Shown one piece after another: positions 1 to 57,127 of a stretch of DNA of 57,127 nucleotides. A program made the translations under genes and the position numbers. The DNA is from Desulfotomaculaceae bacterium. GTDB lineage: Bacteria; Bacillota; Desulfotomaculia; Desulfotomaculales; Pelotomaculaceae. The stretch's first letter is position 1; every line of letters begins with the position of its first letter. The stretch lies in assembly GCA_028696455.1 (NCBI GenBank), contig JAQVGZ010000009.1, forward strand, positions 1-57,127. The letters are read 5' to 3'. A model generated the notes under the pieces. It was not told where the DNA came from, ran no database searches, and was given only the letters and a program-made list of their open reading frames with translations.

Positions 1-166
1 CCCGGTACACAAACTCTATGCCAAAAGTTGTTTTACCCGCACCGGGAACTCCTTCTACCAGAACCGAGTTGCCCCTTACAATGCCACCGTATACCAGTTC
101 GTCAAAGCCTTTGCTTCCGGTAGGTACTTTGTTCAAAGGACAGCCCCCTCCCGTTTGATTGTTCAT
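1..166 (-). CDS. KaiC/RecA-like ATPase, N-terminal fragment (cut by window edge)
   Basis: The reverse strand reads from an ATG at 166 out of the window, giving 55 residues. The fragment has the layout of the KaiC/RadA-like branch of the RecA superfamily: a short lead, a segment PTGSKGFDELVYGGI, then a Walker A loop GVPGAGKTT. Members are ATPases that assemble as rings and act in signalling or DNA-related roles, but the fragment is too short to pick one. The family and P-loop are seen directly; function is unknown. No neighbour on the same strand lies close enough to suggest an operon. Confidence 0.7.
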   Translation of the reverse strand, partial: MNNQTGGGCPLNKVPTGSKGFDELVYGGIVRGNSVLVEGVPGAGKTTFGIEFVYR

Positions 167-504
167 TAAATAAACACAATTCGATAAATTTGCAAAAAAT
201 CCTTTATTATATAAAAGTTACTGAAAAAAATGTTAAAAATTTTTGAAACTACCAGTTCTTGACCATTTTTCACAACAGTTATGCGGCTTCGGCTTCAGCT
301 AAAAAGATAATGATAATGCTCGGTTTATTACTGTGTGTCGGGGCTAAAGGTTTGCAATCATTAAAAGGTCTCCGGAGTAAACTCCAGAGACCCAGTTTAT
401 CAACATAGTGAATAATTATAAACTCCTGCTCTTTACCAGCGTATTTTACTTGGCCTTTAAATATTACCAGATAGAGTTATCTGTGATAAGTTGCTTCTGT
501 TGTT
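167..504. other. Intergenic region with one strong hairpin
   Basis: These 338 bases separate the KaiC-like fragment from a small reverse-strand gene. I see no convincing coding frame. The only clear structure is the inverted repeat at 367-392. The sequence between 170 and 260 is very AT-rich and probably holds the promoter of the KaiC-like gene, but no clean -35/-10 pair stands out. Confidence 0.5.
361..392 (-). terminator. Probable intrinsic terminator of the 51-residue gene
   Basis: Arms 367-378 and 381-392 form a 12-bp stem with one mismatch and a 2-nt loop. On the reverse strand the stem is followed by TTTTAAT. It lies about 110 bases past the stop of the reverse-strand gene at 505-660, the only gene it could serve. 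Confidence 0.55.
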
Positions 505-660
505 CTAGCTGGGATCAACTTCATCATAGGACAATGTTGTAACTTGAGTAAAATTACCACTTTTTATATCGTCCTTATTAGCCCGTTTTTTTAATATGCC
601 TTTATCGCCAGCTGCCAAAGTTGGCTCTTTTTTCTTTCTGTTAGCACTTTTAATCGCCAT
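505..660 (-). CDS. Small basic hypothetical protein, 51 aa
   Basis: A 51-residue reading frame starts with ATG at 660, preceded by an AGGGAG ribosome site 9 bases upstream. It begins MAIKSANRKKKEP and ends SYDEVDPS, with a lysine-rich first half and an acidic tail. No transmembrane segment or Cys is present. I do not recognise the family. It lies 29 bases downstream of the CotF-family gene on the same strand, so the two are probably co-transcribed, which hints at a role in spores. The good ribosome site and coherent composition argue that it is real. Confidence 0.6.
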   Translation of the reverse strand: MAIKSANRKKKEPTLAAGDKGILKKRANKDDIKSGNFTQVTTLSYDEVDPS

Positions 661-689
661 CTTGTATTAGCTCCCTGACTCTGGGTATA

Positions 690-1259
690 TTAGGAGTGCG
701 TTGGATTAATCTGCCCCATGTTTGTAGATGTAAAACTATTAAGCATGGTTTGTGTAGTCATATCTTTCATGGTTGCTACCTGGTAATATCCTTTCTGATT
801 CATATAGTTCCATGTTTCATAGGCTTGTTCAGAACAATTAATGGCGCTTTGCTGCATCATACGTCTTAAATTTGGGTCTGCAATTTCAAGAGAAGCAATC
901 ATCTTAAGAGTGGCAGATGCTTTATGACAGCCTAACATCCCACTAGCAATGTCCCTATCGTCCATTTCATTTACTGAAGTATTTGGAGCTTGTGGCTGGG
1001 GGTTTTTTAGTCCATAGGATGGAGAGACATTTTTTATTGTGCGGTACGGAATTGACTCACTTTTCCCCTGTTGGCTGATGGCCTGTACCATGCTATTATA
1101 TTCTTGAGTCATGAATCTGATTTGGTTATCCAAAATAGAGCCCAGTTGTGGATCTTGTACATGAGGTCGATAAAGTTGAAATTGGTTAATACCATCAATT
1201 GTGTCTGTTAAGACTTCGTGTAATTCCATAACCTCGTGTGCTCCTAAATTTGCGGCCAT
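690..1259 (-). CDS. Spore coat protein, CotF family
   Basis: The protein of about 189 residues has the Coat F domain pattern: an N-terminal helix rich in HEVMELHEVL, a central segment of paired helices with many Met and Gln, and a second helical half carrying SEQAYETWNYM and a C-terminal GYYQVA motif. CotF-like proteins are abundant small helical proteins of the spore coat in Bacilli and Clostridia. The start at 1259 is preferred over the ATG at 1277 because GGGAG lies 9 bases upstream of it. The downstream 51-residue gene is probably in the same transcript. The family call is from motif recognition; expression in the mother cell is inferred. Confidence 0.8.
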   Translation of the reverse strand: MAANLGAHEVMELHEVLTDTIDGINQFQLYRPHVQDPQLGSILDNQIRFMTQEYNSMVQAISQQGKSESIPYRTIKNVSPSYGLKNPQPQAPNTSVNEMDDRDIASGMLGCHKASATLKMIASLEIADPNLRRMMQQSAINCSEQAYETWNYMNQKGYYQVATMKDMTTQTMLNSFTSTNMGQINPTHS

Positions 1260-1346
1260 GATAGATTCTCCCTTCATAATTGAGTTCCTGTTTTATTATA
1301 TTGAAATTTTATTGATTTATTCAATAAAATCATAGACTATATATAT

Positions 1347-1380
1347 AAAAGCCAGGATACTTAATTGTTCCTGGCTTTTT
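1347..1380. terminator. Bidirectional terminator-like hairpin
   Basis: Arms 1347-1357 and 1369-1379 are perfect inverted repeats of 11 bases around an 11-nt loop. The forward strand ends in a run of T, while the reverse strand ends in TTTTATATA. It lies just past the stop of the DUF2512 gene at 1389, so it probably ends that reverse-strand transcript. Confidence 0.6.
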
Positions 1381-1388
1381 CCAGATAT

Positions 1389-1778
1389 TTATTGCATATC
1401 TTCTTTTACCGGTGCTGGGGTAATTTTAAGGTACCTATGAAAGAACCATTCTCCCAGGGCAATTATGCCAATTGCAAGAATCCAACCCAAAGCTGATAGT
1501 GTCATTGCCCCATTAACCACTAGATCGGCTATATAAATTACCACAGCGGATAACACTGCATCAGCGACTGTTGCTGTAGGATTTCCATATGCCGGTAAAA
1601 TAAATAAATCCCCTACCGCATAGGCAATTAAAGCTAGCACCAATGCAGTTACTAAGGAATCATTAATGGTAAGCATGCTGAAGTTTGGCAGAACAATTGC
1701 ACATATTAGACCAATAATTACGAGTTTCGTTATAAAATTGGCAACATGTTTGCTTACCGGCATTTCTGTAGCTTTCAT
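1389..1778 (-). CDS. DUF2512 (YndM-like) four-helix membrane protein
   Basis: The 129-residue protein is almost entirely membrane-embedded, with about four hydrophobic helices (roughly residues 15-35, 42-62, 70-90 and 95-112). The charged ends are KATEMPVSKH at the front and PAPVKEDMQ at the back. The order and the GDLFILP motif after the second helix fit DUF2512/YndM, a family widespread in spore-formers with no known activity. An AAAGGAGG ribosome site sits 7 bases upstream of the ATG at 1778. It stands alone, with a hairpin directly after it. Confidence 0.75.
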   Translation of the reverse strand: MKATEMPVSKHVANFITKLVIIGLICAIVLPNFSMLTINDSLVTALVLALIAYAVGDLFILPAYGNPTATVADAVLSAVVIYIADLVVNGAMTLSALGWILAIGIIALGEWFFHRYLKITPAPVKEDMQ

Positions 1779-1860
1779 GAATATCCTCCTTTCATTTTTT
1801 ATTAATTAATATTTTTACCTTTTATGCAAAATATATACATGAACGACTGATGACATCACA

Positions 1861-2574
1861 ATGGTTTGGTTGGTGTGTTACAATATGGGGGAAAAACGTA
1901 TTTGGGAAATTGATTTATTAAGGGCGACAGCTATAATCCTTATGGTTATTTTTCATATAGTAGTTGACTTAAATAAATTGGTTGGTATAGATATCGATTA
2001 TTTTAGTGGGTTCTGGTTTTGGGAGGGCAAGATATCAGCTTTGATATTTATATTTCTAGCGGGAATAAGCAGTGGTTTCAGTAAGAATACTGTAACAAGA
2101 GGTATCAAGGTACTTTCGTATGGAATGGCTATTACATTTTTTACATACATTTTTTTTAGAGAACAATACATTATTTTCGGTATTTTGCACTTATTAGGAA
2201 CCAGTATGATTATCTTTCCATTGTTTAAAAGAATAGATAATATACTTTTGTTTATCAGTGCCATTATTGTAGCACTTGCAGCAATACCACTAAATAATAT
2301 CTTTACCAACACAAGTTTGTTAATACCCTTTGGAATTACATGCAAAGGACTAGCTACACTTGATTATTATCCCTTGATTCCATATTTTTCAGTGTTTATA
2401 TTGGGTATTCTTGCTTATAAAATGTATTATCATAAAAAGCAGAGTCTTTGTAAATCCAATTTCGAAAATAAATATATAAGGACAATAAGTAAGAGTTCGC
2501 TTTTGATATATCTTGTGCATCAACCAGTTATTATTGCTACGATTATTCTATTCAAATCTTTGACAAGCAGTTAG
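1861..2574 (+). CDS. DUF1624 / HGSNAT-like membrane protein
   Basis: About 237 residues with seven or so transmembrane helices. The N-terminus carries EIDLLRATAIILMVIFH, which matches the conserved R-x-x-x-I-D-x-L-R motif and His of the heparan-alpha-glucosaminide N-acetyltransferase catalytic domain family (PF07786, DUF1624). Bacterial members are presumed membrane acyltransferases with unknown acceptors. The start is uncertain: ATG at 1861 has no ribosome site, while ATG at 1885 (MGEKRIW) begins exactly where family members begin. Base composition is more AT-rich than the housekeeping genes downstream. Confidence 0.65.
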   Translation: MVWLVCYNMGEKRIWEIDLLRATAIILMVIFHIVVDLNKLVGIDIDYFSGFWFWEGKISALIFIFLAGISSGFSKNTVTRGIKVLSYGMAITFFTYIFFREQYIIFGILHLLGTSMIIFPLFKRIDNILLFISAIIVALAAIPLNNIFTNTSLLIPFGITCKGLATLDYYPLIPYFSVFILGILAYKMYYHKKQSLCKSNFENKYIRTISKSSLLIYLVHQPVIIATIILFKSLTSS

Positions 2575-2741
2575 CAAAATATATCTTCACAAAGCAGAAC
2601 CTACTTTGAAAAATTAACCACAGACTAACATTAACTGGGTCTCAAATAAAAGATAATCCGTCATAAACCCAAAAAAATTGAGACTATGAGTAAAAAGGGT
2701 TGCATTTTTTCATACATAAAAAAAGAATATTAGTATATCCT

Positions 2742-2828
2742 ATGAAAAAGATAATAGGACATGGTCGACAATTGCATAATGGAATAATCTTTGGTCCACA
2801 GGGGCAGGTAGAAGTAATCCAAATATAA
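2742..2828 (+). CDS. Possible 28-aa peptide
   Basis: ATG at 2742 opens a 28-residue frame ending VEVIQI, with the segment IIFGPQGQ. There is no clear ribosome site, and I do not recognise it. It lies 29 bases upstream of the next small gene on the same strand. The evidence is weak: only its compact frame and position favour it. Confidence 0.2.
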   Translation: MKKIIGHGRQLHNGIIFGPQGQVEVIQI

Positions 2829-2857
2829 ATTTTCTGCAGCTAACGAGGTGAGTCCAT

Positions 2858-3076
2858 TTGGAAATTAAAGACAAAGATTTATTAAAAGTAGCCGCAACAA
2901 TGTTTGCTGGCATTGTAAGAAGTAATGATATGGAAATTATTCTGAAGAAAGATGAAGCAGGAAATACCGACCTCTGGTTTAAAACAAGGTTTAAAACAAA
3001 TAATTTTGACGGTGCTGTCAATGTGTCTACAATAATGACATCTTTGGTTAAAGGCCTAAAGAGCATAGAAGTTTAG
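2858..3076 (+). CDS. Small hypothetical protein, 72 aa
   Basis: A TTG start at 2858 follows a GAGGTGA ribosome site at good distance. The 72-residue product has a plausible alpha/beta pattern (KDKDLLKVAATMFAGIV, then EIILKKDEAGNTDLWFKTRF) and no Cys or membrane segment. No family is recognised. It runs tail to tail with the MBL hydrolase and overlaps its last 21 coding bases. A short hairpin with a T run just past its stop (3084-3101) supports it being a transcribed unit. Confidence 0.45.
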   Translation: MEIKDKDLLKVAATMFAGIVRSNDMEIILKKDEAGNTDLWFKTRFKTNNFDGAVNVSTIMTSLVKGLKSIEV

Positions 3077-3892
3077 TATTATTGAGCCTCCGGGCTCTTT
3101 TCTTGATGCCGACGTGTTTCTCAACCCCTGATCATCTGACCAACATCCGGGAGTTCGTGCGGGTGCGCTAACCAGTGATATGCCCGGAGACAGGTGGCGC
3201 CTGGCTGTGTTCAGCGCCAGGGCAGGATTATTATCTTTTTCGCTGAGGTGGCCGAGCATAACAAGTTTACAGTTTTTCAGCCCCATGGACTTAAGCGCCT
3301 GGCTGCACTGCTCGTTTGACAGGTGCCCGGCAGGGCCTAGGTTGCGCTTGATTACATGCTGCGGTTTTGATGATTTTTTATAAAGATCCGGATCATGGTT
3401 TGATTCTATATAAAGGTAATCCACTGCTTGAAAAGCATCAAGGCAGCTTGCCGGGACAAATCCCGTATCAGTGATAAACCCCATCCGCTCACCATTGCTG
3501 CTGAGTATGAAGCCAATAGTCTCAACGTCATGAGACAGGCTGAAATGAGCTACTGAAAGGCTGCCTATTGTATTCCCGGCGCAGTTGCCGAAAGGAATAA
3601 ATGTCGGTGTTGTTCTAAAACGGATGTTTTCCCCAAGTTTTTTTAGAATATTTGCCGTTGAATAGATTGGCAAACTTTTTTCCTGACAAATAAACTTGAG
3701 TCCGTAAACATGGTCGATGTGGCAATGGGTTACCAGGATCGCGTCAATGTCGCTTAACCCCAGGCCGACCTGAGACAGGAAAGGCTTAATGTCTTTCTTC
3801 CTGAGCCCGCAGTCAATTAGTATGCAAGTATTATTGTCCTGCACCACGATGCTGTTGGCGTAGCTGCAGGACGACAGACTACAAAATCTCAA
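3056..3892 (-). CDS. MBL-fold metallohydrolase (YycJ/WalJ-like)
   Basis: A 278-residue metallo-beta-lactamase-fold hydrolase. The metal-binding motif THCHIDH is near residue 55, a further His is in LSHDVET (about 115), the metal-bridging Asp is in FITDTGFVP (about 141), and the His in ESNHD (about 165) and GHLS motifs follow. This order matches the YycJ/WalJ group of predicted 5'-exonuclease-like hydrolases. It starts at a TTG (3892) with AGGGGG 9 bases upstream; there is no ATG upstream in frame. The last residues, after about 230, are poorly conserved in character and may be a variable tail. Confidence 0.8.
   Translation of the reverse strand: MRFCSLSSCSYANSIVVQDNNTCILIDCGLRKKDIKPFLSQVGLGLSDIDAILVTHCHIDHVYGLKFICQEKSLPIYSTANILKKLGENIRFRTTPTFIPFGNCAGNTIGSLSVAHFSLSHDVETIGFILSSNGERMGFITDTGFVPASCLDAFQAVDYLYIESNHDPDLYKKSSKPQHVIKRNLGPAGHLSNEQCSQALKSMGLKNCKLVMLGHLSEKDNNPALALNTARRHLSPGISLVSAPARTPGCWSDDQGLRNTSASRKEPGGSIILNFYAL
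3084..3101 (+). terminator. Short intrinsic terminator
   Basis: GAGCC and GGCTC arms (3084-3088, 3093-3097) with a TCCG loop and a following TTTT. It lies just past the forward-strand 72-residue gene and inside the end of the reverse-strand MBL gene. Confidence 0.4.
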
Positions 3893-4059
3893 AGTTTGGT
3901 TCCCCCTAGAAATGACACTAGATTAATACCACAAACATTCCAAAAACCCTTCAGATTGAGCTGAAAGGTTTTTACTTTCTATATGACACAAACCAAAAAA
4001 CTTCATTAAGCATATACTGCCAGTAAAGACTTTAAGCAACTGGTTAAGGAGTGAATAAT

Positions 4060-4989
4060 TTGGATAAGCAATTGTATGCCTGTCAGGGTAAGAAAGCTGT
4101 CATTGAGCTTGTAAATGGTAGGAAAATCTTTGGTACGATTTTAGCGGTAGACCAGCAGTGTATGCGCGTGGAAACAGCTGAAGGAGTAGGCACGTTGCCT
4201 ATTAAAGCAATCCTGGTTATTTGGGAGGAACTGCATCGTTCCATAAACGAAAAAAATATGGAGGAACTTGCAGGACGGCTTAGGGAAAGTGTAAAAGCCC
4301 ATATTAGTTGTACCGGCCCCCAGTTTTCATGCACTCAGCAGTATGTCTGCAGACCGCCGGACTACTGCACGAGTGTTTTTTCCTGTCCCGGTAGTTATGT
4401 ACCCAGTTCCTGCGGGCCTTTCGTGTTTGGTTCCCAATGCAACATCCCCGGGGGCTATACCTGCGCTGGCCAGCAGTTTTACGGCATTGTAGGGCCGACT
4501 GTTGGTGGATCTCCAGCTATTTGCCCCGGCCAGGCTGAGCAAGGTGGTCAAAATCTATGGTGCCGGCCATGCCTTGGCTACACCTGTACCAATGATTATA
4601 CTGGTACACAGCCTGGCAGCTGTGTTATGGCCTATGCCTGCCAGTATGGAGTTTGCGGTCCAGTTGGCGGTGGTGGATGTCCACAATTCATGTGTGCTTC
4701 GTTCCAATACAGTATGCCCTGTATTTGTCAGTTTGCACAGCCCTGTATGTCACAATATATGCAGCCGTGTAGTAATCAGTATGGGCAGACCTGTCCGCTT
4801 TTCCCGTTTAAGTCCTGGAACCCCCAGTGTGGCCCCTTGGGCAGCTTTACTTGCCGCGAGCCGTTTTCCGGTATGACTGAACCAGCGTCAGTTATGTCTC
4901 CGGAATCAGCCACAGTTTCCCACCAGCCAGTGGGATTTGGTGTTCAGGAAGCCCAGGGAGAAGAAGACAGCGACGAGAAAAAGGAATAG
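4060..4989 (+). CDS. Sm-like domain fused to a Cys-rich tail; candidate radical SAM substrate
   Basis: About 309 residues. The TTG at 4060 is chosen because AAGGAGTGA sits 5 bases before it; a GTG at 4051 is in frame but has its Shine-Dalgarno touching the codon. Residues 1-57 look like a small Sm/LSM-type beta barrel (VIELVNGRKIFGTILAVD, then a KAILVIWE strand). After a short helix, residues 84-265 are low in complexity and hold 24 cysteines, with many Gln, Tyr, Pro and Gly, often five residues apart (four in a row near 91-109). The tail is acidic and Cys-free (EEDSDEKKE). The stop is 3 bases from a radical SAM/SPASM maturase gene, which suggests this is its modified substrate. It could instead be a structural, coat-like protein. 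No family is recognised. Confidence 0.65.
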   Translation: MDKQLYACQGKKAVIELVNGRKIFGTILAVDQQCMRVETAEGVGTLPIKAILVIWEELHRSINEKNMEELAGRLRESVKAHISCTGPQFSCTQQYVCRPPDYCTSVFSCPGSYVPSSCGPFVFGSQCNIPGGYTCAGQQFYGIVGPTVGGSPAICPGQAEQGGQNLWCRPCLGYTCTNDYTGTQPGSCVMAYACQYGVCGPVGGGGCPQFMCASFQYSMPCICQFAQPCMSQYMQPCSNQYGQTCPLFPFKSWNPQCGPLGSFTCREPFSGMTEPASVMSPESATVSHQPVGFGVQEAQGEEDSDEKKE

Positions 4990-4992
4990 CAC

Positions 4993-6246
4993 ATGGAAAA
5001 TAAAAACCAGGCGGCCTGGTTGGAACAGATGGCGGAAAAAATCAGGGGGTGTACCCAGAGCTTCCCGGGTTACTCTCCTCAGGTTTTAAAAAAAAATTTA
5101 ATCAATGAATTTTTCATAAGCGCGGATGATGCCGAAAAGTTAACAGTTATGGTTGACAGGGAATTAAACCTGGGCGAGCTTGGCTTAGCAGCCCTGGAGC
5201 TGAATCTGACCTTTAACTGCAATTTAACTTGCAGCTACTGCTTTGTGCACCAAAAAAGCCCACAGGACCGCATGACAATTGGGACAGCCCAAAAGGCGAT
5301 TGACCTGTTGATGGAGCGGGCCGCATACCCCAATGTAAACATAACCTTATTTGGCGGTGAGCCCCTGCTGGAATTTAACTTGATTAAAAAAATAGTGCCC
5401 TATGCGCTGGAAGCAGCTAAGAAGCACAATTTAGCTGTCACCTGGGCGGTGACTACCAATGGTACACTGATCAATGAAGAAATCCTGAAGTTTTTCTCCC
5501 AATATAACATTAATATGCTGCTCAGTATTGACGGCGGACCGGAAACCCACGACCGCTACCGCCGAACCAGGTGCGGGGAGGGTACCTGGCACAAAATAGC
5601 CGATTTACTCTCGCTAATTAAAGCCTATCAGCCCTGGCTTGGTGCCAGGATGACCGTCAGCACCGAGGCCATTGAAAAAATGAGGGAAGATTTCAACCAG
5701 CTGGTCGAATTAGGTATAAACCAGTTCATAATTGCCCCGGCCCAGGGTGCCAGTTGCTGGAGTAAAGAGGAGATTGAGCAGTATGGTCTCAATCTAATTG
5801 ATATACTGCGCGATTATCTGAAGTTAAAACAAAAAGGTTATCCTATTTTTATTGAGGAATTTGAAAAGGGAGAAGATGAATATACCGGTTGGGGCTGCCG
5901 GGCTGGCAGGACGTCACTGGCAGTGGCCCCTAATGGGGATGTTAGCCCCTGCTCAAAGCTATTGGGCCTGACTGAGGAAGGTGGCAAAGCAATCATTGGC
6001 AACGTGAATTCAGACCTAAACATGCAATTACTAGAGCCTTTCCAAAACCCAATTAGCCGCCAGCAGCCATATTGCAGGAGTTGCTTCCGACAGTGCACCG
6101 GTGGTTGCTATGCAGTAAATTATGAGCAGACCGGCGACCACTTTACTCCCTCCGAGGAGAACTGCCTGTTCTGGGTAGTCTGCCAGGAGACTAAAAGGAT
6201 ATCCCGAATGTTCCGATCGGGCTGCCGACAATATGGATATCGATGA
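4993..6246 (+). CDS. Radical SAM/SPASM domain peptide maturase
   Basis: A 417-residue protein. An N-terminal 65-residue segment may bind the substrate. The radical SAM core begins with CNLTCSYC (Cys 76, 80, 83: CxxxCxxC for the 4Fe-4S/SAM site), then GGEP (121-124), TTNGT and SIDGGPETHDRYR. The C-terminal SPASM region has Cys at 302, 320, 361, 364, 368, 372, 391 and 397, enough for two auxiliary 4Fe-4S clusters. This layout is typical of enzymes that make thioether or C-C links in ribosomal peptides, and of anaerobic sulfatase maturases. ATG at 4993 is preceded by AAGGA inside the previous gene, so the pair is translationally linked. Confidence 0.85.
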   Translation: MENKNQAAWLEQMAEKIRGCTQSFPGYSPQVLKKNLINEFFISADDAEKLTVMVDRELNLGELGLAALELNLTFNCNLTCSYCFVHQKSPQDRMTIGTAQKAIDLLMERAAYPNVNITLFGGEPLLEFNLIKKIVPYALEAAKKHNLAVTWAVTTNGTLINEEILKFFSQYNINMLLSIDGGPETHDRYRRTRCGEGTWHKIADLLSLIKAYQPWLGARMTVSTEAIEKMREDFNQLVELGINQFIIAPAQGASCWSKEEIEQYGLNLIDILRDYLKLKQKGYPIFIEEFEKGEDEYTGWGCRAGRTSLAVAPNGDVSPCSKLLGLTEEGGKAIIGNVNSDLNMQLLEPFQNPISRQQPYCRSCFRQCTGGCYAVNYEQTGDHFTPSEENCLFWVVCQETKRISRMFRSGCRQYGYR

Positions 6247-6268
6247 ATTGTTATTATTTTAAAAACAA

Positions 6269-6304
6269 CGCCGGCGCTTGCCTTAAGACAGGCGCCGCTT
6301 TTCA
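6269..6304 (+). terminator. Intrinsic terminator after the radical SAM gene
   Basis: Arms 6272-6280 and 6289-6297 form a GC-rich 9-bp stem (one G-T pair) with an 8-nt loop, followed by CTTTT. It closes the two-gene Cys-rich/maturase unit. Confidence 0.75.
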
Positions 6305-6368
6305 ATATTTTACCGGGTGCTGATAATGTCAGTTCTATTGATCAGGCCGGGTATTAGAATGTTTGTGT

Positions 6369-6374
6369 TATAAT
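6369..6374 (+). promoter_or_regulatory. Extended -10 promoter element
   Basis: TATAAT preceded by TG one base upstream (TGTTATAAT). It lies about 37 bases before the ATG at 6411, which also has an AGGGGA ribosome site. The promoter of the decayed ABC transporter therefore appears to survive. Confidence 0.4.
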
Positions 6375-6410
6375 AAAAGGTAATTGAAATCTAATTACAT
6401 GAGGGGAACA

Positions 6411-6636
6411 ATGAGCGAAAATGATGTGGCTATTGCCCATAATTTGGTAAATGTTCGGTAATTTTAAGCTGTAAAAGGGTTGGACTTTAATCGCTTGGCT
6501 TACTCCTTTTTACCATGGCGTGGAAGTGATCCGTCCTCTGGCGCTTGGCTAGGGCAACTGGTCTATGTTGGCTGTCTTTGTTCTGTTAACCTTACGTATT
6601 CCCCTGGTCATGGTAAAAAACCGCTTGATCCAATAA
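6411..6636 (+). pseudogene. Collapsed ABC transporter remnant (ATPase N-terminus plus ABC-2 permease C-terminus)
   Basis: ATG at 6411 with a ribosome site opens only 16 codons (MSENDVAIAHNLVNVR), which resembles the first residues of an ABC ATP-binding protein (EAxNLVK). Shortly after, another frame at 6475-6636 reads LTPFYHGVEVIRPLALG, a stop codon, then a hydrophobic helix and LRIPLVMVKNRLIQ, and ends. That resembles the C-terminal end of ABC-2 (NodJ-like) permeases, which end in PLYHGVE...RL. The simplest reading is a large internal deletion of an ATPase-permease pair followed by point decay. No intact coding gene exists between 6247 and 6744. Confidence 0.45.
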
Positions 6637-6744
6637 AGTGCTCGATCGTAATATCTAAAAGAATTTTTATCACTCTGAATATCCTTAAAATAGTAGGTTT
6701 TATCGTTTGATCGGTTTATACTGGCAGCGACGGGGGGAGAATGA

Positions 6745-7617
6745 TTGACTGAGGCTTGTAACGATAGGGACCCTACAGATAATGAGTCTGCTTCAGGTGA
6801 AATTGCTGACGGGACAGACTTTATAGAAGAAAAGGAACTGTTTGACGAAGCCATTGATAATTTTGATGAAAATGAGGAGGTCCCGTCTAACCGGCCGCTG
6901 TGGCTACGGCTGATAGCACTGGTAGCTATTATGGGGTTTCTGGGTCTTGTTGCTGTGACCTCCTGGCCAAATTTGAGGTGGCCGCAGCAGATGGCGAACC
7001 TGGTGCTGGAATCACTGCGCCTGAAAAAAGAAATTGATCCCGCTTGGCTAAAGGCGGTGGTGCAGATTGATGTAGTATACCGCGATCAGGGCCCAGCTTA
7101 TCCAGTAGCGCAAAAGTCAGGCACAGGATTTAATATCGAGCAAGGTGGGCAAATAATTACTAACCACCATGTCGTCGCTGGGGCCTTAAACATAAGTGTT
7201 ACTTTTCCAGATGGAAAAATATTCAAAGGAGAGCAGTGGACCGGTGCGCCAGAATATGACCTGGCGGTAATCAAGCTGCGAGCTAATGGTCTTCCGGTGG
7301 TACCACTAAATATGTTCCAGGTTCCGCAAGCTGGTGATACAGTTAGAGTGGTCGGCAACCCACTTGACCTGAAAAGCATTGTGGTTGAGGGGAAAATCAT
7401 CCAGTACCTCACGGCTGGGAATACGCCAGGTAAAGTTTTTAGCATCGATGCGCCCATATACCCGGGCAACAGTGGTAGTCCGGTTTTTGACAGCGGAGGT
7501 CAGGTCGTAGGAGTGGTTTTTGGCAGACTGACAGGTACGCAATACGGCAGAGAGCCGCCTGCCCTGGCGGTACCCATCGGTGAAGTGACCGACCTGTTTA
7601 CTGGGGGCAGTGAATAA
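6745..7617 (+). CDS. Membrane-anchored trypsin-like (HtrA-type S1C) serine protease
   Basis: A 290-residue protein starting at TTG 6745 behind a GGGGGAGA ribosome site; an ATG at 6740 stops after three codons. Residues 1-48 are acidic and probably cytoplasmic, 50-70 form one transmembrane helix, and the rest is an extracellular chymotrypsin-fold domain. Triad motifs are TNHHV (His, about 149), EYDLAVI (Asp, about 174) and GNSGSPVF (Ser, about 249). No PDZ domain follows, so it is shorter than DegP/HtrA. It probably works in surface protein quality control. It stands alone between the ABC remnant and tRNA-Ser. Confidence 0.85.
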   Translation: MTEACNDRDPTDNESASGEIADGTDFIEEKELFDEAIDNFDENEEVPSNRPLWLRLIALVAIMGFLGLVAVTSWPNLRWPQQMANLVLESLRLKKEIDPAWLKAVVQIDVVYRDQGPAYPVAQKSGTGFNIEQGGQIITNHHVVAGALNISVTFPDGKIFKGEQWTGAPEYDLAVIKLRANGLPVVPLNMFQVPQAGDTVRVVGNPLDLKSIVVEGKIIQYLTAGNTPGKVFSIDAPIYPGNSGSPVFDSGGQVVGVVFGRLTGTQYGREPPALAVPIGEVTDLFTGGSE

Positions 7618-7938
7618 AACACAATATGGCTGAACAGGTTTTTTGACTTATAGTGGCGTCCTCCATGAATCCCATAGCTTGATACGGGGGAATAATGGTT
7701 TCATTAGTTTTAACTTGACCAAAGTGTCAGGTAGCTTTTTAGTGTAGTAGAACGAGTAGAGGTGAGATTAATTCGAAAAAAACTTGCAGTATAGCAGTTA
7801 TTCGTGTATAATAGTTTAGCATCATGGTTTTTTAGAAAATGTTTTTGGTAAGTGTTCATCAAGCCAGCGATGATTGAGATTTGATTATATTAAAATCGCT
7901 ATAAAATTTCTGATAACTGATCGTTTTTGGTAGTGCAC
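7618..7938. other. Intergenic region before tRNA-Ser
   Basis: These 321 bases have no coding frame I can support. The only recognisable element is the sigma-A type promoter at 7784-7812, about 125 bases before the tRNA. Confidence 0.5.
7784..7812 (+). promoter_or_regulatory. Sigma-A promoter, probably for tRNA-Ser/SRP RNA
   Basis: TTGCAG (7784-7789), a 17-base spacer and a perfect TATAAT (7807-7812). Nothing else on this strand lies between it and the tRNA gene. Confidence 0.65.
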
Positions 7939-8028
7939 GGAGAGATGGCCGAGTGGATGAAGGCGCACGCCTGGAGAGCGTGTGGACGGGAAACTGTCTC
8001 GTGAGTTCGAATCTCACTCTCTCCGCCA
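7939..8028 (+). tRNA. tRNA-Ser (anticodon GGA)
   Basis: The 90-base gene has acceptor arms GGAGAGA and TCTCTCC (7-bp pair), discriminator G and an encoded CCA. The anticodon loop CTGGAGA gives anticodon GGA. The long variable arm (GTGGACGGGAAACTGTCTCG region) is class II, as expected for serine, and the T-loop GTTCGAATC is intact. It precedes the SRP RNA and dnaX, the same order as in Bacillus subtilis. Confidence 0.95.
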
Positions 8029-8055
8029 TTTTATTTTCTAGTGAATATTCTTAGC

Positions 8056-8082
8056 CCGCTTAAGGCGTATGGCTTAAGCTTT
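8056..8082 (+). terminator. Hairpin after tRNA-Ser
   Basis: GCTTAAG and CTTAAGC arms around a short loop, followed by a T-rich stretch. It could end or process the tRNA transcript before the SRP RNA. Confidence 0.35.
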
Positions 8083-8134
8083 ACCTTCTTATAGAACTAA
8101 GTCCTTTTGGTTAGTTAAAAAAAATTGAGAACTT

Positions 8135-8405
8135 TGGCCGTGCTAGACGGGGAGGTAGCGGTGCCCTTCACCCGCAATCCGCTATAGCGGGGTTGAATTC
8201 CTGTCCCAGGAATTAGTTTGTGGGGTCCGGCATTCGTAAGGGACGTAGACGATTGGGTCTTGCGCGACGGAGTTTCTTGAACCGTGTCAGGTCCTGACGG
8301 AAGCAGCACTAAGAGAAATACTCCGGGTGCCGTAAGGGTGCCTGGTCCGAGTTACCTGCGGGTGTATCGCCCGGAAGCTAATATTCAAAGGCAGGTGCAC
8401 GGCCT
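8135..8405 (+). ncRNA. ffs: Large bacterial SRP RNA (scRNA/6S-type)
   Basis: The ends GGCCGTGC (8136-8143) and GCACGGCC (8397-8404) pair to close a molecule of about 270 bases. The apical domain carries the hallmark GTCCTGACGGAAGCAGCACT, the Ffh-binding internal loops and GGAA tetraloop. The length and the 5' region indicate the Bacillus-type form with an Alu domain, not the short 4.5S form. It binds Ffh and targets membrane proteins to FtsY. It lies between tRNA-Ser and dnaX, as in B. subtilis (scr). Confidence 0.95.
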
Positions 8406-8416
8406 TAATACTTTAA

Positions 8417-8449
8417 CCGCCTCCTTAATGAACGGAGGTGGTTTTATTT
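8417..8449 (+). terminator. Intrinsic terminator of SRP RNA
   Basis: CCGCCTCC (8417-8424) and GGAGGTGG (8434-8441) form an 8-bp stem with one G-T pair and a 9-nt loop, followed by TTTTATTT. Confidence 0.85.
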
Positions 8450-8625
8450 AACCTGAACAGGAGAATTATGTTGAGCGGCGAAACTTATTCTGAGTGAAAA
8501 CCTTTTAATTATTAGGTGTCATAGTAATATAGCGCCAGTAAACGATGAATACGGTGTACCGGAGCCTAAGACTTGAGGTATTCTTTGTTGTAGACTTAAA
8601 AAAGTATTTGAGGGGATATTTTGCT

Positions 8626-10380
8626 ATGGCTTACCTGGCTTTATACCGGGAGTGGCGTCCCCAAACTTTTGGGGATATTGTAGGACAGGAACATGTTACC
8701 CGGACTTTGCACAATGCGGTTGATGCAGGCCGGATTGCCCACGCCTATCTCTTTTGCGGCCCCCGCGGTACTGGGAAGACAACCACCGCCAAGGTGCTGG
8801 CTAAAGCTCTGAATTGCCTTGGGCGGAGTGGGCCGGAACCATGCAACCGCTGTGCCGCCTGTATGGCGATTAACGAAGGCCTTTCCGTGGATGTTATTGA
8901 GGTAGATGCCGCCTCCAACCGGGGGATTGACGAGATTAGAGACTTGCGGGAAAAGATCAAGTTTTTACCTACAGCGGGACAGTTCCGGATATACATTATT
9001 GACGAAGTGCATATGCTCACCAATGAAGCCTTTAACGCCTTGTTAAAAACTCTGGAGGAGCCCCCCCGGCACGTGGTGTTTATTCTGGCTACAACAGAAC
9101 CTCATAAAGTGCCGCTTACCATTCTTTCCCGCTGCCAGCGCTTTGACTTCAGGCGCATTGCACCTGATGTTATTACCGATAGGCTGAAAGAAGTTGCTGC
9201 CGGCGCAGGCATAACAGTGGAGGAGGAAGCCTTGCGGCTAATTGCCAGGGCTGCGGACGGCGGTCTCAGGGATGCTCTGAGTATTCTCGATCAGGGAGCA
9301 GCGCTGGGAGAAATGAAGATTACCACTCAGGATGTTCACAATATTTTGGGCACTGTACGTGTCGATATCCTGAGCAGTATGGCCGGGTACCTGACTACCG
9401 GGGACTCCGGAGCGGCACTTCGCCTTGTTGGGGAATTAACGGGTATGGGGAAAGAGTTGCGTCTTTTTGCCGGCGAACTGGCTGCTTATTTGCGGGTTCT
9501 CCTGCTGGAAAAAATATCACCCGGCGCTGCCGCCGGCGAAATGTGGAACGATTCTTCAATTGTTGCCCAAGATGCGGCTGATTTCAGATTGGAGAAGCTT
9601 ATGCGGTCCATCGACCTTATGGTTCAGGCCGAACAGGATATGAAATGGAGCAGTATGCCCGGGGTTGTGTTAGAACTTGCCCTGGTTAAAGCTTGCCGGT
9701 GGGAAATAGGTGACGACCTCACTGCTCTTGTTGGAAGGGTTTCTGAACTGGAATACAAGTTGGAAAAATTTATGGAAAGAGGATTTGAGGTAGCTATGGC
9801 TGGTTCAACTGTTTTAAAAAAAACGGAGAAACCAGTTGTCCGGCGCGAAATTGTGCAGAGCGTGACTGCCGAATCCAGTCCCGTGCCGGAAGTTAGGACG
9901 GGTGCTTCCAGCACGAGCGTAAGCAGCATGACAGGTAAGACCGACGAACTGCAGGAAACCCCGGTAATTGACGGTGCGCAGCCTGCCGCCGCTCCGGTGG
10001 GTGATGGCCAGGATACCAGCATTGAAAGAGTTTTAGCATTCTGGGACAATATTATAGATAGTTTGCATAAGGAAAAACCTCTGTTATTAACTGTTTTAAC
10101 CAAGGCTACACCTTTGCAGGTAAATGGCCATAATCTTCTGATCGGGCTTCCTGAAGGCGAGGAACTGCTTAAGGGTTTGGTTGAGCGCCCTGAGAATAAG
10201 AAATATTTTGATGGGCTGCTAGGTAAGATTTTAGGAGGGGAATGGCAGACAAGATATCAATTTTATCGGGGTGAGATTCAATTGCCCTCGCGTCGGCAGA
10301 AACCTGCGGCTGAGCTTGAACGCCGCTTCGGTGGGGGGGAAGTTATTTTAGATGATGATGTGGAAAGGACCCTTTTTTAA
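8626..10380 (+). CDS. dnaX: DNA polymerase III subunit gamma/tau
   Basis: A 584-residue clamp-loader ATPase. The start at 8626 (MAYLALYREWRPQTF) fits the family N-terminus and follows GAGGGGAT 8 bases upstream; the frame is open further back but has no ribosome site there. Walker A GPRGTGKTT is at residues 45-53, zinc Cys at 64, 73, 76 and 79, Walker B/DEVHML near 130, and an SRC motif near 170. The region after about 400 is a linker rich in Ser, Thr and Val plus a C-terminal domain that contacts the polymerase. It loads the beta clamp with HolA and HolB; holB is further along this window. Confidence 0.95.
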   Translation: MAYLALYREWRPQTFGDIVGQEHVTRTLHNAVDAGRIAHAYLFCGPRGTGKTTTAKVLAKALNCLGRSGPEPCNRCAACMAINEGLSVDVIEVDAASNRGIDEIRDLREKIKFLPTAGQFRIYIIDEVHMLTNEAFNALLKTLEEPPRHVVFILATTEPHKVPLTILSRCQRFDFRRIAPDVITDRLKEVAAGAGITVEEEALRLIARAADGGLRDALSILDQGAALGEMKITTQDVHNILGTVRVDILSSMAGYLTTGDSGAALRLVGELTGMGKELRLFAGELAAYLRVLLLEKISPGAAAGEMWNDSSIVAQDAADFRLEKLMRSIDLMVQAEQDMKWSSMPGVVLELALVKACRWEIGDDLTALVGRVSELEYKLEKFMERGFEVAMAGSTVLKKTEKPVVRREIVQSVTAESSPVPEVRTGASSTSVSSMTGKTDELQETPVIDGAQPAAAPVGDGQDTSIERVLAFWDNIIDSLHKEKPLLLTVLTKATPLQVNGHNLLIGLPEGEELLKGLVERPENKKYFDGLLGKILGGEWQTRYQFYRGEIQLPSRRQKPAAELERRFGGGEVILDDDVERTLF

Positions 10381-10531
10381 AGCTAAGCCGATAAAGATGT
10401 TTGGAGATTTGAGCTAATTGTGTCTTCCTCATTTGGAATTTGAGAGAACTTTATATAAGGTGGCAACCTTCAGTCTGCTAATAGGTTTTGACAGAGTATT
10501 GTAAGTATGTGGAATATAATAAAGGAGGAGT

Positions 10532-10858
10532 ATGCATAAAATGATGGGCGGAAATATGAATAAAATGATGAAACAGGTCCAAAAGATGCAGCAGGACATG
10601 ATGAAACTACAGGAAGAGCTGAAAAGCAGGACAGTTGAAAGCACGGCTGGTGGTGGCATGGTCAAGGTGATTGCCAGCGGTAATAACGAAATTGTTTCAA
10701 TCGAAATTAATCCCCAGGTGGTAGATCCGGAGGATGTGGAAATGCTTCAGGACCTGGTCCTGGCTGCGGTTAACGAAGCACTGAAGAAGGCCCAGGAAAT
10801 GGTATCCCAGGAAATGAGCAAACTCACCGGCGGGTTGAATATACCCGGAATGTTTTAA
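10532..10858 (+). CDS. YbaB/EbfC family nucleoid-associated protein
   Basis: A 108-residue protein beginning with a Met-rich helix ([19 protein letters not shown]) and then the domain core [12 protein letters not shown]...[23 protein letters not shown]. These are standard for YbaB/EbfC, small dimeric DNA-binding proteins encoded between dnaX and recR in most bacteria. GGAGG precedes ATG 10532 by only 3 bases, so the ATG at 10541 is an alternative. The stop is 2 bases from the recR start, so the two are co-translated. Confidence 0.95.
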
Positions 10859-10860
10859 AA

Positions 10861-11463
10861 ATGAACTATTATGCCCGGCCAGTGGCCAGATTGATTGATG
10901 AATTTTCCAGATTGCCGGGAATAGGCCCCAAAACGGCGCAGCGTCTGGCGTTTTATCTTTTAAACGCTCCAGTTGAAGTGGCTTTGAGTCTGGCCAGGGC
11001 GATGGAGGATGCCAGAACCTCTGTTCGCTATTGTTCAGTATGCGGCAATTTTACCGACGAAGACCCTTGTTTTATTTGCCGTGACCCACGGCGCAGGCAA
11101 GATACTGTCTGCGTGGTAGAACGCCCTAGGGATGTGGTGGCAATGGAAAAATCAAGGGGGTTTGATGGCATTTATCACGTGCTGCACGGGGCTATTTCGC
11201 CAATGGATGGCATCGGGCCAGAACAGCTGAATATTAGGAGTCTGCTTCAGCGTCTTAACAGCAGGGAAGTAAAGGAGGTAATCATTGCCACCAACCCCAA
11301 TGTAGAAGGTGATGCTACAGCCCTGTACTTGGCCGGATTAATTAGGCCCCTGGTACCCAGGGTGACCAGGATTGCCCACGGCTTACCAGTGGGAGCGGAT
11401 CTGGAATATGCAGACCAAATTACGATTAATAAGTCGCTAGAGGGCAGACGGGAGATGAAGTAG
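10861..11463 (+). CDS. recR: Recombination mediator protein RecR
   Basis: A 200-residue RecR of normal length. The helix-hairpin-helix LPGIGPKTAQRLA is at residues 18-30, the four-Cys zinc finger CSVCGNFTDEDPCFIC at about 58-73, and the Toprim domain (VVERPRDVVAMEK, ATNPNVEGDATALYL) follows, with the C-terminal Walker B-like segment. It loads RecA on gapped DNA with RecO/RecF. It begins directly after ybaB in the conserved dnaX-ybaB-recR cluster. Confidence 0.97.
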   Translation: MNYYARPVARLIDEFSRLPGIGPKTAQRLAFYLLNAPVEVALSLARAMEDARTSVRYCSVCGNFTDEDPCFICRDPRRRQDTVCVVERPRDVVAMEKSRGFDGIYHVLHGAISPMDGIGPEQLNIRSLLQRLNSREVKEVIIATNPNVEGDATALYLAGLIRPLVPRVTRIAHGLPVGADLEYADQITINKSLEGRREMK

Positions 11464-11514
11464 TAATAATTTTCATTTCAAACCATATAATGGAGTCAGG
11501 GGGGGTGCTCCGGC

Positions 11515-11778
11515 TTGGAATGGAAATTTGTGATTATTGGACTGGTTGGTCTGTTTGGGTTATATCTTCTGGGCACGGTATTATTGCAGCCACTTAAAGC
11601 TTTAATACGGTTGGCAGCCTGGATACTACTGGGTGGATTCCTCCTTATGGTGATTAACACCTTATTTGGACATTTGGGTCTGTATATAGCCATTAACCCG
11701 GTGACACTTCTTACTGCGGGTTTACTGCAGTTGCCTGGGGTAGCTCTACTGGTGCTAGTCAATTATTTTATTATATGA
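11515..11778 (+). CDS. bofA: Pro-sigma-K processing inhibitor BofA family
   Basis: An 87-residue membrane protein starting at TTG 11515. It has three hydrophobic segments and the family pattern LLxPLKALIRLAAWILLGGFLLMVIN and a C-terminal GLLQLPGVALLVLVNYFI. BofA holds the SpoIVFB protease inactive in the mother-cell-derived membrane until the forespore signal arrives. Its place just after recR copies B. subtilis and confirms that the organism sporulates. The ribosome site is a run of G about 9 bases upstream. Confidence 0.9.
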   Translation: MEWKFVIIGLVGLFGLYLLGTVLLQPLKALIRLAAWILLGGFLLMVINTLFGHLGLYIAINPVTLLTAGLLQLPGVALLVLVNYFII

Positions 11779-11809
11779 TTAATTAATTACCATTTTATAA
11801 CTGTATGGG

Positions 11810-11850
11810 ACAGGCCTGCACTAAAAGTGTACAGGCCTGTAATATTTTTT
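11810..11850 (+). terminator. Intrinsic terminator after bofA
   Basis: ACAGGCCTG (11810-11818) and CAGGCCTGT (11832-11840) pair, with CACT/AGTG extending the stem inside, followed by AATATTTTTT. It ends the dnaX-ybaB-recR-bofA unit. Confidence 0.85.
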
Positions 11851-11976
11851 CGAGCACATTCTTGAACCAGTAGTGATAACTATAGAAAGCTGTCAAAAGG
11901 ACTTACCTATTTGATCATTGAATATAGAACCGGTGTTTGATATATTAGTAATCAGGAAATTCAGGAAAAGTTGTGA

Positions 11977-12492
11977 TTGATTGTGTCTGGAGCATTACGT
12001 GTCTTAGCAATAGACCCAGGCCTAGCTGCAACTGGCTATGCCATTTTGGACTACCGCCAGCATTTTATTTCGGGTCTAATCGAGGGGGGCATTATTAAAA
12101 CCCGTTCGGGTGTATCTTTAGAAGAAAGGCTTAAACAGATTTATTCAGGCTTGGAAGAGATATTAAATGAATTTAAACCTGACCTTATTGCCATTGAGGA
12201 ATTATTTTCCGACTATAAGAATCCAAAAACTGCCCTACTCATGGCCCATGCGAGGGGTGTCTGCCTCTTAATTGCCGGGCAGTCGGGCTTAAAAGTGTAT
12301 CATTATTCAGCGACAAAGATAAAACAATCGGTAACTGGTACCGGCGGTGCTACCAAAAACCAGGTACAAAGAATGGTTCAGGTAGCGCTAGGGCTAACAT
12401 TACCACCAAAGCCCGATCACGTTGCGGATGCAATTGCTGTGGCTTTATGCCATATTGCCCATAGCCATAACCCGGGGGGTAATGATTATTGA
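11977..12492 (+). CDS. ruvC: Crossover junction endodeoxyribonuclease RuvC
   Basis: A 171-residue Holliday junction resolvase with RNase H fold. The first acidic residue is in LAIDPGLAATGYAI (Asp about 13), the second in IAIEELF (Glu about 73), and the last pair in KPDHVADAIAVALCH (about 145). TTG at 11977 follows AGGAAAAG; a GTG six bases later is also possible. It is first in a ruvC-ruvA-ruvB set whose members overlap by a few bases. The set sits after a bofA terminator, so it is a separate operon placed in an otherwise Bacillus-like gene order. Confidence 0.92.
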   Translation: MIVSGALRVLAIDPGLAATGYAILDYRQHFISGLIEGGIIKTRSGVSLEERLKQIYSGLEEILNEFKPDLIAIEELFSDYKNPKTALLMAHARGVCLLIAGQSGLKVYHYSATKIKQSVTGTGGATKNQVQRMVQVALGLTLPPKPDHVADAIAVALCHIAHSHNPGGNDY

Positions 12493-13115
12493 TTGTGAAA
12501 ATCAGCGGGACCTATTGCGGACTCAGTCAGAAGGGCTTATTGCTGGATGTTAGGGATGTAACGTACGAAGTGTATCTAACGGCATTTTCCAGGGATCGTT
12601 TTCAGTTGAAAAAAATTGGTGACAGAGTATCGTTGTATACCCTGTACTATATCGAGGGCAGCACCGCAGGAGGACATCTAACGCCAACCTTGCTTGGGTT
12701 TGAAGATGAAGCTGAAAAAGAGTTCTTTCGGTTGTTTACCAGTGTAGCAAACATTGGTATTAGAACTGCCCTTACGGCTATAACCATTCCAAGCTACACT
12801 ATTGCTCAAGCCATTGAGGACTCCGATGTGGCAACACTGAAAACCCTAAAAGGAATCGGTGAAAGAACGGCTAAGAAAATAATTGCCTCATTGCATGGTA
12901 AGGTTACGAATTTTGCAAAGTTATCAAATGAGGATATTAAAGTAAGCTATAGACCTAACGCAGGAATTGAAGGTGATGCAATGCAAGTGTTGTTACAACT
13001 GGGCTATAATGTAAACGAGGCAAAAAAAATGGTTTCCGAAGCTACTGCGAAAAATAAGGATATCCGGACAGCAGAGGAACTGCTTGATAGAATCTATAAT
13101 AATAAATCACTGTGA
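12489..13115 (+). CDS. ruvA: Holliday junction DNA helicase RuvA (divergent)
   Basis: A 208-residue RuvA with the OB-fold start MIVKISGTYCGLSQKGLLLDV and two helix-hairpin-helix motifs. The second, LKTLKGIGERTAKKIIASL (about 118-136), is canonical. The first, VANIGIRTALTAI, lacks the usual GIGPK-like core, so this member is divergent. The C-terminal domain that contacts RuvB (ALLQLGYN-type, here VLLQLGYNVNEAKKMV) is present. The TTG start overlaps the ruvC stop by 4 bases. It tetramerises on junctions and recruits RuvB. Confidence 0.88.
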   Translation: MIVKISGTYCGLSQKGLLLDVRDVTYEVYLTAFSRDRFQLKKIGDRVSLYTLYYIEGSTAGGHLTPTLLGFEDEAEKEFFRLFTSVANIGIRTALTAITIPSYTIAQAIEDSDVATLKTLKGIGERTAKKIIASLHGKVTNFAKLSNEDIKVSYRPNAGIEGDAMQVLLQLGYNVNEAKKMVSEATAKNKDIRTAEELLDRIYNNKSL

Positions 13116-13129
13116 AAGGAGTGAAGTTT

Positions 13130-14137
13130 TTGGCAAGGCTCCGGTTGCTTGAAACTAGTGAGCAGCCCGGTGAGGAAAAATTTCAATGGTCCCTCAGGCC
13201 CACCAAATTAGCGGAATATACCGGCCAGAGAGATTTGCTGCGCCGATTGGATATTTCCATTAAGGCAGCGTTAAAAAGAGGTGAACCCATTGATCACATC
13301 CTCCTGTACGGGCCGCCCGGCCTGGGTAAAACGACTCTGGCCCATATTATCAGCAATGAGATGTCTTCCAACATAATATGTACCTCCGGACCGGTAATTG
13401 AGCGGAGCGGGGACCTAATGGGCATACTGACTAACCTACAGTATGCTGATGTTTTGTTTATTGATGAAATACACAGGCTACCCCGAACGGTTGAAGAGTT
13501 TTTATACTCAGCAATGGAGGATTTTAAAATAGATTTTATCGTTGACAAAGGGCCATTTGCAAAAACAATCAAGATTAATATCAAACATTTTACCCTGGTC
13601 GGGGCTACAACCAGGGCGGGACTTCTTTCATCTCCCCTGCGAGACCGCTTTGGTATCCTCCATCACGTTGATTTTTACACGCCAGGGGAGTTGAGTGAAA
13701 TCATCAAAAGATCAAGTACTCTTTTGAATGTTGCTATTGATGAGCGGGGAGCGCTCGAAATTGCCGGGCGCTCGAGGGGAACACCGAGAATAGCCAACAG
13801 GCTCTTGCGCAGGGTGAGGGACTATGCCGAGGTGCTCGGCAGCGGGAAAATTGATTATGAAACAGCTGTAAAATCTTTGGAGCTGGAGGGCATTGACTCA
13901 CAGGGTCTGGATAAAATAGATATAGCTTATCTTAAGACTATCATAGACAAATACAAAGGAGGCCCGGTGGGGATTGAGACAGTTGCCGCTACTCTAAACG
14001 AGGAAGTTGATATTTTGCAGGATATGGTGGAGCCGTATTTGCTAAAAATTGGCTATTTGAACCGGTCGCCTGCAGGGCGTAAAGTGACTCACAGCGCCCT
14101 GGAACACCTGGGATACGATGTATCCAGGTTTTTGTAG
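13130..14137 (+). CDS. ruvB: Holliday junction branch migration ATPase RuvB
   Basis: About 335 residues. The TTG at 13130 is favoured because AAAGGAGTG lies 6 bases ahead; a GTG at 13112 overlaps the ruvA stop. Motifs are LRPTKLAEYTGQ, Walker A GPPGLGKTT, Walker B LFIDEIHRL, sensor GATTRAG and the arginine-finger region SPLRDRFG, then the winged helix with GGPVGIETVAA and RSPAGRK. The segment GPVIERSGDLMGILTNLQY differs from the usual RuvB text, in line with a divergent set. RuvB drives branch migration with RuvA. Confidence 0.93.
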   Translation: MARLRLLETSEQPGEEKFQWSLRPTKLAEYTGQRDLLRRLDISIKAALKRGEPIDHILLYGPPGLGKTTLAHIISNEMSSNIICTSGPVIERSGDLMGILTNLQYADVLFIDEIHRLPRTVEEFLYSAMEDFKIDFIVDKGPFAKTIKINIKHFTLVGATTRAGLLSSPLRDRFGILHHVDFYTPGELSEIIKRSSTLLNVAIDERGALEIAGRSRGTPRIANRLLRRVRDYAEVLGSGKIDYETAVKSLELEGIDSQGLDKIDIAYLKTIIDKYKGGPVGIETVAATLNEEVDILQDMVEPYLLKIGYLNRSPAGRKVTHSALEHLGYDVSRFL

Positions 14138-14486
14138 ATTGAAACGGTAAGTAAAAAGTGAGTTTCGCTGTCTCAGTTAGAATTTTTAACTTTAGTTATA
14201 TAACAACTTCTATCTGTTTTAATTCTTTTGTATATTGTATAATTTACATGATTAAAAAAACAAGGATAAAAGCTTTTCTTTACCGAAATATATTAAATCA
14301 ATACTACAATACTGTGTTTACTGCGTCCACTTTCATTATCACCTGACCAACGGGCAGGAGCCCGGTTGAGTTTCACCTGCGGTGATATTTATTTGTCGGG
14401 AGTGGACAACATAACTTTGAAAGGAGCGGGAGCCTGGTAATAATTTACGTGAGTCAGCGATGTTTTTTAACCAGGTAGGCATAATA
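14138..14486. other. Intergenic leader, possible structured RNA, unassigned
   Basis: These 349 bases have no coding frame with a ribosome site. A TATAAT is at 14238-14243 with only a weak -35. From 14341 the sequence becomes GC-rich and holds a GGGCAGGAGCCC hairpin and a longer GCAGG...CACCTGC pairing, directly upstream of the MinD-like gene and the oxidoreductase operon. It looks like a structured leader, but I cannot match it to a riboswitch class I know. Confidence 0.35.
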
Positions 14487-15152
14487 ATGTCGAAGCGAAT
14501 AGTTGAAGCGTATATCGGTGAATATGCCGGTGGCAAGAGTGAAAACGCTTTAAATCGTGCCTTGGAACTGGCCGGCCTGGGGAGGAAGGTTACCCTGGTT
14601 GATTTTGATATCGTAGAGCCTGTTTACACCTTGCGGCCAATCCAGAATGAGCTAACTGCCCGTGGCGTCACAGTAATTGCATGGAAAACAAGAGACACCT
14701 TGGGGTTGGGTGAAGCTGGTACAACCTTAAAGCCCGGCGCCAGATGGGCTTTAAAGCACCAGGGAGATATAATTTTAGATATCGGTTACGGTGTGGGAGG
14801 TGCAAGAACTTTGCGTTTGCTGGAGGGCGCCGATACAGATCCGGATCTACAGGTTATTGCTGTAATTAATATATCCCGCCCCATGACGGCCACAGTTGAG
14901 GATATTGTTGAACAGGTCAGGGAAATGGGCCGGGTTAACGCGCTATTAAACAATACCCATCTTAGTGATGAGACTACAGCGGCTGTGGTTCAGGAAGGCG
15001 CCCGTGTGGTTGCTGAGGCGGCTAAACTCCTTAACCTTCCTGTGGTGGCTTCAGCAGCTATTGCTGAAGTAGCAAAAGAAATCGGTCTTACTGACTGCAT
15101 GGGCAATCCGGTACGGTCAATAAACAGGTTTATGCAGAAGGCATTCTGGTGA
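14487..15152 (+). CDS. MinD/ParA-like ATPase companion of the oxidoreductase operon
   Basis: About 221 residues starting MSKRIVEAYIGEYAGGKSENALNR; the ATG at 14487 is the family-like start. It has a deviant P-loop GEYAGGKSE, a strand VTLVDFDIVEPVYTLR like the SIMIBI (MinD/NifH) switch I, and DIILDIGYGVGGA like switch II. It probably binds ATP and may act as a dimer. The stop is 34 bases from the 2-oxoacid:ferredoxin oxidoreductase alpha gene, so a role in assembling or regulating that enzyme is inferred. The fold call is moderately sure; the function is unknown. Confidence 0.65.
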   Translation: MSKRIVEAYIGEYAGGKSENALNRALELAGLGRKVTLVDFDIVEPVYTLRPIQNELTARGVTVIAWKTRDTLGLGEAGTTLKPGARWALKHQGDIILDIGYGVGGARTLRLLEGADTDPDLQVIAVINISRPMTATVEDIVEQVREMGRVNALLNNTHLSDETTAAVVQEGARVVAEAAKLLNLPVVASAAIAEVAKEIGLTDCMGNPVRSINRFMQKAFW

Positions 15153-15186
15153 AATATAACAATTATGACCAATAGGAGGAACTTAG

Positions 15187-16275
15187 ATGACAGAAAAAAT
15201 AATTGAGCAGGAAAAGAGAGCATTTTTAACCGGCAATGAAGTAGTGGCCTGGGCTGCACTGGCAGCGAAAGCGGACATTATGTATGGTTATCCGATAACC
15301 CCGCAAAATGAGATTATGCACTACTGGACTAGACTGGCGCCTAGATATGATAAACGTTTCCTACAGACTGAAGATGAGCTGTCGGCCGGCTTTACTACAG
15401 TAGGGGGCGTGCTGGCGGGGCGCAAGGCATTCACTGCTACAGCTGGGCCGGGCAATACCCTGATGCAGGAGCCGGTCTCAATGGCTGAAATGTTGCGCCT
15501 GCCAATAGTCGTGGTAATCCAGCAAAGGGGTGGCCCGTCTACGGCTACTGTCATCTACTCACAGCAGGAGGTGACTATGACTACCCTGGGCGGGAACGGC
15601 GAGGGGATGCGTGTCGTCTACTCTACTTCCAGCCACCAGGAACTGTTCGATTATACTATTAAAGCATTTAACACAGCCTGGAAATATCGTTTTCCCACTT
15701 TTGTGCTGGGTGATGGCTATCAGGCCAAGATGCGCGAGCCGCTTACGCTTTATGATCCTGAGTCGAGAGGCATTGAATTGATTAAACCCGAACCCTATGT
15801 CGGTAAACCTGGTACGCCCGGTGTGGACAGGGCTCCTTCTCAGTTTCGAAACACCTACAGCATGGAAGAGGAACTGTTAGAAATAGTAAACCAATATATG
15901 CAAGATTATGGTGAGATGGCGCCACAGGTAGCTGAGTATCAGGTAGCTAATGTGGAGGACGCGGACCTGGTGATTATTGGCCACGGGGTCGTTTTTCGTG
16001 CGGTCAGGGCGGCTGTGGACAACCTGCGGGCCAGGGGCTTAAAAGTCGGTTATTTCCGGCCGGTAACTTTACGCCCATTGGCTGTACCACAAATAAAAGA
16101 GGTATTTTCCAACAGTAAAAAAGTGCTAGTGGTAGAGTCCGCCTATGGCCAACTGGCAAGGTTATTGAAAGAAGCTGCTTATGGCACAACAGCTGAGTTT
16201 CTGACCATGTTCAGGCCAGGTGTGGGGATTACTGCTGAGGAGGTTGAAGCTGAAGTCGAAAAGATCCTCGGCTAA
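15187..16275 (+). CDS. 2-oxoacid:ferredoxin oxidoreductase alpha subunit (KorA/VorB-like)
   Basis: A 362-residue alpha subunit with the pyrimidine-binding domain (AAKADIMYGYPITPQNEIMHYW; TEDELSAGFTTVGGVLAGRKAFTATAGPG split over residues 55-85) and the transketolase C-terminal-like domain (LVIIGHGVVFRAVRAAVDNL; FRPVTLRPL). It fits the KorA/VorB group that oxidises 2-oxoglutarate or branched 2-oxoacids to acyl-CoA with reduction of ferredoxin. The exact substrate cannot be told from sequence. An AGGAGGA site precedes the ATG. It leads the alpha-beta-gamma-delta set. Confidence 0.9.
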   Translation: MTEKIIEQEKRAFLTGNEVVAWAALAAKADIMYGYPITPQNEIMHYWTRLAPRYDKRFLQTEDELSAGFTTVGGVLAGRKAFTATAGPGNTLMQEPVSMAEMLRLPIVVVIQQRGGPSTATVIYSQQEVTMTTLGGNGEGMRVVYSTSSHQELFDYTIKAFNTAWKYRFPTFVLGDGYQAKMREPLTLYDPESRGIELIKPEPYVGKPGTPGVDRAPSQFRNTYSMEEELLEIVNQYMQDYGEMAPQVAEYQVANVEDADLVIIGHGVVFRAVRAAVDNLRARGLKVGYFRPVTLRPLAVPQIKEVFSNSKKVLVVESAYGQLARLLKEAAYGTTAEFLTMFRPGVGITAEEVEAEVEKILG

Positions 16276-16483
16276 AACCTGTTCATTAGATCTAATTTTA
16301 ACGGCCTCATAATGCAATGAACAAGCTTATTGGGAAGTTGCATTATTAGGGTTGTGTAATATAAAAAACCGCCTGTTTAAGATTGACCACTGTTCATTTA
16401 TAGCTTTGTTATTTTTGAACAAGGGGAATAAGTTTTTAATGATCGCAAAGACTTATAATATCTTAAGAGGGCGGTGATATAGA

Positions 16484-17266
16484 TTGTCGAAAGGTATTTG
16501 CCCGGTTGAGCCGGTAATGCCCACAAGCTGGCGGAAAGACAACAAGCCGCATAAGTTTTGCCCGGGCTGTGGCCACGGCTTAGTGCTAAAGTGCCTGGGA
16601 CAAGTCGTGGATGAACTGGATCTACAGGATAAAGTAGTGTTTGGCTGCGATATTGGCTGTTCGTTATTAGCCTGGGATTTTTTTAATTTGGACGCCGTAC
16701 AGACCCATCACGGCCGGACCACTCCGGTAATGACAGGTATTAAGCGTTCTCGACCAGAGTTGATATGTATTGCTTATATGGGTGACGGGGGGGGTTACTC
16801 GATTGGTGTCCAGCACCTGGTCAGTGCGGCGGCGCGCAATGAAAAGATCACTGCTATACTGGCCAACAATACCCAGTATGCGATGACTGGTGGTCAGATG
16901 GCGCCCACTACCTTGCCTGGCCAGAAGACGGAAACCACTCCTTACGGGCGGGACCCTGAATTAACGGGATTTCCACTGCAGGGTCAAGAAATGGTTTCAG
17001 CAGTATGTCGGGAGGGGGCCTATGTTGCCCGGGGAAGTGTAGCAAATCAACGCCAACTAAAAAGCTATCTCAAAAAAGCGCTGGAAAACCAGCTTGCCCA
17101 AAGAGGTTTTTCTTTCGTGGAGGTTCTTTCCACCTGTCCGACCAACTGGCGGACTAATGCAGCCGAAACTTGGGAATTCGTCCAGGAGAAAATGCCGGAG
17201 TACTTTAAGCTAGGAGAAACCAGACGGCCGGCTGACATGCGTGGGGAGGGCCTGGCAAATGGGTAA
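16484..17266 (+). CDS. 2-oxoacid:ferredoxin oxidoreductase beta subunit (TPP-binding)
   Basis: A 260-residue beta subunit starting at TTG 16484 behind AGGGCGGTGAT. It carries CPGCGHG near residue 27, the TPP motif GDGGGYSIG with the downstream NNTQYAMTGGQ (Mg-binding Asn), and CPTNW at the end. In this short-beta type, the [4Fe-4S] ferredoxin domains are on a separate delta subunit, encoded at 17925. It is separated from alpha by 208 bases with no gene and overlaps the gamma start by 8 bases. Confidence 0.9.
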   Translation: MSKGICPVEPVMPTSWRKDNKPHKFCPGCGHGLVLKCLGQVVDELDLQDKVVFGCDIGCSLLAWDFFNLDAVQTHHGRTTPVMTGIKRSRPELICIAYMGDGGGYSIGVQHLVSAAARNEKITAILANNTQYAMTGGQMAPTTLPGQKTETTPYGRDPELTGFPLQGQEMVSAVCREGAYVARGSVANQRQLKSYLKKALENQLAQRGFSFVEVLSTCPTNWRTNAAETWEFVQEKMPEYFKLGETRRPADMRGEGLANG

Positions 17267-17876
17267 GATCACTAGAATTGTACTGGCCGGTGAGGGTGGT
17301 CAGGGAGTTCAGTCGGTAGCAGAAATAATTGCCGAAGCAGCTAATAAGGCAGGGAAACAGGCCCTTTATATTCCTAATTTTGGAGTTGAGCAGCGGGGCG
17401 GTGTGTCTGTGGCCTACGTCCAGATTAGCGATGGAAATATCGGCTCGCCTAAGTTTAAAACCGGTGACATTGTGGTGGCGCTCAGTGAACGGGCGGTGCG
17501 CCGCACCGGCAAATACGCGGGGCCGGACACCACCTATGTTTACGATAGCAGCATCAAGGGAATTGAAGGTGAACTGCCTAAATACGCGGGTAGATTCTTG
17601 CCCATACCAGCCATCGATATTGCCAGGCACGATTTTCATCCCAGGGTTTTTAATATTATCATTTTGGGGGCGGTTGTAGGAGCTACGGGGGTGATTCCGC
17701 TGGAGCAGGTGAAAGATGCCATTGAAGAAAAATTAGGTTATAAATTTGAAAAACAACCAGAACTGCGTGAGCTTAACTTTCGAGCGATGGAGCGTGGTAT
17801 GGAGCTGGTTGATGCAAAAAATATGAGGGAGTCAGTTATTTTCAAGGAAGTTGCGCCAGCCTATGAAATATTTTAA
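17259..17876 (+). CDS. 2-oxoacid:ferredoxin oxidoreductase gamma subunit
   Basis: About 205 residues. ATG 17259 is chosen because GGGGAGGG lies about 10 bases ahead and the product then begins MGKITRIVLAGEGGQGVQS, the standard gamma start. The domain core includes YIPNFGVEQRGGVSVAYVQIS and NIIILGAVVGATGVI. The gamma subunit completes the CoA-dependent catalytic unit. Its first codons lie inside the end of the beta gene, which fits translational coupling. Confidence 0.9.
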   Translation: MGKITRIVLAGEGGQGVQSVAEIIAEAANKAGKQALYIPNFGVEQRGGVSVAYVQISDGNIGSPKFKTGDIVVALSERAVRRTGKYAGPDTTYVYDSSIKGIEGELPKYAGRFLPIPAIDIARHDFHPRVFNIIILGAVVGATGVIPLEQVKDAIEEKLGYKFEKQPELRELNFRAMERGMELVDAKNMRESVIFKEVAPAYEIF

Positions 17877-17924
17877 CCTATTAAAATTCAAATCATTTCC
17901 CTATGGAAAGGACGAGGCTACCTA

Positions 17925-18176
17925 ATGCCGCTTAATTATTTCGATCCAAAAACCCAAGAGTTAGATAAAGGTTATTTTACCCTTTTCCCAGGCCTGTGTA
18001 AAGGGTGCGGGCTGTGTATTGAAACGTGTCCGAGAAAGAGCATTACCTGGTCTGATGTGCTTGGGGTTTATGGTACACCTTCAGTAGAGTCAAGTAATGG
18101 GTGTACAGCCTGTGGCATTTGCCAAAGTGTCTGCCCTGACTGTGCCATCCGCGTTGAGAGGAAGTTAAAACATTAA
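17925..18176 (+). CDS. 2 x [4Fe-4S] ferredoxin, delta subunit of the oxidoreductase
   Basis: An 83-residue ferredoxin with two cluster motifs, CKGCGLCIETCP (about 25-36) and CTACGICQSVCP (about 60-71). It lies 48 bases after the gamma gene with its own AAAGGACGAG site and is last in the operon. It is expected to carry electrons from the TPP/beta site to soluble ferredoxin. The delta-last order is less usual than delta-first. Confidence 0.92.
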   Translation: MPLNYFDPKTQELDKGYFTLFPGLCKGCGLCIETCPRKSITWSDVLGVYGTPSVESSNGCTACGICQSVCPDCAIRVERKLKH

Positions 18177-18177
18177 G

Positions 18178-18206
18178 GAGACCTCACCCGGAGGTCTCTT
18201 TTTTTC
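18178..18206 (+). terminator. Intrinsic terminator of the oxidoreductase operon
   Basis: GAGACCTC (18178-18185) and GAGGTCTC (18191-18198) pair perfectly around a 5-nt loop, followed by a run of T. Confidence 0.9.
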
Positions 18207-18271
18207 ACCAGACAACCTCACTTTTCATACTTTATTATATGGTGACAATAATAAAGAAAAGAGAAAAGTAG

Positions 18272-18463
18272 GTGGTTAAAATTTTCTTACAGTGTGTTTT
18301 ATGCCAGCATGAGATTATAGGTGATGAACAGGTACTCCTGGTTAAGGGAAGCTGTATTTGTCCTGATTGCGAGGCCAGGATTGTCAGGCTGCACATAGAT
18401 GATCTCGAATACGATTATTATAAAAATGGATTAAAAAAGGTGTGGTGGTATACAGGAGCCTGA
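18272..18463 (+). CDS. gin: Anti-sigma-G factor Gin (CsfB) family
   Basis: A 63-residue zinc-binding protein starting at GTG 18272. Cys pairs CVLC (8-11) and CICPDC (28-33) frame the zinc site, followed by the family ending YDYYKNGLKKVWW. Gin/CsfB binds sigma-G (and sigma-E) and keeps it inactive at the wrong time or place in sporulation. It precedes the decarboxylase-tmk-holB block as csfB does in B. subtilis. Its last 46 bases overlap, tail to tail, with a reverse-strand HTH gene. Confidence 0.85.
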   Translation: MVKIFLQCVLCQHEIIGDEQVLLVKGSCICPDCEARIVRLHIDDLEYDYYKNGLKKVWWYTGA

Positions 18464-18687
18464 GACTCCGCCAGCGCTTGCCTTTTTTGTGCCAGCCGTA
18501 CCATCCTGTGTGCTGTTTCGATATCCTGCCTGATTAAGTACAGGGTGGAAGGCTTGATACCGGTTCTGGCAGTAATTTCCTGATCGGAGAGTCCTCGCTT
18601 CCATGCCCTGATCAACTTGCTGACATCGGTGCGGTACTTTTGGGAGAGGGCTTTCTCGTCCATATTTTGGGTTGGTTTTCCGGTCAT
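18418..18687 (-). CDS. Small helix-turn-helix protein, antisense to gin 3' end
   Basis: An 89-residue protein with a central HTH: DVSKLIRAWKRGLSDQEIT then ARTGIKPSTLYLIRQDIE. ATG at 18687 has AAGGAAGTG 8 bases upstream. The N-terminus is polar (MTGKPTQNMDEKALSQKYR) and the C-terminus holds no clear domain. It is probably a DNA-binding regulator or a remnant of a recombinase-type HTH. Its 3' end runs into gin, so strong transcription of one could limit the other. No known family beyond HTH. Confidence 0.6.
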   Translation of the reverse strand: MTGKPTQNMDEKALSQKYRTDVSKLIRAWKRGLSDQEITARTGIKPSTLYLIRQDIETAHRMVRLAQKRQALAESQAPVYHHTFFNPFL

Positions 18688-19050
18688 GGCTATCCACTTC
18701 CTTTCTTTAAATCATAGGCTAATCATATTTTTAGCCGGGAATTTGTGATCTATAAGGGTTAACTGCTGGTAAAAGCAAAGAAAAGGGGTTTGCTATTACA
18801 ACCTTATCTAACTTAAGACCCAGATCAAATCAAGAATTTATACCACTTGTTGCTAACTAATTAGGACATAACAAAAGGCATTATTATTGCCTTTTGACTT
18901 AATATACTTCTGGTACTCTAGCCTAATTATTTTAACTGTTACCAAGTATGGAAACAAAAATCTAGGCAAAAAATAATCAAACTGCTATAATGCTGTAGCA
19001 GTATAGTTTTACAATATAATTTTAAAACAGATACTGGAGAAAACAGATAT
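18688..19050. other. Intergenic region between HTH gene and decarboxylase
   Basis: This stretch of 363 bases holds no supported gene. It has a perfect hairpin CAAAAGGCA/TGCCTTTTG at 18872-18896 and an inverted repeat ACTGCTA/TAGCAGT at 18981-19002 that overlaps TATAAT-like sequences at 18986 and 19015. The second repeat may be an operator in the promoter of the decarboxylase-tmk-holB unit. Confidence 0.4.
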
Positions 19051-20496
19051 ATGGTAAATGCTAGTCAACGCCAGGCGCCTCTTTACCAGGCGCTGAAAAA
19101 CCATGCAGAGAGCAATGTCGCTAACCTTCATGTCCCAGGGCACCGCCAGGGCTGGGGACTTCCCAAAGAGCTTTTGTCGCTGGATGGACAGGCCTTATTT
19201 AAGTTAGATCTGACCGAAATACCCCGGCTTGATGACTTGCATATTCCCCAGGGAGTGATTGCCCAGGCCCAGGAACTGGTGGCCCGGGCCTCCGGGGCGG
19301 AGCAGAGCTTTTTTTTAGTCAATGGTAGCACAGTTGGTATTCACGCTTTGTTGATGGCTGTAGGCGGACGGGGAGAAGTGCTCCTTCCCCGGAATGCTCA
19401 TCGCTCTGCTCTGGGTGGCTTAATTTTGTCAGGCGCCGATCCGGTATATGTTATGCCGGAAATAATAAGTGGGTTTAATATAGCAGCTGGAGTTTTGCCA
19501 GAGCATATCCAACAGGCAATTGAGTCAAACTCCAGCATTTGCGTTGTCTTGACGGTGCGACCAAACTATTACGGGGTTGTAGACGACCTGGCCAAACAGG
19601 TCGTGCTCGTACATGCTCAGGGTAGACCAGTTTTGGTCGATGAGGCGCATGGAGCCCACTTGCGGTTTCACCACGACCTGCCGCAAGATGCTATGTCTTG
19701 TGGAGCTGACGCTGCTGTTCAAAGTACCCACAAATCAGGAGGAGCCTTAACTCAGTCTTCGCTACTGCATTTGAGTGGCAACCACCTTGATGGCGAAGTG
19801 GTGGCTAATGCGCTATCTCTTTTGCAGACCACCAGTCCGTCTTATATTCTGATGGCTTCTCTTGACCTGGCCAGGCGGCAGTTGGCTCTGTCTGGTACAA
19901 GCCTGTTGGAGCGGACCTTGACTCTGGCTGGTAAGACCAGGGAGCGACTGGTCCGCATCAAAGGGCTAAAAGTTTTGTCTAAAGCTGATCTGCCGGGGTT
20001 CGACCTTGATCTAACCAGGCTTGTAATAAACGTAAGTGGTTTAGGCTTGACCGGTTATCAAGTTGGTGATTTATTATTCCGGCGTTACAATGTATATATT
20101 GAGATGGCCGAGGCGAACAATATTGTAGCGTTTTTATCGATTGGTACTACTCCCGCGGATTGCGATGCCCTGGTCAAAGCGCTGGAAGACATTGCTTGCC
20201 GCGAGAGGCGCGTTCATGCAACAAGGTTTCCTGAAGTTCCATTTAATATAAAGAAAAGAATGAAGCCCCGGGATGCCTGGTTTGCAGCATCACAAAGAGT
20301 ATCACTGGCTGAAGCCCGCGGCAGGATATGTGCTGAAACCATAGCAGTTTACCCGCCAGGTATTCCCGTGCTGTGTCCGGGTGAAGAAATAAATTCAGAG
20401 GTTTATGAATACCTGGAATTAGCTAGTAGACATAACCTCTCCTGCCAGGGGGCGTCTGATTATACACTAAAAACGATCAGAGTTGTGATAGAATAA
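19051..20496 (+). CDS. PLP-dependent Orn/Lys/Arg decarboxylase (YaaO-like)
   Basis: A 481-residue fold-type I PLP enzyme. The N-terminal HVPGHRQG motif, the DLTEIPRLDDLH segment, VDEAHGAH (Asp to the pyridine N) and STHKSGGALTQSS (Lys binding PLP) are typical of the short aminotransferase-like decarboxylases, including YaaO and SpeA of Bacillus. It probably decarboxylates arginine or lysine in polyamine synthesis; the substrate is not readable from sequence. It sits upstream of tmk, as yaaO does in B. subtilis. Confidence 0.9.
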   Translation: MVNASQRQAPLYQALKNHAESNVANLHVPGHRQGWGLPKELLSLDGQALFKLDLTEIPRLDDLHIPQGVIAQAQELVARASGAEQSFFLVNGSTVGIHALLMAVGGRGEVLLPRNAHRSALGGLILSGADPVYVMPEIISGFNIAAGVLPEHIQQAIESNSSICVVLTVRPNYYGVVDDLAKQVVLVHAQGRPVLVDEAHGAHLRFHHDLPQDAMSCGADAAVQSTHKSGGALTQSSLLHLSGNHLDGEVVANALSLLQTTSPSYILMASLDLARRQLALSGTSLLERTLTLAGKTRERLVRIKGLKVLSKADLPGFDLDLTRLVINVSGLGLTGYQVGDLLFRRYNVYIEMAEANNIVAFLSIGTTPADCDALVKALEDIACRERRVHATRFPEVPFNIKKRMKPRDAWFAASQRVSLAEARGRICAETIAVYPPGIPVLCPGEEINSEVYEYLELASRHNLSCQGASDYTLKTIRVVIE

Positions 20497-20531
20497 CATG
20501 AGGAACAAGGGGGATTTTGAGTATTTAAGCT

Positions 20532-21200
20532 ATGAAGGGAAAACTTATTGCTATTGAGTCAGGAGATGGGTGTGGTAAAGAGACTCAGTCAGAAATGCTA
20601 TACAAAAGACTTTTGTGTGATGGTTGCAATGTAAAAAAAATATCTTTTCCTAACTACAAGAGCAGCTCTGCTGCTTTAATCAATATGTATTTAAGCGGTG
20701 AATTCGGTAGCGATCCTGGTGAGGTCAGCCCATATGTCGCATCCACTTTTTATACGGTTGACCGGTTCGCCTCATACAAAAAGGATTGGGAAAGTTTCTA
20801 TCTAAGCGGCGGTATTATCCTGGCAGACAGGTATACAACTGCTAATATGGTTCATCAAGCGGCAAAAATATCTGATGAACGGGAGAAAAAAAAGTATCTT
20901 GACTGGCTACTAGATTTCGAATTTAATATATTCCGGCTACCCGTTCCTGATTTGGTGATCTTTTTAGACATGCCGCCCGAATATAGCCGCAGGCTGATCA
21001 TCGGTAGAGTGAGTAAGTCCGGGGTAAAGGATATCCACGAACATAACTATGACTATATGGTAAAGACCTATTACAATGCCTGCAGCATTGCCGAACAGTA
21101 CCACTGGGCAATAATAAAGTCTGTGGCAGATGGACAACTGAAAAACATAGAAGAGATCCATGAAGAAATATATCGGATAGTTAAAGCTATTATTGGTTGA
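20532..21200 (+). CDS. tmk: Thymidylate kinase (variant P-loop)
   Basis: A 222-residue dTMP kinase-like P-loop enzyme: P-loop ESGDGCGKETQ near residues 8-18, the dTMP-binding DRF at about 76, ADRYTTANMVHQ at about 100 and a lid region after LDMPP. It phosphorylates dTMP for DNA synthesis. The P-loop has GKE where most Tmk have GKT or GKS, a variant I have seen as GKE/GKA in clostridial Tmk; it may reflect a separate subfamily. It lies between the decarboxylase and holB. Confidence 0.85.
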   Translation: MKGKLIAIESGDGCGKETQSEMLYKRLLCDGCNVKKISFPNYKSSSAALINMYLSGEFGSDPGEVSPYVASTFYTVDRFASYKKDWESFYLSGGIILADRYTTANMVHQAAKISDEREKKKYLDWLLDFEFNIFRLPVPDLVIFLDMPPEYSRRLIIGRVSKSGVKDIHEHNYDYMVKTYYNACSIAEQYHWAIIKSVADGQLKNIEEIHEEIYRIVKAIIG

Positions 21201-21218
21201 ATGGGGCGGAGCTAGCGA

Positions 21219-22232
21219 ATGCTTTTTCTAAGAGAAATCTTCGGTCATAAACCGATTGTCAAGACGCTGATAAATGCTGTGACAAACGATCGGGTGGCCC
21301 ACGCTTATCTTTTTACAGGACCTGAAGGGGTGGGTAAAGCCACCAGCGCCCTTGCGTTTACCCGGGCACTACTTTGTAGCAGCTCGTCCGGTGGGGATGC
21401 CTGTGGCAGTTGCCAGGGATGCCGTCAATTGATACACTCCAATCATCCGGATTTTTACCGTTTGGGTCCGGTAGGCCTGTCAATAAAAATTGAACAGATC
21501 CGTGAACTTCAGCGCAAAATAAAGTTCCGCTCCTATAAAGGTGGCCGGCAAGTTTTCTTAATTGAACAGGCTGAGACAATGACGGCGGAAGCTGCCAACT
21601 GCCTGCTAAAGACCCTGGAAGAACCGCCCATAGGCACGGTTTTAATTCTGCTTTCTGCGCGGCCGCAGGCCTTACTGCCAACTATCATATCCCGCTGTCA
21701 GCAATTATATTTTAAGCATATACCTAGCCGTGAACTGTCCTCTTATCTGAGCAAACTGTACAACCTACATCAGGAGGAGGCGCGCTTACTAGCTGTTCTT
21801 TCAGGTGGAAGTATGGGTAAGGCCCTGGCTTGTGCCACGGGCGCTTTTCAGGAGGAGCGGGCCGAAGCCATCAGGCTTGCAGCCGGGCTTCGTGAGGCTG
21901 GTATCACGGAAACCATGGAGCTGGCCGGGGAAATAGCAAGAAGTAAGAAGAATATTTTAAACTTAATTGAGCTTTTAGCCTGCTGGTACCGGGACATATT
22001 AGTTTGGAAAGAGACAGGGGAAGTTGATCTTTTATATAACCCGGACTTAGTTAATGAAGTAAAATTAGAGGCGGAAGTTTTTGAAATTGCCCGTCTAGTG
22101 GAGATACTAGGGGATATTGAGAAGTTAAAAAGTAGAATTCGGTTCAACACAAATATGAGGCTCGCCCTTGAGTCAATCTTTTTGCGCCTGTCATGCAGAA
22201 GACGTTGTACAAGAAAAGATTGGGGAGATTAG
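21219..22232 (+). CDS. holB: DNA polymerase III delta-prime subunit
   Basis: A 337-residue clamp-loader subunit. P-loop GPEGVGKAT (about 32-40), zinc Cys in CGSCQGC (about 60-66), AETMTAEAANCLLKTLEEPP and the SRC motif IISRCQQLYF are all in place. The C-terminal third is the helical collar domain. The end is very basic (RRRCTRKDWGD). It works with DnaX and HolA in clamp loading. The stop TAG is immediately followed by the ricT start, so the two are coupled. Confidence 0.92.
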   Translation: MLFLREIFGHKPIVKTLINAVTNDRVAHAYLFTGPEGVGKATSALAFTRALLCSSSSGGDACGSCQGCRQLIHSNHPDFYRLGPVGLSIKIEQIRELQRKIKFRSYKGGRQVFLIEQAETMTAEAANCLLKTLEEPPIGTVLILLSARPQALLPTIISRCQQLYFKHIPSRELSSYLSKLYNLHQEEARLLAVLSGGSMGKALACATGAFQEERAEAIRLAAGLREAGITETMELAGEIARSKKNILNLIELLACWYRDILVWKETGEVDLLYNPDLVNEVKLEAEVFEIARLVEILGDIEKLKSRIRFNTNMRLALESIFLRLSCRRRCTRKDWGD

Positions 22233-22233
22233 A

Positions 22234-23106
22234 ATGGGAATACTTGTAGTAGGAGTACGCTTTAAAAAAGCAGGAAAGATATATTATTTTGACCCGGATG
22301 GACAACAATTAGCGCAGTATGATGGTGTAATTGTTGAAACTACCAGGGGGGTGGAGTATGGAGAGGTAGTGGCAGGACCCCATGAGGTAGAAGAGAAAGA
22401 GATGGTAGCGCCTTTGAAAAAGGTTATCCGCAAGGCAACCGATGCTGACAAACAGCAGTTATCGATAAACAGGGAAAAAGAAAGAAAGGCCTATCTGGTT
22501 GGACTAGAAAAAATAGCTGCCCACAAGCTGCCAATGAAACTTATTAATGTGGAGCAAACTTTTGACGGGAATAAAATCATTTTTTATTTTACGGCTGACG
22601 GTCGCATCGACTTTCGTGAACTTGTAAAAGACTTGGCCTCCGTTTTTAGAATCAGGATCGAGTTAAGGCAGATAGGAGTTCGCGATGAGGCCAAGATGGT
22701 TGGTGGGCTTGGCTGTTGCGGTAGGGAGCTCTGTTGTTCAGCCTGGCTGTCCGACTTCGTATCAGTATCGATAAGGATGGCCAAGGAGCAGAACCTCTCT
22801 TTAAATCCAGCCAAGATATCTGGTATTTGCGGCAGGCTGATGTGTTGTCTTAAATATGAAAATGAGTGTTATGAACATGCTAGAGAAGAAATGCCGGAAA
22901 TCGGTACTTGTGTGCTAACTCCGGATGGAGAAGGTAGAGTCATCGGGGTCAATATTATTAAAAACGGAGTAAGCGTGGAACTCAAGGAAAGCAAGACTAT
23001 TAAAGAGTACCAGACCGGTGAAATAACACCTAAAAACAGTCTGGTTAGTGATTCCAGCAAGTCTAATAAAGAATGCCACATTCAGCTAGATGGGGAGAGT
23101 GTTTAA
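22234..23106 (+). CDS. ricT: RicT (YaaT), PSP1-domain protein
   Basis: About 290 residues from ATG 22234 (MGILVVGVRFKKAGKIYYFD), chosen over the longer frame because GGGGAGAT lies 6 bases ahead. The PSP1 domain includes the Cys set GLGCCGRELCCSAWL and GICGRLMCCLKYE, which in the Ric complex bind 4Fe-4S clusters. RicT with RicA and RicF controls RNase Y, sporulation and competence in B. subtilis. It sits between holB and yabA as in that species. Confidence 0.92.
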   Translation: MGILVVGVRFKKAGKIYYFDPDGQQLAQYDGVIVETTRGVEYGEVVAGPHEVEEKEMVAPLKKVIRKATDADKQQLSINREKERKAYLVGLEKIAAHKLPMKLINVEQTFDGNKIIFYFTADGRIDFRELVKDLASVFRIRIELRQIGVRDEAKMVGGLGCCGRELCCSAWLSDFVSVSIRMAKEQNLSLNPAKISGICGRLMCCLKYENECYEHAREEMPEIGTCVLTPDGEGRVIGVNIIKNGVSVELKESKTIKEYQTGEITPKNSLVSDSSKSNKECHIQLDGESV

Positions 23107-23436
23107 TTGCGAGCTCTTTACAAACTGACAAAGGATATGGAAGTAAAACTGCATACGCTTTTTAATGAATTGCAAGATTTAAAAAATAAGGCCCGGGAGC
23201 TGGATGAGGAAAATACCCGGCTAAGGCATAGCCTGGCCGAAGCCTACCGCGCAAGTGGTATTATTGGAGCAGTGGAAACGTCTCATACAGGTATTGGGTT
23301 TATGAATCTTTTAGAGCTTTATGACCAGGGTTTTCATATATGCAACTTGCATTTCGGATGCAAGCGGGCCGTTGAATGCCTTTTTTGCATGGCTGTTTTG
23401 AAAAAAGGGCATAAATCGGCTGTAGAGCAAGGTTGA
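23107..23436 (+). CDS. yabA: Replication initiation control protein YabA
   Basis: A 109-residue protein starting at TTG 23107, right after the ricT stop. Residues 1-45 form a coiled coil (heptads in LHTLFNELQDLKNKARELDEEN), and the C-terminus has the zinc motif CNLHFGCKRAVECLFC. YabA bridges DnaA and DnaN and limits re-initiation. Length, zinc site and neighbours all match. Confidence 0.9.
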   Translation: MRALYKLTKDMEVKLHTLFNELQDLKNKARELDEENTRLRHSLAEAYRASGIIGAVETSHTGIGFMNLLELYDQGFHICNLHFGCKRAVECLFCMAVLKKGHKSAVEQG

Positions 23437-23459
23437 AATATAACAGGGGTGAATTAATT

Positions 23460-24320
23460 TTGGCACCAGATCAGAAAGGAAGACTTTATCTCTGTGCTAC
23501 ACCTATTGGTAACCTGGAGGACATTACCTTAAGGGCCCTGCGGGTGCTCCGCGAGGTAGACTTAATTGCGGCTGAGGATACTCGGCATACTCGTAAATTG
23601 CTCAGCCATTATGATATCCATACTCCACTTACTAGTTACCACGAGCACAATCGCAAAAAAAAGGGTGAATATTTGCTCGAACTGCTGGCTACTGGCAAGC
23701 AAATAGCACTAGTTTCCGATGCTGGGATGCCGGGAGTTTCTGATCCTGGTTCCGAGCTTGTGATACCAGCGCTGGAGAAGAACGTCAAGGTGATTCCGGT
23801 TCCAGGCCCCAGCGCAGTAATCACTGCGCTGGTGATATCCGGGTTGCCTACCGAAGCTTTTGTTTTTGAAGGTTTTTTACCCTCTTCTCAAAAAGCCCGG
23901 TGGGATAAGCTGACTAGCTTGCGCAGCGAGCAGAGAACGATAGTTTTTTACGAGGCGCCGCATCGCTTAAAGGCAACTCTGGCAGATATCCGCGAGGTTG
24001 CAGGCAACCGCCGCATGGCAGTAGCAAGGGAACTGACCAAGCGATATGAAGAGGTTGTTAGGGGTACGGTGGACGAGGTAGTGGCATATTTTCGGGAAAA
24101 AGAGCCGCGAGGAGAGTTCTGTCTGGTCCTGGACGGCAATAAAGTGGTTACGGAATTGTTAGACGAAACAAACAGGCCAGCCCTTGAACCAGTTGAGCAT
24201 GTGGCTATATTTGAAGCAGAGGGTGTAAGTATGAAAGAAGCTATTCGCCAGGTTGCCCGGTTGCACAGATTGCCCAAGAAAGAAGTTTATCGGGCAGTGG
24301 TAATGAGAAAAAATAAATAA
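23460..24320 (+). CDS. rsmI: 16S rRNA 2'-O-ribose C1402 methyltransferase RsmI
   Basis: About 286 residues. TTG 23460 has AGGGGTGA 8 bases ahead; the frame also allows TTG 23433, overlapping the yabA stop. Tetrapyrrole-methylase fold motifs: LYLCATPIGNLEDITLRAL, EDTRHTRKLL, VSDAGMPGVSDPG, PVPGPSAVITAL and FEGFLP. It methylates C1402 in the decoding centre. In B. subtilis yabB and yazA lie between yabA and rsmI; here they are absent. Confidence 0.93.
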   Translation: MAPDQKGRLYLCATPIGNLEDITLRALRVLREVDLIAAEDTRHTRKLLSHYDIHTPLTSYHEHNRKKKGEYLLELLATGKQIALVSDAGMPGVSDPGSELVIPALEKNVKVIPVPGPSAVITALVISGLPTEAFVFEGFLPSSQKARWDKLTSLRSEQRTIVFYEAPHRLKATLADIREVAGNRRMAVARELTKRYEEVVRGTVDEVVAYFREKEPRGEFCLVLDGNKVVTELLDETNRPALEPVEHVAIFEAEGVSMKEAIRQVARLHRLPKKEVYRAVVMRKNK

Positions 24321-24354
24321 CTGGAGTAAATGTTAATTTATTCTCCAGTTATTT
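24315..24354. terminator. Bidirectional terminator between rsmI and abrB
   Basis: Arms 24315-24326 and 24343-24354 are perfect 12-base inverted repeats (AAATAACTGGAG). Both strands end in T-rich runs, so it can serve the two converging genes. Confidence 0.75.
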
Positions 24355-24423
24355 AATAAAAAAAGTATTATAAAATGCTTAAAAGCTAATCAGTTAGTGC
24401 TGAAAAATAAGATCTATTGCAAT

Positions 24424-24678
24424 TTAAATTGCCTGGGTGTTTTCAAACATGCTTATAGCACACTCGCGACAAACGAGCTTACCGCGGTAATGCTGGACAT
24501 CAGAAGCATTGCCACAGAAAACGCAGGCAGGCTCATACTTCTTCAGGATAATTTTTTCCGCATCTACGTAGATTTCCAGGGCGTCTTTTTCATCAATTCC
24601 CAATGTACGTCTCAGTTCAATTGGAATTACTACCCGGCCGAGCTCGTCAACTTTTCGAACAATACCCGTTGACTTCAA
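24424..24678 (-). CDS. abrB: AbrB/SpoVT-type transition-state regulator
   Basis: About 84 residues from TTG 24678, which has GGGAGGG 5 bases upstream. The N-terminal swapped-hairpin DNA-binding domain reads MKSTGIVRKVDELGRVVIPIELRRTLGI, shown here in parts: KVDELGRVVIP and RRTLGIDEKD. The C-terminus has a CVFCGN...CREC four-Cys set, common in clostridial AbrB. AbrB represses post-exponential genes until Spo0A acts. It is on the reverse strand between rsmI and metG, the same position and orientation as in B. subtilis. Confidence 0.92.
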   Translation of the reverse strand: MKSTGIVRKVDELGRVVIPIELRRTLGIDEKDALEIYVDAEKIILKKYEPACVFCGNASDVQHYRGKLVCRECAISMFENTQAI

Positions 24679-24824
24679 AGCTGTCCCTCCCTTTCTTTTA
24701 AAATTCGATTCAATCACTAAAGTTTTGCATGTAACTAAATGGTACCAACAGTACCAGTTAAAGTCAATAAAAATTTGGATATATTTTTACATTTTTTTTG
24801 CACTGTGGCAAGAATCTCTAAAAC

Positions 24825-24853
24825 TTGACAAACTTGATACCTTACATTAAAAT
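24825..24853 (+). promoter_or_regulatory. Sigma-A promoter of metG
   Basis: Perfect TTGACA (24825-24830), a 17-base spacer and TAAAAT (24848-24853). It leaves a leader of about 107 bases before metG. Confidence 0.75.
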
Positions 24854-24868
24854 CAGGGTAAAAGTTCC

Positions 24869-24911
24869 GCCCTTTTGCCAGAAAAATTTGGGGTGGGTTT
24901 TTTTGTCAATA
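24869..24911 (+). terminator. Leader terminator upstream of metG (possible attenuator)
   Basis: CCGCCC pairs with GGGTGG (one G-T) around a loop of about 20 bases, followed by seven T. It lies between the metG promoter and the gene, so read-through must occur for metG expression. A second hairpin AGGAAC/GTTCCT (about 24915-24949) follows. No T-box specifier or consensus T-box is readable. Confidence 0.45.
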
Positions 24912-24966
24912 ATCAGGAACGGAACCGCTTGACTGGCCAGGTTCCTGTCATTTAGGAGGAATAAGC

Positions 24967-26517
24967 GTGGGGGAAAAAACCTTTTACATTACCACACCAC
25001 TTTACTATCCAAGCGATAAATTACATATGGGTCATGCGTATACTACAGTAGCTGCGGATGCTATGTGCCGCTTTAAAAAGCTGACGGGTTTTAATACATG
25101 GTTTTTAACAGGTTCTGATGAGCATGGCCAAAAAATAGAGCGGGCCGCCCATGCCAGAGGGGAGACCCCCCAGCAATATGTGGATCGGATCGTAGCCAGC
25201 TTTAAAGAGTTGTGGGGCCGTCTGGAAGTTGAATATAGCGATTTTATTCGCACCACCGAGCCGCGACATAAAAAGGTGGCCTCCGGCATTTTCCAAAAGC
25301 TTTACGATCAGGGAGACATTTATAAAGCCAGCTATGAGGGTTGGTACTGTTTACCCTGTGAAACGTTTTGGACGGAAGGGCGCCTTGAAGATGGCAACTG
25401 CCCGGACTGCGGGCGTCCAGTGGAAAAACTGCAGGAAGAAAACTACTTTTTCCGGATGTCTAAATATTCGGAGCGACTCTTAAATTATATTGAAGAACAC
25501 CCCGGGTTTATTCAGCCCGTCTCACGGCGGAATGAAATGGTGAGCTTTATCAAGAGTGGTCTAGAAGACCTTTGTGTATCGCGGACTACCTTTGATTGGG
25601 GCATACCGGTGCCTTTTGATACCCAGAATGTCATATATGTTTGGGTAGATGCGTTGACCAACTATATCTCTGCCCTTGGCTACGGCAGTGATAATGATAG
25701 CCTGTTTAAGAAATACTGGCCGGCGGATGTACACCTGATGGGTAAGGACATCGTTCGGTTTCACAGCGTTATTTGGCCGGTACTATTAATGGCACTGGGG
25801 ATTGAGTTACCCCAACGAGTAGTTGGCCACGGCTGGCTGCTCTTAGACAGCGGTAAAATGTCCAAGTCGAAAGGAAATGTGGTTGACCCCCTAGTGCTAG
25901 CTGACAAGTATGGTGTTGACGCCATTCGCTATTACCTGCTGCGTGAATTGCCCTTCGGGTCAGACGGCATTTACAGCGAGGAAGCACTAGTTGAGCGGAT
26001 CAATAAGGATCTAGCTAATGATTTGGGCAATCTTATTAGCAGATCTATAGCAATGATAGAAAAGTATTTTCATGGTTTGATAAAAGCACCTGGTGAAAAT
26101 GAAGACATGGACCGCGAGCTGATCGAACTGGCTGAGCAAACGCCGGCGGCAGTTGAAGAATTTATGGATAGGATGGAACTCTCTAATGCGCTGACGACAA
26201 TTTGGCGCCTGGTAGGGAGAGCCAACAAATATGTGGATGAAACCGCTCCCTGGGGCTTGGCCAAGGATGAATCCAGACATGACCGCCTGGCCACTGTATT
26301 ATATAATCTTGCCGAGAGTCTGCGGTTTATTGTCATTACGGTTTCTCCCTTTATGCCTTTACTACCAAAACGGGTCTGGGCACAGCTTGGGCTTGAAGAG
26401 CGGCCTGAACTGACTACCTGGGATTCATTAATCTGGGGTAAAATGCCTATAGGCACAGTAGTTAAAAAAGGACCAGCATTGTTTCCTCGTATTGATCTGA
26501 AAAGTTTGAAAGAGTAA
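24967..26517 (+). CDS. metG: Methionyl-tRNA synthetase
   Basis: A 516-residue class I synthetase. The HIGH-type motif is in PSDKLHMGHAYT (residues 10-21), the zinc knuckle Cys are in CLPCETF...GNCPDC (about 127-147), and GKMSKSKGN gives the KMSKS loop (about 296-304). The anticodon-binding helical domain ends the protein, with no C-terminal tRNA-binding extension. GTG 24967 is preceded by AGGAGGA. It charges initiator and elongator tRNA-Met. Confidence 0.96.
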   Translation: MGEKTFYITTPLYYPSDKLHMGHAYTTVAADAMCRFKKLTGFNTWFLTGSDEHGQKIERAAHARGETPQQYVDRIVASFKELWGRLEVEYSDFIRTTEPRHKKVASGIFQKLYDQGDIYKASYEGWYCLPCETFWTEGRLEDGNCPDCGRPVEKLQEENYFFRMSKYSERLLNYIEEHPGFIQPVSRRNEMVSFIKSGLEDLCVSRTTFDWGIPVPFDTQNVIYVWVDALTNYISALGYGSDNDSLFKKYWPADVHLMGKDIVRFHSVIWPVLLMALGIELPQRVVGHGWLLLDSGKMSKSKGNVVDPLVLADKYGVDAIRYYLLRELPFGSDGIYSEEALVERINKDLANDLGNLISRSIAMIEKYFHGLIKAPGENEDMDRELIELAEQTPAAVEEFMDRMELSNALTTIWRLVGRANKYVDETAPWGLAKDESRHDRLATVLYNLAESLRFIVITVSPFMPLLPKRVWAQLGLEERPELTTWDSLIWGKMPIGTVVKKGPALFPRIDLKSLKE

Positions 26518-26580
26518 TTTTCTGCCAGGCAATAGTGATCTATAACAATATGGTCTATTATATATGAAATAATAAAAGGA

Positions 26581-27369
26581 ATGATGGTTGTGATCTTGTT
26601 TGATTCACATGCCCACCTGGACTTTGAGGACTATGACGCTGACCGGGACGAAATGATCACGCGGGCGCGCGCAGCTGGTTTGATAAATATTGTTAATGTT
26701 GGCTTTGATTTGGATTCATCCCGTAAGGCTGTACAATTGGCGGAAAAGTATGATTTAATTTATGCTGCAGTAGGGATTCACCCTCATGTTGCGGATGAAG
26801 CGCCAATTGATTTTCTGGAACAGCTGGAGCAGCTGTCCGCACACCCGAAGGTTGTTGCGCTTGGTGAAATGGGTTTGGACTACTTCCGGAACCTCTCATC
26901 CCGCCCGGTACAGTATAAAGTTTTTCGGGAGCAATTGACATTGGCCAAGAGACTGAACTTGCCGGTAATTATTCATGACCGAGAAGCACATGGTGAAGTG
27001 ATGGATATTTTACACCAGGATAGTCCCTTTCCTGCTGGCGGGGTAATTCACTGTTATTCCGGGAGTTGGGAAATGGCTAAACAGTGCATATCACTTGGCT
27101 TTTATATTTCTATTGCCGGCCCGGTAACCTTCAAAAATGCTAACAGGCTGAAGGATATAGCTACTCGTATTCCTTTAAACCGACTTCTTATTGAAACTGA
27201 TGCTCCTTTTCTTACCCCTACGCCCCACCGGGGAAAACGTAATGAGCCAGCCTTTGTCCAGTTTACAGCAGTAGAGATTGCTGGTCTGAAAAAAATGGAT
27301 AATGAGGAACTGGCAAAAATATGCGCCGAAAATGGTAAGACCTTGTTCCGATTGAACACTACCCGATAA
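26581..27369 (+). CDS. tatD: TatD family metal-dependent DNase
   Basis: About 262 residues with TIM-barrel amidohydrolase metal motifs: DSHAHLD at the start, GEMGLDYFR (Glu near 98), VIIHDREAH (His near 135), VIHCYSG (His near 160) and IETDAPFLTP (Asp near 208). TatD acts as a 3'-5' DNase and quality-control hydrolase. The first codons are ATG ATG GTT GTG; GTG 26590 would give the family-like start. It follows metG by 63 bases, as yabD does in B. subtilis. Confidence 0.92.
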   Translation: MMVVILFDSHAHLDFEDYDADRDEMITRARAAGLINIVNVGFDLDSSRKAVQLAEKYDLIYAAVGIHPHVADEAPIDFLEQLEQLSAHPKVVALGEMGLDYFRNLSSRPVQYKVFREQLTLAKRLNLPVIIHDREAHGEVMDILHQDSPFPAGGVIHCYSGSWEMAKQCISLGFYISIAGPVTFKNANRLKDIATRIPLNRLLIETDAPFLTPTPHRGKRNEPAFVQFTAVEIAGLKKMDNEELAKICAENGKTLFRLNTTR

Positions 27370-27432
27370 GAGCGATTGGTTTATAGCGGCTGGGGTATTA
27401 TTATTTTATTATCAGGTCAGGGAGTCTTATAT

Positions 27433-27969
27433 GTGGGTGGAGGTAAAGGCCTGCTTATAGTAAATACGGGAGATGGCAAGGGTAAAACCACAGCCTCACT
27501 TGGAATGGCGCTCAGGGCTTGGGGACAAGGCTTGAGGGTGCTGGTGATCCAGTTTATTAAGGGGGTGGGCTGGGATTACGGAGAGCGAAAGGCAGCAGAA
27601 AAGTTAGGTCCGGGCCTGACTATACGTCCTGTCGGCAAGGGATTTATCCATGAATCTGACGAAACACATTTTGAACAACACCGTCGTGCCGCTCATGACG
27701 CGTTAGATTTGGCCGTAGTTGAGATTACTAATGGAGAATACGACATGATTGTGCTTGATGAAATCTTTTATGCTATTCACTATAAACTAGTCTCCCTGGA
27801 TGACGTAATGGGTCTGGTTAATCGGAAGCCAGAGCAACTACATCTGGTGCTAACCGGACGTTATGCTCCTCAGGAAATAATTGAGCGGGCTGATCTGGTG
27901 ACTGAGATGATAGATGTAAAACACCCCTTTCTACGAGGTATTAACGCCCAAAAGGGCATCGAATTTTAA
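27433..27969 (+). CDS. Cob(I)alamin adenosyltransferase, CobA/BtuR type
   Basis: About 178 residues. GTG 27433 follows AGGGAG by 8 bases; the longer frame upstream lacks a site. The P-loop VNTGDGKGKTTAS is inverted CobA type, followed by VLVIQFIKG, YDMIVLDEIFYA and VLTGRYAP. It adds the adenosyl group to corrinoids. It lies between tatD and yabE, where B. subtilis has no such gene, so it is an insertion into the conserved block. It may support B12-dependent anaerobic metabolism. Confidence 0.9.
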   Translation: MGGGKGLLIVNTGDGKGKTTASLGMALRAWGQGLRVLVIQFIKGVGWDYGERKAAEKLGPGLTIRPVGKGFIHESDETHFEQHRRAAHDALDLAVVEITNGEYDMIVLDEIFYAIHYKLVSLDDVMGLVNRKPEQLHLVLTGRYAPQEIIERADLVTEMIDVKHPFLRGINAQKGIEF

Positions 27970-28020
27970 TCTAACTCTGCTTTAAGAAAATTGCATACAA
28001 TTTTTAGTAAGGAGGATTCG

Positions 28021-28479
28021 ATGCGCCAGGTACTGGTTAATATTGCATGGCTTGTCAATGCTTTTGAGAATAACAGCGGGCATTCAGAGTACTATCTTGA
28101 CATGGAAACAGGGGATATTAGGTTTTTTTCCCCAATGGACTTTCCAGAGCACCAAGATATTATGAAAAAACTTGATCAGATGCAGGATCGTTTTATTAAG
28201 ATCCCGAAGATGAATCCAAATCTTTGCTCAAAAGTCAAGAAGGATTATGTTTCACTTATTGAAAATCCTTATTTAAAGGAGTTACTTAGAAAAACAATCG
28301 ATAGCGGTGATGTTAAAAAGTTTAGGAGTGTTTTATTTGAGTTCGAAGAAGAGCGGCGGTGCTGGTATGTATTTGAACATGAATGTAATAAAGAATTTTT
28401 AGTAAAATGGTTTAAAGAGAAAGGTATTGAACTGGTCAATCAATTACCTAAAGAATTTAAAAAGACTAAGGACGGTTAA
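28021..28479 (+). CDS. UPF0158 family protein
   Basis: About 152 residues from ATG 28021, which has TAAGGAGG 5 bases ahead. It has the UPF0158 pattern: N-terminal LVNAFENN...YYLDMETGDIRFF, a middle with IPKMN and a C-terminal FRSVLFEFEEERRCWYVFEHE. The family has no known activity. It follows the adenosyltransferase gene and precedes yabE. Confidence 0.75.
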   Translation: MRQVLVNIAWLVNAFENNSGHSEYYLDMETGDIRFFSPMDFPEHQDIMKKLDQMQDRFIKIPKMNPNLCSKVKKDYVSLIENPYLKELLRKTIDSGDVKKFRSVLFEFEEERRCWYVFEHECNKEFLVKWFKEKGIELVNQLPKEFKKTKDG

Positions 28480-28641
28480 CCGGACAGGGCGGGATATTTA
28501 CTATTCTGGTAAAAAATGTGACAATAAATAAATCTATTCAGAATAGTAAACTTGTAGTAAAATAAACATAAAATATATCTGTCAATAAGCCAAAACAACC
28601 AGTATCTAATCTTCATGCAAAACTGTTTAAGGAGGCATTTG

Positions 28642-29658
28642 ATGAATTGGTCTGGGCTGAAGGGGTTGCACCGGAAACTTGACGGTATGGTTTTATGGTT
28701 ACCCCGGCAGCGGGGTATTTTGCTCAAGTGGGCTACAGTAGTCATTGTGGCTGTTTTATTAGTCAGTTGCTACGTATGTACAAAAAAGTCAGTGATCCTT
28801 TTAGTTGACGGAAATGAAACTGTGGTACATACTTTTGCCGGTACTGTAGGAGGGGTCCTGGCTGAGAATGGGATTACCTTGCTTGATAAGGATGAGGTCG
28901 AACCTTCTCTTGAAAGTTCGTTGCAGGATGACATGGTAGTAACAGTAAAACATGCGCTGGATTTAACCATTACTGTGGACGGGGGAACTATTCCGGTTAG
29001 GACAATGGCACAGCAAGTAGGCGACGTTCTAGCTGAATATGGGATTGTAGCCGGACCAAATGATGAGGTTACCCCTGTAAAGGAGGCGCCAGTCAGCCCA
29101 GGAATGATCATTAGAATAGCCCGAGTTAGAGTTGATACTATAGAAAGCAATGTTCCGATAGACTATAAAACGAAAAAACAGTATACTGTAAAAATACCTA
29201 CCGGGGACAGCCGTGTTGCCCAGGAGGGTAAGCGAGGAACTGAACGGCAGATTTGGCAGGTTACCTATAAAGATGACCAGGAGGTTAATCGGCATCTAGC
29301 CTACAAGGAAGTAATTGAGCCGGCTGTGGATAGGGTAGTAATGGTTGGAAGCGGGATGGTTGTATCCCGGGGTGGTGAAAATATAAGGTATTCCGAAACA
29401 ATGGATATGCTTGCCACTGGCTATACATATACAGGGAATAATACTGCTTCAGGTACTTCGCCGCATTATGGCGTAGCAGCTGTTGATCCGAGTGTGATCA
29501 AAATGGGTACCAGATTTTATGTGGAAGGGTATGGGTACGCCACTGCCCTTGACCGGGGGGGCGCTATTAAGGGGAGAAGGATTGATTTATTCTTTGAGTC
29601 GTATAACGAAGCTATAAGATGGGGTACCAGAAACGTTAAGGTTTACATTATGGATTGA
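28642..29658 (+). CDS. yabE: YabE-like cell wall protein (DUF348, G5 and 3D domains)
   Basis: About 338 residues from ATG 28642, with AAGGAGG 6 bases upstream. After one transmembrane or signal helix (about 28-48) come two DUF348 repeats (VDGNETVVHTFAGTVGGVL and VDGGTIPVRTMAQQVGDVL), a G5-type segment (YKTKKQYTVKIPTGDSRVAQEG) and the 3D domain with MLATGYTYT, GVAAVDPSVIKMG and ALDRGGAIKG. It resembles resuscitation-promoting proteins and is probably a peptidoglycan lytic enzyme. It sits before rsmA as in B. subtilis, but rnmV is missing between them. Confidence 0.88.
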   Translation: MNWSGLKGLHRKLDGMVLWLPRQRGILLKWATVVIVAVLLVSCYVCTKKSVILLVDGNETVVHTFAGTVGGVLAENGITLLDKDEVEPSLESSLQDDMVVTVKHALDLTITVDGGTIPVRTMAQQVGDVLAEYGIVAGPNDEVTPVKEAPVSPGMIIRIARVRVDTIESNVPIDYKTKKQYTVKIPTGDSRVAQEGKRGTERQIWQVTYKDDQEVNRHLAYKEVIEPAVDRVVMVGSGMVVSRGGENIRYSETMDMLATGYTYTGNNTASGTSPHYGVAAVDPSVIKMGTRFYVEGYGYATALDRGGAIKGRRIDLFFESYNEAIRWGTRNVKVYIMD

Positions 29659-29661
29659 TAT

Positions 29662-29686
29662 AGGGGCCGTAAGGCCTTTTTGTTTT
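29662..29686 (+). terminator. Intrinsic terminator after yabE
   Basis: GGGGCC, loop GTAA and GGCCTT pair, followed by TTTTTGTTTTT, 4 bases past the yabE stop. Confidence 0.7.
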
Positions 29687-29862
29687 TGCATGATCAGGGA
29701 ATAATAAAAAGGAAATACTGACGGGACGCAGAAAATAGTAAACTAAACTTTTCATAAATAAGTTAAAAAGCTCTGGGTTTCATGTGCTTTTTAAGAATGA
29801 ATAGATTTCAACTGTTGAACTTCAGAATAGCTAATTGGGCTTACTTAACAGGAGGAGCCAGG

Positions 29863-30753
29863 TTGTTGGAAGTAACATCGCCAGTGGCAGTAAGAGATAT
29901 TTTAAACCGTTATCGGCTTGCTTGTCGGAAGAGTCGGGGGCAGAACTTTCTTATTGATCATAATATAGCCGCTAAGATTGTTGCTGCTGCAGATTTGTCG
30001 CCTGCCGACCTGGTAGTTGAAATCGGGCCAGGTCTCGGGGCACTAACCACTAGGGCTGCCGGCCTTGCCGGAAGAGTACTGGGAGTTGAGATTGACAGAG
30101 GTTTTTTACTTCCGTTAGAAGAAGTGCTGGCGGGCCTGCAAAACGTGTTAGTCATTCAGGGAGATGCCCTGGAAATTGACTTTGACCGTCTGGTTCAAGA
30201 GCAAACTGAAGGAGTATTCGGGCGGGAGGGTAAGCGCTATAAGCTTCTTGCCAACTTGCCCTATTATATCACCAGTCCCCTGTTGATGCGGCTGTTACAT
30301 GAGCATTATAATCTATCTTTAATGGTGATCATGGTCCAGTTAGAAGTGGCGGCCCGCCTAGTAGCCATGCCGGGTTCTAAGGATTACGGCGCGCTTAGCG
30401 TGGCTGTACAGTTTTTTGCGGAGGTAAAGCTTCTTTTTCGAGTGCCTAAAACAGTGTTTTTCCCTGTCCCGGCGGTAGACTCTGCGGTGGTTCGATTGGT
30501 AATGAGACAGAGACCGGCTGTGCCAGTACAGGATGAGAAGACTTTTTTCAAAGTGGTGCGTGCTGCCTTTGGCAAGCGCCGCAAGACCCTCTTAAATGCC
30601 CTGGCAACGTCAGATTTAGGCGTTGATAAGGAATTGTTGAAGACTGTGTTACGTAGTTGCGGAATTAATCCAGACAGGCGTGGTGAGACTCTATGTTTGG
30701 CTGAATTTGCCCGGCTAACTGACAGCCTTGTGAAATTAAAAGAGTACCGTTAA
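29863..30753 (+). CDS. rsmA: 16S rRNA (A1518/A1519) dimethyltransferase RsmA (KsgA)
   Basis: About 296 residues. TTG 29863 is preceded by AGGAGG at 7 bases, and the frame above it has no site. Motifs: SRGQNFLIDHNIAAKIV, the SAM site VEIGPGLGALT, and the catalytic NLPYYITSPLL. The C-terminal small helical domain includes AAFGKRRKTLLNAL. It dimethylates two adenines late in 30S assembly. Confidence 0.96.
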   Translation: MLEVTSPVAVRDILNRYRLACRKSRGQNFLIDHNIAAKIVAAADLSPADLVVEIGPGLGALTTRAAGLAGRVLGVEIDRGFLLPLEEVLAGLQNVLVIQGDALEIDFDRLVQEQTEGVFGREGKRYKLLANLPYYITSPLLMRLLHEHYNLSLMVIMVQLEVAARLVAMPGSKDYGALSVAVQFFAEVKLLFRVPKTVFFPVPAVDSAVVRLVMRQRPAVPVQDEKTFFKVVRAAFGKRRKTLLNALATSDLGVDKELLKTVLRSCGINPDRRGETLCLAEFARLTDSLVKLKEYR

Positions 30754-30778
30754 TCAATTTGACGGGTGAGGTTAAGTT

Positions 30779-31249
30779 ATGTATTTCTTTAGTCCTACCA
30801 AAGGCCGTATGGACTTTGAGCAAATGATGGACGATATAATTAAATATATTAGAGGACTTCCTACCTCTGCATACAAAATAATTATCGGATCAGATTCTCA
30901 GGTCAAACGGGAAACCTCCTTTGTAACCGCAATAATAGTCCACCGCCTGGGCAAGGGGGCTCGTTATTATTATCGAAAAAAAAACCAGCGGAAGATCAAA
31001 AGCTTACGCCAGAAGATTTTTTATGAGACGGCCTTGAGCCTGGAGATTGGCGGTATGGTTAATAAATATTTCAGTAACAGCGGCTTTGCGGAATTAGATG
31101 TGGAGATTCATATTGATGTCGGAAACCAGGGTGAGACCAAGAACCTAATCCGTGAGGTAGTAGGTATGGTCACTGGCAGTGGGTTTAGGGCTAAAATTAA
31201 GCCGGACGCCTACGGAGCATCTAGTGTTGCTGACAAGCACACCAAATAG
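30779..31249 (+). CDS. YkuK-like RNase H-fold protein (DUF458)
   Basis: A 156-residue protein with the DUF458 pattern: start FFSPTKGRMDFEQMMDDI, an IIIGSDSQVK strand with the first acidic residue, a TAIIVHR strand, and DVEIHIDVGNQGETKNLIREVVGMV then KPDAYGASSVADKHTK at the end. The fold is RNase H-like, and members are conserved in spore-formers; the activity is unknown. It follows rsmA by 25 bases and is probably in the same transcript. Confidence 0.85.
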   Translation: MYFFSPTKGRMDFEQMMDDIIKYIRGLPTSAYKIIIGSDSQVKRETSFVTAIIVHRLGKGARYYYRKKNQRKIKSLRQKIFYETALSLEIGGMVNKYFSNSGFAELDVEIHIDVGNQGETKNLIREVVGMVTGSGFRAKIKPDAYGASSVADKHTK

Positions 31250-31284
31250 AAGAATTTGTTTAAGCAAGAATATTGGCAACATAA

Positions 31285-31326
31285 GGCAAGGCCATTAACA
31301 TGCATGCATGATAGTGGTCTTTTTTA
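31285..31326 (+). terminator. Terminator between converging genes
   Basis: AAGGCCATTA and TAGTGGTCTT arms with a loop containing TGCATGCA, followed by TTTTTT. It lies in the converging gap after the YkuK-like gene. Confidence 0.6.
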
Positions 31327-32112
31327 ATTTCTAATAAACTTTTCTAAAATATCCCATCGTCTTTGCGGATGATAACCTTTGTATTCAAACTGCCCTCTGA
31401 TCCTAGTGCGCTTTTCGTCACGGAATGTGTGAAGAGCTTCAATGCAGTCTCCAATGATAGTCTCGGCGATTAGCTGTGAGTGTTGCTGATCCCTTTCCGG
31501 TGATCCCAGGTCTTTATGACTGATATTAGCTCCAATATTTATTTCAAGGTGCTTTTTTACCGCAATTGCCAGGGAAACTGGAGGGATAGCAATGTCTTGT
31601 AGCGGAATAGTATCAAGAAAGCGCCGGGAAACTGCGTGCGGGCCATGACTGGGGGAGGCAGCCCCAATTATCTCAACAAGACCGATTTTTTCATTTAGTT
31701 GCCAGCGCTCCTTAAAAAGATGCGCTGCCAGGGGGGATAAGCTTTCTGATACTATTTCCGGATAACAGTTGGTTAATGATATGTCGTAATGGTGGGAAAT
31801 TACTTGATCTAGCAATTTGCATAAATCTTTACAAATAGTGCCGTCCATGTCGCCATCCATAAAAAGGACCGCTTTGGCACCCCTGTCCTTGGCTATCTTT
31901 GCTCCGATTGCTCTTGGAACATCGATACCCAGGGGCTCATCAAAGTAAATAGGTGAGACCCGTGTTTGAAACTGCTGCGCAAGCAAGAGTGAGTTATCTG
32001 TACTTCCATTAATTACCGGTATCACTAGATCAACAGGAGTGCTTAATATTGTCTTAATAGTCTTTTTGAGTCGCTTCTCTTCATTACGAACCGGAACAAC
32101 TGCTACAATCAT
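31324..32112 (-). CDS. Family 2-like glycosyltransferase
   Basis: A 262-residue GT-A fold protein: VVPVRNEEKRLKKTI at the N-terminus, PVINGSTDNS, and a DxD-like MDGDMDG near residue 87. The last third has HPQRRWDILEKF. No membrane helix is seen, so it is soluble. Donor and acceptor sugars are unknown. It is transcribed away from yabG, with about 100 bases between the two starts. Similar genes lie next to yabG in clostridia and may act in spore envelope glycosylation, which is inference here. Confidence 0.75.
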   Translation of the reverse strand: MIVAVVPVRNEEKRLKKTIKTILSTPVDLVIPVINGSTDNSLLLAQQFQTRVSPIYFDEPLGIDVPRAIGAKIAKDRGAKAVLFMDGDMDGTICKDLCKLLDQVISHHYDISLTNCYPEIVSESLSPLAAHLFKERWQLNEKIGLVEIIGAASPSHGPHAVSRRFLDTIPLQDIAIPPVSLAIAVKKHLEINIGANISHKDLGSPERDQQHSQLIAETIIGDCIEALHTFRDEKRTRIRGQFEYKGYHPQRRWDILEKFIRN

Positions 32113-32178
32113 CGTTTTCTCCTTCCTTCTATTTGTCTAATATATGGAAAACAAAATAGAAAGTTGATAAAAAAATAC

Positions 32179-32207
32179 ACAAGTCACAATGCCCATTACA
32201 TATGATA
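32179..32207 (+). promoter_or_regulatory. Candidate sigma-K (mother cell) promoter of yabG
   Basis: CATATGATA (32199-32207) matches the CATANNNTA -10 of sigma-K, and AC at 32179-32180 lies 18 bases ahead as the minimal -35. Transcription would start near 32214. That rules out the ATG at 32215 and points to the one at 32236. Confidence 0.45.
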
Positions 32208-32235
32208 TACAAATATGATTAAGAGGCTATTAGCG

Positions 32236-33117
32236 ATGAGAAATATCAAACCAGGTGATGTTGTAGGGCGCAAGTCCTACAACTGTGATGTGTTCTTTAA
32301 AGTTATAGAGTTTTTCATAAATGATAGTGGTAAAAATTACGCATACTTAAAGGGTCTTAACCTAAGGCTATGTGCTAGTGCTCCGGAGGAAGACCTGGTC
32401 AGAATCGAACCGAGTGCCCTGACTAAAAACCTACTAGAGCAAGCAAAAAGCAACAACGAGCACATGAAACGCATTTTTAGCCGGCGGGTCAGGGAGCGTG
32501 AGATAATTCTAGGTAGGGTTGTCCCGAAGGAGCGGGGCAAAGGGCCGCTGGACGGGTTTGATATACCAGGCACGGTATTGCATATTGACGGGGATAGCGA
32601 TTATCTAGATCTTTGTTTAACAACTTATAGACAGTTGAGTATACCGGCTAACGGCTACTGTATCGAAGAAGCCAGGCAGCCGGAGATGATAGAAGCTCTT
32701 CTTAATAAGCACAACCCGGACTTACTGGTCATAACGGGTCACGATGGCTTTATCAAGGGTAGAGTAAATTTTTCAGATATTAATAATTATCATTCATCCA
32801 AATATTTTGTTGAAGCTGTAAAGGCTGCGCGGCGTTATGAAAAGAGCCGCGACGATCTGGTTATTTTTGCAGGAGCTTGCCAGTCTCACTATGAATCGAT
32901 ACTCGCAGCCGGCGCAAACTTTGCCAGTTCCCCTCAGCGCGTAATGATCCACGCTTACGATCCGGTTTTTGTAGTGGAAAAAATATCATACACATCTATT
33001 TATGATCGAATTTCCATAAAGGATATCATAACTGGGACAATTACAGGTATTGACGGTATTGGTGGGATGGAAACCCGTGGTAAATACCGTATGGGAATTC
33101 CGAGGTCTCCATATTAA
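32236..33117 (+). CDS. yabG: Sporulation-specific protease YabG
   Basis: About 293 residues from ATG 32236 (MRNIKPGDVVGRKSY), which has GAGG 9 bases upstream; an in-frame ATG at 32215 is the alternative. The family pattern is clear: GTVLHIDGDSDYLDLCL, LLVITGHDGF, FAGACQSHYESILAAGANFASSP and the C-terminal GIDGIGGMETRGKYRMG. YabG is a late mother-cell cysteine protease that trims coat proteins and, in Clostridioides, germination proteins. It precedes the split protease gene by 52 bases. Confidence 0.93.
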   Translation: MRNIKPGDVVGRKSYNCDVFFKVIEFFINDSGKNYAYLKGLNLRLCASAPEEDLVRIEPSALTKNLLEQAKSNNEHMKRIFSRRVREREIILGRVVPKERGKGPLDGFDIPGTVLHIDGDSDYLDLCLTTYRQLSIPANGYCIEEARQPEMIEALLNKHNPDLLVITGHDGFIKGRVNFSDINNYHSSKYFVEAVKAARRYEKSRDDLVIFAGACQSHYESILAAGANFASSPQRVMIHAYDPVFVVEKISYTSIYDRISIKDIITGTITGIDGIGGMETRGKYRMGIPRSPY

Positions 33118-33169
33118 TACAGATTGTAATTAAAACCAATGTCTTATATAAAACGGAGGAAAATTATGC

Positions 33170-33745
33170 ATGAATAAGCTCTTGAGCGCTCTTAAAAAAA
33201 ATCGAACAAAGTTTCTTGGTCTAAAAAATGTGGTGGGTATTGGTGTGGGTTACAAACAAGCTGGCGAAAATGATACTGGTCAGCCAGCTTTTATCGTTTA
33301 CGTTGAAAAAAAACTGCCCAGGACAGATTTGTCACGCAGCCACATCGTGCCAAGAAAGGTTGATGGGTTAGAAACTGATGTAGTAGAAATAGGTGTTGTA
33401 AAGATGCTTGGGGTGCGAACGGCGCGTGAGCGTCCCTGCCAACCGGGAATGAGCATTGGTCATTACCAGGCTACTGCAGGGACTATTGGGGCTGTGGTAA
33501 GGGACCGGGAAACAGGAGAGTTAATGATTCTTTCTAATAACCATGTTCTGGCTAATGGCTCCAGCATTCAAGAGGCTAGGGCCAAAACAGGTGACCCAGT
33601 TCTACAGCCCGGCGCTTGCGATACTTCATGGAAGCAGAATATACCTCAGGTGAAGTGGCCAAGGCGCCGGATTTTTTTATTAATGAACCTGTTTTCGGAC
33701 AAGGTATGTTGGAATAAATTTTTATGGGGGTGTTTTTTTGAATAA
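33170..33745 (+). CDS. Trypsin-like protease, N-terminal part, interrupted by element
   Basis: Starts at ATG 33170 with CGGAGGA 9 bases ahead. Residues 1-148 are the N-terminal half of a chymotrypsin-fold protease: GLKNVVGIGVGYK, a FIVYVEKK strand, GTIGAVVRD and the catalytic His in LSNNHVLAN (His 125), ending GDPVLQPG. After that the frame reads 43 unrelated residues encoded by the inserted element and stops. The Asp and Ser of the triad are on the right-hand part beyond 35554, so this product cannot be an active enzyme. See the element and findings. Confidence 0.85.
   Translation: MNKLLSALKKNRTKFLGLKNVVGIGVGYKQAGENDTGQPAFIVYVEKKLPRTDLSRSHIVPRKVDGLETDVVEIGVVKMLGVRTARERPCQPGMSIGHYQATAGTIGAVVRDRETGELMILSNNHVLANGSSIQEARAKTGDPVLQPGACDTSWKQNIPQVKWPRRRIFLLMNLFSDKVCWNKFLWGCFFE
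33599..33622 (+). repeat. Left attachment-site repeat
   Basis: This 24-base segment matches 35557-35580 at 20 positions, with the core TACAGCCCGG (33603-33612) identical. The reading frame of the core is the same at both ends (Leu-Gln-Pro-Gly). Confidence 0.8.
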
Positions 33746-33890
33746 AAAATTGATGGTTTTCAATAATGAGCGGATTGCGGTTCTGAATGGTAAGGGGAAG
33801 ATAGATGATATGATTGTTTTTCTGTTGTCCAGAAAGTTGGAGAAGATATTATCGAAAAGTGAAGCAGTTCAAGAAAGACAGGGGAAGTGA
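33738..33890 (+). CDS. 50-aa protein upstream of and coupled to the recombinase
   Basis: TTG 33738 (or ATG 33753) follows a GGGGGTG site. The product has 50 residues: a short beta-like start (KLMVFNNERIAVLNG), a helix (KIDDMIVFLLSRKLEKIL) and a charged tail. The stop is one base from the recombinase ATG, so the two are translated together. It could be a recombination directionality factor or a regulator, but no family is recognised. Confidence 0.5.
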   Translation: MNKKLMVFNNERIAVLNGKGKIDDMIVFLLSRKLEKILSKSEAVQERQGK

Positions 33891-33891
33891 T

Positions 33892-35532
33892 ATGTTGAAC
33901 GCCAGCAGAAAGCTGGTAGCACTATACGCCAGGCTTAGCGTTAATGAGGGCGGGGAGCGTGACGAGAGCCTGGAAACGCAATGTGATATGCTGAGAGGTT
34001 TTATAGAAAAAAACGGTCTAGGAAATTACAAACAATATGTGGATAATGATGAATCAGGCGTGTACTTTGACCGCCCGGGACTTATTCAATTAATTAAAGA
34101 TATAAAAAGCAACCTTATTGACGTGGTGGTGGTAAAAGATCTGTCCCGGTTAGGAAGAAATAATGGCGAAACGTTAACATTTCTTGATTTTCTTACAGAG
34201 CATAATATACAATTGATTTCCATTATTGATAACTACGACAGCTATGCGGATGATGACGAAATTATTGGCATCAGAACCTGGGCTAATGAACACTACTGCC
34301 GCGACATTTCTAAAAAAGTGCGTGCTAATTTAAGGAGAAAAATACAAAATGGTGAATACCTTGGCCGGCCGCATTTCGGTTACTTGAAATCCAGCCATAA
34401 AAAAAACAGGCTGGTAGTTGATCCGCGCTATCAAAAAGTAATACAGATGATTTTTGATATGTATATAAATGGTTGGGGCTACCGGGCACTGGCTGATTAC
34501 ATTCAAAGTATGAGAATACCCACACCCAGCCAGGATAAAAATTATGCCGGGGCCAAAAAAACCGATCGCTGGAACGAGCAGCACATTAGACGGATTATTA
34601 TGAACCGGGTCTATTGTGGTGATACGGTCCAGGGCGTAAGTGAAAAGGTATCTTTTAAATTAAAGAAAACCCGGCGGCTGCCGCCAGAGCGGTGGGTAGT
34701 AGTAGAAAACACTCATGAGGCGATAATTCCCAGGGAGATATTCGAATTGGCGCAGGCAGTCAGAATAAAAAGATGGCGAGAGGGAGCAGGAAGAAAAAAG
34801 AAAAAGGGAAACAAGGCGAACCTTTTTACCGGTTTTTTAGTCTGTGCCGCATGTGGTGCCTATCTTGTGCATAAAAAGAAGAATAATCGTCCTGCCGGCT
34901 ATATTTGCGGCAGGTACAATAATTTCGGGAGAAAAAGCGGTGGCTGCAAAAGCCATCACATTGAGGAAGATAAATTAGTCAATCACTTGATTGAGGACAT
35001 TAAAACAATGGCTGGGGAAATGGACCTTCGAAGTCTTTTGGCTAAGCAGTATCGCAAGGGTTTTTATAATTCCGCAGCCCAAATAAAAAAGCAGATTAAA
35101 GAGCTGGAAAGCAATAGAGCAGAGAAAAGGCGCCAGCTGAAAGCTGTATACCTGGACCGGCTCAAAGGGAACATTGACGAAGGGCTTTACTTTGAGGTTG
35201 CCACAGAGATCGGAAAAAAACTTGCTGCTGATGAGGAAGGTATATTCAAGCTTCGAGAAGATCTGGTCAAAACCGGACAGTTGAAAGAAAACTTACAGAA
35301 AATTTACTCAATGCAGCTTAAATTAAATAAAGACGATATTGATAGGTTTTTTTTAGAAAAGTTTATTAAAAAGATTATTGTTATAGATGAAGGAGAGGAG
35401 ATAAATCAGATTGTCATGGAAAAATACGGTCTGGATATGGTTTTTAACAAAGAGCAAACAGTGGGATTGTTGCAAGGCAGAATAAGGCTAATCATTTTAT
35501 ATAACCTATCATCTGCAGAGCAAGAACAATGA
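33892..35532 (+). CDS. Large serine site-specific recombinase
   Basis: About 546 residues from ATG 33892 with AGGGGAAG ahead. The resolvase domain has the catalytic Ser in YARLSVNE (Ser 16) and the conserved VVVKDLSRLGRN. The recombinase domain follows (NGEYLGRPHFGYLK, RIIMNRVYCGD), then a zinc ribbon (CAACGAYL...YICG...GGCKSHH) and a coiled-coil tail near 400-500. Relatives include TnpX, CcrAB and SpoIVCA, which cut skin DNA. It is the only enzyme on the element at 33603-35570, on the same strand as the gene it splits. Confidence 0.93.
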   Translation: MLNASRKLVALYARLSVNEGGERDESLETQCDMLRGFIEKNGLGNYKQYVDNDESGVYFDRPGLIQLIKDIKSNLIDVVVVKDLSRLGRNNGETLTFLDFLTEHNIQLISIIDNYDSYADDDEIIGIRTWANEHYCRDISKKVRANLRRKIQNGEYLGRPHFGYLKSSHKKNRLVVDPRYQKVIQMIFDMYINGWGYRALADYIQSMRIPTPSQDKNYAGAKKTDRWNEQHIRRIIMNRVYCGDTVQGVSEKVSFKLKKTRRLPPERWVVVENTHEAIIPREIFELAQAVRIKRWREGAGRKKKKGNKANLFTGFLVCAACGAYLVHKKKNNRPAGYICGRYNNFGRKSGGCKSHHIEEDKLVNHLIEDIKTMAGEMDLRSLLAKQYRKGFYNSAAQIKKQIKELESNRAEKRRQLKAVYLDRLKGNIDEGLYFEVATEIGKKLAADEEGIFKLREDLVKTGQLKENLQKIYSMQLKLNKDDIDRFFLEKFIKKIIVIDEGEEINQIVMEKYGLDMVFNKEQTVGLLQGRIRLIILYNLSSAEQEQ

Positions 35533-35553
35533 AAACGCTTATGTTTTTTCCAT

Positions 35554-36135
35554 GTGGTTTTACAGCCCGGGCCTTACGATGGGGGGACAATGAAAGACCG
35601 CATTGGAGTACTGTACCGCTATGTGCCACTAATAAAAAGTGTGACTAGGTCCGATTGTCCCGTAGCTTCTGCAATTGCTCGGGGAAGTAGCATGCTCCTT
35701 AAACTGGTAAAGCATGATTATGAAATGCGCTTTTATAAAAGCTTTGCCGCTGAAAATATTGTGGACTGCGCTCTGGCCAGGCTGGACTCTAAAGACCTGG
35801 TGGTTAATTCTATTCTGGAAATAGGTGAAATAACAGGGGTTGCCGATATTCAGCCGGGCAAGCGGGTGCAAAAAAGCGGTAGAACTACCGGCCTGACCAG
35901 TGGTGTGGTTAAGTCAATTGGTACTACTTTACAGGTGGAAATGAAAGAAGACGAAAAGATATGGTTTTCAGACCAAGTTGTAACAGATATGCCTTCGCAA
36001 CCTGGTGACAGCGGGGCGCTGGTTTTGGATGAAGCACAGAAAGTTGTTGGTCTATTGTTTGCAGGCTCGGATAAGCTAACAATCTTTAATAGAATTACTA
36101 ATATTGTCCATAAGCTGGGCATTGAGTTTGTTTAA
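35554..36135 (+). CDS. Trypsin-like protease, C-terminal part, beyond the element
   Basis: The frame is open from a GTG at 35554 with no ribosome site, so it is unlikely to be made alone. From Pro at 35572 it holds 187 residues: PYDGGTMKDRIG, the catalytic Asp in VDCALARLD, and the catalytic Ser in QPGDSGALV. With the 148 residues at 33170-33613 this gives a 335-residue protease with His 125, Asp 213 and Ser 295. No frameshift, internal stop or missing triad residue is seen in either half, which argues against simple decay. Confidence 0.82.
   Translation: MVLQPGPYDGGTMKDRIGVLYRYVPLIKSVTRSDCPVASAIARGSSMLLKLVKHDYEMRFYKSFAAENIVDCALARLDSKDLVVNSILEIGEITGVADIQPGKRVQKSGRTTGLTSGVVKSIGTTLQVEMKEDEKIWFSDQVVTDMPSQPGDSGALVLDEAQKVVGLLFAGSDKLTIFNRITNIVHKLGIEFV
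35557..35580 (+). repeat. Right attachment-site repeat
   Basis: Partner of 33599-33622 with the identical core TACAGCCCGG at 35561-35570. Mismatches are at positions 4, 15, 16 and 20 of the 24. Confidence 0.8.
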
Positions 36136-36226
36136 ACTAGACAGGGCGGCTTACTTAAAATATTACCTGGTTGGCCTCACCTTTATTTCTGTTAGACCAT
36201 ATATTGTTTACCGGGAGGCTTACCAT

Positions 36227-36634
36227 ATGAAATTAACAACAGTCGTATCAGGTGATATGGCCTTAGCTTTTTTAGGAGAAGATATACCTGCTATTGGCCC
36301 AAGGTTCAAAAGCAAAGAAGCTGCAGTTAAGGCTGCTCGTCAATATCTAGAAAAGATCAGCGAGATCTCGGAAGAGGGTCAAAATACAGCGTTTCAAATT
36401 GTTTTGAGCAGGCAGGTGGATGGCCTATACTCATTGGTTATAGACAGTGCTAGCCAGGTTGTTGGTAGACTTAATAATCTTGATGAATTGTTAGTTAAGC
36501 GTTTTCGTAGAGGCCTAAACAGGAAGTTATTTATACTGACCTGCTTTGTTGATAGTGTCGAAGGACAGGAGTGCCTGGTACTTACCGAAGGACTGGGAGC
36601 GGTTTTTTACGCCCCTGGTACAATTGTGGGATAA
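36227..36634 (+). CDS. Hypothetical protein, 135 aa
   Basis: From ATG 36227, with CGGGAGG 8 bases ahead (the frame above has no site). The product reads as a small alpha/beta protein (KLTTVVSGDMALAFLGEDIPAIG, then helical KSKEAAVKAARQYLEKISEI). No family is recognised and no signal or membrane helix is seen. It overlaps no neighbour and is 37 bases before the next ORF, so it may be in one unit with the split protease. Confidence 0.55.
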   Translation: MKLTTVVSGDMALAFLGEDIPAIGPRFKSKEAAVKAARQYLEKISEISEEGQNTAFQIVLSRQVDGLYSLVIDSASQVVGRLNNLDELLVKRFRRGLNRKLFILTCFVDSVEGQECLVLTEGLGAVFYAPGTIVG

Positions 36635-36671
36635 AACTTTACCAAATATTCTTTGCGAAAGGGCAGAAGCC

Positions 36672-37058
36672 ATGCTTGATAACAATAAAAGCGAAAAAGG
36701 CTGGGCCCGTAGCCGGCGGGAGGCCTACCATAGCGGCAGGGAAATGGGATATAATTTGGGATATGGTCAAGGCTTTGAGTCAGGCTTTGAAAAAGGTTAT
36801 GCTGAGGGCAGTGCTTTGGGCTATAATAATGGCTTCCTGTCGGCGCTTAAATTGGGGGAGACAGCCGGGCATGAAGAAGATTCTACTGGTGTTAATGTAT
36901 CAAGAGATATAATTTATCAGAAGCTACAAAAGCTTGTTAACTGCGGTCAGGTGAAAATTTTTCTTTCAGGCTGTGCCACAAGGGATGCCGAAATATTATT
37001 TAAGCTTCTATATATAGATGTTAATAAATTACCATGTCGTTCTACTGATAGCCGGTGA
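36672..37058 (+). CDS. Gly-Tyr repeat protein, 128 aa
   Basis: From ATG 36672 with AAAGGGCAG ahead. Residues about 20-57 carry a regular G-x3-G/Y pattern (SGREMGYNLGYGQGF, ESGFEKGYAEGSALGY, NNGFLSALKLG), as in Yae1/FliH-type helices in which every fourth residue is Gly. The C-terminus is an ordinary globular stretch with CGQVKIFLSGC. Such repeats can pack helices tightly or bind a partner helix. No function is assigned. Confidence 0.55.
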   Translation: MLDNNKSEKGWARSRREAYHSGREMGYNLGYGQGFESGFEKGYAEGSALGYNNGFLSALKLGETAGHEEDSTGVNVSRDIIYQKLQKLVNCGQVKIFLSGCATRDAEILFKLLYIDVNKLPCRSTDSR

Positions 37059-37287
37059 TTAATTCTACTTTAAATCTTTCTGTTGTGAAAGCTAAATTCA
37101 TAATCAATGCAAAAATAAGATTATTATTGCCTAAATAAGGCAATTTTCTATATGCGCTAGCATTACCCTTCTCACTTGATTCTTCCTGCTTTTGCAAGGT
37201 TATAAAAAAAGATATCAAGGCAAAAATACAATAAGATAGCAATTTAATTCTTGATTTGTCAGTAAACAATGAGTGGGGTAATGTGAT

Positions 37288-37968
37288 TTGGGGCCTCTTT
37301 CATGGCATGCGGCCAAGATAGTTCTAGCGGCCGGAGCGCCAATTCAACGTCTTGTATCTGGAAAAGGCAAAACACATATTTTTTGTAATTACCAGGCTGT
37401 TCTTATATTACAGAGAGACGGCCAAACTTCACAGGCACGCATATTGAGAAAGCATTTAGAGTTAATTAATAGGGGGGTGCTCTGGGCGGATAAGGGCTGG
37501 AAAAACCTTGCCCACTACCTGGACCCCACATGTGGTATAGGCTTTGGTCCTTGGCCTGACGCAAGATTGGAGTGCCAGGACTATTATCATAAGGCTATGT
37601 TTTACTGGCAGAAAGGAAACAAGAGAAAATCATTTTTTTTCCTTGGTGCAGCGGCACACCTTGTTCAAGATTTATGTGTGCCGCATCATGCCAGAGGAAT
37701 AGCTTTTTGCGGCCACCAGGACTATGAGCATTGGGTTCATAAAAATTGCTATGATTTTGGTGTTTATACAGAAGGGATTTATAATGTGGCATCAAACCCA
37801 GCTGGTTGGGTTGAAAAAAACGCAAAAATATCCAGGTGCTATTTCCCATATGTTACACATGTGAGTTCTGAAACATCTTATCAATTAGCTACAGGGATAC
37901 TCTTGCCATTAGCCCAGCGCTCAACAGCAGGATTTTTTTCATTCTTCCTGGATAATATAGTTCATTAG
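37288..37968 (+). CDS. Zinc-dependent phospholipase C-like protein
   Basis: About 226 residues with the Zn-PLC/S1-P1 nuclease fold: HYLDPTCGIGFGPWPDA, YYHKAMFYWQKGNKRKSFFFLGAAAHLVQDLCVPHHA (given here in parts: FLGAAAHLVQDLCVPHH) and DYEHWVHKN. The His and Asp in HLVQD, PHH and EHW would bind zinc. The start is unsure (TTG 37288); no signal peptide is seen, and the usual N-terminal Trp of the mature enzyme is not clear. It may hydrolyse phospholipid or phosphonate esters. Confidence 0.65.
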   Translation: MGPLSWHAAKIVLAAGAPIQRLVSGKGKTHIFCNYQAVLILQRDGQTSQARILRKHLELINRGVLWADKGWKNLAHYLDPTCGIGFGPWPDARLECQDYYHKAMFYWQKGNKRKSFFFLGAAAHLVQDLCVPHHARGIAFCGHQDYEHWVHKNCYDFGVYTEGIYNVASNPAGWVEKNAKISRCYFPYVTHVSSETSYQLATGILLPLAQRSTAGFFSFFLDNIVH

Positions 37969-38034
37969 AGTATATTTTGTTTTTTTGTTCTTATGCAGGG
38001 TATCCTGCTGTATGGCGAATTAAAAAAATTACTT

Positions 38035-40140
38035 TTACGCCAGAATAATTCTGGCATCTAAGGCCACAACCCTTTCAGTGTACGCAAGTAAGGGATTAAT
38101 ATCTATCTCAGAGATAGAAGGATTAGCCAGCATCAATTGTGATAAATAAGTAAGGATTTCAACCAATACATCAATATTTACCTTTGGCGTGCCTCTGACT
38201 CCTGCCAGTATTTTACCTACTTTAGTTTTTTCAATCATATTCTTTAATTCTTCACTGCTTAAAGGTGGTATACCCAGCGATACATCTTTTAATACCTCAG
38301 TAAAAATACCTCCGGCGCCAAATGCTAGAACTGGACCAAATTGGGGATCTTTTTTACCGCCTAGCAATAGCTCAGTGCCACCGCTCAGGTATTCCTGAAT
38401 AACAACTCCGTCAATCTTTACATCTGAATGCTGACTCTTAATATCCCGTATCATATCTTGATAGTTTTCTTTAAGTTGCTCTGTGCTATCGATATTGAGC
38501 CTTACTCCGCCAACATCTGACTTGTGAATAATTTGCGGGCTTGAAACTTTAATTGACACAGGATAACCGATTTTTTCCGCAAGCAATACGGCCTCATTAA
38601 TATTCTCAGCCTTTCCCCAGCGAGCCACCGGGATGCCATAGGACTCAAGGATTTCAAAAACACGTGTTAACTCCAGATTACCTTTGACAGTACCGGCAAG
38701 GAGCTTATTTACAAGTATTTGCCCGGAATTAATAGGAAGGGAAACTGGTTGATTATCCTTTTTCTTGATAACATGATGGTACTTATACAGGGCAGAAAGT
38801 GCTCTGGCAGCCCGGTCAATAGAATAATAATATACAACATTGTTTTCCTGCTCGAATTTCTGGGCGTAATCCTGGAAACGTGCCCCGTAAGTCCACGCAA
38901 CTATTGGTTTTTCCGGATTGTTTCTGGCAACTTCTCGAATTATTTCAGTTGTGTCTAAAAAATCTCCCTCTTCATCAAGAAAGGAGCTAGTTATACAAAT
39001 AACAGAGTCTACTAGTGGATCCGCTATTACTGCCTCCAATATTCGGCGATAAGCATGGTGATAGCCGTGGAACATACCGGCCGGCCACATGTCAATTGGA
39101 TTACCATAATGAGCCCATTCCGGAATCATTTCTCTTAGCAGATCCATTGTTGGCTTACTTAACTGGGCTACCTCTAGTCCATAGCGGGTGCAGGCGTCAA
39201 CTGCAATTATAGCAGCCCCGCCAGATATTGAAACAACTCCTACATTTTTCCCATTAATGCCATGAAAAGTGCTGAATATTTTATTGAGGTCGTTAATCTC
39301 TTCAATATCCTTAGCACGAAACAAGCTGCACTGCTTGAAAGCTGTGTCAAAGATCTTGTCGTCACCAGAAAGCGAGCCGGTGTGTGAGCTAGCTGCTACT
39401 GAACCAGTAGGGCTGGCACCAGTCTTATATATAACCACTGGCCTTAATGCAGTTGCATCTCTAGCAGCTTGCATAAATTTTTGACCGTCTTTCAAACTTT
39501 CCATATGTATGTTTATCACCTTGAGGCGGGGATCACGCGCGAGATATCTTAATAAATCCGCACAATCTATATCTGTTGTATTGCCAGTATCAATTAACAG
39601 ACCAATGCCGTTGTATATTTGTGAGGCCCCGACAGTGAAAACTCCTGATTGGCAAAGGATTCCTGTTGCAGATACTGTATTTATAAAACGCATAAAAGAG
39701 GCACAAAAGTGGTTGAAATTATTTACCACACCAAGCGTGTTAGGTCCTAGAATACGGACCCCCCAGCAGGCGGCAGTACTTAAAATGTCTTTTTGCATTA
39801 ATTTACCACGTTCGTCGCCATCAAAAAAGCCCTGAGCCGTAATCACTACAAGTTTTATTCCTCTTTCTGCGCATTGGGTAAAAAGCCCCGGCACTGCGTC
39901 ACGAGGTGCGCAAATAACTGCTAAATCGGGAACTTCAGGAATATCTTGTACAGAAGTATAAGCACGGTGTCCAAGAATGGAACCTCCCTTGAGATTAACC
40001 GGATAAACCTTCCCTTGGTATCCCCATTCAAGCAAAACTTCCAGAGGATTATTGCTTCCTTTGCCGGTGCGTCTGGTAACTCCTATTAAAGCAACTGATT
40101 CTGGCTCGGTTAACTTTTTATAGTCATTAAGAGAAAACAT
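38035..40140 (-). CDS. Acyl-CoA synthetase, ADP-forming type (fused alpha-beta)
   Basis: A 701-residue NDP-forming acyl-CoA ligase. The CoA-binding domain comes first (SVALIGVTRRTGKGSN, VPDLAVICAPRD), then the ligase domains with the phospho-His in SSHTGSLSGDD (about 256), and a C-terminal ATP-grasp (EKIGYPVSIKVSSPQIIHKSD, GVVIQEYLSGGTEL). Fused alpha-beta forms make acyl-CoA from acid plus ATP or, in anaerobes, ATP from acyl-CoA. Either acetyl-CoA or an aryl/acyl-CoA is possible. GGAGGT lies 11 bases before the ATG. It faces away from the amidohydrolase gene. Confidence 0.9.
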   Translation of the reverse strand: MFSLNDYKKLTEPESVALIGVTRRTGKGSNNPLEVLLEWGYQGKVYPVNLKGGSILGHRAYTSVQDIPEVPDLAVICAPRDAVPGLFTQCAERGIKLVVITAQGFFDGDERGKLMQKDILSTAACWGVRILGPNTLGVVNNFNHFCASFMRFINTVSATGILCQSGVFTVGASQIYNGIGLLIDTGNTTDIDCADLLRYLARDPRLKVINIHMESLKDGQKFMQAARDATALRPVVIYKTGASPTGSVAASSHTGSLSGDDKIFDTAFKQCSLFRAKDIEEINDLNKIFSTFHGINGKNVGVVSISGGAAIIAVDACTRYGLEVAQLSKPTMDLLREMIPEWAHYGNPIDMWPAGMFHGYHHAYRRILEAVIADPLVDSVICITSSFLDEEGDFLDTTEIIREVARNNPEKPIVAWTYGARFQDYAQKFEQENNVVYYYSIDRAARALSALYKYHHVIKKKDNQPVSLPINSGQILVNKLLAGTVKGNLELTRVFEILESYGIPVARWGKAENINEAVLLAEKIGYPVSIKVSSPQIIHKSDVGGVRLNIDSTEQLKENYQDMIRDIKSQHSDVKIDGVVIQEYLSGGTELLLGGKKDPQFGPVLAFGAGGIFTEVLKDVSLGIPPLSSEELKNMIEKTKVGKILAGVRGTPKVNIDVLVEILTYLSQLMLANPSISEIDINPLLAYTERVVALDARIILA

Positions 40141-40487
40141 TTAATTAAAAACCTCCAACTATTTTGTATTTCATAGTCTGTATTATTGCAAAATCTTATA
40201 GATTAATTTACACTAACAATACATACATGTAAAGACTCATAATAAGTATTGAATTCTTAAACCCTAGGGCACTTTGATTGAATCGCAATGTAAAACTATA
40301 TGTTCTTGACATCAAATACTTACTAGTACATAATTACATTGTATTTGTTATAAAGTTTTTTATATTATTTCTTATAAAATAATATAAAAATTTATTAATT
40401 TAGCTACTGTATCATAATTAAAATAATAACCAGTACGTGGTAATAGTGGGTAAATAATCTAGAAATAAGGCAAGGAGGACATATTTT
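40141..40487. other. Divergent intergenic region with a sigma-A promoter
   Basis: An AT-rich gap of 347 bases between divergent genes. No coding frame is supported. It holds the promoter at 40306-40334 and leaves a leader of about 145 bases before the amidohydrolase. Confidence 0.5.
40306..40334 (+). promoter_or_regulatory. Sigma-A promoter upstream of the amidohydrolase
   Basis: TTGACA (40306-40311), a 17-base spacer and CATAAT (40329-40334). Confidence 0.6.
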
Positions 40488-41321
40488 TTGTCAGTGCCGG
40501 TGATAGATTTTCACATACACCCAATTTATTATGAAAAGTACTGTAAAACCGCTGAAGATTTTGTTACATCATTTCATGGTAAAAATTTGTCTCTCTTGGT
40601 CGAAAAATACGGAAAACCGTCAGGGTTTGCCCGTTACCTGAGTAAATGTGGTGTGGATTACGGGGTTATCCTTGCTGAATTAAGTCCGGTTACCACGGGT
40701 ATTTGCACGAATGAATACGTGAATGAATTCTGTCGAGATCAGGAATGTTTAATACCCTTTGCACATATTAATCCTTATCTTGTAAGTGATGGCAGCAGTG
40801 AACTGGAGAGATTGGTAAAGGAACAGGGTTTCAGGGGCTTAAAAATGTACCCGACCTATAACTACTTTTATCCAAACGAACCACTTGTCTACCCAATTTA
40901 TGCTAAAGCAGAAGAGCTTGGCATTCCTATATTGTTTCATACAGGTTCTTCGGTTTTCAAAGGAGCCAGGATCAAATACGGTGACCCGCAGTATTTTGAT
41001 GATGTGGCTATTGATTTTCCTAACCTCAACCTGCTCATGGCTCACAGTGGTCGCGGGTATTGGTACGATAAGGCTTTTTTTCTTTCCCATCTCCATAATA
41101 ATCTTTATATGGAGGTATCAGGTTTGCCTCCACAAAAGCTTTTGGACTACTTTCCCGATTTGGAACGTAATGCGGACAAAGTAATTTTTGGCTCGGATTG
41201 GCCAACAGTTAACTCAATTAGACATAACATTGAAACCTTAAGGGGACTTCCTTTAAAAGAAGAAACTAAAGAAAAGATCCTGGGCGGGAATGCCGCTCGT
41301 TTGCTCAAGATAAGGGTGTAA
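40488..41321 (+). CDS. Amidohydrolase-2 family metal-dependent hydrolase
   Basis: A 277-residue TIM-barrel protein from TTG 40488 with AAGGAGG upstream. Motifs: VIDFHIHP (metal His pair), GLKMYPTYNYFYP, ILFHTGS (His), LLMAHSG (His) and IFGSDWPT (Asp). This is the PF04909 group, which includes gamma-resorcylate and ACMS decarboxylases as well as hydrolases. Given the aromatic-acid genes downstream, a ring-carboxyl or lactone substrate is possible, but that is inference. Confidence 0.82.
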   Translation: MSVPVIDFHIHPIYYEKYCKTAEDFVTSFHGKNLSLLVEKYGKPSGFARYLSKCGVDYGVILAELSPVTTGICTNEYVNEFCRDQECLIPFAHINPYLVSDGSSELERLVKEQGFRGLKMYPTYNYFYPNEPLVYPIYAKAEELGIPILFHTGSSVFKGARIKYGDPQYFDDVAIDFPNLNLLMAHSGRGYWYDKAFFLSHLHNNLYMEVSGLPPQKLLDYFPDLERNADKVIFGSDWPTVNSIRHNIETLRGLPLKEETKEKILGGNAARLLKIRV

Positions 41322-41475
41322 CAATCATTTAATTATAAAGCGGTTCGTCATGAAAACGGCCCGTTTTTAATATTATGCACTTATTTTTATCGGATTTACA
41401 ACAAAATATTTGTAGTGATATATTTATGTAGTGTCTATTAATCACAATAAAAAATGAATAAGTCAGGTGTGCAGG

Positions 41476-42720
41476 ATGACCTTAAGAGAGGCAAGTACAT
41501 TTAAAGAGGATGCGCTGAACTTACATCGTAAACACCAGGGTAAAATAGCTGTGATAAGCAAAACACCATTGAACAATGAGCATGATCTTTCACTTGCTTA
41601 TACACCAGGTGTCGCAGAGCCGTGTCGTTTGATTCACGCAGATAGAGACTTGGTCTACGAATATACAAGCAAGGGTAACCTGGTAGCGGTAGTAACCAAC
41701 GGAACTGCCGTGCTAGGTTTAGGTAATCTCGGTCCGGAAGCGGCAATGCCCGTAATGGAAGGCAAGGCAGTGCTTTTCAAAAAATTTGCTGGTGTTGATG
41801 CCTTTCCTATCTGTGTTGAAACAAATGATCCAATTAAGATTGTTGAGCTTGTTAAGCTACTCGCACCGACTTTTGGTGGAGTCAATCTTGAGGATATCGC
41901 TGCCCCGGCTTGTTTTGAAATTGAGAAAAAATTGAAAGCCGAGACAGACATACCAATTTTTCACGATGACCAACACGGTACGGCTGTAGTTGTCACTGCG
42001 GGTATAATAAATGCCCTCAAACTAGTAAAAAAACGGCCTAAACAGATCACTGTAGTGATTAATGGAGCTGGTGCGGCAGCCATTGCTGTAGCCAGTCTGT
42101 TGCGTGGTCTGGGCGTAAGAAACATTAAAATGTGTGACAGTAAAGGGGCAATTTATCCGGGCCGCCCGGAAGGAATGAATAAGTATAAGGAGGAATTGGC
42201 CAGGTCTACAAACCGGTACGGCGGTCCTGGCACATTGGCTGACCTGCTGGTAGGAGCAGACGTTTTCATTGGCCTGTCAAAAGGTGGCCAGCTAAATGGC
42301 CGGATGGTATCAGTCATGAAACCTGGTCCGGTAATCTTTGCTTTGGCAAATCCAGAGCCGGAAATTTATCCGGAAGAGGCTTTAGCAGCTGGCGCGGCAG
42401 TAGTTGCTACCGGGCGTTCAGATTTTCCCAATCAGATTAATAACGTTTTGGCTTTCCCTGGGGTATTCAGAGGGGCACTGGATACTCGTGCCAGTGACAT
42501 TAATGAACAAATGAAAGTGGCTGCGGCTCAGGCAATTGCTGGTATAGTATCATCAGGGGAGCTAAGTAAAGAATACATTATCCCAAAAGCGTTTGATTTG
42601 CGAGTAGCTCCAGCAGTTGCTGGGGCAGTAGCCGGGGCGGCTCATCTAAGTGGAGTAGCCCGGGTAGCTATAACTCCTGAAGAAGTCGCTCAACACACCA
42701 GTTTGTTGGTAGGTGGATGA
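41476..42720 (+). CDS. NAD(P)-dependent malic enzyme
   Basis: About 414 residues. ATG 41476 follows AGGTG by 6 bases. The malic domain carries SLAYTPGVAEPC, the metal/substrate part IFHDDQHGTAVV, and the Rossmann domain VVINGAGAAAIAVASLL. The C-terminus has AFPGVFRGALD. It converts malate to pyruvate and CO2. It lies between an amidohydrolase and a gamma-carbonic anhydrase-like gene; CO2 release may link the two. Confidence 0.93.
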   Translation: MTLREASTFKEDALNLHRKHQGKIAVISKTPLNNEHDLSLAYTPGVAEPCRLIHADRDLVYEYTSKGNLVAVVTNGTAVLGLGNLGPEAAMPVMEGKAVLFKKFAGVDAFPICVETNDPIKIVELVKLLAPTFGGVNLEDIAAPACFEIEKKLKAETDIPIFHDDQHGTAVVVTAGIINALKLVKKRPKQITVVINGAGAAAIAVASLLRGLGVRNIKMCDSKGAIYPGRPEGMNKYKEELARSTNRYGGPGTLADLLVGADVFIGLSKGGQLNGRMVSVMKPGPVIFALANPEPEIYPEEALAAGAAVVATGRSDFPNQINNVLAFPGVFRGALDTRASDINEQMKVAAAQAIAGIVSSGELSKEYIIPKAFDLRVAPAVAGAVAGAAHLSGVARVAITPEEVAQHTSLLVGG

Positions 42721-42893
42721 ACTTTTAAGTAGGATCATAATGTGAAAGTAACCAGAAAGAATTGCCTTAATATATTAACGAAGGAATTGTGCTAGTTGCG
42801 TTGAATTAGCTTATTTTAATGGTCGGTGGTTACTACGCGAGGGTGATTGTTCCAAAATCGCCCCACGTTGAGTAAATATGTGGAGGTTATAGT

Positions 42894-43442
42894 ATGGCAT
42901 TTTATGAATTTGAGGGGAAAAGACCAAGAATTTATGAAAATTGTTACATACACCCAGAAGCTACGATTATTGGTGATGTAACTATTGGTGAAGGCTGTTA
43001 TATCGGAGCAGGCGCTCGAATTAGGGGTGACTGGGGCGCTATTGTTATCGGCCAAGGATCTAATATTCAGGAGAATTGCGTTATCCATGTTCTTCCAGGG
43101 GAAACAGCACAGCTTGGTTCAAGGAGTCACATCGGGCATGGGGCGATTCTACATACACCCAGGTTGGGAGAACATGTGCTGGTTGGTATGGACGCGATCA
43201 TTATGGATTTTGTAAGCATTGGAGACGGTTGTTGCATTGGTGCAGGCGCTGTTGTTACCGCAAAGATGGATATACCACCCGGCAAGTTGGTATTAGGGGC
43301 GCCTGCCAAGGTTGTATCGGACATCTCTGAAAAAATGCGTAAGTCTTTGGAGGAAGCAACAGGTTTTTATCTGGCGTTACCACCACGTTGCCAAAAGTCT
43401 TTAAGGGAGGTATCGCCGGAAGTCTGCAGGGCGATAGATTAA
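42894..43442 (+). CDS. Gamma-carbonic anhydrase-like hexapeptide protein (PaaY/CaiE type)
   Basis: A 182-residue left-handed beta-helix with about six hexapeptide coils (IIGDVTIGEGCYIGAGARI, VIGQGSNIQENCVIH, HIGHGAILHTPRLGEHVLVG). The three His in NCVIHV and SHIGHGAILH are placed as the zinc ligands of gamma-class anhydrases. PaaY- and CaiE-type relatives also act as thioesterases or acyltransferases beside aromatic-acid genes. ATG 42894 is preceded by TGGAGG. Confidence 0.85.
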   Translation: MAFYEFEGKRPRIYENCYIHPEATIIGDVTIGEGCYIGAGARIRGDWGAIVIGQGSNIQENCVIHVLPGETAQLGSRSHIGHGAILHTPRLGEHVLVGMDAIIMDFVSIGDGCCIGAGAVVTAKMDIPPGKLVLGAPAKVVSDISEKMRKSLEEATGFYLALPPRCQKSLREVSPEVCRAID

Positions 43443-43446
43443 TACT

Positions 43447-44115
43447 CTATATTTTACCTTGTTGCCGGATAATTTCTGAGATAGCCTGGGAGCGGCTTTT
43501 TACGCCCATCTTACGGTAAATGTTGCGCAAATGGGTTTTAACGGTATCAACAGCCAGGTGGGTTTTAGCCGATATTTCTTTGTTTGATAGCCCCTGACAA
43601 AGGTATTTTAGAATGTCGTCTTCCCTTGGGGTAAGGTTTTTATTATCGTCTTTATTTAATGAGCGCGACTGGTTTTGAGAACCCTGGGCTATCTGCGCAT
43701 AGTCATGAACAAGTTGAGTAATGAGAGCGGAATCTATGACAGTTTCACCGCGGAAAGCCTGGCGGATGCTTTGCACCAGGCTTTCCTGTGATGCTTGCTT
43801 GAGCATATATCCTGTTGCTCCAGCTTGCAGGGAGAGCCTGACTGATTCTGCATCTTCATAAATAGTAAGCATGATTATTTTTATGTCTGGTATCATGGAA
43901 GTTATTTCACGGGTAGCTTCTATGCCGTTCATTTTTTGCATTTTAATATCCATTAATATAACGTCTGGGACACTTTTTTTTATAAATTCAATAGCTTCCT
44001 GGGCATTTGAGCAACATCCAATGATTTCTAAATCCTCATATGGCCCTAGCATGGCCACAAGACCTTCCCGGATCATCGGATGGTCGTCCACAATAAGCAG
44101 TTTGATGCTGGACAT
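43447..44115 (-). CDS. NarL/DegU-type response regulator
   Basis: About 222 residues from ATG 44115 (MSSIKLLIVDDHP), which has GGAGGT upstream. The receiver has Asp 56 in DVILMDIKM, Thr in MLTIYED and Lys in GYMLKQAS; the C-terminus is a LuxR-type HTH (LTPREDDILKYL, GLSNKEISAKTHL, VDTVKTHLRNIYRKMGV). It pairs with the histidine kinase 11 bases away. The kinase-regulator pair is divergent from the dehydrogenase gene at 46258 and may control the aromatic-acid genes. Confidence 0.93.
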   Translation of the reverse strand: MSSIKLLIVDDHPMIREGLVAMLGPYEDLEIIGCCSNAQEAIEFIKKSVPDVILMDIKMQKMNGIEATREITSMIPDIKIIMLTIYEDAESVRLSLQAGATGYMLKQASQESLVQSIRQAFRGETVIDSALITQLVHDYAQIAQGSQNQSRSLNKDDNKNLTPREDDILKYLCQGLSNKEISAKTHLAVDTVKTHLRNIYRKMGVKSRSQAISEIIRQQGKI

Positions 44116-44126
44116 TATAATACCTC

Positions 44127-45818
44127 CTATGAGTTTGTATGTGAAGTTGGCACATGGACTGTTACTGTTGTTCCCCAACCAAGTTTAGACTCTATTTTGC
44201 AAGTTCCTCCCAACAGGACTATGCGCTCATGAATATTAGCTAAACCCAGGTTCCCGAAAGGATTATCCCGGTTGTTAATGGCTGCGTTAAAGCCTATGCC
44301 ATTATCCTTTACTACGAGTTCAGTATTTTCCTCGTCGCTTTGCAAGATCACCTGAACCCTGGTGGCATGAGAGTGTTTAATAACATTAGTTAACAACTCT
44401 TGGATAATACGGTATATTGTTAATTCAAAATTAGCGGGTAGTGACTGACTTAAGATTTTTTGTGTCAATTCAAACTCAATATCGTTGTCTTCCTGTAAAG
44501 TATTGATCATTGCCCGTAACGCTGGGCCTAGTCCGTAGGTATCCAGTACAACTGGTCTTAAATTGTGAACTATTCTGCGAATCTCTTGGATCTGCTGTCC
44601 CAGCAGATCCTGTATCTTTAAGAACTCTTCTTTACTGGTGTCATCACTGCTGTTGGATGTAGCAAGTCGTTGAATCCGGTACCAGATTCCCAGCAGGGCC
44701 TGAATAGCACCGTCATGGATTTCAGAAGCAACCCGTTTGCGCTCGTCTTCTTGTGCTCGTATCAACTTTTCTAAAAGTTGCTGTAAAAGTTTTTCTTTTT
44801 GAGCCAAGGCTTCAAATAATCTGGTGTTTTCCATGGCTATTGAGGCTTCCTTAGCAATTGCCGAAAAAATAGCCACGTCTTCCTGGCTAAAGCCATTGGT
44901 CTCGATAGGTCTGTCTACCTGCATAATACCAAGTATACCGCTTTTTGAGAGCAATGGAATTAATAGTACCCAGGCATAGGAAAAATCCTCCATTATTTCT
45001 GATGGAAAGCTGCTTTCTGTATCATCGGGGGTGAGAATTACTGGTTGCTTTTCCTTCATTACTTTGATATAGGCTGGATAAGGTGTGAGCCCTTTTTGGG
45101 CCTTGAACTTCCTTTTAAGAGCTTTATCAAAGCTGCCAACACCAACGGCGGGGATGATTGTTTGATCTGTTTCCTTAAAAAAGAAAATCGCACAGCGTGC
45201 ATTAAAGAGATCAGCAGCTAACTGGGAAACCACATGTAAAATTTGATTTAGATTTAGAGTGGAACTGATTGTACATATTGTTTCCAGTAGAACAGATAAC
45301 CTTCTCAGATTGCGGTCCTCTTGCCGCCCAAAAGCGGATTCTTGGATAATATTAACGATGTGTATGCCAAGTGAGGTGGCTTTGTTAAGAAAGTTTTGTG
45401 CAGATGCACGTGAAGCGTTAAAAACGCAGATCTCCATAATAGAAACGGGATCACTAGCCCGCAAGATTAAAGGAATTGTTGTAATAGCGGAAGGTTTCAA
45501 TGAATCTATTACGTTTGCTATGTTAGCACTGTTATTGTGAAGGCGGAACTCATCCAGATACTTATTATAATAACTGCTATTAGCTGGCAGGTCTTCATCC
45601 AGTCCTTTTCTCGACACATGTAGGTTGGTGATCTGGTTGTTATTAATATACAGAATCAGTCCGGCGTGTGAAAACTCAAACGAGTCCACAGAAAAACTTA
45701 ACACTTTTTCTAATTCGGACCTAGTTTTATTTAAGTTGATCAATGGTGAATCAATCTTGCAAACCATAAGTAATTCAGGAGATTCATGATTGTTGCTGAC
45801 CGTGTTAATTTTTATCAC
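44127..45818 (-). CDS. Sensor histidine kinase, GAF plus HisKA_3 (NarX/DegS-like)
   Basis: A 563-residue soluble kinase. Residues 1-170 form a first sensor region, 175-335 a GAF domain (ETICTISSTLNLNQILHVVSQL, then CAIFFFKETDQ), then a coiled coil and a HisKA_3 box with the phospho-His in EIHDGAIQ (His 368). The HATPase_c has TNVIKHSHA, DNGIGF and GNLGLANIHERI. No transmembrane helix is seen, so it should sense a small cytoplasmic ligand. It phosphorylates the partner at 43447-44115. Confidence 0.92.
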   Translation of the reverse strand: MIKINTVSNNHESPELLMVCKIDSPLINLNKTRSELEKVLSFSVDSFEFSHAGLILYINNNQITNLHVSRKGLDEDLPANSSYYNKYLDEFRLHNNSANIANVIDSLKPSAITTIPLILRASDPVSIMEICVFNASRASAQNFLNKATSLGIHIVNIIQESAFGRQEDRNLRRLSVLLETICTISSTLNLNQILHVVSQLAADLFNARCAIFFFKETDQTIIPAVGVGSFDKALKRKFKAQKGLTPYPAYIKVMKEKQPVILTPDDTESSFPSEIMEDFSYAWVLLIPLLSKSGILGIMQVDRPIETNGFSQEDVAIFSAIAKEASIAMENTRLFEALAQKEKLLQQLLEKLIRAQEDERKRVASEIHDGAIQALLGIWYRIQRLATSNSSDDTSKEEFLKIQDLLGQQIQEIRRIVHNLRPVVLDTYGLGPALRAMINTLQEDNDIEFELTQKILSQSLPANFELTIYRIIQELLTNVIKHSHATRVQVILQSDEENTELVVKDNGIGFNAAINNRDNPFGNLGLANIHERIVLLGGTCKIESKLGWGTTVTVHVPTSHTNS

Positions 45819-46257
45819 CGCCCTTAAGCAATCAATAAATTAGGATTAGACACGCAATGCAAAAATCCTCTAATTATTTCAAGCGCTTATTGACTTCTAA
45901 CTCTAAAGAATTAGCTAATATTAACTACGCTACTTGTCCATAAAGTCAGAGTACAGGACTCTTTCAATGATTAAATGTGTTGCGTTGCCAGTAAAATGGT
46001 GGTATAGTATACTTGTAATTAACTGAATTATTGATGTAAAATTAATGAGAAACTTGTATTGTTAGGTGTATTAATTCTATAAATATTTCGTACACTTAGT
46101 GCAACTTAACACAAATAAGTTTTTTTGTTCTTTAAAGAACAATATTTTGCATAAAAACTGCTATATATTAATTTGATTCGATATATAGTTGTTTTTTGTT
46201 GTAGTAGCACAGGCTCATTTTTTATGCTTGTGTAAAATTCAGTTAATTGCATCCATT
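45819..46257. other. Divergent intergenic region, kinase versus dehydrogenase
   Basis: This region of about 440 bases is AT-rich. It holds a good sigma-A promoter at 45985-46013 and a long leader before the SDR gene. No other gene is supported. A short frame reading into the SDR gene from 46189 is open but lacks a ribosome site. Confidence 0.5.
45985..46013 (+). promoter_or_regulatory. Sigma-A promoter of the aromatic-acid gene set
   Basis: TTGCCA (45985-45990), a 17-base spacer and TATACT (46008-46013), some 245-270 bases upstream of the SDR gene. Confidence 0.55.
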
Positions 46258-47040
46258 TTGGAGTTCAGAGGGGGGGCGAGGGTTATTATAAAAGGTGCGT
46301 TAACGGGAAAAGTGGCGATTGTGACCGGGGCCAGAATGGGGATCGGTGAATCGATAGCAGCTGGATTGGCAGAAGCAGGAGCCGATTTGATGCTGATTAG
46401 TCGCCGAATTAGTGAAGATGATGAAGTAGTTAAGGTGTGTAGGGGATTAGGACGCCGGGTTGAAGTAATGCAGGTTGACGTGTCAAATCGTGCGCAAGTG
46501 AAAGATATGGTTGAGCGGACGATCGCAGTCCTTGGTAAGGTCGATATCCTGTTTAATAACGCTGGGATTAGTAAGCCAGCTTTGTTGTGGAATATTACTG
46601 ATGAACAGTGGGATGACGTTATTGATGTGAACCTGAAAGGGACGTTTAACTGCATCGCCGAAGTGTCCAAGCCCATGATCGAGCAAAAAAGTGGTGCTAT
46701 AATCAATGTCACATCATCTGCTGGTGTACTTGGCACAATTGGACAAGTCAATTATACTGCCGCCAAGGGTGGCGTGTTGGCCATGAGCAGATCTTGCGCT
46801 AAGGAACTGGCAAAATATGGTGTTACTGTAAACACTATTGCGCCGATGGCTGAGACGGAAATGACCAAAAAGATTATGACAGATCCTAAGATTGCCCCGA
46901 CATATCTGGCGCGTATTCCGATGGGTCGCTTTTGTAAGCCTGAGGAAGTTGTGCCGGCTGTGGTGTTTTTTGCTTCCGATGGTGCGCGCTATATAACTGG
47001 CCAGTTATTATGTATTGATGGTGGCATGGTGATGCCTTAA
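46258..47040 (+). CDS. Short-chain dehydrogenase/reductase
   Basis: An SDR of about 250-260 residues: nucleotide motif TGARMGIGESIA, the NNAGIS motif, catalytic Ser in NVTSSAGV and Tyr-Lys in YTAAKGG, and the C-terminal GQLLCIDGGMVMP. It probably oxidises a 3-hydroxyacyl-CoA; by context, 3-hydroxypimeloyl-CoA is plausible. The start is odd: a strong run of G (46270-46275) lies right before an ATT codon at 46285 that opens the family-like start IIKGALTGKVAIV. TTG 46258 is the nearest standard start. Confidence 0.8.
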   Translation: MEFRGGARVIIKGALTGKVAIVTGARMGIGESIAAGLAEAGADLMLISRRISEDDEVVKVCRGLGRRVEVMQVDVSNRAQVKDMVERTIAVLGKVDILFNNAGISKPALLWNITDEQWDDVIDVNLKGTFNCIAEVSKPMIEQKSGAIINVTSSAGVLGTIGQVNYTAAKGGVLAMSRSCAKELAKYGVTVNTIAPMAETEMTKKIMTDPKIAPTYLARIPMGRFCKPEEVVPAVVFFASDGARYITGQLLCIDGGMVMP

Positions 47041-47045
47041 TTAAT

Positions 47046-47081
47046 TTAGTTTTTGTATTAGTTTTTGTATTAGTTTTTGAT
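47046..47081 (+). repeat. Tandem 12-base repeat
   Basis: TTAGTTTTTGTA occurs twice in tandem, followed by a third copy with one variant end (TTAGTTTTTGAT). It lies right after the SDR stop, in the gap before the thiolase gene. Confidence 0.7.
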
Positions 47082-47207
47082 AATATACTTTTGGTAATAT
47101 TGTCCTAGGATTTTCGAGTAATATGGTAATTGTAAGGTAATATCGTGGGGTTAAGATAAATGGATATAATCAGGTTTGAAATGGAACTATATATTGGGGG
47201 GTAAATT

Positions 47208-48362
47208 ATGCCTAAGGACGTGGCTATAGTTGGTGTTGGCCAAAGTGCCTTTGTACGTGGCTACCCAGGTTCAATTAGAGAGCTGGCTTTTGAGGCATTT
47301 AGAGAGGCGATGCAGGATGCAGCGATAACTGTAAAAGACGTTGGAGCTTCTGTAGTTTGCTCTGCGCCTGAGTATGATAAGCAGAGAACTCCGTCTGGTC
47401 TGATTGCTGAATACCTTGGCCTTATCCCGCAGCCCACTTTTATTGTGGAAAATGTTTGCTCGTCGAGCACCTCTGGTATAAGGGTGGCTTATTCTTTAAT
47501 TAAGGCCGGTCTGCATGATGTGGTAGTGGTTTTAGGTTTTCAGAAGATGTCGGAGATTACTTCGCAAGATTCACAGGAAAGAATGGGTCGTGGCGCGGAC
47601 ATAATGTTTGAGTCGCCGTTTGGTACCTTAATGCCTGCATATTATGCAATGCATGCAAGGGGCCACTTTGCTAAGTATGGCACTACGGAAGAGGACCTGG
47701 CGCTAATCAGGGTTAAGGCGGCAAGCTACGGTGTACTAAATGAAAAAGCGGTTTACCGTAAAGCGGTAACTCTGGAACAGGCAATGGAAGCCGGCCCGGT
47801 TTGCTCACCGTTGAAGGTGTTTGACTGCTGTGCAAATGCGGATGGGGCATCATGTGTTATCCTGGCAAGTGCTGACAAGGCAAAAGAGATAAGCAAGGAA
47901 CCGGTATATATTCTTGGGCTGGGTGCGGCTAGTGCTCCGATGAATGTTACTGGACGTAACACTTTTTCTGGGCTTGATTGTGCCAAGCTGGCAGCCAAGG
48001 AAGCTTATGAAATGGCTGGTGTAGGCCCGCAGGACATTGATGTGGCAGAGGTGCACGACTGCTTTACGATTGCTGAAATGATGGCTTATGAAGCGCTAGG
48101 TTTTGCTGAGCCCGGCAAGGGACCGGAACTTATTCGTAATCGTGAAACATATAAAGAAGGTAAAATACCGGTTAATGTTGATGGCGGTCTATTATCAAAA
48201 GGTCATCCAATCGGTGCCACGGGTGGTTCACAAGTTAGGACAATAGTGTTGCAATTGCGTAATAAGGCTGGCGCAATACAAGTGCCAGGCGCTGAAATAG
48301 GTTTGGTTCATAATATTGGTGGCGTTGGTATTTATGGAAACGTCATTATTTTTGGGAGGTAA
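47208..48362 (+). CDS. Thiolase-fold acyltransferase (SCP-x / BbsB-like)
   Basis: A 384-residue thiolase of the SCP-x-like type. Catalytic Cys in ENVCSSSTSG (about 85), the second site in VAEVHDCFTIAEM and the His in LSKGHPIGATGGSQ, then a C-terminal GLVHNIGGVGIYGNV. Unlike classical thiolases, this group works with a DUF35 partner; its gene follows 5 bases on. In the aromatic pathway it could cleave 3-oxopimeloyl-CoA to glutaryl-CoA and acetyl-CoA; that substrate is inferred. ATG has GGGGGG at about 6 bases. Confidence 0.85.
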   Translation: MPKDVAIVGVGQSAFVRGYPGSIRELAFEAFREAMQDAAITVKDVGASVVCSAPEYDKQRTPSGLIAEYLGLIPQPTFIVENVCSSSTSGIRVAYSLIKAGLHDVVVVLGFQKMSEITSQDSQERMGRGADIMFESPFGTLMPAYYAMHARGHFAKYGTTEEDLALIRVKAASYGVLNEKAVYRKAVTLEQAMEAGPVCSPLKVFDCCANADGASCVILASADKAKEISKEPVYILGLGAASAPMNVTGRNTFSGLDCAKLAAKEAYEMAGVGPQDIDVAEVHDCFTIAEMMAYEALGFAEPGKGPELIRNRETYKEGKIPVNVDGGLLSKGHPIGATGGSQVRTIVLQLRNKAGAIQVPGAEIGLVHNIGGVGIYGNVIIFGR

Positions 48363-48367
48363 GGATA

Positions 48368-48778
48368 ATGGGTTTTGAGCGGTTCGGAAGTAAAAGTTTT
48401 ACGTCTCAGGCCAAGGTGTCGGAATTTGTTGACTACCTGGATAAAGGCGAACTAGCATATACCAAGTGCCGGACCTGTTCCCAGGCTTATTTCCCTCCGC
48501 GTGCTGATTGTGCTAATTGCCTGGGTAATGACATGGAGTGGATAGCATTCGAGGGTAACGGCAAAATCGTGACTTTTACGCATACGATGTATGCGCCGAC
48601 TGGTTTTGAAGCGGATGCCCCTTATACAATAGTTGTGGTGGAGCTTGATGGTCTTAAAGTATTAGGACGCATGAATAAGGAAGTGCCTGTTGATACCTTG
48701 AGTGTAGGTATGCCAGTAAAAGTGGAGATAGTTAAGTTGCCTGATGGGCAGGTTACTTATGAATTTCTACCGGCATAG
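48368..48778 (+). CDS. DUF35 (OB-fold/zinc rubredoxin) thiolase partner
   Basis: A 136-residue protein with a four-Cys zinc ribbon CRTCSQAYFPPRADCANC (about 36-53) and an OB-fold domain (GKIVTFTHTMYAP, YTIVVVELDGLKVLGRM). DUF35 proteins bind the CoA substrate for SCP-x-like thiolases, as in the benzoylsuccinyl-CoA thiolase BbsAB. The gene directly follows the thiolase, so a heteromer is expected. Confidence 0.88.
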   Translation: MGFERFGSKSFTSQAKVSEFVDYLDKGELAYTKCRTCSQAYFPPRADCANCLGNDMEWIAFEGNGKIVTFTHTMYAPTGFEADAPYTIVVVELDGLKVLGRMNKEVPVDTLSVGMPVKVEIVKLPDGQVTYEFLPA

Positions 48779-48794
48779 ACGGCTGCTCTGCCTT

Positions 48795-48886
48795 TAATAA
48801 GGGTGGTTTACCAATGTGGTGGAGAGCTGGTAGAAGGGATATCTCACATAATAAGGGGGTGGTTTATAAAACGCCTTATTACCACC
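48795..48886 (+). repeat. Repeated G-rich motif with alternative hairpins upstream of bamA
   Basis: AATAAGGGTGGTTTA (48796-48810) recurs as AATAAGGGGGTGGTTTA at 48850-48866. The second copy can pair AATAAGG (48850-48856) with CCTTATT (48874-48880), or GGTGGT (48858-48863) with ACCACC (48881-48886). The two stems exclude one another. It lies between the thiolase/DUF35 pair and bamA. Confidence 0.5.
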
Positions 48887-48982
48887 TTTGCATAAAGTAG
48901 TTCTTAATTATGTGTTTATTTGTGAGTCTGGAAAATTAATAACTTGCCCATTACTAATAAAATTAATAATAGGAGGATGGAT

Positions 48983-50125
48983 ATGGATATTTATAAGTGG
49001 CCCCGTGAGGAAGGTATTAAGAATCACGATCTTTATGGCGATGAGCATTTTGGGACAATGGATCAGGCCCCGTGTGTAGTTTATGAAAGACGGCCTATTA
49101 CGGACCCAAAAGGGAACATAGTTGAGGGCCTGTATACAGCTTGGGTCATTCTTAATAACCCGAAGCAGTATAACTCATACACCACAGATATGGTTAAAGG
49201 TGTTATTGCCGGCATGCACCGTGCTTCAATGGACCGCGAGGTAGTAGCGGTTATCTTTACAGCAGTTGGGGATAAAGCGTTCTGCACCGGTGGCAATACT
49301 GTAGAATATGCTCACTATTACAGCATGAAGCCGAATGAATATGCTCTCTATATGGATCTGTTCAATGCCATGGTGGATGCTATTTATATGTGCAAGAAGC
49401 CGGTTATTTGCCGGGCAAACGGGATGCGTGTGGCCGGCGGTCAGGAGATCGGCATGGCTGCTGACATTACTATTTCTTCTGACTTGGCAATTTATGGACA
49501 AGCGGGCCCTCGTCACGGCTCAGCTCCTGCCGGCGGATCCACTGACTATATTATGTGGTATTTAGGTGCTGAAAAAGGTATGTGGAACTGCATTTCCTGT
49601 GAAATGTGGAGCGCTTACAAGATGGAGAATAATGGCATGATTACCAAGGCTATACCGGTTCTCAAGAAAGACGGCAAGTTCATCAGAAACCCGCAGGTCA
49701 TTACTGATAAATACATCGAAGACGGTGCTGTTGTGTATGGCGAGATGAAAACCGGTGACGCGGCTAAAGAAGCAAGAGCACTTATTAAAGAATGTGAAAC
49801 CGACTTCTCGTTGCTTGATGCGGAAGTTAATAAACTGGTCTGGACTTTAACTAACCTTATGCCACTATGCTTAATGTTCTCCATCGATGGCATCCGTCAG
49901 AAAAAGAAATATTTCTGGGATATGTCCAAGTTGCCTAACAGACATTGGTTGGCTGCTAACATGAACAGTGAAGCTTATCTTGGCTTCAATGCCTTCAGCA
50001 ACAAGAAGCTTACAGGCGGTGTGGATGTTTGTGACTTTATCGAATACCGTCGGCTACAAGCTCAGGGCAGACCGTATGATCAGGAGATGGTGGATGCTAC
50101 CTTACCGAAGCGTGTAGAGAAGTAG
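48983..50125 (+). CDS. bamA: 6-oxocyclohex-1-ene-1-carbonyl-CoA hydrolase BamA
   Basis: About 380 residues. ATG 48983 lies 6 bases from AGGAGG; ATG 48977 touches the site, and an upstream TTG has none. The protein opens MDIYKWPREEGIKNHDLYGD and holds the crotonase core with CTGGNTVEYAHYYS, CKKPVICRANGMRVAGGQEIGMAAD and AGPRHGSAPAGGSTD. BamA (Oah) performs the hydrolytic ring opening of 6-oxocyclohexenoyl-CoA to 3-hydroxypimeloyl-CoA and is a diagnostic gene for anaerobic aromatic degradation. Confidence 0.96.
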   Translation: MDIYKWPREEGIKNHDLYGDEHFGTMDQAPCVVYERRPITDPKGNIVEGLYTAWVILNNPKQYNSYTTDMVKGVIAGMHRASMDREVVAVIFTAVGDKAFCTGGNTVEYAHYYSMKPNEYALYMDLFNAMVDAIYMCKKPVICRANGMRVAGGQEIGMAADITISSDLAIYGQAGPRHGSAPAGGSTDYIMWYLGAEKGMWNCISCEMWSAYKMENNGMITKAIPVLKKDGKFIRNPQVITDKYIEDGAVVYGEMKTGDAAKEARALIKECETDFSLLDAEVNKLVWTLTNLMPLCLMFSIDGIRQKKKYFWDMSKLPNRHWLAANMNSEAYLGFNAFSNKKLTGGVDVCDFIEYRRLQAQGRPYDQEMVDATLPKRVEK

Positions 50126-50167
50126 GTTGTTTTTGGTATTGTAAACAGAAGCTAACATTTTAAGAAG

Positions 50168-50195
50168 AGCAAAGGGGTGTAGACACCCCTTTGCT
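50168..50195 (+). other. Perfect 13-bp hairpin between bamA and bamR
   Basis: AGCAAAGGGGTGT (50168-50180) and its exact reverse complement (50183-50195) leave a 2-nt gap. No T run follows, so it is not a standard terminator. It lies 24 bases upstream of the bamR start, next to the ribosome site, and could stabilise or cleave the mRNA. Confidence 0.7.
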
Positions 50196-50218
50196 TGTAG
50201 AAGGAAGGAGGTAAATTA

Positions 50219-50983
50219 TTGAGCTACGAATCAGTTAGGATAAAAAATGAGGGTGGGATAATAAGTATTACCCTTGATCGGCCTCCATTGAACGTATTAA
50301 CTATTACAATGATGGAGGAATTGATCCAGGCCTTTAAGTGGGCGCAGCAAGAAGCAGGACAGTTGATTTTGCTAGATGCAGCGGGAAAAGCCTTTTCAGC
50401 GGGTGTTGATGTTGCGGATCACACAGCGGACAAGGTGGAGTCCATGATTGATGTTTTCGACCGTTTATTTATGACTATGTTTGAGACAGAAAAGCCGATA
50501 GTTTGCGCCGTTAATGGCGCCGCCCTTGGCGGTGGCTGTGAGTTGCCAATATTCTGTGATATTGTAGTAGCTTCGGAAAAGGCTAAGTTTGGCCAGCCAG
50601 AGATTGCTGTAGGCGTTTTCCCGCCGATTGCCTGCTATATGCTGCCGAAATTATTATCGTGGCCTAGAGCGATGGAATTACTCTTGAGTGGAGAGGTAAT
50701 TGGCGCCTCTAAAGCTGAACAGATCGGTCTTGCTAACGTAGTTTTACCGGCAGAGAACTTTGCTGAAGGGGTTAAGAATTACTTAGAGAAATTCCTCGAT
50801 AAGAGTCCGGTTGTGCTAGCGATGACCAAAAAAGCAGCGCTTTCGGGCCTTAATAAGGGCTTTGCCGAGGGAATTAAAGAGATTGATCACATTTATTTGA
50901 AAGAATTGATGATTACGGAAGATGCAAAAGAAGGTCTGGCATCGTTTATGGAAAAGAGAAAACCAGTCTGGCAGGGAAAATAG
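50219..50983 (+). CDS. bamR: Cyclohexa-1,5-dienecarbonyl-CoA hydratase BamR
   Basis: A 254-residue crotonase from TTG 50219 with AAGGAGGT ahead. It has the FSAGVDVADHTADKV oxyanion motif and ICAVNGAALGGGCELPIFCDI-like core (here VCAVNGAALGGGCELP). Dienoyl-CoA hydratases (Dch/BamR) add water to cyclohexadienoyl-CoA to give 6-hydroxycyclohexenoyl-CoA. The place between bamA and bamQ makes this assignment firm. Confidence 0.9.
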   Translation: MSYESVRIKNEGGIISITLDRPPLNVLTITMMEELIQAFKWAQQEAGQLILLDAAGKAFSAGVDVADHTADKVESMIDVFDRLFMTMFETEKPIVCAVNGAALGGGCELPIFCDIVVASEKAKFGQPEIAVGVFPPIACYMLPKLLSWPRAMELLLSGEVIGASKAEQIGLANVVLPAENFAEGVKNYLEKFLDKSPVVLAMTKKAALSGLNKGFAEGIKEIDHIYLKELMITEDAKEGLASFMEKRKPVWQGK

Positions 50984-51037
50984 GTTTAGAATCACTTTAG
51001 TAATAATTAATTAGTTAAAAAGGGGGTAATAATTTAA

Positions 51038-52105
51038 ATGGAGGTACCAACCAAAATTAACACATGGCAAATGGTTGAACCTGGGAAGTTAGAAAAGACA
51101 ACCATTGATGTGCCAGAGATTAAGCCCGGAGAGGCTCTAGTTAAGGTTGTCGGTTGCGGTGTTTGCCACACTGATGTTGGTTACTTTTATGATGGTGTGC
51201 CCACCGTGACTAAGCCGCCCCTTACCTTAGGTCACGAAATTGCTGGTGTTGTAGTTGCTGGTGATGATAAGCTGATCGGCAAAGAAGTTATTGTTCCTGC
51301 AGTTATGCCCTGTAATAATTGTCCGATCTGCGCTTCAGGACGGGGTAATCGCTGTCTGAAGCAAGCTATGCCTGGCAATAGCCTGGGGATTTATGGTGGT
51401 TTCTCTGATTATATTCCAGTTCCATCTGATGACCTGTGCGTTATAGATGACCGGAAAGGAATGCCACTGGAGAAACTATCCGTTGTTGCCGATGCTATTA
51501 CCTCCCCTTATCAGGCAGCGATGAGAGCCGATATTAAAGAGGGGGATGTCGTAGTAGTTACTGGAGCAACCGGCGGAATTGGTGTGTATATGACGCAAAT
51601 TGCTGCGGCGCTGGGGGCAAGAGAAGTTATTGCAATTGCAAGAAATAAAGAAAAATTAGAACGCTCCCTGGAATACGGTGCTACCTATGCTATTAGCACT
51701 ATAGACAAGGATGCCAAGGATATAGCAAAAGAATTGAGGGCTTATTCAAAAGAAAAAAAATTGCCTAATTATGGATTGAAGATTTTAGAGTGCACTGGTA
51801 CAAAAGCAGGTCAGGAAATTGGACTGGCCTTGATTACGTTCCTTAGTAAAATGATGGTTGTTGGTTATGGTATGACTAAGACTGAATATATGCTTTCCCG
51901 CTTAATGGCGTTTGATGCTGAGATCATTGGAACATGGGGTTGCCTGCCGAAATATTATCCGGAAGTATTGAATATGGTTTTGGAAGGAAAAATCAAGATT
52001 GAGCCGTTTGTCGATGTGCGTCCGATGAGTACAATATTAAAGGCTTATGAAGAGGCACATAGTGGCAAGTTAATGAAACGGATTGTACTGACTCCAGATT
52101 TCTAG
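51038..52105 (+). CDS. bamQ: 6-hydroxycyclohex-1-ene-1-carbonyl-CoA dehydrogenase BamQ
   Basis: A 355-residue zinc alcohol dehydrogenase. Catalytic zinc motif GCGVCHTDVGYF and GHEIAG; structural zinc Cys in CNNCPICASGRGNRC; NAD site VTGATGGIGVYMTQIAAALGA. BamQ (Had) oxidises the 6-hydroxy product to 6-oxocyclohexenoyl-CoA, the BamA substrate. The order bamA-bamR-bamQ is the reverse of reaction order but standard for such clusters. Confidence 0.92.
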   Translation: MEVPTKINTWQMVEPGKLEKTTIDVPEIKPGEALVKVVGCGVCHTDVGYFYDGVPTVTKPPLTLGHEIAGVVVAGDDKLIGKEVIVPAVMPCNNCPICASGRGNRCLKQAMPGNSLGIYGGFSDYIPVPSDDLCVIDDRKGMPLEKLSVVADAITSPYQAAMRADIKEGDVVVVTGATGGIGVYMTQIAAALGAREVIAIARNKEKLERSLEYGATYAISTIDKDAKDIAKELRAYSKEKKLPNYGLKILECTGTKAGQEIGLALITFLSKMMVVGYGMTKTEYMLSRLMAFDAEIIGTWGCLPKYYPEVLNMVLEGKIKIEPFVDVRPMSTILKAYEEAHSGKLMKRIVLTPDF

Positions 52106-52219
52106 GAAATGGTGCCTCCCCCGGTCGGGATGCAATAGCGCATCGGTGATGCGTTGCTGCAACCAATAACTTAGGGTTACGTCTTTAAGCTATGGCCGGG
52201 GGTGTTGTTTGTGTCTGTT

Positions 52220-52235
52220 GATGCAATATTGCATC
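52220..52235. promoter_or_regulatory. Perfect 16-bp palindrome, candidate operator
   Basis: GATGCAATATTGCATC reads the same on both strands. A degenerate copy is at 52129-52144 and half-sites TGCAA recur nearby. It lies about 220 bases upstream of the carboxyltransferase promoter. Confidence 0.6.
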
Positions 52236-52439
52236 GATGTCCACCTGCAATACGTGCAAAAAATCAGCATATTGCACATTAATCAACACAGACAATGTCT
52301 TGGTAAGTTATTTGCATATATTACGTCATGTGCTGGTTTATTTAAAGTGCACAAAGCTGAATAAGGGAGGTTAGCCTAGGATTACGCCTTGTAAGATTTT
52401 ACCGTGATGTTAAGTGGTATCAGGTTGTTGACAGTACCG

Positions 52440-52468
52440 TTAACCTTAAAAAAATAATATGGTATAAT
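52440..52468 (+). promoter_or_regulatory. Sigma-A promoter of the carboxyltransferase gene
   Basis: TTAACC (52440-52445), a 17-base spacer and perfect TATAAT (52463-52468), about 70 bases before the start. Confidence 0.5.
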
Positions 52469-52537
52469 AGTGCATGGCTAGTACAAAAGCTAGTAGTTAT
52501 GGAGTTAGTAACTTATTAAATATTAGGGGGGTTTTTG

Positions 52538-54085
52538 ATGCACGAGGGTTTGTATAATGAACTTGCCCAAAAAAGAGAACAGATTAAAAAAATGGGCGGG
52601 GACAAGGCTATTGAGAAGTTTCACAAAGAAGGCAAGCTGACGGCAAGGGAAAGAGTGGAGTACTTATTTGACCCAGGTACTTTCCAGGAAATAGGCATGT
52701 TTATCAAAAATAGAACCACTAATTTTGGTATGGCCGGCAAGGATATTCCAGCAGAAGGAGTTATTTGTGGTTACGGCAAGGTAAATGGCCGGATGGTCAT
52801 GGTTGGGGCTGAGGATTATACATCCATGGCTGGTACCTTTGGTGAGTATCATGGTAAGAAATTTGCCACTGCTATTGACATGGCCAAGGATATGGGAATC
52901 CCCTTTATTGGTATGAATGACTCCGGTGGCGCTAGATTGCAGGAAGGTATCGATACACTGGAAGCTTATGCCTGGTTGTTCCGCTCTCAGAACCTGGCTT
53001 CAGGTATTATTCCACAAATTGCTACCTTGATGGGGCCTTGCTTGGGTGGACAGGCTTACCACCCTGTTATGCAGGACTTTGTGTTCCAGTGCCGGGAAAC
53101 TGGATTTATGGGCATTGCCGGGCCTGCTTTCGTTAAAACACAGCTGGGTATCGAAATTGATCTGCCGACACTCTCTGGTTGGCAGGCGCACGCTGTTAAA
53201 TCTGGTTGCACACATGTTGTAGTGGAAGACGATAAAGATTGCATTGATAAAGTTAAGGAGTTGCTCGAATTCCTGCCTCAGAACAACAGGGAGAAGGCGC
53301 CTCGTATCGAATGCACAGACGATCCCATGAAAATGGTGCCGGAACTAGACAGTATCATGCCTGAAAATAGAAATATGCCTTATGATATGCACGAGGTTAT
53401 TTATAATCTTGTTGATAACGGCTATTTCTATGAGATTCATACCGAATTTGCGAAAAACGTTATTGTAGGCTTTGGACGCTTTAACGGTAGAAGTACCGGT
53501 ATCGTAGCTAGTCAGCCTAACTGGATGGGTGGCGTAATTAACTGCGATGCTGCGGATAAGGTTTCAAGGTTTGTCAGGTTCTGCGATTTGTTTAATATTC
53601 CTTTAGTTAATCTCCATGATACGCCTGCCTATATGATTGGTCCCGACGAAGATTATAAAGGGATTTTGAGACACGGTGCTAAGATGCTGTTTGCGTATAT
53701 TGATGCGACAGTACCGAAAGTTACCGTTATCATGGGTAAATCCTTTGCAGGAGCATATCTGGGTATGTGCTGCAAAGATACCGGTGCTGATATTGTATTT
53801 GGCTGGCCGCAGGCTACTGTTACAATCGTTGGTGCAGAAACAGCAGCCAGCGTAATTTTTGCCAAGGAAATCAGAAATTCAGAAAACCCTGCAGAAACTG
53901 CCGCAAAAAGGATTCAGGAATACAAAGATCTGTACCAGAACCCGTACAGTGCTGCCGAGCGCGGATACATTGACGACGTAATTATGCCTTCCGAGACCAG
54001 GAGCAGAATTTGCCTGGCTCTTGATATGCTGGAGAATAAGAATGTAGCCAGACCTTATAGAAAACACTCCAATATAAACATGTAA
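52538..54085 (+). CDS. Acyl-CoA carboxyltransferase subunit (PccB/MmdA/GcdA type)
   Basis: About 515 residues from ATG 52538 with GGGGGG 6 bases ahead. It has LTARERVEYLFDPGTFQE at the start, the acyl-CoA site NDSGGARLQEGID and the biotin-side KSFAGAYLGMCC. The length fits propionyl- or methylmalonyl-CoA carboxyltransferases; glutaconyl-CoA decarboxylase alpha is usually longer. In a benzoyl-CoA gene set, decarboxylation of glutaconyl-CoA is the likely job, but methylmalonyl-CoA is possible. No biotin carrier or membrane subunit is in the window. Confidence 0.85.
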   Translation: MHEGLYNELAQKREQIKKMGGDKAIEKFHKEGKLTARERVEYLFDPGTFQEIGMFIKNRTTNFGMAGKDIPAEGVICGYGKVNGRMVMVGAEDYTSMAGTFGEYHGKKFATAIDMAKDMGIPFIGMNDSGGARLQEGIDTLEAYAWLFRSQNLASGIIPQIATLMGPCLGGQAYHPVMQDFVFQCRETGFMGIAGPAFVKTQLGIEIDLPTLSGWQAHAVKSGCTHVVVEDDKDCIDKVKELLEFLPQNNREKAPRIECTDDPMKMVPELDSIMPENRNMPYDMHEVIYNLVDNGYFYEIHTEFAKNVIVGFGRFNGRSTGIVASQPNWMGGVINCDAADKVSRFVRFCDLFNIPLVNLHDTPAYMIGPDEDYKGILRHGAKMLFAYIDATVPKVTVIMGKSFAGAYLGMCCKDTGADIVFGWPQATVTIVGAETAASVIFAKEIRNSENPAETAAKRIQEYKDLYQNPYSAAERGYIDDVIMPSETRSRICLALDMLENKNVARPYRKHSNINM

Positions 54086-54092
54086 CTATTAG

Positions 54093-54175
54093 ATGCATGA
54101 GCAGATGTAGTGAAATAGCGCCTGCACTGGGCTTGTATCAAACATGTGCGGCGCTATTCACTGGGTCTCATGCAT
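54093..54175 (+). other. Long two-tier hairpin after the carboxyltransferase gene
   Basis: Outer arms 54093-54101 and 54167-54175 (ATGCATGAG, 9 bp) enclose inner arms 54110-54122 and 54150-54161 (GTGAAATAGCGCC, one bulge). A further GCAC/GTGC pair (54124-54127, 54146-54149) lies inside. No T run follows. It separates the carboxyltransferase gene from the sigma-54 activator. Confidence 0.6.
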
Positions 54176-54276
54176 GCATAATTTAAAATGTTGTGTTAAG
54201 ACTTTGCTAATTTTGGGAGCGTCTCTGTTTGGGGAACCCTCTAAATATTAACAAAAGGGAGAGGCGGTGATTGTTT

Positions 54277-56415
54277 ATGCTTAGTAATCTAATTTCAAAA
54301 CCGCCGCTTACCCTGCGTCCGGATCAGACGATAAGAGATTTGCTGTGTTTATGGCAGGCTCATCCAGTTGGAGCTGTCGGTATTGTTGATGAAAATGACT
54401 GCCTGATTGGAGTGATCGGGAGCGGGCTGTCGCTAGGTGCTGGTGTGTCTTTAAAAATGGATACTCCACTAATTGAAGTGATGGAAGATAAGTTTGTTTG
54501 TATGAGTCCAAGCGTTTACCAGGAAGAAGCTTGGACAGCTCCTAGTGATATAATCGCCATTGTCAATGCTGAGGGTAAATTGCAGGGAATTATTACAAAG
54601 TATGAATTAGCTAACTCCCTTTACCCTTGCACTAAATTTATCAGCAGGGAATTGGATGCTGTGCTTAATGCAGCTAATACGGGCATAGTATCCATTAATA
54701 AAGAGGGGATTATTACCACATTCAACCCCGCAGCAGAAAAAATAACCCGGAGATCTCGCAAAGAGGCAATTGGTAAATTCCTGGCTGATGTTGTAATCCC
54801 AACAGGTCTTCTGGAAATCCTTGAGACTGGAGAACCAAAGTTTGGCGAGAGACTTCCTGTTAAGTATTCTATAGGAACAAGAATATACGTCAGCAACCGC
54901 AGTCCCATTATTGAAAATGGCGAGGTTGTTGGAGCTGTTGGTATATTCCAGGATATCTCTGAGATAGAATTTATTTCAAATGAGTTGGAAACTGTAAAAG
55001 AACTTAATAAGGAACTGAAGGCGGTAATTGAGTCATCGTATGATGGCATTTTAATTGCACAATGCGATGGAATAATTACTCAAGTGAATAATGCATACAC
55101 CAGGATGACCGGTCTGAAAGCAAAAACCATCATTGGAAGGCCATTTAGAAAATTAGTTGAAGACGGTCATTATGCTTCGTCTATCGTTGATGCTGTTTTA
55201 AAGAAAAAGAAGTCAGTTACTAATTTGCAATTCTCTCCGCTCGGTAACAGGTTGATGATTACTGGTAACCCGGTGGTAAACGAGCGTGGTGATATTATCA
55301 GGGTAGTAATCAATGTAAGAGATTTAACCGAGCTGGAAAATCTGAAAAAGGAATTGCAGAATAGTAAAAAGCTGAATCGACGATACCAGGAGGAATTGTG
55401 CAATCGAAATGGAAAGCAAGTGAAAGCACAAAGAGTTACTACTAGTTCACCCCAAATGCAGAGTGTAATTGACCTATGCACTAGGGTTGCCAAGGTAGAC
55501 TCTACAGTATTGCTGATTGGCGATTCGGGTGTGGGCAAAGAAGTGCTGGCAAAACATATCCACAATCATAGTGGCCGTAATACGGAGCCTTTTATTAAGA
55601 TAAATTGCGGTGCAATTCCGGAAATGTTGTTAGAGTCAGAGTTGTTTGGCTATGAGAAGGGTGCTTTTACTGGGGCAGGAAAAGATGGTAAGCCGGGTAT
55701 GTTTGAAATGGCACATAATGGTACTCTTCTTCTGGACGAAATTGGTGATTTACCGCTGTCACTGCAGGTAAAACTACTTAGAGTTTTGCAAGATAAGGAA
55801 ATAATAAGGGTTGGTGGAACAAAAAGCCGCAGTGTGGATGTGCGTATCATTGCAGCGACTAACCGTAACCTGGTAGATATGGTGCAAAAAGGTTCTTTTC
55901 GAGAAGATTTATTTTTCCGATTAAATGTAGTTCCGATACAAATTCCCCCATTAAGGGAACGTAGATGCGATATAATTCCACTGCTAAATATTTTTGTAGA
56001 AAAATACTACAAAAAGTATGGAATTCGCAAGCAATTTTCTCCAGATGTGCTCAAGATATTTTATGAGTACCATTGGCCCGGTAATATTAGAGAACTTGAG
56101 AACATTGTCGAAAGAATGGTAGTAACAGCTCCGGAGGCTGTAATTACAGCGAAGCACTTACCTGAGAACCTGCGCTATGCAGTGAAGAATGTTTCATCTA
56201 AAGTTATGGTGCAGGGTGTAATGCCATTAAGAGAGGCTCTCTTAGAGTTGGAGAGTCAATTGATTAATGAGGCTATAAGTCTCTATGGCAGTACTTATAA
56301 AGCAGCTAAAGTGCTTGGCGTAGATCAGTCTACAGTGATAAGGAAACTACAGAAAATCAAAAAGTTTAAAGACAGACATCAAGGTAAGACTGCTAGTTTT
56401 AGTGTTATAAAGTAG
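54277..56415 (+). CDS. Sigma-54-dependent activator, CBS plus two PAS domains
   Basis: About 712 residues from ATG 54277, 6 bases past GGCGGTGA. Residues 1-115 resemble a CBS pair, about 125-235 and 250-365 are PAS domains, each followed by a linker helix, then AAA+ with GDSGVGKEVLAK, the sigma-54-contact GAFTGAG, and a Fis-like HTH (AAKVLGVDQSTVIRKLQK). It activates -24/-12 promoters upon a metabolite or redox signal. Placed before etfB, it may control the electron-transfer and catabolic genes. No clear -24/-12 promoter is visible in the window. Confidence 0.92.
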   Translation: MLSNLISKPPLTLRPDQTIRDLLCLWQAHPVGAVGIVDENDCLIGVIGSGLSLGAGVSLKMDTPLIEVMEDKFVCMSPSVYQEEAWTAPSDIIAIVNAEGKLQGIITKYELANSLYPCTKFISRELDAVLNAANTGIVSINKEGIITTFNPAAEKITRRSRKEAIGKFLADVVIPTGLLEILETGEPKFGERLPVKYSIGTRIYVSNRSPIIENGEVVGAVGIFQDISEIEFISNELETVKELNKELKAVIESSYDGILIAQCDGIITQVNNAYTRMTGLKAKTIIGRPFRKLVEDGHYASSIVDAVLKKKKSVTNLQFSPLGNRLMITGNPVVNERGDIIRVVINVRDLTELENLKKELQNSKKLNRRYQEELCNRNGKQVKAQRVTTSSPQMQSVIDLCTRVAKVDSTVLLIGDSGVGKEVLAKHIHNHSGRNTEPFIKINCGAIPEMLLESELFGYEKGAFTGAGKDGKPGMFEMAHNGTLLLDEIGDLPLSLQVKLLRVLQDKEIIRVGGTKSRSVDVRIIAATNRNLVDMVQKGSFREDLFFRLNVVPIQIPPLRERRCDIIPLLNIFVEKYYKKYGIRKQFSPDVLKIFYEYHWPGNIRELENIVERMVVTAPEAVITAKHLPENLRYAVKNVSSKVMVQGVMPLREALLELESQLINEAISLYGSTYKAAKVLGVDQSTVIRKLQKIKKFKDRHQGKTASFSVIK

Positions 56416-56502
56416 ATATACCTGAGTAGGCATGACCAGATATGCTTATGGTAAATAATGTTTTCAATACAATCCAAGAAAGAAAGAAAGGAAGGGAAAA
56501 GG

Positions 56503-57127
56503 ATGAATATTGCGGTTCTTTTAAAACAGACCTTTGACACGGAAGCAAAAATCGAAATCGTAGACGGAAAAATTAATAAAAAGGGTGTAGGTTTGATTAT
56601 TAACCCTTATGATGAGTATGCTGTAGAAGAAGCACTAAAGCTCAAAGAAAAGAATGGTGGCGAGGTTACCATTATCTCGGCCGGAGCAGATACAGTAGAC
56701 TCTATGCGTCAGGCGCTGGCTATGGGCGCAGACAAAGGTATTAGTGTTGAGGATCCTGCTTTTGCAGATGGAGATGAGTATACAATTGCTGTTGCTTTAG
56801 CTAAGGCAGTTAGCACCATTCCATATGATCTAGTGCTTGCAGGCTGGCAAGGAGGTTCTGCGCAAGTAGCGGTACGTGTTGCTGAAGAACTTGGCCTGCC
56901 CCATGTTAACGTTGTAACCAAGCTTGAAATTGCAGATGGCAAAGCAATTGCTACCAGGGACATTGAAGGCGGCAGCGAGGTTGTTGAAGTACCTGTACCT
57001 GCGGTGATTACTGCCCAAAAAGGGCTGAATGAGCCCCGTTACCCATCAATGAAAGGGATTATGCAAGCTAAGAAGAAAAAGATCCAGACACTCTCCCTGG
57101 GTGACCTGGGGCTTAGTGCCGATCAGG
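56503..57127 (+). CDS. etfB: Electron transfer flavoprotein beta subunit (partial)
   Basis: The frame from ATG 56503 runs 208 codons and out of the window. It opens MNIAVLLKQTFDTEAKI and has the EtfB pattern NPYDEYAVEEALKLKE, DLVLAGWQGGSAQVAVRVAEEL and a C-terminal KPRYPSMKGIMQAKKK-like segment (here NEPRYPSMKGIMQAKKKK). EtfB with EtfA carries electrons from acyl-CoA dehydrogenases. The place after the activator and aromatic-acid genes suggests a role for glutaryl-CoA dehydrogenase or in electron bifurcation. AAGGAAGGG lies upstream. Confidence 0.92.
   Translation, partial: MNIAVLLKQTFDTEAKIEIVDGKINKKGVGLIINPYDEYAVEEALKLKEKNGGEVTIISAGADTVDSMRQALAMGADKGISVEDPAFADGDEYTIAVALAKAVSTIPYDLVLAGWQGGSAQVAVRVAEELGLPHVNVVTKLEIADGKAIATRDIEGGSEVVEVPVPAVITAQKGLNEPRYPSMKGIMQAKKKKIQTLSLGDLGLSADQ

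Follow-up and report, generated by a model that had tools for sequence, protein, structure and literature searches.

The window analysed here, a stretch of 57,127 nucleotides from a Desulfotomaculaceae bacterium (contig JAQVGZ010000009.1), contains a gene for a trypsin/Nal1-like protease that lies next to yabG and is interrupted by an element of 1,958 bp; all features of the window given below are on the forward strand. The sporulation peptidase gene yabG (32215..33117), whose presence the initial annotation had recognized, is upstream and scores 344.8 bits against TIGR02855 (cut-off 270.4), with a match to PF05582 at E 1e-117. On the other side is a conserved downstream gene (36227..36634) that is found beside the protease gene in relatives and serves, together with yabG, as a host marker. 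The left half of the protease gene (33170..33610) comprises 147 codons, matches the Nal1 N-terminal domain (E 1e-5) and holds the catalytic His in the motif LSNNHVLAN (33530-33556); its reading frame continues into the element as far as 33745. The right half (35557..36135) holds the putative catalytic Asp, near 35764 in NIVDCALARLD (35755-35787), and the putative catalytic Ser, in QPGDSGALV (35998-36024), and matches Trypsin_2 (E 2e-4) and Nal1_C (E 1e-3). These three motifs lie at the positions reported for them initially, and the direct repeat of 24 nt with 20 identities that had been described at the two ends of the insert was found again at 33599-33622 and 35557-35580, with a spacing of 1958. 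No other pair in the whole window is identical at 20 or more of 24 positions at a spacing of 1-4 kb, making this pair 1 of 164 million positions compared. Joining the halves reproduces the predicted open frame of 335 residues, free of stops and frameshifts whichever cut point within the repeat is used. In a comparison with solved structures, the joined protein matches NARROW LEAF 1 over residues 22-153, and its Ser region matches Streptomyces-type serine proteinases.

Between the halves, where the initial annotation had placed a recombinase element, there are only two ORFs and no cargo. The larger (33892..35532) encodes a protein of 546 aa with Recombinase (E 1e-26), Resolvase (E 1e-25) and Zn-ribbon (E 8e-12) domains (PF07508, PF00239 and PF13408, respectively); these three domains and a length of about 500 aa or more identify it as a large serine recombinase. 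TnpX provides the nearest solved catalytic domain, and the best named profile, NF041201 (XisF), gives 115.9 bits, far under the family cut-off of 375. The smaller ORF, which did not figure in the initial annotation, begins with TTG, encodes 50 aa (33738..33890) and lies directly 5' of the recombinase gene. It is conserved in sister elements, preceding the recombinase gene in each of the 12 whose upstream DNA was read, and its product is predicted to form a beta-hairpin and a long helix, although the model is weak (pLDDT 68). In position and size the 50-aa protein resembles CD1234 and GirX, the small factors of skin and gin discussed below, and it is a candidate recombination directionality factor. 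The five elements of the window's family share a conserved block upstream of this excision operon, TGTTTTCGGACAAGG-N10-GAATAAATT (33690..33720 in the window), which is a putative promoter. Phage structural or replication genes are absent from the two-ORF element of the window, and the ORFs scanned in sister elements are metabolic or conjugation genes.

Attachment sites and the predicted excision

To define the crossover we compared the 13 elements in which both ends are present. In the window, attL (33585..33638) has a host arm on the left and an element arm on the right of a core GG at 33611-33612, and attR (35543..35596) has an element arm on the left and a host arm on the right of a core GG at 35569-35570. 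The GG core is found in all 13 elements. The arms that flank it on the element side are inverted copies of one sequence, approximately TTC(C/A)AT..AGT..CACA.CC, and agree at 13-22 of 26 positions (mean 16.5, compared with 6.7 for shuffled arms). The direct repeat proposed initially thus stands as to coordinates and identity, but not as the unit of exchange, which this comparison narrows to the GG dinucleotide. Joining at GG opens the frame through DP(V/I)LQPGPYDGG, with rare substitutions, in 13 of 13 elements, and the same uninterrupted sequence is present in intact relatives, so that a split coding sequence is restored in frame by precise joining. An uninterrupted homologue with the PYDGGT continuation, for which the initial annotation had advised a search, was found in G001, which belongs to the same genus, and in the majority of genomes of the order. 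When the core used by a large serine recombinase is non-palindromic and its two copies are in direct orientation, the outcome is excision, not inversion.

Several sister elements carry metabolic cargo. A Zn-type alcohol dehydrogenase gene, absent from the window, is present in four elements of its family; the element of G039 carries genes for an iron alcohol dehydrogenase, an aminotransferase and an ABC transporter, and similar ORFs are found in G051. A TraG-type gene is present in the element of G070. In G051 (C19:52000-69000; L040), where the cargo resembles that of G039, the recombinase gene is at the left end of the element, by the left protease half, whereas in the other elements it is at the right end. 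The largest distance between protease halves, 90.5 kb, was observed in G047 (C1:122015-212476; L160, L161, L162, L076, L037), and this stretch contains many metabolic, RHS-like and transposase-like ORFs and, as read from the ORFs, hydrogenase-like genes. Since the att sites of G047 are intact and in direct orientation, excision would delete the whole 90.5 kb.

In two genomes, G011 (C97; L164:1) and G305 (C16; L163:1), a contig starts exactly at the core (CAGCCCGG and GG) and the left protease half is missing from the assembly, as if the assembler had met a fork. We do not claim a fork between excised and integrated forms in these two genomes, given the missing left halves.

Recurrence, descent and selection

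Among 113 genomes of the order, we found the right half of the protease gene in 106, and in most of these it belongs to a single frame of about 340 aa. Fourteen of the 113, distributed over four families, have the gene split at the same codon, and there the right half is a frame of about 190-217 aa with the same starting codon. Thirteen genomes, all of them split, each have one copy of an orthologous recombinase gene (E < 1e-120, 50-73% identity); in the fourteenth split genome, G017, the contig stops inside the recombinase gene, leaving a fragmentary copy. None of the genomes with an intact protease gene has an orthologue, and screening 398 genomes sampled from the phylum revealed no carrier outside the order.

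Such a split could also be produced by an ordinary site-specific mobile element that has its att site in the protease gene by chance, in which case the gene would be knocked out and the halves would be intact because the insertions are recent. The patchy presence of the element within genera, the cargo and the TraG-type gene of some elements agree with this account; the distribution of the recombinase and the lack of cargo in the window do not. Across the 113 genomes of the order, no orthologue occurs at any site other than the protease gene. In a search of 84,980 species genomes (one per species), the ten best matches, 49-73% identical, each fell in a known split genome, and the next matches dropped to 34% identity or less. 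Phages, plasmids and viral contigs gave only distant relatives, with at most about 33% identity among the matches listed, on which basis we reject a recent phage source of the recombinase; no excised or circle junction was seen in the viral contigs.

The pattern of descent bears on the same question. Within the window's clade, the branching of the recombinases mirrors that of a host tree based on yabG plus the downstream gene, and the synonymous divergence of the recombinase agrees with that of host genes in the pairs G013/G003 and G000/G002. This co-divergence is at odds with recent insertion. Descent has not been only vertical, however: between G039 and G072, pS is only 0.30 for the recombinases but 0.57-0.69 for host genes. 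The recombinases are thus much the closer pair, a clear horizontal signal which favours an ordinary mobile element and indicates that the element has also moved between genera. The element can also be lost. G001, which is nested in the split clade as sister to the window's genome, has an intact protease gene without a scar, so the element has left precisely at least once. In G066 (C70; L077), an intact relative of the split G065, the right half is about 30 residues shorter than usual (160 versus 191 aligned codons).

Had the divided gene been a casualty of insertion, relatives with the same split might show decayed right halves, a possibility raised initially; none is decayed, and the right halves of the 14 genomes contain 0 stops. 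In the split pairs G013/G003 and G000/G002, respectively, the right half has dN/dS values of 0.08 and 0.07 and the left half values of 0.12 and 0.04, within the range of intact pairs. The right halves of G013 and G003 differ at 75 nucleotides and 17 residues, yet 5000 simulations of neutral drift of the same 75 differences gave about 52 residue changes, with a minimum of 38, and 92% of the simulated sequences contain a stop. As judged from these comparisons, both halves are under purifying selection (dN/dS 0.04-0.12), as had been suggested from the window alone, which implies that the detached right half is still used. Together with the co-divergence, this low dN/dS in the detached half leads us to regard a chance insertion by a mobile element as unlikely.

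Selection on two open and conserved halves would also be expected if they were translated separately and worked as a two-chain protein, so that excision would be needless. We consider this highly improbable, given that neither half has the full set of catalytic residues, that the attR arms show no ribosome-binding site ahead of the right half, and that intact relatives make a single chain. Because the catalytic residues are divided and no such site is seen, rejoining of the gene when it is needed would be the simplest account.

A probable link to sporulation

The suggestion that the split gene is connected with sporulation gains support from three sources: a sigma-K-like promoter of the protease gene, a CATA -10 motif on the excision operon of seven relatives, and joint decay with yabG. 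Of 36 loci, 29 have the motif GCATANNATG 5' of the protease start, where Markov shuffles predict 0.05, and AC is usually found 17 nt before CATA; we take this to be the sigma-K arrangement known from B. subtilis (AC, 16-17 nt, CATA---TA). Upstream of yabG, CATATGATA or CATATTATA is present in much of the window's family. In the other three families, GCATAT precedes the ribosome-binding site of the 50-aa ORF by 14-18 nt in all seven elements read. Counting against the sporulation reading, the window's clade has the CATA motif on neither the excision operon nor the protease gene, the sigma-K-like protease motif being missing in the window and its two congeners. In place of GCATAT, the window's family has the conserved block described above, in the form TTTTCGGACAAGG-N10-GAATAAATT. 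A GGACAA motif, part of this block (33690-33720) in the window's family, recurs in most elements of both groups, and resembles the core of SpoIIID sites.

The fates of the protease gene and yabG are also associated. Both are missing in G080 and G085, and both are decayed in G086 and G092. In the phylum sample, 118 genomes have both genes, 36 the protease only, 87 yabG only and 157 neither (Fisher p 8e-16 over 398 genomes, which are non-independent); a perfect tie across the phylum is contradicted by the 36 and 87 genomes that have one gene alone. An intact sigK was found in 12 of the 14 genomes checked, the window's included. In the literature accessible to us, we found no account of the element or of a sporulation role for this protease.

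Taken as a whole, we consider it probable that a skin-like element is excised to rebuild the protease gene, and that this happens in sporulation; our confidence in excisability alone is higher. We infer that excision takes place, that its trigger is a mother-cell sigma factor and that the protease acts on spore proteins. Excision would most likely occur in the mother cell during sporulation, a timing suggested by the sigma-K-like promoter of the protease gene and its decay together with yabG. In this model, a mother-cell sigma factor would turn on the 50-aa ORF and the recombinase gene, and the recombinase, aided by the 50-aa protein, would recombine attL and attR at GG, releasing a circle and rejoining the protease gene in frame. 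The restored gene would be transcribed from its own promoter or from that of yabG, and the insert would be kept in the forespore and hence in the germ line.

Alternatively, the element may be a reversible switch outside sporulation, excised at random or upon another signal in mixed populations, with the joined gene selected in the excised fraction. The yin element of C. botulinum is excised at all time points (PMC10747680), the block before the excision operon in the window's clade is a putative promoter of no assigned class, and the G011 and G305 contigs start at the core as an assembly fork would have them do. However, that fork is not established, as both left halves are missing, and the sigma-K-like promoter and the co-decay with yabG point to sporulation. 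We regard such a switch as quite improbable, and prefer excision in the sporulating mother cell.

Comparison with known gene-splitting elements

Judged by its structure, the element would work like skin, gin, yin, vfbin, vrin and SP-beta in spsM: it encodes a serine recombinase, its att sites combine a short direct core with inverted repeats, and it splits a coding sequence that precise joining restores. The skin element in sigK (B. subtilis SpoIVCA; C. difficile CD1231 and CD1234, PMC5025042) likewise places a recombinase inside a gene-splitting insert, and shares the short att core, precise in-frame joining and a small excision factor, for which we have a candidate here; CD1234, the directionality factor of the C. 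difficile skin, has 72 aa (PMC5025042). Its target is another gene, sigK, which is a mother-cell gene as the protease gene probably is, and it differs in size, 48 kb in B. subtilis (PMC517825) versus 1.96 kb here; unlike skin, the present element has no phage genes. The analogy with SpoIVCA and skin drawn by the initial annotation therefore stands for the gene-splitting insert that carries a recombinase, but does not extend to sequence: the recombinase is not SpoIVCA-like, being only 24% identical to that of the split sigK of G003, which was used for the comparison in place of B. subtilis SpoIVCA itself.

That split sigK is one of two observed, in G003 (Pelotomaculum terephthalicicum JT) and G013, and points to a skin-like element in Pelotomaculum. 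In G003 (C43; L171:1060-5783), the parts of sigK are ~4 kb apart, match TIGR02846 positions 8-119 and 108-226 and have between them, on the opposite strand, a different serine recombinase of 500 aa; in G013 the parts lie on two contigs (L172, L173).

The gin element in gerE of B. cereus, which is excised in sporulation, is non-phage like the present one and pairs the recombinase GirC with a small factor, GirX, of 6.5 kDa (PMC5595907). Yet gin has 28.6 kb, three recombinases and a recent spread from strain to strain (PMC5595907), whereas here there is one recombinase, inherited across genera. The recombinase of yin, in yabG of C. botulinum V73, has the same three Pfam domains, and its target is a sporulation protease gene, as would be the case here; there, however, yabG itself is split, in one strain and by a prophage-like element (PMC10747680), while here it is the neighbour of yabG, in 14 genomes. 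SP-beta in spsM (PMC4191935), vfbin in spoVFB and vrin in spoVR have a mother-cell gene rebuilt by excision, as is proposed here. SprA and SprB suffice in a reduced SP-beta construct (PMC4191935), but SP-beta is of prophage origin and its two-gene form was made in the laboratory, whereas the two-gene form found here is natural. The fdxN element of heterocyst-forming cyanobacteria, excised in a terminal cell type by XisF, supplies the best named recombinase profile, but its cut-off is missed by a wide margin, and both phylum and target are different. What is new here is the target gene, the minimal size, the lack of phage genes and a recombinase clade of its own.

Few targets of sporulation-linked rearrangement are known (sigK, spsM, spoVFB, spoVR, gerE and yabG), mainly from Bacillus and Clostridium and mainly carried by prophages. 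To these, our analysis adds a protease gene by yabG, which a non-phage element interrupts in 14 genomes from an order of anaerobic spore formers. More tentatively, these elements may represent a separate, non-phage lineage of programmed DNA excision, in which a recombinase family became domesticated at a single protease gene and has since been passed down across genera. The form seen in the window would be a two-gene self-excising cassette, whereas other species would have metabolic cargo in the element, which reaches 90.5 kb in G047, and would lose it from the mother-cell genome whenever they sporulate. With only two genes, the window's element would be a minimal excision system of natural origin, and the reasons for the persistence of such inserts can be tested directly in this order, where split and intact genes can be paired, selection on both halves can be measured and some carriers are in culture.
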